From a virus, in the IMG/VR virus record IMGVR_UViG_3300001836_000093, positions 1-27,951 of that record: DNA of 27,951 nt. One strand, written 5' to 3'. Below the pieces are notes generated by a model, which was not told where the DNA came from, ran no database searches, and saw only the letters and a program-made list of their open reading frames with translations. Of this stretch, positions 1 to 27,951 are shown in pieces; the first letter of the stretch is position 1; each line of letters starts with the position of its first letter. The position numbers and the translations under genes are program-made.

Positions 1-2136
1 CGCCGTCGTGCCGGTGTCCCACGTATAGTCGATAGCTACAGGCCCCGCAGCGCCGGTCGAGCCAGTCGATCCGGTCGCGCCGGTCGCACCCGTCGCACCC
101 GTTGCGCCGGTCGCACCTTGATCGCCCGTGCGATAAAACGACACCAGCAGCTGATCGCCGTTGTTGAGCGCTGTCGGCGCCGTGATGTTGGTGACGTTGA
201 ACGTCAGCCAGGTCGTATTGTCGGTAACGGCGCTCGTCACGTCGAACACGGCGACGGTGACGCCCGTCGTTTGCTTGCGGATGACGAGCTGGCCGCGGTG
301 GGCCGAGGTCGTCGAATCGTCCCACGTGTTGACCCATCCCGAAACGTTGGGGTTGCCGGCCTCGGCCGTCGTCGGGGCAATTGCGATCTGCGTCGCGCTG
401 CCGATCGCCGCGGTGTTGAAACGCAACCCGCCCGCGGACGGCGCGGCCATCGTCGTGGTCGAGTCATAGGTGTATTTGATGCCGCCGTCAGACCCGGCCG
501 ATCCGGTCGCGCCCGTCGCACCCGTCGCACCCGTTGCGCCAGTCGCACCCGTCGCACCCGTCGCGCCGGTCGGCCCTTGCAGCGACACGCCCGCAGGCCA
601 TGCCCCGGCCGCCTTCGGACCGTACATGATCTTAGCCGCCGGATCATACGCATAATCGCCATCGATCCCCGTGCCGCTGGACGGCGCCCCGCTGGTCGTT
701 AGGATCGTCTTCACGCTCGACGACGCGCCCGCGAACAGAGCCAGGTCGTAGATGATGACATAATGCACGTAAACGTTCTTGACGCGGTTCTCGGTGATCG
801 TCGGAGAGCTGGCGTCGGTGTAGTACAGTCCAGGCGGCGAGATGAAGGAGTTAAAGGCGCTACCGGTAGCTGCCGTTGTCGTCGAGCTTGGAAAGTTCTG
901 AATGTTATGCGCGTGCGACTTCACGGCGTCGTTCTGGAACGAGCCGACATGATCGCCGACCGCGCCACCAGTCTTGAGCGCATAGCGGAGGTTGACCGTG
1001 CCGCCCGAGGTATAGGTGCCGGCGAAAACCGAGCCGTTGAGGTCGAACGTCGTCGAACTCTGGACGGTTATGGTCCAGTTGCCGTTGGCCGCGGTCGCGC
1101 CGACGACGCCAGAAATGGTAACGCGGTTTCCGCTTTCGAGTTTTGCTGTGCTGGCCACCGTGATGCGGCAGACGCCCGCCCCGTTGTTCGTGACGTTGGT
1201 CACCGCCAGCGTCGTCGTCGCGTCGGGATCGACGCCCGCGCCGTTGTTCCAACCTCGCGGGACGTAGCCGCGACGGTCCGGAATGTTGAACGTGGTCGCG
1301 CCGTCGCCCGCGCCGTAGGTCGTGCCGATGACCGAGAACAGATCGGCATAGGTCGTGCGCGATTTCGCCGAGCCGTCGCACGTCCACGTGCCAGCCCATG
1401 GCGTCTCAGACGGACACTCAATGATCTGCCCGAGACGCATCAGGCCGCCGGTAATCCGGCTATCGAGCATACTGGACGTGATCAGGCCGGAAGCGTAGCC
1501 CGTGCGCGAGAACGCGACAGACTTCCACGCGTTGGCGCCGTTGCTTGCCAGCGTGATCGCGTCGCCGGTCGCCGTCAGCGCGACCGACGCGGCGCCGTTG
1601 AGCAGATCGCCGCCGGTGCCGATCAGGGTAAGGTTGTTCGAGCTGCCCTTGCGGATCGCGGTGAACGTTTTCCCGTTGCCGGCAGCGAGTGCGGTCGGGA
1701 TCACGACGCTGATATTGCCGCCCGCGGTGTCGAATTCCTTCGCCGTCCCGTAATCAGCCGGGACCACGGTGTAGGTCGTGGACGCTACGGCCGCGATCGA
1801 CACATTCCAGAGCCCGTCACCCGTGCTGCCACCAACAGCAGCGCCCTTCACGTTGTCGTGGCTCGCGAGCGTAACCCCGAGCGCATCCTTCAGCGTCACC
1901 TTGTAGGCAGCCGTGCCGGTGTAGATCAGCACCTTGTTGCCGCCGGAGGAGGGATAGCCGCTCGCGTCGGTCGTGATCGAGACGCCGAGCGAGCTCGTCA
2001 GCCCCGAGTCGGAATAGACCGTCTTGGGCGTCGAGGTGCCAGCGTCATAGAACTCGATCGACCCACCCGACACCGGGTTGTCGTTCGCATCGGTCAGCCG
2101 CCAGCCCGGAGGAAAGACGGCAACGGAATCGGTCAT
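1..2136 (-). CDS. Tail fibre/collar protein with collagen-like repeats (3' end beyond window)
   Basis: The frame starts at ATG 2136, with AGGA about 10 nt upstream, and stays open to the left edge (more than 710 residues), so the C-terminus is not seen. Residues about 233-295 match a phage tail-collar domain: MRLGQIIECP, TYADLFSVIGTTYG and NIPDRRGYVPRGWN. About 313-384 form a beta-rich insert (RITVASTAKLESGNRVTISG) resembling the FCCH-like inserts of phage collar proteins. The collar resumes with an HxH motif (SHAH, about 407-410) and ENRVKNVYVHYVI. Two Gly-Ala-Thr collagen-like stretches lie near residues 521-551 and 674-694. Family knowledge: such proteins form host-recognition fibres, and collagen-like triplets probably make trimeric stalks. 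It is the last visible late gene, 2 nt after the preceding one. The receptor-binding tip must lie beyond the window. Confidence 0.85.
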   Translation of the reverse strand, partial: MTDSVAVFPPGWRLTDANDNPVSGGSIEFYDAGTSTPKTVYSDSGLTSSLGVSITTDASGYPSSGGNKVLIYTGTAAYKVTLKDALGVTLASHDNVKGAAVGGSTGDGLWNVSIAAVASTTYTVVPADYGTAKEFDTAGGNISVVIPTALAAGNGKTFTAIRKGSSNNLTLIGTGGDLLNGAASVALTATGDAITLASNGANAWKSVAFSRTGYASGLITSSMLDSRITGGLMRLGQIIECPSETPWAGTWTCDGSAKSRTTYADLFSVIGTTYGAGDGATTFNIPDRRGYVPRGWNNGAGVDPDATTTLAVTNVTNNGAGVCRITVASTAKLESGNRVTISGVVGATAANGNWTITVQSSTTFDLNGSVFAGTYTSGGTVNLRYALKTGGAVGDHVGSFQNDAVKSHAHNIQNFPSSTTTAATGSAFNSFISPPGLYYTDASSPTITENRVKNVYVHYVIIYDLALFAGASSSVKTILTTSGAPSSGTGIDGDYAYDPAAKIMYGPKAAGAWPAGVSLQGPTGATGATGATGATGATGATGATGSAGSDGGIKYTYDSTTTMAAPSAGGLRFNTAAIGSATQIAIAPTTAEAGNPNVSGWVNTWDDSTTSAHRGQLVIRKQTTGVTVAVFDVTSAVTDNTTWLTFNVTNITAPTALNNGDQLLVSFYRTGDQGATGATGATGATGATGSTGSTGAAGPVAIDYTWDTGTTA
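55..117 (-). repeat. Collagen-like GAT/GST codon repeat, second block
   Basis: Nine-base units encoding Gly-Ala-Thr, then Gly-Ser-Thr and Gly-Ala-Ala, near residues 674-694 of the tail fibre. Every third residue is glycine, as in collagen-like stalks of phage fibres. Confidence 0.7.
484..576 (-). repeat. Collagen-like GPT/GAT codon repeat, first block
   Basis: Begins with Gly-Pro-Thr, continues with about seven Gly-Ala-Thr triplets and ends in Gly-Ser-Ala-Gly-Ser-Asp. The near-identical 9-bp units make the block prone to slippage and length variation, always in frame. Confidence 0.75.
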
Positions 2137-2138
2137 GT

Positions 2139-2870
2139 CTATTGGGTGTCCTGAGACGGACGCGCACTAGCCGCAGCGCCGCCGGCCATCAGACCGGCCA
2201 AGCCATAGCGACGGAGGATTTCTATGACGTATTCGGACATGGTTCCGTCATTACGGGATGCGACTTGACCATGCCCACCGTTGTTCGCCTCGGCACTCGC
2301 TGTCTTTGAGGCAAGCGCAGGTTGCGCTGTTCGCAAGTCCGCCGGAAGTTCAACAAGATCGCCAAGGCGGCCCGTTTTCGCTCCAGACTTGCCGCTCGCA
2401 AGAGCCGGGTCTAGTGCCTGCCAGATTTCCGGCTTTAGCGTGGTTGTCGACGTGTCGACCCATGTCATCGGTTTCGACCCCGGAGCGACACCGCCGAATG
2501 TCTCCGGGTGTCCCCACCCGGTTGCTTTCCACACGCGGTCTTGAAGCTCCGGCGAGCCCATCCCGTGCTTGCGCCAGATATCTTGCGCGACTTGCAATGC
2601 TTCTTTCGAGCCGGGCGCACCAGGGGCGATCCGCCCCGCCTCCTGCAATCGGCGAGCCCCGGACGGCCCGATGAACGCATATAATTCCATCCCTGGAGTC
2701 GGCTTTGAAAACGCCGCCCGCCCGAGTCCACCCGTCATCATCGCCAGATAGCCGTCTGAGAGCGCGTTCATCGCAGACTGAGGACGGCGACGGAACGGCG
2801 ATCCCTCGTCTTCCGCGCTTTCTGCAACGACGGTGGGGCTCCAGCCCATCAGGGCGTTCTCGTTGGCCAT
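2139..2870 (-). CDS. Late phage protein of unknown function, 243 aa
   Basis: The open frame extends upstream to 3014, but the likely start is the ATG at 2870, 1 nt after the stop of the preceding gene; the upstream extension would overlap that gene and is Arg-rich shadow sequence. The protein (MANENALMGWSPTVVAES...) is soluble, has no signal peptide and no obvious membrane span. The central motif IWRKHGMGSPELQDRVWKAT followed by a Gly/Trp-rich turn faintly resembles the short segment in many large polyvalent phage proteins that precedes an effector domain. The similarity is too weak for a function. The C-terminal 20 residues are rich in Gly and Ala. Position between the putative ejection proteins and the tail fibre suggests a virion or assembly role (inference). 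Confidence 0.6.
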   Translation of the reverse strand: MANENALMGWSPTVVAESAEDEGSPFRRRPQSAMNALSDGYLAMMTGGLGRAAFSKPTPGMELYAFIGPSGARRLQEAGRIAPGAPGSKEALQVAQDIWRKHGMGSPELQDRVWKATGWGHPETFGGVAPGSKPMTWVDTSTTTLKPEIWQALDPALASGKSGAKTGRLGDLVELPADLRTAQPALASKTASAEANNGGHGQVASRNDGTMSEYVIEILRRYGLAGLMAGGAAASARPSQDTQ

Positions 2871-2871
2871 G

Positions 2872-5064
2872 CTATTTCCGCTGCTTGTCGTCGTCGCGCT
2901 TGTTCGCGTAGTTCGCGAGATAGGACGCCCGGAGCGCGTTCGAGGCGCGCGCCGGCGACAGACCAACCGACGCCAAGGCATTGCTGCCGACGCCGAGCGC
3001 CCGCCCGGCGCCATAGGCTGCCTCGCCCATTAGCCGCGGCGACTGGAACGGCAGCACGGCAAGCATGGCGGGGTTCATCCACGCGGCTCCGAATGCGCTG
3101 ATGGGCCCGAGCCGAGCAAGCCCGCGCGGCATGGCCGTGTTCAACGATTGTCCCGCGAGCGCCGCCGGGAGGTCAGGCGCATGACGCGCAAGGTCGTCAA
3201 GCAGCTTCTCGCGGTAGCCCCAGCTTGTGTTGACGTTATTGCGCATCACGGACTGGAGCTTGCGTAGCGTCGTGTCCGTCGATGCCTTGTCGTTGATCGA
3301 GAGCGTGCGACGCATCTCTCCTATGGCATCCGACGCCGCCGAGTAGTCTTTCATCGTCTGGGCGTAGGACGGTACCTGCTTGGTGATCTCAGCCTTGGCC
3401 GCCGTATAGACCTCGCTGGCGACGGTGCGCGCCGTCGTGCCCTGTTTGGTGTCTTTCCAGATATCGCCGAGCGCCTGCTTGAGCGCGTCGAGAGCTTCCG
3501 CGTTGCGCTCCGCTTTCGGGATTGCCAGGAATTCGTTGTATTTCGTGGTCATCTGGTTGACCACGCTCGCCGCTTCGTCGGACTTCTGAATACCCTTGTA
3601 TTGCACCATATTCTGGGCGCGATCGAGCGCTTGCCGGATCGGGTCGAAGTTGACCGGCGTCGAGTTTGCGCCCACCGCCGACATGCCAGCCTTGTAGGCG
3701 GCCGATCGGTCCTTCCCCATCTGGTTGACGGCGCCCTCGGCCATGTCGACGACCCGCTCGAGCGGAGCGTTGCCGCGCATGTTCTCGACGAACACCTGAT
3801 TGCCGGTGCGGCCTGCCTTGACAGCCTCGTCAAACGACCGCGCGCCCGCGCCCGTCGTCGCTGAAAGCACATTCGAGACCGTACTGCCAGCCGCGCGTCC
3901 GGCGCGGGCGACGTTGGTCAGAGGATCGATAATAGAGCCTGCCGTCTGGGCTATCTGTCCCACCTTACCGACGACGCCAGGACCGCGCACGGCGACGGCG
4001 CCGCCGCCGGTCAGGACCATGGCAAAATCGGCCATGACCCCCACGGGATCGGTTGCCAGAGCCTTGCGGACACCGGCCGCAGACCCGTACCTTTCCTTGA
4101 GGTGCGCCGCGAGCGCTTCGACGACGGCTTCGCGCTTCTGCTTTTCGGCAGGGTCTTGCTCCACACCGAGTGCGCCAGCCGCCTTGGACGCCAGTCCCTT
4201 GCCGAGGTCGGCGACTGCGTTCGCCGTGTCGATCGGGTGCAGGATCGGCTGCACCAAGTCTTTCGCGAACTTGGCCGCACTCGACGGGAGGTTGGAAATC
4301 GCTTGCCCCGGCACGTCCGACCATGACGGGTCGAATGGGTCGCCTTCGACGGGCTTGAGCGTGAGGCCGCTGGATGGCTTGGCCGTTGGGGCCGGCGCCG
4401 CGGCCGGCTGTTGCTGCGGTGCCGTTTGTGGCGCGGCTGCGACTAATGCCGGGGGCTGAGCGACTGGCGCTTGAGCGGCCGGCTGCGCCGCTGGCTGAAC
4501 CGCGGGCGGTTGCGGGATTGTCGATCCGGCAATGCCAGGCGCGGCAAACCGGCGCGGATCGAACGGCGGCTGCAGCTCCTTTGGCGCGGGGCGCGCTGGT
4601 TGTGCCGGTCGCTCGGCGGGCGCCGCCTGTTGCGCAGGTTGCCGCCCAAGAGACGGATATGCCTGGGCAAACGCGCGCAAATCAGCATCAAGGGCAGGCG
4701 GAAGCCCGGATGGCTGCCCCTGATTGCGGTCAATCTTGTAGTATTCGTCGACCAGATCGCCCCAACGCTCATTGGGTACCCCATGCTTTTGCATGAGGGT
4801 TACCCATGCTTTTGTCGCATCGGAGGGGCTAAGCCGGCTGTCAGCGGCGGGCTCTGCGACTACGGCCGAAGACGGCTCTTGAGTGTTCACAGCAGGCGGA
4901 GGCGCCACGGGCTGGCGCATTTGCGGAGGCGGTGCTTGCGCGCGGGGTGCGGCGCGTTCCTCCCCCGGCCGCACGATCGGCCCGGGCCGCTGAACCGGCG
5001 CTTGCGCCTGCTCGACGAATGGGTCTGCATCAAGTGGGATCAGAAACAACCCTGGCCCAGCCAT
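2872..5064 (-). CDS. Putative DNA ejection/internal virion protein, 730 aa (P22 gp16 position)
   Basis: Starts at ATG 5064, sharing one base with the upstream TGA (TGATG), so translation is probably coupled. Residues 1-240 are Pro/Ala/Gln-rich and presumably disordered. The rest is mainly helical with Ala/Gly-rich stretches, e.g. VGVMADFAMVLTGGGAVAV near 340-360 and a hydrophobic patch ISAFGAAWMNPAMLAVLPF near 650-670. No enzyme motif was recognised. It is the third of three large proteins after the gp10-like gene, the place of the P22 ejection proteins gp7, gp20 and gp16 (gp16 is 609 aa), which leave the capsid and help DNA cross the envelope. The assignment rests on synteny, size and helical/hydrophobic character, not on clear homology. 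Confidence 0.6.
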   Translation of the reverse strand: MAGPGLFLIPLDADPFVEQAQAPVQRPGPIVRPGEERAAPRAQAPPPQMRQPVAPPPAVNTQEPSSAVVAEPAADSRLSPSDATKAWVTLMQKHGVPNERWGDLVDEYYKIDRNQGQPSGLPPALDADLRAFAQAYPSLGRQPAQQAAPAERPAQPARPAPKELQPPFDPRRFAAPGIAGSTIPQPPAVQPAAQPAAQAPVAQPPALVAAAPQTAPQQQPAAAPAPTAKPSSGLTLKPVEGDPFDPSWSDVPGQAISNLPSSAAKFAKDLVQPILHPIDTANAVADLGKGLASKAAGALGVEQDPAEKQKREAVVEALAAHLKERYGSAAGVRKALATDPVGVMADFAMVLTGGGAVAVRGPGVVGKVGQIAQTAGSIIDPLTNVARAGRAAGSTVSNVLSATTGAGARSFDEAVKAGRTGNQVFVENMRGNAPLERVVDMAEGAVNQMGKDRSAAYKAGMSAVGANSTPVNFDPIRQALDRAQNMVQYKGIQKSDEAASVVNQMTTKYNEFLAIPKAERNAEALDALKQALGDIWKDTKQGTTARTVASEVYTAAKAEITKQVPSYAQTMKDYSAASDAIGEMRRTLSINDKASTDTTLRKLQSVMRNNVNTSWGYREKLLDDLARHAPDLPAALAGQSLNTAMPRGLARLGPISAFGAAWMNPAMLAVLPFQSPRLMGEAAYGAGRALGVGSNALASVGLSPARASNALRASYLANYANKRDDDKQRK

Positions 5065-6374
5065 CAGAAACCACCGATTTCATAGGATTTTCCGTCAGAC
5101 CCTTTGTGTATCCACTTCCCTGATTTTGGGTCGTACTTGCCGCGGATGAATGTTCCGGGGCGTGCTTTGTCTGGAATATCCCATGCGCCATCCGGCGCCC
5201 TGACTGAGCCTTCGACTGGCGGCTCAGTGCCGGGCTTCGCAGGAAATACATTCCGAATAATCGAGGGGAGCTTCTGCTCGACTTCTTGAGCGATTGCTTC
5301 AGTGTTTGGCGGGCGCCCCGTTCTGTATGCTTGTTGGGCCAGGTAGTGAGCCAACGCCGTTCGCTCGGCCTCGCGCTTCAGTGCCGGCAGCAAAACCGGC
5401 AATGTCGATGGGTCACTGACGATAGTCGCCAAGCCCTTTTGGACGAATTCAACGTCAGAATTCGACATCGGTTTGAGCTTCTGGCCCTCTTGCAGAACGA
5501 ACTTTTGCGTGAGTGCCTGCAGCAATTCCGCCGGCTGGATTTTGTCGGCGTTCGGAATGCCAGCTTGCGCGCCCATGCGCCGCATTTCGAGGATTTGACT
5601 AGCGCCCCATCCAGTCGTCGCATACTGCGACACGCGCTCAAGGTCGCCGATCGTATAGATTGTTCCGCGGGCCTCGCTAAACGCCTTCCCGGCTTCGTCG
5701 TAGTTCTTCGGGGCGTTGTGCGTGGCGTAGGCTTTGTCGAACTGGCCTTGTTGTCCGCCGCCGGGAGGAGTCAGGAACGTCGTCTGGCCTGTCCTCGGGT
5801 TGTTCCGATAGAGTATTGATCCTTCCGGCGCATGCCCCACAGTCTCGCTCGGCGGCGCGTAGTTCCCCGTGATGACAAACTGCTTGCCCTCCGGCGTGCT
5901 CGCGTCGATGCCGAACCGGTGGGCATTCGCCATGCGCCATTCCGGCGTCTGCATCTTGATCTGGTCCAGTTGGGCCATCGACGTAGCCGTGCTTGCGCGA
6001 GACGCATCGATCGCCGCCTCAGCCTTGCGCCGCTCGATATCGTCGTTCCGCGTCTGCATTAGAGCGGTTAGGCCGTAGTGCAGCCCTTCCGGGCCGAGCG
6101 CGCCGACGAACGGCCGAACCCCAGCGGGAAGGTCTGCCATGTTGGCCGGATTGCTCATGAACGTCTGGTAGCGCTGCTTTGCTTCGGCCCGATCGTCGAG
6201 TCGTGCATTCACCTCTCGCGCGTGCAATCCGAACTGGTCCCGCGCCAGTTGGTGTTTCGCCTGCTCATCCATCCCGCGCCGGTACTGGACAAGCGCGTTG
6301 GTGATCGGCTCGAAGAAGTTCCCCGGATCGACCTGAGTGGCCTGATAGGCCGGGAGCTGCATCAGTGGCGGCAT
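5064..6374 (-). CDS. Putative DNA ejection/internal virion protein, 436 aa (P22 gp20 position)
   Basis: ATG 6374 is preceded by GGAGGG about 8 nt upstream. The N-terminal 140 residues are predicted helical and charged (ALVQYRRGMDEQAKHQLARD, then a Glu/Arg/Ala-rich stretch near 110-140). The middle carries a helical segment (EARGTIYTIGDLERVSQYAT). The last 60 residues look like a small beta fold (FIRGKYDPKSGKWIHKGSDG). No catalytic motif was recognised. Size and order match P22 gp20 (471 aa), second of the three ejection proteins, but I cannot show sequence homology. It is followed by the 730-aa protein with a one-base overlap and preceded by the Gln/Gly-rich 258-aa protein, so the three probably act together at DNA delivery (inference). 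Confidence 0.6.
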   Translation of the reverse strand: MPPLMQLPAYQATQVDPGNFFEPITNALVQYRRGMDEQAKHQLARDQFGLHAREVNARLDDRAEAKQRYQTFMSNPANMADLPAGVRPFVGALGPEGLHYGLTALMQTRNDDIERRKAEAAIDASRASTATSMAQLDQIKMQTPEWRMANAHRFGIDASTPEGKQFVITGNYAPPSETVGHAPEGSILYRNNPRTGQTTFLTPPGGGQQGQFDKAYATHNAPKNYDEAGKAFSEARGTIYTIGDLERVSQYATTGWGASQILEMRRMGAQAGIPNADKIQPAELLQALTQKFVLQEGQKLKPMSNSDVEFVQKGLATIVSDPSTLPVLLPALKREAERTALAHYLAQQAYRTGRPPNTEAIAQEVEQKLPSIIRNVFPAKPGTEPPVEGSVRAPDGAWDIPDKARPGTFIRGKYDPKSGKWIHKGSDGKSYEIGGF

Positions 6375-6388
6375 GCGTCAGCCCTCCA

Positions 6389-7165
6389 TCACGGCATGTA
6401 TCCAGGATCGACGTAGCTGCCGGAGTTGCCCTTCCAGATGCCAGCAGCGGACTTGCCCCAGCCCGACAGCGCGTTGCCCATGTTGCCGAATGCGCTCGCG
6501 CCACCGGCCCCCGGCGCGAAGCCGGAGATCACCGATCCGCCGAGCCCGCCGAGCCCCTTCATGATCGCGTTGACGCTGTTGGTCTTGTTCGCAGCCGTCG
6601 CGTTGCCGTAGTTGATCGCGTTGCCAGCCATCTGTTGCCCGTAGCCCATGCGCGCGTCGCCGAGCCACTGGCCTGCGTTCTGAGCGATCCCGGCTTGCTG
6701 GCCTGCGGCCTGCATCCCCATCTGGCCCGCGCCCTGGAGACGGTTCTGCCAGTTGGCGTAGTCCTGATACCCCATGCCCTGCCGTGCCCTGGCGACGGCA
6801 AGCGCATTGTATCCGGTGTTGACGCCGCCGCGGGCGTTCGCGGCCCGGTCCATCGCCGTCTGAGCGTGGTTCTGCTCCCAATCGAGGTAGGGATTTCGGG
6901 CGTTCTGGTACATCGTGAGAGCGTTCTTGCCGCCCTCGGCACCATTGAGACCGATCGAGTCGTCATAGGCCGACTGAGCGCGCCGCCCGCTCGCCGCCCA
7001 TGGCTCGTAGTAGCCTGCCGCCTTGTTCGCGTAGTTGGTGTACTGGGTCGCGGCGTCCTGATACCCGTTGGTCAGGTAGTCCTTGGACTGCCCGTAGGCC
7101 TTGTCCATGTCCTGCTGCTGGCTCTTGCCAGTCAGCTTGTCGATGAAACCGCCGAACGCGCTCAT
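6389..7165 (-). CDS. Gln/Asn/Gly-rich putative internal virion (DNA transfer) protein, 258 aa (P22 gp7 position)
   Basis: The frame is open to 7213, but ATG 7165 is the better start: GAGGG lies 6-8 nt upstream and the ATG overlaps the stop of the 42-aa gene as ATGA. The protein starts MSAFGGFIDKLTGKSQQQDM, continues with a Tyr/Asn/Gln-rich helical middle (ARPYLDW-type and YANWQNRLQGAGQMGMQAAG repeats), and ends in a glycine-rich tail (GLGGLGGSVISGFAPGAGG). This composition and the repeated Ala-Gly-Gln/Asn pattern are typical of small ejection or DNA-transfer proteins of P22-like phages. P22 gp7 (229 aa) has a comparable size and genome position. Function is inferred from position and composition. 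Confidence 0.6.
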   Translation of the reverse strand: MSAFGGFIDKLTGKSQQQDMDKAYGQSKDYLTNGYQDAATQYTNYANKAAGYYEPWAASGRRAQSAYDDSIGLNGAEGGKNALTMYQNARNPYLDWEQNHAQTAMDRAANARGGVNTGYNALAVARARQGMGYQDYANWQNRLQGAGQMGMQAAGQQAGIAQNAGQWLGDARMGYGQQMAGNAINYGNATAANKTNSVNAIMKGLGGLGGSVISGFAPGAGGASAFGNMGNALSGWGKSAAGIWKGNSGSYVDPGYMP

Positions 7166-7290
7166 GGAGCCCTCTTCAGTGCGAGCAACAGGGCCGCGAA
7201 GAACTGCAGCCACACCTTGTTCATCGTTCCGTCAGCGTTGAGCACCGGCGTCGATGCGGCTGGCAGCTGCGGGAGGTTCGGTATCGCCAT
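7162..7290 (-). CDS. Small phage protein, 42 aa
   Basis: ATG 7290 overlaps the upstream stop as TGATG, and the stop overlaps the next gene's start as ATGA, so it is coupled on both sides, the main reason to call it. The peptide starts MAIPNLPQLPAASTPVLNAD and contains GTMNKVWLQFF followed by a hydrophobic ALLLAL tail. The pattern Leu-Pro...Thr-Pro-(Leu/Val)-x-(Asn/Asp)-Ala-Asp-Gly...Trp-Leu-x-Phe-Phe occurs at the start of many phage tail or fibre proteins, here as a free-standing micro-protein. It sits where P22 has the tail-needle gene 26, but it is far too short to be a needle. Function unknown. Confidence 0.6.
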   Translation of the reverse strand: MAIPNLPQLPAASTPVLNADGTMNKVWLQFFAALLLALKRAP

Positions 7291-8792
7291 CAGGGCGCCA
7301 GCTTCTTTGCGTCGAGGTACGCAGGACCGATCAGGCCCTTGATCACAGCAGCGCTGATCGAGAACTCGAAAGTGCAGCCCTGAGCAGGGATGTGGCCAAG
7401 GCGCGTGAACTTGACCCGTTCGATGCGTTCACCCTGCCGCCCAAGCGAAGCGCGGTCCTCCCCGTTCCAGACTTCGCCGCCGTCGAATGACAGCCGCATC
7501 ATCAGTTCCGGGTTGTCGTCTTGCGTGACCCCGGTGTTCGTGCCGACGCCCATCACCGGCCGCACGTAGAGTGCCGAGGCGTCGAGACGGTTCGGGAACG
7601 AATGCACTGGAGGCGTGCGCACGGTCATGACCAGCGGCGCGTTGCCTTCCACAGCCACGTCAGGGCTCATGGTGTAGAGCTTGCCCAACGTCGCATCGCC
7701 CGCAATCCATTTCGTGCCGAACTTGGAGACCGTCGAGCACCGCCAGCGCGTGTTACCGTAGCTCTGACGCTCGCTCCAAGTGTTCGTCGTGCGGTTCCAA
7801 CACCACGTCCAATCAGGCGAACTGATCTGGTAGAAGCTGTGCCCGCGCGCGGCCCATGACGTAGACGTGATCTGCTCCGGCACAGCCGACGCGATGTCCC
7901 GTTCCACCGCATGCGTCGAGATGCGCTGCCCGTCGTAGCCTGACATAAGCCGCACCGTGCCGTCATGCGCGATCCATGCAAGCGTGCGGTCGATCTTGGC
8001 GACACTGCCAGCAGCGAGGCAGCCGAGTTCGGCGATCGCCACGCGGCCATCCTTGAAGGGGAAATCAACGTCGCCGGTGTCTTTCCACCATTCGGTCGAT
8101 CGCGTGCCGAACAGCACCACCTCGCCCTCGCGCGTCTCGGCGCGCACGATCTCATCCGGGTTGCTGTCGGCCGTGCCGAAATCGAGTTCATCGATCGTCG
8201 TAAAATCATCGATGCCGGTCGTGAACCACCGCCCGTTGCTAACTGGAATGATGCCGTACCCGTCGAGCACGGTGAGCGACGATCCCGGCGGCAGGGTCCA
8301 GGCGCTGGACGACGACCCTAATGACGGGTCCGTTAGCGTGGGGTCCGTTAGCGTGGGGTCCGTTAGCGTGGCGCTCGTGCTCGTCGCGCCTGTCACCAAT
8401 TGGAGCGTATTGGCACCCGTGTCGATCACGTAAAAAAGGCCGGAGGACAAAATGCCAATCTGCGGGACAGCGCGCCGATTCCGCGCCATGTAGACTGGCC
8501 CATCGGTCGGAATGCCGCCAATCGTCGTTACGCCGCCGCCCGCGTCCACCCGATACACCTGCCGGCCCGACACGACGTAGAGATAGGCGCCAACCTCGAT
8601 CATCCCGCGCACGCCAGCGCTTGCCATCGTCGCAAAGTCGGACAGCCCATCGTGCGCCACGATCACGCTCGGGTCCGCCGCTTCATCGCCCAATTGCTCG
8701 ACGTAGCAGTTGATATGCCGCTCGGCGCCCGCAAGCCCAAACCGCGCACGATTGCTGCCGGTGCCGAGAGAGATCGGGATCGGATCGCTCAC
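7290..8792 (-). CDS. Packaged-DNA stabilisation/tail hub protein, P22 gp10-like
   Basis: I place the start at GTG 8792 (500 aa), not the GTG at 8801. The 8801 codon lies inside the Shine-Dalgarno GGAGGTG, which stands 8 nt before GTG 8792, and 8792 overlaps the upstream stop as GTGA. The protein is beta-rich (PISLGTGSNRARFGLAGAE, then INCYVEQ; later VGAYLYVVSGRQVYRVDAG, LGCLAAGSVAKIDRTLAWIA), fitting the propeller-like P22 gp10 family that plugs and stabilises the portal after packaging (P22 gp10 is 472 aa). It follows directly after the gp4-like gene, as in P22. Near residues 141-155 a threonine-rich loop is built from three copies of a 15-bp unit. The family call combines fold-like patterns and synteny. 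Confidence 0.72.
   Translation of the reverse strand: MSDPIPISLGTGSNRARFGLAGAERHINCYVEQLGDEAADPSVIVAHDGLSDFATMASAGVRGMIEVGAYLYVVSGRQVYRVDAGGGVTTIGGIPTDGPVYMARNRRAVPQIGILSSGLFYVIDTGANTLQLVTGATSTSATLTDPTLTDPTLTDPSLGSSSSAWTLPPGSSLTVLDGYGIIPVSNGRWFTTGIDDFTTIDELDFGTADSNPDEIVRAETREGEVVLFGTRSTEWWKDTGDVDFPFKDGRVAIAELGCLAAGSVAKIDRTLAWIAHDGTVRLMSGYDGQRISTHAVERDIASAVPEQITSTSWAARGHSFYQISSPDWTWCWNRTTNTWSERQSYGNTRWRCSTVSKFGTKWIAGDATLGKLYTMSPDVAVEGNAPLVMTVRTPPVHSFPNRLDASALYVRPVMGVGTNTGVTQDDNPELMMRLSFDGGEVWNGEDRASLGRQGERIERVKFTRLGHIPAQGCTFEFSISAAVIKGLIGPAYLDAKKLAP
8326..8370 (-). repeat. Three perfect 15-bp tandem repeats inside the gp10-like gene
   Basis: The plus-strand unit gggtccgttagcgtg occurs three times head to tail. 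On the coding strand it encodes Leu-Thr-Asp-Pro-Thr repeats, so copy-number change keeps the frame and only lengthens or shortens a surface loop. Confidence 0.9.
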
Positions 8793-9472
8793 CGGCCCCA
8801 CCTCCGCTCCGGCTCGATCCGCACCACGGGCTCGCGATCGGCCGAGTGTGCGGCTTGGAGCAACACTTGCGACATGCCCATGACGTGAGACACCGCGTCC
8901 GCCGCGGGCGAGTAGTCACCCACCAGACGCGCCGCAAGCGAATATCCGACCGTCTCCAGCCACTCTTGCGGGATGTCGAGGCTGTTGCCGATCGCGTCGA
9001 TATCCTCGAACCGGCGCTGATACGTGAAGCTGATGGTTTCCGCGTTCGGGATAGCCGCGATCACTGGCCAGACGTAGAGCGTGCCGCCGTCGCGTTGCGG
9101 GTCGAAGTAGTATTGCGTCGGGATGCCCGTGGTCGTCTTGTAGGGCAGATCGCGGTATTCCTCGCGGGTCATCACTTCCATCGGAAGATCGCGCCCGCTT
9201 TGCGTGAACCGCGCCGAGATGATGCGGAACGCCTTGGCCACGTCGCCCGTCGTGTAGGCGGCTTGGTTCGCTACCAGATTGACGCTGCCCTCCGTCGCCC
9301 GCCAAAGGTTCGGCCCGGTCATCTGCCACGTCTTGAGCATCAGATTGAGGGACTGAATGCCGTCGCTCATGTCGGCGGCCGATGGCGAGCGCGTCACGCG
9401 CAATGTCTCCAGCGCGAACCGCACCACGTCGGCAGCATTGAGCGTGAAGTCCGTCGATCCCGATGTGGTCAC
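8789..9472 (-). CDS. Tail accessory/head-completion protein, P22 gp4-like
   Basis: GTG 9472 overlaps the preceding stop as GTGA. The 227-aa protein begins with a helical segment (ADVVRFALETLRVTRSPSAA, then MSDGIQSLNLMLKTW), a pattern typical of P22 tail accessory factor gp4 and related head-tail adaptors. It continues with ATEGSVNLVANQAAYTTG and a Tyr/Asp-rich middle (YYFDPQRDGGTLYVWPV). P22 gp4 (166 aa) binds the portal first and lets gp10 dock. Here the gp10-like gene follows immediately with a 4-nt overlap. The protein is some 60 residues longer than P22 gp4. The family is moderately certain from motif and order. Confidence 0.7.
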   Translation of the reverse strand: MTTSGSTDFTLNAADVVRFALETLRVTRSPSAADMSDGIQSLNLMLKTWQMTGPNLWRATEGSVNLVANQAAYTTGDVAKAFRIISARFTQSGRDLPMEVMTREEYRDLPYKTTTGIPTQYYFDPQRDGGTLYVWPVIAAIPNAETISFTYQRRFEDIDAIGNSLDIPQEWLETVGYSLAARLVGDYSPAADAVSHVMGMSQVLLQAAHSADREPVVRIEPERRWGR

Positions 9473-9711
9473 AGATCGCTCGCTGTCACGTCGTTGGGTT
9501 CGAGAAACGTATCTGGCGCCTCAGGGCGCGGGGACGGCACGGTAATCTTGTCTTTCCGGCCGCGCACGAAGTCCTGGCTGTGCCGGGGCTCCCAATCCGC
9601 GCGGCAAACGATCTTGTTGTCCCACCGGCGGCGCGTGTCGGAAGCCCGCACCTTGAACCCGCATTCGTCGCAGATGCGATAGAAATCGCCGCGGCGGTAA
9701 AGGTTGCTCAT
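9469..9711 (-). CDS. Small phage protein with possible zinc site, 80 aa
   Basis: ATG 9711 overlaps the upstream stop as ATGA. The protein starts MSNLYRRGDFYRICDECGFK. It has Cys14 and Cys17 in a CxxC and Cys36 in IVCRADWEPRHSQDFVRGR, a pattern recurring in small phage proteins near head-tail joining genes. A fourth metal ligand could be one of the histidines. The role is unknown; position between head and tail-accessory genes suggests a structural or assembly part. Confidence 0.75.
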   Translation of the reverse strand: MSNLYRRGDFYRICDECGFKVRASDTRRRWDNKIVCRADWEPRHSQDFVRGRKDKITVPSPRPEAPDTFLEPNDVTASDL

Positions 9712-9983
9712 GCGTAAGTGATCGTCACGTCATCAGCGCCGGATGTGACCACGGTAATACCCGTGTCGCACCAGCACCCGAAGTCGAGATAGTAGGGCTT
9801 GGTATCGGTCGAGTTGGTGATCGTCGCCACCTTCGTGCCGCTGGCCGCCGTGTTGTTGTAAATCGTGATCGTCGAGCCCGAGACAGGCTTGTTGACGGTC
9901 ACTCGGATGAGAATTCCGGGCGTCGCCTTGACGGCGGTTGTCGTAGCGCTGGTGATATTCTTCGGTAGAAACCTGCGATCCAT
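9708..9983 (-). CDS. Small beta-rich structural protein, 91 aa
   Basis: ATG 9983 is preceded by GAGGG at a 5-nt spacing. The protein is Thr/Val-rich with alternating hydrophobic strands (GILIRVTVNKPVSGSTITIY, then KVATITNSTDTKPYYLDFG, with a Cys-Trp-Cys) and ends in DDVTITYA. No membrane span or enzyme motif. The pattern suits a small beta-sandwich such as a head-decoration or joining protein, but it is not recognised as a named family. Its stop overlaps the next start by four bases. Confidence 0.65.
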   Translation of the reverse strand: MDRRFLPKNITSATTTAVKATPGILIRVTVNKPVSGSTITIYNNTAASGTKVATITNSTDTKPYYLDFGCWCDTGITVVTSGADDVTITYA

Positions 9984-10031
9984 CGGACCCTCGTCAGTTG
10001 CCGGCGGCAGATCACCCGCCGCCGGTCATGG

Positions 10032-10448
10032 TCACACGGGCAGAACGACGAAGCGGATGGCCACTTTCACCGTGCCGCCGGTCGCCGCCGAACCGCCGAC
10101 CTTGCCGTAAACTGGCGTCGCGGCCGTCAACTGCGTGCCGAGCCCGGTGCCCGCCGTGGTCGAAGCAATCGCGCTCCGCGTCACGTCGGCCCGCAACTCG
10201 TTGGCGAACAGGTCCGTGGTTCCCGACGTGCCGATATCGACAGTCGGGTTGGTGCCGCCGGTGCCGCCGCCGAACGACACCACGTCCATTGGGATGGCAC
10301 CGATCGGCAGCGTGCCAAGCAACACCTGCGTGCTGCTCGTCGGGTCGAACGTGGCAATCAGCTTGAGTTCGACGCCCGCAAGCGAGTGTCGCTGGTTGCC
10401 GCCGCCGCACGTGATCCCGTTCGGGAAGTTGGTCAGTCTGGTTGCCAT
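10032..10448 (-). CDS. Putative head-associated protein, 138 aa
   Basis: ATG 10448 is preceded by GAGG at a suitable distance. Gly/Thr-rich and probably all-beta (LKLIATFDPTSSTQVLLGTL, ending VKVAIRFVVLPV). It lies directly downstream of the major capsid gene and is followed by a 48-nt gap before the next start. The position is compatible with a decoration or head-completion protein. No family recognised. Confidence 0.65.
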   Translation of the reverse strand: MATRLTNFPNGITCGGGNQRHSLAGVELKLIATFDPTSSTQVLLGTLPIGAIPMDVVSFGGGTGGTNPTVDIGTSGTTDLFANELRADVTRSAIASTTAGTGLGTQLTAATPVYGKVGGSAATGGTVKVAIRFVVLPV

Positions 10449-10457
10449 GGGCTCACC

Positions 10458-11369
10458 TCACGCGCCAGGCGTGCCATAGACACCCAGCCAGTCCGTCCAG
10501 CCGACCGAGAAACGAACCGTCGCCTTCGCCTTGGCGTTCGCCGAGTCGAAGTCGTTGTCCTGCGCGAACTTGAGCGCGCGCCGCGTGAACCGGGTCAGGC
10601 CGTTCGGCACGTTGGTCTTGATGAACCAAGCGTCGGTGTCGGTCAGGTAGTGGTTCACGGTCACGCCATCCGGGAAGATGCCCATGTTCTTGATGGCGTT
10701 CAGGTCGTTGTTGGCGGTGCCCGCCTGCAGCGATGACTTGACGATGCGCTCGGCGTTGAAGGCCTCGTTCGGCGCCACGATCAGCTTCCGCGGCATCACG
10801 CTGATCTTGAGGCCACGCGAGTTGGTGGCGTTCATGATCTGGATGCAGAGGTCTTCAATCGAGGCTTCCGACAAGTCCGCCGCCGTGGTCAGCACGTTCG
10901 ACTGGTTGCCCGTCAACGTCGGATGATCTGAGACGATCATTGCCTTGCCGTCGCCGCCGGTATAGCTCGTGTTGAACGCGCGGTTCAGCACGTTGGCAGC
11001 CACGATCTCTTCCGTCTGGCGCATCGAGAACGCCAGCGCCTTGGAACGCTTCTTGGAAACCTCCTCGTAGAGGTTGTCCTCCAGCTCCTCCTCGGTGACG
11101 ATGTAGCCCAGGCCGTAGACGACATGGGTGTATCGCTTGGTGTAGCCCTGCGACTCGGAATCGTAAGACACCGAGCCAGCCTGCGCCTTGACCGGCGCGA
11201 GGCCGAAGCCCGTCGTCTGCACGTCCTCCTCGTAGTTCTTGTCGGAAGTCTCCTCGTCGAAGATCATCTTCCACTCGACGGGGTGCTCGTCGTAGGAGCG
11301 GCCGAACCACTTGTTGACCCCCAGCCACAGGGCCTTGGGATGATTGCCAGTCGTTATGACGCCAGCCAT
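10458..11369 (-). CDS. Major capsid protein
   Basis: The 303-aa protein starts at ATG 11369 with GGAG 10 nt upstream. It has the look of the Mu gpT/HK97-fold group of major head proteins. The N-terminal arm (WLGVNKWFGRSYDEHPVEWK) is followed by an acidic E-loop-like stretch, then YVVYGLGYIVTEEELEDN-type sequence where a helical spine begins, and Ala/Asn-rich A-domain helices (VAANVLNRAF, SDHPTLTGNQSNVLTT). The C-terminal half has the beta strand PRKLIVAPNEAFNAERIVKS and TVRFSVGWTDWLGVYGTPG. Family knowledge: it assembles the procapsid on the scaffold and expands on packaging. Scaffold and GroES-like genes lie upstream in the same operon. At 303 aa it is shorter than P22 coat (430 aa), so the P22-like plan does not extend to this protein. 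Confidence 0.88.
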   Translation of the reverse strand: MAGVITTGNHPKALWLGVNKWFGRSYDEHPVEWKMIFDEETSDKNYEEDVQTTGFGLAPVKAQAGSVSYDSESQGYTKRYTHVVYGLGYIVTEEELEDNLYEEVSKKRSKALAFSMRQTEEIVAANVLNRAFNTSYTGGDGKAMIVSDHPTLTGNQSNVLTTAADLSEASIEDLCIQIMNATNSRGLKISVMPRKLIVAPNEAFNAERIVKSSLQAGTANNDLNAIKNMGIFPDGVTVNHYLTDTDAWFIKTNVPNGLTRFTRRALKFAQDNDFDSANAKAKATVRFSVGWTDWLGVYGTPGA

Positions 11370-11383
11370 ATCTCGGGTTCTCC

Positions 11384-11956
11384 TTAGACGCCGGTCTGGT
11401 TGCGGAGCGAATGCAGGTTGATCGCAACCAGCACCTTCGCGTTCGCGCCGATCGCGTTATCGACCTTCTGAGAGAAGCCGAGAATGCGAAGCTGCAGCGT
11501 GTTCGTGGTCGCCTTGGTCGACGTGTCGAGCTGGACGCCGGACAGGCCGGTCACAGTCGAGCCCGAACCATCGATCCAGTCAGCGTTGAGGCCGACGTCG
11601 ACCGCCGCGAGCGCGCCGCCAACGGCATCCTCCTGCACCTCGAAAATGAGGTCGGGATCGTCGGCCACGTAAACGTAACGAAGTTCGGAGGCCGCGCGGT
11701 ACGTGGTCGAGTCGCGCGTCACCGGCTCCACGCCGACGACGGGGCCGAGCATGTAGGCGCCCGAACCGGCCGTTGCCTTGGTCACGGTTGCGATACCATC
11801 GGCATCGGCCGAACCCGCAAGAATGACGGGATCACCGAGGTAGAGCGCCGTGCCATCGCTGGCAGGAACGGCGTAACGAGTCGCGGCACCGTTGTAGGGG
11901 GCGCCGTTGCGGTGCCGAACCGGGCGCAGCCCGTACGGCGTATTCGCGTTTGGCAT
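11384..11956 (-). CDS. Conserved phage head protein (possible decoration/head fibre), 190 aa
   Basis: ATG 11956 with GAGGA about 9 nt upstream. The N-terminus MPNANTPYGLRPVRHRNGAP, then Tyr-x-Val-Pro-Ala-Ser-Asp-Gly-Thr-Ala and GDPVILAGSADADG, is a pattern seen in a widespread phage family found next to the major capsid gene. Mostly beta, no membrane segment. The exact role is not settled to my knowledge; decoration of the capsid is the usual guess. It is 14 nt from the capsid gene. Confidence 0.75.
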   Translation of the reverse strand: MPNANTPYGLRPVRHRNGAPYNGAATRYAVPASDGTALYLGDPVILAGSADADGIATVTKATAGSGAYMLGPVVGVEPVTRDSTTYRAASELRYVYVADDPDLIFEVQEDAVGGALAAVDVGLNADWIDGSGSTVTGLSGVQLDTSTKATTNTLQLRILGFSQKVDNAIGANAKVLVAINLHSLRNQTGV

Positions 11957-11968
11957 GTGGGGTTATCC

Positions 11969-12496
11969 TCAGGGTGTGTAGGGCTTGCCGCCGGCCGGAG
12001 TTCCGATCTGGATACCCCCCATTGGCACGTAGGCACTGGCGCCTTCCTCTGCCGAAAGGCCCTTGGCCCCTGGCGTCGCGCCTCGCCTCAGAACTGCTTC
12101 CGTCGCGTCGATCGCCGCCTGTTCCTTGCGTTTGTCGGCCGCGTAGTATTCCTTGAGCTTGCGAACAAGCACTGCCTTTTTGCCCGTCCGCTTGTCCACC
12201 ACACGCTCCACTTTCGAGCCGATACCGCGATCCTTGGAATCGGGCTCTAGATCGGAACCGTTCACCACGTCCCAATCGTCTTGTTTTGTGAGCTGGTACA
12301 AGCGGCCGGGATCGTCGTTGACGAACCGATACTCGTAGTTGGGGTCGATGTTGCCCTGGATCGCCAAGTTTCTGAGGCGGCCCGGTCCCTGATCGTCCCG
12401 TCTGCGGCGCTGCGCCCGTTGCTCTTGAACGCGCGCCGATGTCCCGGCCTGTTGCTGCTGTGGCCGGGAAATGCCGTTGACCTGTGCGGTGCTCAT
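11969..12496 (-). CDS. Conserved head-module protein, 175 aa
   Basis: ATG 12496. The first 45 residues are Gln/Arg-rich and likely disordered. The core YEYRFVNDDPGRLYQLTKQD, then WDVV, resembles a small phage protein family found between scaffold and capsid genes. The rest is Lys/Glu/Ala-rich helix (VLVRKLKEYYAADKRKEQAA) and a Gly-rich tail. Possibly a capsid-assembly cofactor (inference from position). Confidence 0.65.
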   Translation of the reverse strand: MSTAQVNGISRPQQQQAGTSARVQEQRAQRRRRDDQGPGRLRNLAIQGNIDPNYEYRFVNDDPGRLYQLTKQDDWDVVNGSDLEPDSKDRGIGSKVERVVDKRTGKKAVLVRKLKEYYAADKRKEQAAIDATEAVLRRGATPGAKGLSAEEGASAYVPMGGIQIGTPAGGKPYTP

Positions 12497-12503
12497 TCTG
12501 GTG

Positions 12504-13397
12504 TCAGCCTTGTTCGTAGTAGTCGCGAGCGTACTCGCTGAGGTTCTTGTAGAGACCCTGCGACACGAAACGCTCGCCGGCCTTCCTCACGTCGGCGGGC
12601 AGATCGCTGGCTCCCTTGGAGCGAGGCCCAGACGAAGCCGAGACGCGGCTACCGCCTTCGACCATGCCGGGCTGTGCGCCGCCGCCGGACGCGCGAGGCT
12701 GCCGCCCGAACTTCTCCGGGAACTTCTCGGCCACGTAGCTGCGCGTGCGCTCCAGGTTTTCTTGCAGGGACAGGCCCGGCATCGAGCGATCGAGTTCGAC
12801 CGAGTGCTGCCTAGCGACGGCCTGCAACATCGGATCACGGTCGAACCATGGATTCTCCTGCACCCATGCCGTCACCTGAGCCTGAATTTGCGGGCTCATC
12901 TGCGGCGGACCGCTCTGCTGCGTCGTCTCGGCAATGTGCTCATCGAACTGGCGCACGGCCTGCGCCTGGTCGCGGCGCAACTGGTCGTAGCGGCCAACGT
13001 CGGCGCTCTCGGCCGCGTGGCGCATGAGGCTCTCATACTGGCTGATCAGCTCCTGGCGTTGGCGCTGCACAGCCACTTCCGCCATCTTGGCCACGCGATC
13101 GAGCTTGGCATGGGACTCGGCTTCGATCTGCGCCAGCTTGCGCGTCTGGTCGCGAAGGCGCTCGCGGAGGACAGGCAATTCGTTCTCGCCGCGGCGGACG
13201 AATTCTGCCGGATCTACCCACTTCTCTTCTGGCCCGCGGAACTCTTCTTTCGGGCGCCAGCCCATGGACCGGGCACGAGACTCGATGTCGTCGTGGCCGC
13301 CCTCTTGCGCTTGCGGCGTCGGTGCGGCTTCGCCGGGGATCGCGACGCCAGCGTTGGCTTCGGCCTTCGGCTGTTCCAGGACTTCGGTGTCAGACAT
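12504..13397 (-). CDS. Scaffolding protein
   Basis: 297 aa starting at ATG 13397 with GGGAGG 6 nt upstream; P22 scaffold gp8 is 303 aa. The protein is highly charged, Gln/Glu/Arg-rich and mostly helical: a disordered acidic N-terminus, then SMGWRPKEEFRGPEEKWVDP (a pattern common in phage scaffolds), a long coiled-coil region near residues 75-165, and a second helical part (VTAWVQENPWFDRDPMLQAV). It stands just before the capsid genes, as expected. Role: guides coat assembly into a procapsid and is then released. No protease gene is visible, so release without cleavage, as in P22, is likely (inference). Confidence 0.85.
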   Translation of the reverse strand: MSDTEVLEQPKAEANAGVAIPGEAAPTPQAQEGGHDDIESRARSMGWRPKEEFRGPEEKWVDPAEFVRRGENELPVLRERLRDQTRKLAQIEAESHAKLDRVAKMAEVAVQRQRQELISQYESLMRHAAESADVGRYDQLRRDQAQAVRQFDEHIAETTQQSGPPQMSPQIQAQVTAWVQENPWFDRDPMLQAVARQHSVELDRSMPGLSLQENLERTRSYVAEKFPEKFGRQPRASGGGAQPGMVEGGSRVSASSGPRSKGASDLPADVRKAGERFVSQGLYKNLSEYARDYYEQG

Positions 13398-13770
13398 GCG
13401 CGGCCTCCCGGATGGCCACGATGTCCTTGTCGTTCATCAGCCGGTAATCGGCGCCGTCGTTGCCCTTGACGGTGATCCCGGCGTAGCGGGCAAAAATCAC
13501 GGTATCGCCGGGACGGGGTTTCCGCGCGGTCGCTGGCCACTCCTCGTACGTGAATGCGAGCGGCGAAAGATCGATCATTTCCCCCTCCATCGAGGCATGC
13601 TCGTCGCGCTCGCGCGTCTCGTCGGGCTTGTAGAGCTTGAAGCCGCCCTTCAGTTCAATCTCGCCGCTGTCCTTCCTCGGCCGGATCAAAACCTGGAATT
13701 GCGTCGGCTCGATCCCGGTCTTGTTGAAGATCATGCGGGGTAGTGGTGTGACCTTGCCTTTGGTCTTCAT
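13390..13770 (-). CDS. Phage GroES-like co-chaperonin
   Basis: 126 aa from ATG 13770 with GAGGAAG 7 nt upstream. Several GroES/Cpn10 hallmarks appear in order: an N-terminal strand IEPTQFQVLIRPRKDSGEIE, where GroES has its receptor-proximal PLxDRVxVK strand; a flexible middle (residues about 45-70) where the mobile loop and roof hairpin would be; then RPGDTVIFARYAGITVKGND and YRLMNDKDIVAIRE, aligning with GroES VGDxVxF...Y.G...vKxxxeeYlxmxexDILAvxE. Family knowledge: phage co-chaperonins such as T4 gp31 adapt host GroEL to fold the coat protein. Its location between portal and scaffold supports a head-folding role. It overlaps both neighbours (8 and 4 nt). Confidence 0.72.
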   Translation of the reverse strand: MKTKGKVTPLPRMIFNKTGIEPTQFQVLIRPRKDSGEIELKGGFKLYKPDETRERDEHASMEGEMIDLSPLAFTYEEWPATARKPRPGDTVIFARYAGITVKGNDGADYRLMNDKDIVAIREAAHV

Positions 13771-13997
13771 TCCAGAACTTCCTCGATTTTCTGTGGTGTC
13801 AGGTTCGTGATTTCCTCAAACGCAGCCGCGCGGGCTCGCATCTTCACGAGTTCCAGCGGATCACAGCTTCCTCGGTCGAATGACATCGCGGTCCATTCCT
13901 CTCGGGAACGGCCTGCCGCGACCTTGCACACACGCATCACCGCTTCCGTGAGGGGATGGGCCAGCCACTCCTCCCAATCGTCAGCGTCGATTCTCAC
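13767..13997 (-). CDS. Small head-module protein, 76 aa
   Basis: GTG 13997 overlaps the portal stop as GTGA, and its own stop overlaps the GroES-like start as ATGA. The protein is helical and acidic (DADDWEEWLAHPLTEAVMRV, ending PQKIEEVLE). Similar small proteins stand after portal genes in other phages. No function recognised. Confidence 0.7.
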   Translation of the reverse strand: MRIDADDWEEWLAHPLTEAVMRVCKVAAGRSREEWTAMSFDRGSCDPLELVKMRARAAAFEEITNLTPQKIEEVLE

Positions 13998-16198
13998 TGC
14001 AGGCCCTCAAGGCCGGGCGGCACGGGCGCGGCCTCGGGCCTCGGCCCCATATTGCCGCCGAGCTGTTGCGCCATCAGCGCCATGTCGTCGGGCGGAATCG
14101 CCGCGCCGCCACCTTCCATCATCGGGTCGAACGGCGGCGGGCCACCCATGCCCCCTATGCCCCCTATGCCTTGGGGCGGCATTCCTTGCGGTCCCATCGG
14201 CCCAGGCGGCGGCGGCTGCCCCATCGGCGGGCCAGACTGCGTGACCAACAACTCCGGCTGCAGCGGGATCGGAACCGCCATCCCTGACGTTGCCGCGGCC
14301 ACCACGCCTTCAATCGCCGTTTTCGCAGCTTGCGCGCGCTTCAGTTCAACGCCGGCAATTCCATCTTGCAACGCGACTTCGGCCTCTGGCGGCGGCCCAG
14401 GCGGCGGCGGCTTCAGCAGTTCTTCCGGCTTCTCGATCCGAGCGGCCTCGAGCGCGCGCTTTGTCGCCGCGAGGCCGTCGATGAACGGGTTTCCCTTTTC
14501 AACCTGTTCCATCACGAACTGCGCTTTCGCCATGCGCTGCATCTCCGTGACCGTGTTCGGGTCGGCCACCGGCAGCACGTCGATGTCATCGTGGTAGTCC
14601 TGCGCCACAACCTCGATTGGCTCATCGAGCAGGGCGACATACTTCGCCTGGTTCAGCGTCTCTTTGTTGATGTCGAAGATGAGCCTGTATTCTTCCTTGA
14701 GAGCCCGGAAGATGCGCTTGTAGATCGCGGTAAAGACCTTGAGCCCCTGTTCGATCGCGGCCATGGTTGACGTAGCCGTCTGGTTCGTCGGCGTCTCGCC
14801 CGTCAGGATGTCCTTGACCGAGGCAATGTCCTTGCCTGCGTTGATCAGGAACTCCAGCAACTGCATGAGCACCGGAGCCGGGCCAGGGTGCTCCAGATGC
14901 ACGAGCGCCTTGCGGATATCGTCGCCGGTGCCGGGCACGGTCGGATACTGCCCCGGCTTCATCTTGAGCGTGGACTTGCCGAGCTGCAGGCCCGATGCCG
15001 CGAACCCGCCGCCCGAGTTCTGCAGCGTGCCGGCGTCCATCATCTGATTGATCGTGGTGTCGATCACGTCCGAGATAGCCTCCAGCAGCTTGCCGAAGCC
15101 GATATCGTAGAAACCGCCTTCTGGGTCCGGGATGAACGGTATCTTCACCCAATAGTCACGCCGCGGGATGCGCAGGATTTTGCCGCGCTCCTGATCGACA
15201 ACGATCTTGTCAACGTCGAAGCACGGCTTGATGCGAACGACCTTCTGCGTTTCCTTGTGAACCGTGACAACCCACGGCTCTTTCACGCCGTCGCTGTCCA
15301 CGTCCCAGTAACGATGCTGCTCCAGGAACGTGTGCGGGCTGTCGGAGTCGGTGCTGTCGTCGCTGCCGGTCGTGAGTTCGATTTCGCGGAACTTGCCTTC
15401 CCGAATGCGTTCCTCGATCTCGTGCGGGTAGAGCTTGAACACGTGCGTGATACGGGGCACGCGACTCAGCGACTTGGCGCCCTGGTTCACGACCACATCG
15501 AACGCGCTCGCCAGATCGGACGTGACGCCAGCCTCGCTCGCGTCGTCGGGGTAGACTTTCTTGAAGGCGCACCCGACGATCGGGATTTGATGCAGCGCCG
15601 TGTCCATGTCGGATTCCCAATGGGGAATCTCGTAGAGGAGCTGGTAGCTCATGTGCTGCGAAACGCGATCGGCCATCGCTGCCTTGAGCCCAGCAGGATC
15701 GCGGCCCATCACCTGACACTTGACGATGCGCGGGCCATCGACGATCGCGGGATAGGCGCGAGCCGCGAACTGCAGCGCCGCGGTCGTGAGCATCGGAAAC
15801 TTGACGTTCGACGCGCCGTCCCACGGGTAGGACTTTGATTCGACCTTCTGCCGGGCAATGTCCATGGCCCGGCGTGCGGACTTCTCCCAATCCGCGCGGC
15901 TGTCTTCGTCGATCCTGAACTCGCGCACGACGATCGAGCCGAGTTTGCCCAACTCCTCATCCGTCACCGCGTCGGCGACGTTCGGCATCTTGGCGAGCTT
16001 CATGAGCAGCATCGCCTGCTGCTTGAGCTTGGTGACGCTCTCGGGCTCCGGTGGCGCCAGCGGGAACGGGATCACCTCGCCGTAATGCGGCGCCTCGCCC
16101 ATCTCACCCATCGGCCCGTGCTCGTAGCCGGCGGGCTCTGGCTCATCCATCATCGGTTGGCCGTAGGAGGCCAGGGGAGACATCCCGAAGGGGCTCAT
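13994..16198 (-). CDS. Portal protein, P22-like
   Basis: 734 aa from ATG 16198 (P22 portal is 725 aa). After a Met/Gly/Pro-rich leader of about 60 residues come conserved features of this portal group: SYPWDGASNVKFPMLTTAAL with a following Tyr-Pro, IPIVGCAFKKVYPDDA, a long helical stem region (LEAISDVIDTTINQMMDAGT), then ASVKDILTGETPTNQTATST and MAAIEQGLKVFTAIYKRIF, typical of the P22 portal wing/stem. The last 90 residues are Gly/Pro/Met-rich repeats, probably disordered. Role: dodecameric ring at one capsid vertex through which DNA is packaged and ejected. It overlaps the terminase stop by one base (TGATG). Confidence 0.9.
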   Translation of the reverse strand: MSPFGMSPLASYGQPMMDEPEPAGYEHGPMGEMGEAPHYGEVIPFPLAPPEPESVTKLKQQAMLLMKLAKMPNVADAVTDEELGKLGSIVVREFRIDEDSRADWEKSARRAMDIARQKVESKSYPWDGASNVKFPMLTTAALQFAARAYPAIVDGPRIVKCQVMGRDPAGLKAAMADRVSQHMSYQLLYEIPHWESDMDTALHQIPIVGCAFKKVYPDDASEAGVTSDLASAFDVVVNQGAKSLSRVPRITHVFKLYPHEIEERIREGKFREIELTTGSDDSTDSDSPHTFLEQHRYWDVDSDGVKEPWVVTVHKETQKVVRIKPCFDVDKIVVDQERGKILRIPRRDYWVKIPFIPDPEGGFYDIGFGKLLEAISDVIDTTINQMMDAGTLQNSGGGFAASGLQLGKSTLKMKPGQYPTVPGTGDDIRKALVHLEHPGPAPVLMQLLEFLINAGKDIASVKDILTGETPTNQTATSTMAAIEQGLKVFTAIYKRIFRALKEEYRLIFDINKETLNQAKYVALLDEPIEVVAQDYHDDIDVLPVADPNTVTEMQRMAKAQFVMEQVEKGNPFIDGLAATKRALEAARIEKPEELLKPPPPGPPPEAEVALQDGIAGVELKRAQAAKTAIEGVVAAATSGMAVPIPLQPELLVTQSGPPMGQPPPPGPMGPQGMPPQGIGGIGGMGGPPPFDPMMEGGGAAIPPDDMALMAQQLGGNMGPRPEAAPVPPGLEGLQ

Positions 16199-16848
16199 CA
16201 GTAGCCGGTCGTCCTGTTGCCGATGCTGCGGCGCGCATCTTCCTCATCGTCAAACGACGGCGCCGTGCGCGCGACCCGCATTCCGCTCATGACCAGATAC
16301 CGGCTGGCGTCCATAAGATGGTCGTTCTCCTTGACGATCTTGCCGTTTTCGTCACGGCGATAAATGCGAAACTCGCTCAGCCAGTTGCGGAGCGTTCGGA
16401 ACACCTTCAAGCGGCCGGACACGAGGCGCTGGTAGATCGCGTGGATTCCCGCCTCTACCGCGTTCTCGGCGTCGATCAGATGTAGGCCCAGCTTTTCGTA
16501 TTCCCGCCGCAGCGACTTGCCGTCCACTTGGCTCGCGCCGGCTGAGGCCGGATCAATCGCGCCCATCAGCCAGGGCTCGACCGCGTTGATCGAGGATGCG
16601 TGCACCGCGGGAGCCGCCTGCCCCATGTAGTGCTCGCGGTAGAGGTAGATGCAGTCTGCCGTCCGATCCCATGCGCCCCAAATGCAAGCCGTGCGGTTCC
16701 AGCCAACGTCGAGGCCGTAAGCGCGCGGCCAGAACTCCGGCAGGTCGAACGGCTCAACCGTGATCGCGCCCTCGGGAACCGGATAGATGACGCCAGCGCC
16801 CATGACGGGGATGCCCTTCGTGCGGGCGTCCCGCATGTGGGGTTCCAT
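16198..16848 (-). CDS. Terminase large subunit, C-terminal nuclease half (split gene)
   Basis: From the first ATG in frame (16848) this is 216 aa, but the frame is open back to 16983. The upstream sequence VQATWDDVPHLSAKTKQELL is a conserved piece of the same terminase family, so the ATG is an internal methionine of an ancestral single protein. The nuclease signature is visible: YGLDVGWN (Asp near 47 from this ATG), GAIDPAS (Asp near 99) and NDHLMDASRYL, the acidic residues that bind metal for headful cleavage. No Shine-Dalgarno precedes 16848. A GAGGA lies before an ATT codon at 16929, a rare and doubtful start. The ATPase half is the next gene upstream, out of frame. See the split-terminase finding. 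Confidence 0.8.
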   Translation of the reverse strand: MEPHMRDARTKGIPVMGAGVIYPVPEGAITVEPFDLPEFWPRAYGLDVGWNRTACIWGAWDRTADCIYLYREHYMGQAAPAVHASSINAVEPWLMGAIDPASAGASQVDGKSLRREYEKLGLHLIDAENAVEAGIHAIYQRLVSGRLKVFRTLRNWLSEFRIYRRDENGKIVKENDHLMDASRYLVMSGMRVARTAPSFDDEEDARRSIGNRTTGY

Positions 16849-16988
16849 GCCGTCGAGGAGTTCCTGCTTGGTCTTGGCCGAGAGGTGAGGGACATCATCC
16901 CATGTGGCCTGGACGCAGAGGCGTGAAATTTTATTCCTCGTGGTCTGGTGTTTTGCCGGGGAAACCCGACACTCTACGAAACGTCATT
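16849..16988 (-). other. Frame-disrupted junction between the two terminase halves
   Basis: The N-terminal frame stops at TAG 16989-16991. The C-terminal frame has its nearest upstream stop at 16984-16986, so the two open frames do not overlap and one frameshift cannot join them. The third frame can be read from about 16990 (ATG 16987) to TAA 16931 (MTFRRVSGFPGKTPDHEE), so two successive +1 shifts would give one continuous protein. The stretch 16925-16990 looks AT-richer than its surroundings. Confidence 0.7.
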
Positions 16989-17738
16989 CTATTGCGGCGC
17001 CAAATGCGGGAGGAATTTTAGCGCCACCTTAGACAGTCCAAGCAGCGGTGTGAACGTGTTGATCATCGAGCCGCTGTCTTCTCCGGGCACGGTCGCCGTC
17101 AGGCGCAGCAACATTTCCTCGTAAACGTCGATCGGCGGTTCCTCGTCGAACCAGCCAAGGTCTTTCTTCGTGCCCTGGAACGTCCGGCGGCCCTGGTCGT
17201 AGCTCTTGAACTGCAGGATCGAACGCCCGCCGCTCGTGTGCTGAACCGTGACCGTCTCGACGCCGCCCGGCGTGCCCTGCATCGAACTCGGCTCTCCGAT
17301 GATGCACTCGCCGGGGATCAATCCCGTTCCCAGTTCTCCACTTTTGCCCTCAGCGCCGATCCCGAGCATCGCCTGCTGGATGATGTCTCGTGTCGTCGCC
17401 CGTGTGTCGCCGGCTGCCCATGCCGAGATCGGTCTGTCCCACCTGCGTCCTGGCCACCAATCCGGGTAGAGCCCCGTCAGATGCAGCGCCGTCTCGTATC
17501 CGCCGACGCCCCACGTCTTGCCCACGCGGTTGGCTGCCATCATGCAGCGTTCCATGTGGTCCTTGCCGCCCGCGAAGAACTCCAAGTGCTTCGGGTAGAG
17601 GTGGCGAGCAAGCGGCCCGTCGTCGGGGTACAGGTCGAAGAGCTTACGCCGCCTCTTCCGGCGATCCTTTTCCTCCAGCAGGGACAGCAACTCCCGCTTT
17701 TCCGAGGAGGAAAGCGATGCGAGATTCAAGCTGGTCAT
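16989..17738 (-). CDS. terL: Terminase large subunit, N-terminal ATPase half (split gene)
   Basis: 249 aa. The packaging ATPase signature is complete: Walker A AANRVGKT at residues about 68-75, an adenine-binding/Q-like region before it, AWAAGDTRATTRDI at about 106-119, Walker B LGWFDEEPP at 194-202 and the coupling-motif region INTFTPLLG at 226-234. The family is the P22/T4-type large terminase, which pumps DNA into the prohead. The frame ends at TAG soon after, and the nuclease half continues in another frame. The start at 17738 overlaps the small terminase gene by 95 nt; the N-terminal KRRRKLFDLYPDDGPLARHL is conserved in this family, so the long overlap seems real. Intact TerL proteins here are about 480-500 aa. 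Confidence 0.85.
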   Translation of the reverse strand: MTSLNLASLSSSEKRELLSLLEEKDRRKRRRKLFDLYPDDGPLARHLYPKHLEFFAGGKDHMERCMMAANRVGKTWGVGGYETALHLTGLYPDWWPGRRWDRPISAWAAGDTRATTRDIIQQAMLGIGAEGKSGELGTGLIPGECIIGEPSSMQGTPGGVETVTVQHTSGGRSILQFKSYDQGRRTFQGTKKDLGWFDEEPPIDVYEEMLLRLTATVPGEDSGSMINTFTPLLGLSKVALKFLPHLAPQ

Positions 17739-18087
17739 CGGGCATCTTCACGTTGAGATCGCCGTCGAGGGTGAGCTTGTCACCGTAGCGCTTGGGGTCG
17801 AGCTTCGAAGCGGCCCATTTGCGGGCGTCGATCCGGTTCCGAGCCTTGGCCGCGTCCGTTTCCGTGTCCGAAATGTCGATGATCTCTTCGGCCAAAAACT
17901 CGGCGCGTTCTTCGCGCGCACGCGCGTATCGGTCACGCAGCCAAGTGTATTCATTGACCCATCGCCAGAAGCTGTTTTTGCTCGGCATATCAGGGTCATC
18001 ACACACGGAGTTGAGCGAGCGACCAGTAGCCACCCGCTTGCAGACCTCTTCGGCGACCTCTAGTGAGTATTCTACCCCTTGCTTCAC
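17644..18087 (-). CDS. terS: Terminase small subunit
   Basis: 147 aa from GTG 18087 with AAGG 7 nt upstream. The N-terminal 60 residues form a helix-turn-helix of the terS type (AEEVCKRVATGRSLNSVCDD, then a second helix in SFWRWVNEYTWLRDRYARAR), followed by an acidic helix (EFLAEEIIDISDTETDAAKA) and RNRIDARKWAASKLDPKRYG, a very typical motif of this small-terminase family. It recognises the packaging site and presents DNA to the large subunit. It overlaps terL by 95 nt. P22 gp3 has 162 aa, comparable in size. Confidence 0.88.
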   Translation of the reverse strand: MKQGVEYSLEVAEEVCKRVATGRSLNSVCDDPDMPSKNSFWRWVNEYTWLRDRYARAREERAEFLAEEIIDISDTETDAAKARNRIDARKWAASKLDPKRYGDKLTLDGDLNVKMPDDQLESRIAFLLGKAGVAVPAGGKGSPEEAA

Positions 18088-18096
18088 GTGAGACCT

Positions 18097-19212
18097 TTAG
18101 GCTGCACCATTGAGGCTACGGGCTTCCGGGAAGAGGTTGCGGTATTCCGGGGTCTGCAGCCACTTCTCAAGTCGAGGGTCGACAACATATTCCTTCGTGT
18201 GGTGGACCACGGGCATCAGAGCCGAATTCGGCGGGACGCTCGGGGGCATGGGTGCCGGCATGGGACGGGGATCGATGGGGGGGAGGGAGGCTTCCACTCG
18301 ACGGCGATTGCCGAGGAATATCCCAACAGGCGCCATGATCAGGAGGGCGAGCGACCCTAGGCCGGCGCTGCCGAGCGTCGCGTATCGCAGAGCGATATCG
18401 TCCGCAGCAACGGCATCCTCGGGCTTGGCGCCCCACATCAGCTTGGCGATTTGAGCCGTCGTCTCGGCAACCGAAAGGTTGAGCGACGATTTGTGCTCGG
18501 TCTTGTCGGCCTTCTCGCGAGCGGCAGCGATCACGCGCTCAGTCGCGTCGATGCGCTGCTTGAGGTCCGCCATCTGCTCCGCAGCGGCGATGCGATCGTT
18601 TACGATCTTGCGTTCGTTCTGCAGCTTCTCGCACTCGGCCTTGCAGCCTGAGGCTCGGCCGCGCTTCCCTGCGATCTCGTCGGCGATGCGCTTGTCGAGC
18701 GTGGCGCGCTCATCCCGCAGCGCTTCCGCTTTGACGGTCGCTGCCCACGGGGCCTGCGATTGCAGGTCGGCAAGCTGCTTCTGCCACATGACGAGGTTGG
18801 TCTTCGCCTCCTTCACGCCGTCCTGAGCGCCGTCATACTTGGCGTTCTGAACGCGGGTCATCTGCACCTCGCCCGTGCGCATGCCGGCGGAGTAGGTCAA
18901 CTGCTGTTCGTAGGCTTTGACACCGATCGGGATGCACAGGAGGCCGACGACGACGGCGGAAACCCAGCGCCCTTGCTCGAATTCGTCGTATGCGGCTTCG
19001 GGGAGGCAGGCGAAGCCGATTGCCAATGTCGCGTATCCAACACCGTGCCAGAACGTTGCCTGGGCACTGCCGGCAAGAAACCCGATGGCCATATCGACAA
19101 CCATGCAAGTCACGCCGACGACGATCCAGAACTTGCCCATTGGCGTGTATCCGGAAAGACGCTTACGCACCCATCCGGCGATGGCGATTTCACGCTTCGG
19201 CTGCGGGGTCAT
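18097..19212 (-). CDS. Membrane protein with coiled coil, 371 aa
   Basis: The frame opens at 19302, but ATG 19212 is the better start: GGAGGT stands just before it and the upstream 66-aa gene ends inside that site. Three hydrophobic segments lie at residues about 28-47 (FWIVVGVTCMVVDMAIGFLA), 54-70 and 83-100 (SAVVVGLLCIPIGVKAYEQQ), then a long charged coiled coil (about 135-235) with a Cys-x-x-x-Cys at 190-194, a fourth span near 279-300 (LGSLALLIMAPVGIFLGNRR) and a Pro-rich tail. A few TM helices with a large coiled coil resemble DUF4407-like proteins only in layout. No lytic motif. It stands between control region and terminase; superinfection exclusion, a lysis role or envelope sensing are possible but unsupported. 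Confidence 0.7.
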   Translation of the reverse strand: MTPQPKREIAIAGWVRKRLSGYTPMGKFWIVVGVTCMVVDMAIGFLAGSAQATFWHGVGYATLAIGFACLPEAAYDEFEQGRWVSAVVVGLLCIPIGVKAYEQQLTYSAGMRTGEVQMTRVQNAKYDGAQDGVKEAKTNLVMWQKQLADLQSQAPWAATVKAEALRDERATLDKRIADEIAGKRGRASGCKAECEKLQNERKIVNDRIAAAEQMADLKQRIDATERVIAAAREKADKTEHKSSLNLSVAETTAQIAKLMWGAKPEDAVAADDIALRYATLGSAGLGSLALLIMAPVGIFLGNRRRVEASLPPIDPRPMPAPMPPSVPPNSALMPVVHHTKEYVVDPRLEKWLQTPEYRNLFPEARSLNGAA

Positions 19213-19213
19213 G

Positions 19214-19414
19214 CTACCTCCGATGCGGTCCATGGAGTGGTGAGTTGTCGAGGGCGCCGCGATAGCGGGCGTGCCATCCGCGGTAATATTCTGACTTCGC
19301 ACATTGAATGCGTTCGGCCCTCAGCTGCTTTGCGCACTTGAGGGCGAGACGTTGCATGGATGGTGTCGGGTCGTCGGATTCGAGCGCGACTTGGCGCTCG
19401 GCGTCGCGGAACAT
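19214..19414 (-). CDS. Small basic protein, 66 aa
   Basis: ATG 19414; stop TAG is embedded in the Shine-Dalgarno of the membrane-protein gene, so the two are probably coupled. Arg/Ala/Gln-rich with helix MQRLALKCAKQLRAERIQCA and YYRGWHARYRG. No good Shine-Dalgarno precedes 19414, so a start at the internal ATG (residue 20) is possible. No family recognised. Confidence 0.5.
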   Translation of the reverse strand: MFRDAERQVALESDDPTPSMQRLALKCAKQLRAERIQCAKSEYYRGWHARYRGALDNSPLHGPHRR

Positions 19415-19539
19415 CAGCGTTTTGGCATAGCTTTAGAATTGGCTCCCGATGGATGGTCGGGGCAGGGGCGTCCTCAACGTCCTGACATACAGTCTTCGCA
19501 AACAGCAGCGCAATCAGGCGGGACGCTCGTCCGAATGTG

Positions 19540-19591
19540 GCAATACGGTGATTTGGTGGGTGTCGTCAATACGACCACTAGCGTTAGTGGT
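19540..19591 (-). promoter_or_regulatory. Possible late-operon promoter with a 7-4-7 palindrome upstream
   Basis: The gene-free stretch 19415-19621 lies before the late operon. On the minus strand TTGACG (19564-19569) and TATTGC (19540-19545) are 18 nt apart, a weak sigma70-like pair pointing into the late genes. Just upstream is the perfect inverted repeat ACCACTA-GCGT-TAGTGGT (19574-19591), suitable for a dimeric regulator. A smaller inverted repeat GTCTT/AAGAC lies at about 19599-19617. The palindrome is certain; the promoter is a suggestion. Confidence 0.4.
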
Positions 19592-19621
19592 TGCGTGAGT
19601 CTTTTGAGTAACAAGACTGAC

Positions 19622-20077
19622 CTATCCCCTCTTCAATATGGCATCCGCAATAAGCCGCCCGACTGCTGGTTCGCCGATTTTTTCGGCCGCCTGATTGGAA
19701 ATCACGGCGCACGCCTCGCGCTCGGCTGCAACGGCCTCATCTATCCTGTTGCGCAAGAAGGGGTTGTCGGCGACGCCAGGAGTGGGCCATTCGCCGAAGT
19801 GCTCAAGTGCCTGCTTGCGCCAAATGTCAAGCACGGTGACGGCATCCGCCGCGTCGTCGTTCGGGTCGTTCTCGATAAGCGCCCGGATGTGGGTGCGAAG
19901 CCATTCGATTTCGTCCGTCGCATCCTGCAACAAGTCTTGCTGAACCGTGATCCGACCGCCCCAGCCCTTGAGCTTGTCCACGATGTCGAAGTTTTTGCTC
20001 ATCGGGGCGATGTCGGCAACTTGGCTCATGTGAGCGGCGATATCGGTCGTTGCGTCGATCTCGTATTTTCGCGCCAT
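19622..20077 (-). CDS. Phage protein of unknown function, 151 aa
   Basis: The frame is open to 20176, but ATG 20077 is preceded by GAGG at a 6-nt spacing and starts a sensible protein (MARKYEIDATTDIAAHMSQV). It is acidic and helical (TVQQDLLQDATDEIEWLRTH, then a conserved-looking ALEHFGEWPTPGVADN). The C-terminal EAVAAEREACAVISNQAAEK is a motif found at the end of many small phage proteins from alphaproteobacterial hosts. No DNA-binding or enzyme motif. It is the third of three leftward genes directly after the control region, so probably expressed early or with the late operon. Confidence 0.65.
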   Translation of the reverse strand: MARKYEIDATTDIAAHMSQVADIAPMSKNFDIVDKLKGWGGRITVQQDLLQDATDEIEWLRTHIRALIENDPNDDAADAVTVLDIWRKQALEHFGEWPTPGVADNPFLRNRIDEAVAAEREACAVISNQAAEKIGEPAVGRLIADAILKRG

Positions 20078-20090
20078 AGCGGCCTCGTTC

Positions 20091-20222
20091 TCAAGGTTTG
20101 CGGTAGACGGGAAATGCGTGCGACGGAGCGTCCTCGCGGCGCAGCGAAAATTCGTAACGCTCGTTGCTCTGGTCATACCAAAACCAAGCGAACGGTGTGT
20201 CAGTAGACATGCTGTCGGACAT
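20091..20222 (-). CDS. Small acidic phage protein, 43 aa
   Basis: ATG 20222 follows the previous stop by 6 nt and has GGAG 9 nt upstream; a second in-frame ATG is at 20210. The protein contains TPFAWFWYDQSNERYEFSLR followed by REDAPSHAFPVYRKP, an aromatic-rich fold unlike a random frame. No function recognised; similar tiny proteins are common in phage early operons. Confidence 0.6.
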   Translation of the reverse strand: MSDSMSTDTPFAWFWYDQSNERYEFSLRREDAPSHAFPVYRKP

Positions 20223-20228
20223 CTGGGC

Positions 20229-20450
20229 TCACTCCGCGTCTTCGCGCATCACTCCCGATGCGCTAGGGTTGTGCGGCATCATCAGCGTCCCTACTGATTG
20301 CAGCTGGCAAACATGCACGGTCCGGCCGAGCGTTTCGGATGCCAGCCTACGCGCCCGATCCTTCGCCATGTCTTTGTTGTAGAGTTTGTCCGGCCAGTCC
20401 ATACCGTCATGCCATACGAACCAATATCCATCCAATGCTCGGCGTTCCAT
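20229..20450 (-). CDS. Small phage protein, 73 aa
   Basis: ATG 20450 with AGGAAG 7 nt upstream. It starts MERRALDGYWFVWHDGMDWP, then a Lys/Arg-rich helix (LYNKDMAKDRARRLASETLG) and a short strand VHVCQLQSVGT. First leftward gene after the divergent promoter region, hence possibly the first product of the leftward transcript. Family unknown. Confidence 0.6.
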   Translation of the reverse strand: MERRALDGYWFVWHDGMDWPDKLYNKDMAKDRARRLASETLGRTVHVCQLQSVGTLMMPHNPSASGVMREDAE

Positions 20451-20534
20451 CTAGGGGCTTCCTCTACAAATCAGCGGGGCCAATCGATGCAGCCAAAATA
20501 CTGGCCGCGTTGCTCGTCTGCTGCGATGAAAACG

Positions 20535-20597
20535 CAAATATCGCCGCTTGACGGTCGCGTCAAGAGTCTTGTTGACATTTGTGTAAAAGTCTATAAT
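20535..20597. promoter_or_regulatory. Divergent promoter/operator region (candidate genetic switch)
   Basis: Rightward: a perfect TATAAT at 20592-20597 with TTGTTG 17 nt upstream (20569-20574) or TTGACA at a short 14-nt spacing (20572-20577). Leftward: TTGACG (20558-20563 on the minus strand) with a weak TATTTG 17 nt on (20535-20540). Overlaid are the perfect palindrome CTTGACG-GTCG-CGTCAAG (20547-20564) and CAAGA-G-TCTTG (20561-20571). The half-site TTGAC/GTCAA occurs three times (20548, 20559, 20572). One regulator could therefore block both promoters. The ribbon-helix-helix gene immediately to the right is the natural candidate (inference). Confidence 0.6.
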
Positions 20598-20613
20598 GTG
20601 CCACCACATGGAC

Positions 20614-20784
20614 ATGACGCGACACAAGAAGATGGTCAGCTACGCGCTTGACCCCGCGATCCTTCGGCGACTCGACGAATGGCGAGCGCGCCAAGACCCG
20701 GCGCCGTCTAAAACGGCAATCATCGAATCCGCTCTGCGAGATTGGCTTGACGGTCGGGAGTCAAAGGAGAAGCGCCGTGGCTAG
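20614..20784 (+). CDS. Ribbon-helix-helix (Arc/CopG-type) regulator
   Basis: About 56 aa from ATG 20614 (or 20608). The ATG at 20596 cannot be the start, because it lies in the -10 box. The sequence KKMVSYALDPAILRRLDEWR gives the basic beta strand and first helix, a short turn (QDPAPSK) and the second helix TAIIESALRDWLDGRE, the classic ribbon-helix-helix fold that dimerises and inserts its strand in the major groove. The transcript probably starts near 20604, leaving only 4-10 nt of leader and no Shine-Dalgarno. It is one of the few plus-strand genes and faces the leftward operon across shared palindromes, so a repressor of both promoters is the likely role (inference). Confidence 0.75.
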   Translation: MTRHKKMVSYALDPAILRRLDEWRARQDPAPSKTAIIESALRDWLDGRESKEKRRG

Positions 20785-20822
20785 AGATACTAATTGCAAC
20801 GAGTGAATGAGGAGTCCGGGCC

Positions 20823-21041
20823 ATGGACGATGACTGCCGACGCCCGCGATGCGGTTGTTCTCTAAAGCTGGATCGCATCGAGCGGCTATCCGGACTCATC
20901 ATCACGTTCATGACAAGCGACCGCGCAGCCGGCGTGAAGATGACCCTGGACGAAAGCGCGATGACGCTTCACGACGACGATAGCAACTGGGGGTTTGACC
21001 CCAGAGAGTTGGCGGCGCTCATCGTCGAGACGGAGAAGTGA
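20823..21041 (+). CDS. Plus-strand protein of unknown function, 72 aa
   Basis: ATG 20823 with GAGGAG 8 nt upstream, 38 nt after the ribbon-helix-helix gene and presumably co-transcribed with it. The N-terminus has three Cys in PRCGC and DC, then an amphipathic helix (SLKLDRIERLSGLIITFMTS), a beta-like stretch (AGVKMTLDESAMTLHDDDS) and a terminal helix (PRELAALIVETEK). Resembles neither a known repressor nor a toxin. It could be an accessory control protein. Confidence 0.55.
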   Translation: MDDDCRRPRCGCSLKLDRIERLSGLIITFMTSDRAAGVKMTLDESAMTLHDDDSNWGFDPRELAALIVETEK

Positions 21042-21336
21042 GCGGTACAGGGATCGAGCCCTCGCAGAGTGGGTCCGCGAGAATGAGCGTCAGTGGTATT
21101 TGCGATACCCGCCGAAGCAATCATAGGGCACGAATTCTTGAGGTTCTCAAGCGCGAGCATTCGACCGATGCCAGCCAGAGCACTTTTCGACGTGCCGGCA
21201 TCGGCAAGGCATCGGGCTGACCGATCTTGGTGTGTGACTGACCGATCTTGGCGGATGCCGACAGTCATCCGCCAGCGCACAACGTTGTCCGTCGACGCTG
21301 ATTTGCAGCGCTCGCCACCAAATCACTGGAGGCACG
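21042..21336. promoter_or_regulatory. Regulatory-looking gap with direct and inverted repeats before the plus-strand AlpA gene
   Basis: No convincing gene. CTGACCGATCTTGG occurs at 21217-21230 and again at 21238-21251, exactly 21 bp apart (two helical turns), followed by the inverted repeat GGCGGAT/ATCCGCC (21250-21256 and 21267-21273). Paired sites on one DNA face suggest cooperative binding by the AlpA/excisionase-like product encoded just downstream, or integrase arm sites (inference). No clear promoter seen. Confidence 0.45.
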
Positions 21337-21522
21337 ATGGACACGCAAGCCGTGGAACCCGCACCGATCGCCTACCGTATGCCCGACGCTTCGAAGGCAG
21401 CCGGGATCAGCAAGGCGAAGCTCTATGAAGAGATCGCAGCAGGTCGCCTCAAGGCGATCAAGAAAGCTGGCCGCAGGCTGATCCTGCGGACGGACCTCGA
21501 AGCCTATCTTCGCGCCGCCTGA
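21337..21522 (+). CDS. AlpA/excisionase-like helix-turn-helix protein
   Basis: 61 aa from ATG 21337, with GGAGG 4 nt upstream. The core YRMPDASKAAGISKAKLYEE followed by IAAGRLKAIKKAGRRLIL, then TDLEAYL, is the winged-helix pattern of AlpA, excisionase and MerR-like phage proteins: recognition helix SKAKLYEEIAAG, basic wing KKAGRR, then the Asp-Leu-x-x-Tyr-Leu end. Such proteins bend DNA for excision or switch integrase expression. It is closely similar to the minus-strand gene at 22046-22236 on the other side of the tRNA, and both run toward the tRNA. No integrase gene adjoins it on this strand. Confidence 0.75.
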   Translation: MDTQAVEPAPIAYRMPDASKAAGISKAKLYEEIAAGRLKAIKKAGRRLILRTDLEAYLRAA

Positions 21523-21752
21523 AACGAGTTGCGGCCCGCCGGTGACCAGCCGGGAGCCGCAGAAACTCACGTCAGCAATCGCCAAATCACCGACCGCTTC
21601 GATGTAGCGTAATCGCCGGATGCTTTCAACCGGCTGGCGGGTCTCTGAAAGACCCACATGCAAAATCCAGCAAACTCTCCACCACCCGCAATACTTCGCA
21701 TCGTCGCTACCTGACGACCTTGCGCGGTCGACCTTGGGAAGACACGCAATGA

Positions 21753-21828
21753 TGGTGGGGACGGCAGGGATTGAACCTGCGAACCCCTCGCATGTCAAGC
21801 GAGTGCTCTACCACTGAGCTACGTCCCC
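21753..21828 (-). tRNA. tRNA-Val (anticodon GAC), CCA encoded
   Basis: The minus strand folds as a complete cloverleaf: acceptor GGGGACG/CGTCCCC, D arm GCTC-AGTGGTA-GAGC, anticodon arm CTCGC-TTGACAT-GCGAG with anticodon GAC, variable loop, T arm GCAGG-TTCAATC-CCTGC, discriminator A and encoded CCA (21753-21755). All stems pair perfectly, so it is probably functional. It could be a phage-carried tRNA, or part of an attachment site, as tRNA genes are common integrase targets. No second copy of its 3' end was seen in the window. The flanks (21523-21752 and 21829-22045) hold no convincing gene, only small hairpins (e.g. GGGTCT/AGACCC at 21639-21655 and GGTTCGC/GCGAACC at 21975-22013). Confidence 0.93.
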
Positions 21829-21874
21829 ATCCTGTCAGGTTACGAAAACCTCGTGACCCCACCTAACCTCCTGA

Positions 21875-21903
21875 ATCCGCGCGCCCGGCCACTACCATGT
21901 CAA
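21875..21903 (-). promoter_or_regulatory. Possible tRNA-Val promoter
   Basis: A perfect TTGACA on the minus strand (21898-21903), with a poor GC-rich -10 (GCGGAT) 17 nt on, would start transcription about 40 nt before the tRNA 5' end. Only the -35 is convincing. Confidence 0.3.
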
Positions 21904-22062
21904 GGTATGGCTTGCTGGATTCATGAGGTTTTTTCCGGTGCAGATAGGCCATGTTCTGGGTGCTGTGCGCGCTTGGTTCGCGATTCGGTGCACGGCGAGA
22001 GGTTTTGCGAACCGGAGAGCACTACCTTGCCAACTTGCTCCCGAGTCATGACTTCAGATAAG

Positions 22063-22236
22063 CTACAAGATCATCGTGTAAAATGAGCCGGCGACCGCCT
22101 TTTTCACTGATCTCAGTTTGCCATCGGCGATCTCTTGGTACAGCTTCGCCTTGCTGATTCCTGACACCTTCACGGCTTCTTTCATCCGGTATGCGAGGGG
22201 GACGAATTCGATCACGTTCTTTGCGTGCTGGCTCAT
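22063..22236 (-). CDS. AlpA-like helix-turn-helix protein, frameshifted at the wing
   Basis: ATG 22236, 2 nt after the previous stop. The N-terminus reads MSQHAKNVIEFVPLAYRMKE, then VSGISKAKLYQEIADGKLRS and VKKAV, matching the plus-strand AlpA-like protein at 21337. From the run AAAAAGG the frame continues as AGSFYTMIL and stops at 22063. In the -1 frame the same DNA reads GRRLILHDDLVAYLKS and stops at 22046, restoring exactly the family's wing and end. Thus either one base was lost in the homopolymer (mutation or sequencing error) or there is -1 frameshifting. The composite gene would span 22046-22236. The short product would lack the DNA-contacting wing and probably not work. Confidence 0.7.
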   Translation of the reverse strand: MSQHAKNVIEFVPLAYRMKEAVKVSGISKAKLYQEIADGKLRSVKKAVAGSFYTMIL

Positions 22237-22238
22237 GC

Positions 22239-23048
22239 TCAGACCTTCTCGTAACCGTTCACGACAAACCAGTAGTTTGCGGCCTCCCGAAGAATTGCCC
22301 ACATTGTCGTGTGCCGCTCGTGCGCAGCGTCACGCAGTTGCTCATGCATCTTTTTGTCCATCATGACAGAAAAGCTGACGAGCCCGTCGCGGACCTTCGG
22401 CGAAAGCGTCAAACCGACTTCAGGCGCTTCAATGATGGCGTTCTCTTTGACCATTGCAAGGATGGCGGCGGCCTTCTTGGCCGTCTCGACTTGCTCCTTG
22501 TCAGCCTCATTTTTTGCAGCCTCCGCAGACTTTCGGCTGCGTTCCTCGGCTTGCTGCTCCCATTGTCGTTGCCGGTCCTGAGCCTCCTGGCGTTCCCGTA
22601 TCGCGTTCGGGTGCGCCTTTCGGATAATAGCGTCAATCGAGGCGCCGCTAGCCGCTAGTTCTTTTTCAAAATTGCGCTCGGGGACACCGGCTAGCTTGAT
22701 CAACTGTATAATGCGGCTATCCGACAACATCGATGTGGCATCGACTCCTAGCTCATCCCTGACCTTTTGAGCCATGGCCTTCTGTGTCGAACATTTAGAC
22801 ACATCGACTCTAGACACGATTTCGGCCATTCGCCTCCAAGCGCGCAGCCTGATTTCCTCTAACTGACGTACGGCCTCTCGGTCATTCACCTGCTGATAGT
22901 AAGTTGCCATTGCCGCCGCGACGCTCTGCGCCTTCATGCAGTCGTCTATAGATACACAGTCAGCAATGGCCTTCCTCATTTTGTTGTATGTCGACGGCGA
23001 AAACGTGCGGTCCCCATCCGCCACGACAATTTCAGTGCTCTCGCTCAT
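22239..23048 (-). CDS. Phage protein with C-terminal ribbon-helix-helix-like segment, 269 aa
   Basis: ATG 23048. The N-terminal half (SPSTYNKMRKAIADCVSIDD to RAWRRMAEIVSRVD, residues 17-82) resembles a helical domain common in phage proteins that ends in an Ile-Arg-Leu-Arg-Ala-x-Arg-Arg-x-Ala-Glu motif. Residues 100-150 are helical (MLSDSRIIQLIKLAGVPERN). Residues 150-195 form a Glu/Gln/Lys-rich coil. The end (VSFSVMMDKKMHEQLRDAAH at 224-243, then helix MWAILREAANYW) looks like a ribbon-helix-helix unit. I infer a DNA-binding regulator or partition-type protein, but no ParB nuclease motif is seen. Its stop is 2 nt from the AlpA-like start, so they share a transcript. Confidence 0.65.
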   Translation of the reverse strand: MSESTEIVVADGDRTFSPSTYNKMRKAIADCVSIDDCMKAQSVAAAMATYYQQVNDREAVRQLEEIRLRAWRRMAEIVSRVDVSKCSTQKAMAQKVRDELGVDATSMLSDSRIIQLIKLAGVPERNFEKELAASGASIDAIIRKAHPNAIRERQEAQDRQRQWEQQAEERSRKSAEAAKNEADKEQVETAKKAAAILAMVKENAIIEAPEVGLTLSPKVRDGLVSFSVMMDKKMHEQLRDAAHERHTTMWAILREAANYWFVVNGYEKV

Positions 23049-23129
23049 ACCTTCCTCGCCTTTCTGGTCTTGATGTCGTCTGCGATGGTCATAGGCGCTT
23101 CCTCGTCATCATCCCACTTTCCTCCTCAG

Positions 23130-23148
23130 ATCGAGGCTCACGGCCTCA
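23130..23148 (-). repeat. Vestigial second copy of the integrase 3' end (19-bp direct repeat, copy B)
   Basis: Identical to atcgaggctcacggcctca at 23532-23550. In the integrase frame the minus strand here reads Glu-Ala-Val-Ser-Leu-Asp-Leu-Arg-Arg-Lys-Val-Gly-stop (to 23109), a diverged copy of the integrase tail. It begins exactly at the stop of the 121-aa gene. Confidence 0.9.
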
Positions 23149-23511
23149 TCAGCAGTACGCCACCGCAAACCGAAACGTCCTCTTGAAATCGTCGAGTGAT
23201 TGCACCTCGTAAACCAACATGTGCGTGTCGCCAAACCGGATGCAAGCTCCCCTCACCCCTAGAGGTACTTTTACCGGGTAGAAATAAGCGTCGCCGCGCA
23301 CGTCGAACAGCTGATTTGCCAGCGTCGTCATGGCCGGTCTGAGGTACTTCTTTGACAATTCCTCTAGCGGCATGGCCGCGTCGGCGCCTGACAATTCGAC
23401 ATCGACCCAATGCGTCGGCTTTTTCGGTCTTGGCGCGACCTTCCAGACTTCATGGAAGCTCACGTGCGCTAATTTGCACAGAATGTCGTTGGTAATAGTC
23501 GAGTTGGCCAT
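23149..23511 (-). CDS. Cassette gene of unknown function, about 120 aa, between duplicated integrase ends
   Basis: ATG 23511 overlaps the integrase stop as TGATG, with AGGA upstream; GTG 23514 is an alternative. The protein (MANSTITNDILCKLAHVSFH, then VWKVAPRPKKPTHWVDVELS) has a mixed alpha/beta look: a helix around LEELSKKYLRPAMTTLANQL and strands DAYFYPVKVPLG and HMLVYEVQSLDDFKRTF. No known motif, signal or membrane span. It fills almost the whole 402-bp interval between two copies of the integrase 3' end, so it probably arrived as a module with its own integrase tail. Function unknown. Confidence 0.65.
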   Translation of the reverse strand: MANSTITNDILCKLAHVSFHEVWKVAPRPKKPTHWVDVELSGADAAMPLEELSKKYLRPAMTTLANQLFDVRGDAYFYPVKVPLGVRGACIRFGDTHMLVYEVQSLDDFKRTFRFAVAYC

Positions 23512-24551
23512 CACCCTATCCTTCTTCGTAAATCGAGGCTCACGGCCTCAGATGCCGTTCGCAGGTAATCCGGCGCGAACTTGCCGTAGACCTTCCACGT
23601 CGTTCTTGGGCTGCTGTGGCCGAGATAGCGGGCGACCTGCTCGATCGGCGTCCCGGCCATCACCATCCAGCTTGCCGCGGTGCGCCGCAGATCGTGCGGG
23701 GTCGCGTGCTCGATGCCGGCGCGGGAGAGTGTTGCCGCCCATGCGGTCTTGATGCTGGCGACCCGACCTTGCGCGTACTCGATGACGTAGGGTGTAAGAC
23801 TTGCGCCCTTGGCCGATGTCAGGGCGGCAAGGGCCATGTCGTTGATGGGGACGGTGGCGCGGCCCTTAGAGGTCCGGTCGAGCGTCGGGTCGTCGAGATA
23901 GATCAGCCGGCGGTCCAAATCGACGCGGGCCCAGGTCAGGCCAAGGATCGCCTCTTTGCGGCCGGCGGTGGCCAGGGCGAGGATGATGAAAAGGCGAAGG
24001 TGCGGGGACACTGCGGCGTCGATCAGGCTGCGAACCTCGTCTTCGGTCAGCCAGCGCTCGCGGGCGCGGGGCTCGACCGGCAGCCAGACTTGCGGGGCTT
24101 CCGGGATCATCTTGTTTGCCGCGCCCCAGATCAGGGCGGTTCGCAGCCGGCGAAGCTCGGTGAGGATGGTGGCTTCCGCAATCCCGGCGGCCCGGCGGGC
24201 ATCGGCATAGTCCCGGCAGAGTTGCTTCGTGACTTTGCTGGCGGATAGGCCCGCGAACGTTGTTCTGAGCGCCCGCCAGTTGAATTTAAGGATGGGGACG
24301 GACTTGCGCCCCTCAAGCTCGCGATCGGCGATGTAAGCGTCCCAAACGGCTTGCACGGTGGTGGCGGGGCCGGCCTGGACTACGGCTTGGCCGCGAGCGA
24401 AGCGCTCAAGAGCCCGTTTCGCCTCTTCCTGGGTGGAAGCGTGGAGATCGTAGCGCCGTCGTGTTCGGCCTTCTCGCCACGTGACGACCCATCGTCCTTT
24501 GAGCCGACCGAGGCTGTACTTCCCGACGCTGTAGAGCTTGCTTTGAGCCAT
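23511..24551 (-). CDS. int: Tyrosine integrase
   Basis: 346 aa from ATG 24551. It carries an N-terminal arm-binding-like region (residues 1-60, GRWVVTWREGRTRRRYDLHA), a core-binding domain at about 65-165 and a catalytic domain at about 168-330. The catalytic set is complete: Arg198 (ATAGRKEAILGL), Lys229, His286-x-x-Arg289 (HDLRRTAAS), His312 (LGHSSP) and nucleophile Tyr322 (WKVYGKF). It should integrate and excise the phage by strand exchange at att sites. The excisionase-like gene upstream overlaps it by 172 nt. Its last codons include a 19-bp sequence repeated 402 bp downstream; the core of that repeat is an inverted repeat, so the attachment site may lie there (hypothesis). Confidence 0.92.
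   Translation of the reverse strand: MAQSKLYSVGKYSLGRLKGRWVVTWREGRTRRRYDLHASTQEEAKRALERFARGQAVVQAGPATTVQAVWDAYIADRELEGRKSVPILKFNWRALRTTFAGLSASKVTKQLCRDYADARRAAGIAEATILTELRRLRTALIWGAANKMIPEAPQVWLPVEPRARERWLTEDEVRSLIDAAVSPHLRLFIILALATAGRKEAILGLTWARVDLDRRLIYLDDPTLDRTSKGRATVPINDMALAALTSAKGASLTPYVIEYAQGRVASIKTAWAATLSRAGIEHATPHDLRRTAASWMVMAGTPIEQVARYLGHSSPRTTWKVYGKFAPDYLRTASEAVSLDLRRRIG
23532..23550 (-). repeat. 19-bp direct repeat in the integrase 3' end (copy A), inverted-repeat core
   Basis: Contains GAGGC-CGTGA-GCCTC on the coding strand (5-bp arms, 5-nt spacer) within the codons for Glu-Ala-Val-Ser-Leu-Asp. The second copy is at 23130-23148. Confidence 0.9.
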
Positions 24552-24754
24552 GCCGCCGCATCCGCCGTCTTGATCCTGAGTTCCCGGCCGAGTCGGAAGG
24601 CGGGGAGAGACCCGTCATTGATGGCACGGCGAACCTTGGTCGCGGAACACCGAAAGGCGGTTGCGACCTCTTGTGCTGTGCAGATGGGACGGGCAGGAAG
24701 GCCGAAGTCTTCCGGTGCCGCTCCCTCTTCGAGGGTCAGGATGGGGGCGGTCAT
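24380..24754 (-). CDS. Excisionase-like helix-turn-helix protein overlapping int
   Basis: 124 aa from ATG 24754, overlapping the previous gene's stop by 4 nt. Residues about 24-72 are an excisionase/HTH_17 domain: ICTAQEVATAFRCSATKVRR, then INDGSLPAFRLGRELRIKTA and DAAAWLKAS. The remaining 50 residues (Ser/Gly/Lys-rich) run 172 nt into the integrase gene in another frame and may be little more than a shadow tail. As xis-like proteins do, it would bind arm sites and favour excision, and its translation could gate integrase synthesis. Confidence 0.75.
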   Translation of the reverse strand: MTAPILTLEEGAAPEDFGLPARPICTAQEVATAFRCSATKVRRAINDGSLPAFRLGRELRIKTADAAAWLKASSTASGSTASVGSKDDGSSRGEKAEHDGATISTLPPRKRRNGLLSASLAAKP

Positions 24755-24984
24755 GCTGGAACTTCATTTGCAAGAATGCGAGCCACTTCATCTGGATCGG
24801 GGTCGCCCGGAAGCTCCATCCAATGCGTTGCCCATGCGTGGTGGCCCCCAAGGCTTGTGTGCGCCCATCCGATTTCGATACGTTTTCGGTTCGTCACGTC
24901 CCGGTGCGGGCAGAACAGCAGAACCACTCGATCGACGATTTCCTTTTCATCCGTCGTCGACAGCGGTCTCCATTTATTGCTCAT
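24751..24984 (-). CDS. DUF551-like small phage protein, 77 aa
   Basis: ATG 24984 with GAGGG shortly upstream. The pattern WRPLSTTDEKEIVDRVVLLF, CPHRD, a Gly-x-x-His centre and ATHWMELPGDPDPDE follows the family's usual WxPxS...VLxWC...THWxPLPxPP. Such proteins are frequent in phage early operons, with no established function. Its stop overlaps the excisionase-like start as ATGA. Confidence 0.75.
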   Translation of the reverse strand: MSNKWRPLSTTDEKEIVDRVVLLFCPHRDVTNRKRIEIGWAHTSLGGHHAWATHWMELPGDPDPDEVARILANEVPA

Positions 24985-25011
24985 GCGTCCCTCATCGACC
25001 TGGTCCAGGGG

Positions 25012-25143
25012 TCAATTCGATCGCTCAGGATCGAAATCCTTGCCGCCTTCGTGCTCCATCCCCCATTTGTCGCGCATCGTCTTCGCAAGGTGTGAGACGA
25101 GACCGAGCGTGTTCATGGCGCAGTCGCCCATCTGACGGTTCAT
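25012..25143 (-). CDS. Small early protein, 43 aa
   Basis: ATG 25143 overlaps the preceding stop as ATGA and AGAGGA lies just upstream. The peptide MNRQMGDCAMNTLGLVSHLA then TMRDKWGMEHEGGKDFD is helical with a charged end. Called because of coupling and coherent composition; no family known to me. Confidence 0.5.
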   Translation of the reverse strand: MNRQMGDCAMNTLGLVSHLAKTMRDKWGMEHEGGKDFDPERSN

Positions 25144-25394
25144 TTCCTCTCTCCGAAGAACAGGACGCGAAGCCAGGCGAAGAACCCGAGGCGGGGAGGA
25201 CGGGGCTGCCAGAGGTGGCCTCGCCTTCCACAGGCCGCAACATCGCTCATTCGCTCAAAAATAAGGTCTCTGCCGGTCGCGCCGCACACGGCATCGCTAC
25301 TGATCTTTGCGCGATAGATATGCCTGCACTCCGAACATGCTCGTTTCTGCGGCTCTGCCTGAGAGGTCGCAAGGTCTATGGGTTTGTTGGTCAT
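25140..25394 (-). CDS. Cys-rich small phage protein, 84 aa
   Basis: ATG 25394 chosen because it overlaps the upstream stop as ATGA; the frame is open to 25484 without a supported start. ACSECRHIYRAKI carries a CxxC, followed by VCGATGRDLIFERMSDVAAC and GRRGHLWQPRPP. CxxC...C...C-G-x-x-G-x-Leu-x-x-Pro is a recurring phage pattern, probably a structural zinc site. The C-terminus is hydrophobic (LGFFAWLRVLFFG) and could associate with the membrane. Function unknown. Confidence 0.65.
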   Translation of the reverse strand: MTNKPIDLATSQAEPQKRACSECRHIYRAKISSDAVCGATGRDLIFERMSDVAACGRRGHLWQPRPPRLGFFAWLRVLFFGERK

Positions 25395-25609
25395 GCTGCC
25401 CTCACGTTGGCTTTCCAGTGCGTGCAGCCGGTCCAGTCGCTCGGGAGCATCCGGCTGAAACGCTCGTTCTCCACGGCAGCCCACGGCTTCGATTTATCAG
25501 GAACCGTAATTGATCGACATTCCCCGTAGGATTCACCCATCGATTTAAAAAAGGGGCACTCTTTGCAGGTGCCTGGATGAACCGGCCCGGCTTTGCCAAT
25601 GTCATGCAT
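25391..25609 (-). CDS. Cys-rich small phage protein, 72 aa
   Basis: ATG 25609 has GAGG 8 nt upstream and overlaps the previous stop as TGATG; the TTG at 25615 is less likely. Cysteines occur in GTCKECPFFKSMGESYGECR and near the end in DWTGCTHW, giving CxxC...C...C, compatible with a zinc ribbon. Basic and aromatic. No named family. Confidence 0.6.
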   Translation of the reverse strand: MHDIGKAGPVHPGTCKECPFFKSMGESYGECRSITVPDKSKPWAAVENERFSRMLPSDWTGCTHWKANVRAA

Positions 25610-25779
25610 CACCAAAACCTCTCGGCAGCAATCTCGTGCAGCTTCGCGTAAACGTAACCGAGAACCAGTCCCGCCCCATACAGATCAGCGTTGAATGACG
25701 ATCCAAATACGTATCTCGCGGCGATAAACAACGTCATCACCGCAATAAAATTAGCCAGCGCCCACCAGATATTTTTCAT
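25609..25779 (-). CDS. Small membrane protein, 56 aa
   Basis: ATG 25779 with AGGG about 8 nt upstream; the stop overlaps the next start as TGATG. One clear hydrophobic helix (IWWALANFIAVMTLFIAARY, residues 4-23) is followed by a second moderately hydrophobic segment (LYGAGLVLGYVYA) and a charged end (KLHEIAAERFW). Probably an inner-membrane phage protein of unknown role. Confidence 0.6.
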   Translation of the reverse strand: MKNIWWALANFIAVMTLFIAARYVFGSSFNADLYGAGLVLGYVYAKLHEIAAERFW

Positions 25780-25824
25780 GGTTTCACCCTGTTTTGCTCA
25801 CGGCGCGCATGATCTTGGGGAGGC

Positions 25825-26463
25825 TCATGCGGCGACCTTGAACATGCTGCGAAGTTCGGCGACCTCTTTCTCGATCTCGGCAAGAAACAGCCTGACGGCC
25901 AACTCCAACGCCGTTATCGTTTCAACGTCGCGGTGCACGCGAATGACCTTGATGCACATCTCGGGGGGGAGTCTGTCATCGTAGCTGATAAAGTCGCACC
26001 ACGCGCGGCCGGTGCAGGCAAGTTGCCACTGGATTTGCTTGGCATAATCGGCTTCGATCGCGCCGCCCTTGAGCATGCGAATGTGCTCCTTGGAATGCGG
26101 ACATTTGATCTCGATCAGACCGTCATCGAGCACGAGGCGATCAGGCGAGCACCCGGCCATTTCGATCGTCGGATGCAGCACGAACCCGACGCGCTCAGGC
26201 TGCACGTCGTTGATGAACCCGTAATAGGCGCGGGCCTTGTCCTCGGTCTCGATCCCGCGCTGCATGGCCGTCGAGACGTATCCGTCGGTTGCAACGAACC
26301 CGGATAGGCGCTCTGCGATCAACTCGCCCTTATATGTCTCGCGCATCGCTGATGGGCCGTTCTTCGTCTGGCGTACTACGTCGGCCACGCGGCTGGAGGT
26401 CACGCGGCCGGCACGGGCTGCATGCCATTCAGGTGAGCCCTGCTCGCAATCGATGACCTTCAC
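25825..26463 (-). CDS. YqaJ/lambda-type exonuclease (viral recombinase)
   Basis: 212 aa from ATG 26463, overlapping the ERF gene by 4 nt. QGSPEWHAARAGRVTSSRVA is the family's N-terminal signature. The metal-binding nuclease core is complete: a glutamate in RGIETEDKAR (near 72), Asp108 in GCSPDRLV, and Glu118 and Lys120 in LIEIKCPHSKE; IQWQLACTGRAWCDFISYDD is the usual Q-motif region. It digests one strand from double-strand ends and hands 3' single strands to the annealing protein encoded next to it, a lambda Red-like pair for recombination and circularisation or concatemer formation of the phage genome. Confidence 0.9.
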   Translation of the reverse strand: MKVIDCEQGSPEWHAARAGRVTSSRVADVVRQTKNGPSAMRETYKGELIAERLSGFVATDGYVSTAMQRGIETEDKARAYYGFINDVQPERVGFVLHPTIEMAGCSPDRLVLDDGLIEIKCPHSKEHIRMLKGGAIEADYAKQIQWQLACTGRAWCDFISYDDRLPPEMCIKVIRVHRDVETITALELAVRLFLAEIEKEVAELRSMFKVAA

Positions 26464-27356
26464 GAGCGCTTCCCCTTCTTTGCGAGGAGCATCGAGCGAG
26501 CCTTCGCGAATTGCGCCGCTGGGATATCCGACAGGCTTTCGAAGTTGCAGAACTCGAGAAACTTGGTGATGTCGGTTTTCGTCTCGGCGATGAGCTTCTG
26601 AAGCTCGGCGACTTGCTCATCGCTGATGAACTCGGCAAGCGCCTGCCCGGCGGCTTTCCCGTCGTCGTCCTCACCCTTGGTCGTGATGTTGAGGATCGCG
26701 GTGCCTGCGTAGCGCTTGCCGTAGCTAAGCGCCGATCCCCATCCCTGCACGTTGTTTTTCGATCCGGTGGAATCGATCGGAGACGAAAAAGGCGTCTCTT
26801 CACGATGGCCGTCACAGTGCGCAAGGATGGCTGTCGTTGTCAGACGCGACTCTGTTTGCGCGATGCGGAACGAGATCCCAAACCCGTACTTGGCCAAGAT
26901 CGGCTTGATAAGCCGGTTCGTATCGTCCCACAACGCATAGGGCGTGCTTTGAATAATCCTCTCGGTGCCCTTTTCCTTGATGATGATTTTTCCGCGCTTG
27001 TCGATCTCAGGCAGCTCCGGCTGCATCGCTGCGAATGCGGCATCATACGCCGCCCTCGCATTCCGCGCCGATGCCCTCTCATACATCGCGAACATTCGTT
27101 CAATGCGCTCGATGTCGATGCCAGGGTCAGCGGCGGCGCGCTCGATCATCGAGATAAGCGCTGCGGCTTCGCTCGCTGCCTGTCCCGGCAGCCGCGCTAC
27201 ATGCCGAGCAACCGCGCCCCCATTGGGAGCGCGTACAGCATTACCGCCAGTATCACCCCCATAATGAAGCACGCCGCTGCCAGCAGGCACAACGCCGCTG
27301 CCGTCGCCGTTCGCTCGATGAATTTGTGGATGAGAGACATTTGCCGCCTGTTCCAT
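26460..27356 (-). CDS. erf: ERF-type single-strand annealing protein
   Basis: 298 aa from ATG 27356 with AAGGA 9 nt upstream. The ERF core spans about 66-230: LISMIERAAADPGIDIERIE, RNARAAYDAAFAAMQPELPE, IIQSTPYALWDDTNRLIKPI, LAKYGFGISFRI and GWGSALSYGKRYAGTAILNI, all typical of the family. ERF proteins anneal complementary single strands and recircularise phage DNA, as in P22. The first 65 residues are Gly-rich, less GC-biased at third codon positions and overlap another small ORF, so the true start may lie further in (e.g. ATG 27149, but without a good Shine-Dalgarno). It precedes the exonuclease gene with a 4-nt overlap. Confidence 0.85.
   Translation of the reverse strand: MEQAANVSHPQIHRANGDGSGVVPAGSGVLHYGGDTGGNAVRAPNGGAVARHVARLPGQAASEAAALISMIERAAADPGIDIERIERMFAMYERASARNARAAYDAAFAAMQPELPEIDKRGKIIIKEKGTERIIQSTPYALWDDTNRLIKPILAKYGFGISFRIAQTESRLTTTAILAHCDGHREETPFSSPIDSTGSKNNVQGWGSALSYGKRYAGTAILNITTKGEDDDGKAAGQALAEFISDEQVAELQKLIAETKTDITKFLEFCNFESLSDIPAAQFAKARSMLLAKKGKRS
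27197..27340 (-). CDS. Putative 47-aa membrane protein nested in the ERF 5' region
   Basis: A different minus frame reads MSLIHKFIERTATAAALCLL, AAACFIMGVILAVMLYAL and PMGARLLGM: a short basic start and one strong membrane helix. Third codon positions are mostly G or C, unlike the overlapping ERF frame, which suggests this is the selected frame here. An AGG lies about 6 nt upstream. No family; a phage micro-membrane protein is plausible. It ends before the conserved ERF core. Confidence 0.45.
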   Translation of the reverse strand: MSLIHKFIERTATAAALCLLAAACFIMGVILAVMLYALPMGARLLGM

Positions 27357-27466
27357 GTGCCGCGTCCTTTTGAATTGCAGAGTGCCGGTTCACATCGCCC
27401 GAGGAAGGTTGACACCCTAGCCGTCCGACCGGAACGACCCCTCCCTCCGCCTGCAAACTCGTTGTT

Positions 27467-27583
27467 TCAAAACAGGATTATTCCGGCCGCGATCAGCGAT
27501 GCCGCAATGATCGAGACAACCACGTCGCCGAATGAGATCGATTTGACCGCTTCGGCAAAGTCGTCGAGTTGCTGCTCATCCAT
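27467..27583 (-). CDS. Small membrane protein, 38 aa
   Basis: ATG 27583 with GGAGG 10 nt upstream, inside the end of the preceding gene (4 nt apart). MDEQQLDDFAEAVKSISFGD is an acidic head, followed by the membrane helix VVVSIIAASLIAAGIILF up to the stop. Function unknown. The stretch 27357-27466 after it holds only the ERF Shine-Dalgarno. Confidence 0.55.
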   Translation of the reverse strand: MDEQQLDDFAEAVKSISFGDVVVSIIAASLIAAGIILF

Positions 27584-27587
27584 GGCG

Positions 27588-27854
27588 TCAAGGCCTCCGC
27601 ATCTTTCCTGCCGTTCGGAACGTGCGCGGACTAGCGCCGAACTTGCGCGGCACTCGCTCCTCTGATGGCTTTATTCTGGCGTCGCGTTCGGATGCTGCGA
27701 TCAGCATCCGCAAGGCGAGTTGAAGCGTTCGGCGCGTGCCTTCGTGCATGCGCTCCAGAGTTTCAAATTCCCGAAGGCGCATCAGCGCCGCGTGCGCTTC
27801 GTCCCAATTGTTGTCGATCCACTCGGCTGTCGTGATGACTGACTGTGTTTGCAT
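27588..27854 (-). CDS. Phage protein of unknown function, 88 aa
   Basis: ATG 27854 with AGG 5 nt upstream. The first 60 residues are helical: TTAEWIDNNWDEAHAALMRL, then EFETLERMHEGTRRTLQLAL and RMLIAASERDAR. The rest is basic and Pro-rich. No motif recognised. It is the first visible gene of the leftward early operon, following two hairpins. Confidence 0.6.
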   Translation of the reverse strand: MQTQSVITTAEWIDNNWDEAHAALMRLREFETLERMHEGTRRTLQLALRMLIAASERDARIKPSEERVPRKFGASPRTFRTAGKMRRP

Positions 27855-27884
27855 GGTGCCTACTCGCTGACGTGATGAGAGATT

Positions 27885-27945
27885 GCGGAGCGGGCCTTAC
27901 CCCGCTCGACCCGCTCCGCTGACCATCCCAGCCCTCCGGGATGGT
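27885..27945. other. Two tandem GC-rich hairpins
   Basis: GCGGAGCGGG (27885-27894) pairs perfectly with CCCGCTCCGC (27910-27919). Immediately after, ACCATCCC (27922-27929) pairs with GGGATGGT (27938-27945). No T-tract follows on either strand. They may be a terminator of an upstream gene, a leader structure or operators. Confidence 0.6.
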
Positions 27946-27951
27946 GTTGGG

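Follow-up and report, generated by a model that had tools for sequence, protein, structure and literature searches.

The integrase gene of a freshwater phage, known from an IMG/VR virus record, ends in a duplicated tail: two diverged copies of the last 16 integrase codons and the stop codon (copies A and B) enclose a small ORF. This structure is real and recurs in two other phages (loci L056 and L067); it is new in its details, not in kind. We consider it probably a mosaic joint where the integrase gene ends, adding cargo behind the integrase. No description of integrase tails duplicated around cargo was found among the titles and abstract openings of open-licence papers, a body of literature too limited to prove absence.

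The stretch analysed, called the window below, comprises the 27,951 bases of the record. Its minus strand carries, in order, a tyrosine integrase gene, a 121-aa ORF, the second integrase tail, two tiny ORFs, a 269-aa gene, a helix-turn-helix (HTH) gene and a tRNA-Val; two recombination genes (Erf and YqaJ) lie upstream of the integrase. The integrase is assigned to the tyrosine-recombinase phage integrases by matches to both the Phage_integrase domain and the PHROG integrase. The features are as follows:

26460..27356, minus strand: Erf-type single-strand annealing recombinase
25825..26463, minus strand: YqaJ/RecE-like exonuclease
23511..24551, minus strand: tyrosine integrase gene, 346 aa (Pfam PF00589, 3e-22; PHROG integrase phrog_1, 1.7e-56)
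23511..23561, minus strand: copy A, functional integrase 3′ end, RTASEAVSLDLRRRIG and stop (from the sequence)
23532..23550, minus strand: core in copy A, the same bases as the copy B core
23149..23514, minus strand: 121-aa cargo ORF
23109..23159, minus strand: copy B, diverged second integrase tail, RTADEAVSLDLRRKVG and stop
23130..23148, minus strand: core in copy B
23121..23126, minus strand: AGGAGG, Shine-Dalgarno-like, in the Arg-Arg codons of copy B, upstream of ATGATG (23107-23112)
23089..23112, minus strand: tiny ORF MMTRKRL and stop, 7 aa, overlapping the copy B stop
23045..23092, minus strand: tiny ORF MTIADDIKTRKARKV and stop, 15 aa, overlapping the MMTRKRL ORF and the next gene (ATGA)
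22239..23048, minus strand: 269-aa gene downstream of copy B (PHROG 33995, unknown function, 2e-14)
21753..21828, minus strand: tRNA-Val(gac), candidate attP region

The two tiny overlapping ORFs (23045-23112) chain copy B to the 269-aa gene through ATGA overlaps. Elsewhere in the window the large terminase is represented by two ORFs, 16198-16848 (Terminase_6C) and 16989-17738 (Terminase_6N); a split is also annotated in phage MW202785 (24453-25184 and 25318-26085), which suggests either a conserved split or an insertion.

The two tails share the consensus RTA(S/D)EAVSLDLRR(R/K)(I/V)G followed by a stop. The initial annotation had reported two integrase-tail copies at a 402-base spacing with 19 identical bases, all of which proved exact on recheck; the duplication it described is real, while the homology begins four codons further 5′ than it had placed it. 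Copies A and B differ at 15 of 51 bases, distributed as 4, 2 and 9 over codon positions 1, 2 and 3, and 14 of 17 residues agree (stop counted), in keeping with the annotated excess of synonymous or conservative differences. When the same substitutions were placed at random, such agreement was reached with p = 2e-4 for identity and in 0 of 50,000 trials for score; with the permutation confined to positions outside the core, p was 9e-4 and 2e-5, respectively. The differences thus protect the integrase frame, from which it follows that copy B is a real integrase tail of another lineage. Copy B evolved as coding sequence and is the tail of a second integrase lineage, as had been claimed.

The 19-base core is identical in both copies, and all 10 flanking sense codons differ, which excludes a recent duplication. 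None of the six core codons (EAVSLD) differs, against 10 of 10 flanking sense codons (Fisher test, 1.2e-4, codon counts entered by hand); scored as a contiguous run, the patch of identity gives 1.4e-3. The core is accordingly a patch of shared descent, or one kept constant, amid strongly diverged sequence. The 19-mer occurs twice in the window; in 100 shuffles the mean number of matches with at most 3 mismatches was 0.04, and no shuffle had two. At the protein level, among 55 integrase loci, the best tail-like score was 66 in the window against a reverse-strand maximum of 34. The core also contains GAGGC-CGTGA-GCCTC, and a hairpin or attC-like site was considered and rejected: folding was no better than in shuffles (z-scores −1.0 and −0.4), and besides the two copies the window has two one-mismatch matches against 2.4 expected.

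The GTG start of the 121-aa ORF overlaps the integrase stop by 4 nt, and an alternative ATG start by 1 nt. The gene does not end exactly where copy B begins, as first annotated; its stop (23149-23151) falls inside copy B, so the last codons of the ORF are integrase-tail DNA read in another frame. Of the six reading frames, only the ORF's own has a codon usage that fits the genes of this phage (0.076 per codon, with negative values in the other five). No relatives of the protein were found in viral contigs except in the same virus, nor any match in phage records, plasmids, Pfam or PADLOC; matches in PHROGs (E 0.063) and PDB (0.29) are at chance level. The single-protein scans require an exact 8-residue match, which relatives of 60-70% identity can escape. 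The cassette DNA was not found in plasmids, and the ORF gave no recombinase match in Pfam or PHROGs. Its AlphaFold model is poor (pLDDT 54.8).

For comparison, 129 distinct integrase loci were collected, 82 of which (window included) had at least 200 bases downstream and were counted; the other 47 were left out of the count. In four of the 82, namely the window, L067, L056 and L200, the DNA of the integrase end recurs strongly (score at least 18; reverse-complement control at most 14). The L200 repeat, 159 bases downstream, looks like integrase arm sites, and no whole tRNA was found there; this locus was therefore set aside. A duplicated tail around cargo is thus present in three loci, the window included. 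Other cargo between duplicated integrase tails, for which the initial annotation had proposed a search, consists of a 72-aa ORF in L067, which starts within the integrase tail and ends 4 nt before the second tail (26 of 28 bases), and a 101-aa ORF in L056, which reads in frame into the second tail (an 18-base exact match), the stop of which overlaps the start of a DUF551 gene. The cargo of these two loci is unrelated to that of the window. The repeated patch occupies the same protein position in all three integrases (EAVSLD or EALEI), and the window integrase is 40-42% identical to those of L056 and L067 among the best 80 of 435 matches.

After the core, the second tail of L056 reads TVAEVK; it is unlike the tail of its own integrase and comparable to TVHEIK in L181 and TIHEIK in L154 (p 8.5e-5; only 1 of 11,766 six-mers of the locus scores as high, in a pool that includes copy B itself). 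This resemblance to integrase tails of other phages indicates a vestige from another integrase lineage, as the model of the initial annotation predicts. At the protein level only the window stands out, since the scores of L067 (34) and L056 (33) are no higher than the best reverse-strand control (34); when all tails were compared with all downstream regions, L056 (47) and L067 (42) fell within the controls, which reach up to 76, the top one apparently being another integrase end. For these two loci we therefore rely on the DNA-repeat survey and the comparison with L154 and L181. A similarity between L056 and L067 ('PETA..KSP') was discarded as a third tail, since by eye it reads as conserved DNA near the tRNA part. 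In a further locus, L239, the sequence some 875 bases beyond the integrase stop matches another integrase end over a long stretch (score 118) and probably belongs to a second, tandem integrase gene.

The proposal that a module of tail plus cargo had been placed before a resident vestige is partly supported, by the two-lineage tails, by the recurrence in L056 and L067 and by the second tail of L056; the part not borne out is the empty site of the window's own lineage. Neither an empty site nor a parental phage of that exact lineage was found among the close relatives and matches listed, whereas the second tail of L056 does have its counterpart in L154 and L181. A degenerate tail pattern retrieved from viral contigs only the same virus and one unrelated match (L107), and a genome scan with the window integrase gave two distant matches, in Paractinoplanes and Actinoplanes (28-29% identity).

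The position of the joint can be followed in six phages with related integrases, the window not among them (L056 is 69-73% identical to four others and, among the best 80 of at least 517 matches, 69% to L181). Over their 15 pairs, the 60 bases preceding the seam have a DNA identity of 0.79 and the 60 bases following it one of 0.28. The seam is the last stretch of integrase-gene homology, and beyond it lies mostly phage-specific sequence, followed in several of the six phages by a conserved stretch and, by eye, a tRNA part. A second seam copy is absent in four of the six.

Near the attachment region, the nearest named phage is MW202785 (portal 57%, integrase 44% identical), a distant relative. 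In MW202785, 28 bases identical to the tRNA-Val beside the L096 integrase start 119 bases beyond the end of the integrase gene. No cargo intervenes, ARAGORN detects no whole tRNA at that place, and similarity to the tRNA-Val of the window itself reaches at most 11 bases, one of them mismatched. The window has a whole tRNA-Val 1.7 kb downstream of its integrase stop, and the genes between integrase and tRNA would have been added. Two inverted HTH/excisionase-like ORFs, 21337-21522 (plus strand) and 22063-22302 (minus strand), flank this complete tRNA-Val (21753-21828); they carry HTH_17 and are complementary over 83 nt at 72%, and the right-hand one (22063-22302) appears frame-shifted near its 3′ end.

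We hypothesize that an integrase end together with a cargo gene from one lineage was placed before the tail of another lineage. Copy A would now close the functional integrase and lead into the 121-aa gene, and copy B would be a vestigial tail immediately upstream of the next start codons. The joint would have been made by recombination, plausibly by the phage's own Erf/YqaJ pair, with the core serving as its seam. Phage Rad52-like recombinases, D3 Erf included, recombine diverged DNA efficiently, and D3 Erf/Exo was roughly equal to lambda Red in efficiency on DNA of 100% and of 78% identity (PMC3945230). Since such recombinases handle diverged DNA and this phage encodes an Erf together with an exonuclease, the core is a plausible place of annealing. 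The right-hand join, between the end of the cargo and copy B, has no visible homology and so calls for an illegitimate step or a lost intermediate; according to the same source, illegitimate events are much the rarer kind in phages (PMC3945230). The window resembles the relaxed-homology mosaicism described there (PMC3945230) in its exchange between diverged sequences and its Erf-type recombinase and exonuclease. It is unlike it in that one joint always falls where the integrase gene ends and leaves behind a second, vestigial gene end, the second join is without homology and the exchange is deduced from sequence.

A weaker suggestion concerns why tail and cargo would move together while the vestige stays, namely that each tail may hold the ribosome-binding site of the following gene. 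Cargo that needs the tail for its translation must bring it along, and the gene behind keeps the old tail, which would account both for the pairing of tail with cargo and for the survival of the vestige. Predicted pairing with the anti-Shine-Dalgarno sequence amounts to −12.1 kcal/mol in copy B, through the AGG AGG arginine codons, for the starts behind it, and in copy A to −9.2 or −5.7 for the ATG or GTG start, respectively, of the 121-aa gene. At 300 control positions inside the integrase the mean was −4.1 and the 5th percentile −9.1; both tails of the window may thus hold a ribosome-binding site for the next gene. Gene P0003 is preceded by its own ribosome-binding site (−8.9), which may make copy B dispensable at present.

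Across the wider set of loci, ORFs starting at a 4-nt overlap with the integrase stop seemed in excess (17 of 82 loci, where no other offset between −30 and +30 exceeded 3), and pairing seemed stronger than inside integrase ends (p 2.8e-4); neither was upheld once the composition of TGA stops was taken into account. The excess arises mainly because TGA stops create ATG or GTG at that offset: among 40 starts at the 4-nt overlap 17 open an ORF of 45 aa or more, as do 61 of 208 starts elsewhere (p 0.07). Upstream of these 17 the pairing is −6.1, not clearly stronger than the −5.6 and −5.0 obtained in two groups for the other 65 integrase stops (p 0.10). This wider test lends no support to a tail-borne ribosome-binding site as the reason for the unit, leaving it a weak suggestion.

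The same anatomy could have arisen if a small circle carrying the core, a new integrase tail and the cargo had inserted at the core by a single crossover, leaving the integrase with an intact end and pushing the old one downstream, which we judge rather unlikely. Prophage e14 at icd of E. coli gives a protein gene a new 3′ end and leaves the old one, a duplicated fragment, beyond the insertion (PMC6379469), and the window similarly has a new functional 3′ end and a displaced, diverged old end. Identical cores between differing flanks fit such an event, as does the homology of the second copy in L056, which starts at the core; against it, the core differs between lineages, and in the window and L067 homology also extends 5′ of the core, unlike a simple insertion. 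The window differs from e14/icd further in that the recipient here is the phage's own integrase, homology is found on both sides of the core, and the insert is a 402-base unit with a single ORF, in which no recombinase gene was recognised. Even less probable is that the repeated core marks arm-type integrase-binding sites. On that reading protein would bind partly within the integrase gene itself, and the attachment core would sit between the two copies or next to them. The last integrase codons do recur shortly downstream in L033 (4039-4253, across a tRNA-Arg), L041, L052 and L200, where they may double as such sites, strongly in L200 (+159) and near control scores in the other three. The differences between copies A and B nevertheless follow codon positions far beyond the core, an ORF instead of a recognisable attachment core lies between them, and the window has only two copies. 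In addition, L123, L154, L181 and L182 lack a second seam copy (at most 3 mismatches) in the 1,471-1,500 bases downstream, and MW202785 has no tail repeat; none of these five is close to the window, being either distant or related to L056/L067.

In L016, L019 and L062, HNH endonuclease genes begin within an ATGA shared with the end of the integrase gene, a possible homing arrangement. They lend some support to co-conversion, whereby an integrase-coupled nuclease gene causes cleavage of integrase genes without it and is then copied, along with the tail, during repair; the 121-aa ORF would then be a derived passenger. This is a very improbable origin here, as neither the 121-aa protein, whose predicted fold is poor, nor the cargo ORFs of L056 and L067 match a nuclease model. 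An assembly chimera or recent slippage duplication is hardly credible: the window, L056 and L067 all come from metagenome assemblies, but the same virus is present, with almost no differences and an identical junction, in contigs of two other samples (sister metagenomes).

The preferred mosaic joint has two further parallels. Morons, or cargo genes of temperate phages, are single extra genes between conserved genes that differ from phage to phage. The window likewise has one extra gene between conserved genes, differing by phage and absent at that place in MW202785; its start overlaps the integrase stop. In an integron, each gene cassette holds one ORF with repeats on either side, beside a tyrosine recombinase gene. 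The unit in the window shares these traits (one ORF, flanking repeats, an adjoining tyrosine recombinase gene), and is unlike integron cassettes in that its core folds no better than shuffles and varies between lineages.

How cargo enters tightly packed phage genomes without breaking neighbouring genes has so far been mostly inferred. The window shows a visible scar of such an entry, and under a mosaic joint the donor integrase end would have come with the cargo while the resident tail stayed. Two distant relatives with different genes in a like slot give a hint of how phages stack genes behind the integrase. A gene end travelling as one unit with the ribosome-binding site of the next gene is a testable idea, although the wider test performed here was unsupportive. 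We speculate, with considerable doubt, that in this phage family modules dock at the integrase 3′ end and can be stacked there, each made of a tail with its ribosome-binding site and one coupled gene. If so, new modules would be gained before older ones and could be lost by recombination between tail copies, and the integrase would remain intact and attP in place while the cargo turns over. The region between the integrase gene and the attachment site can be searched for new cargo genes.
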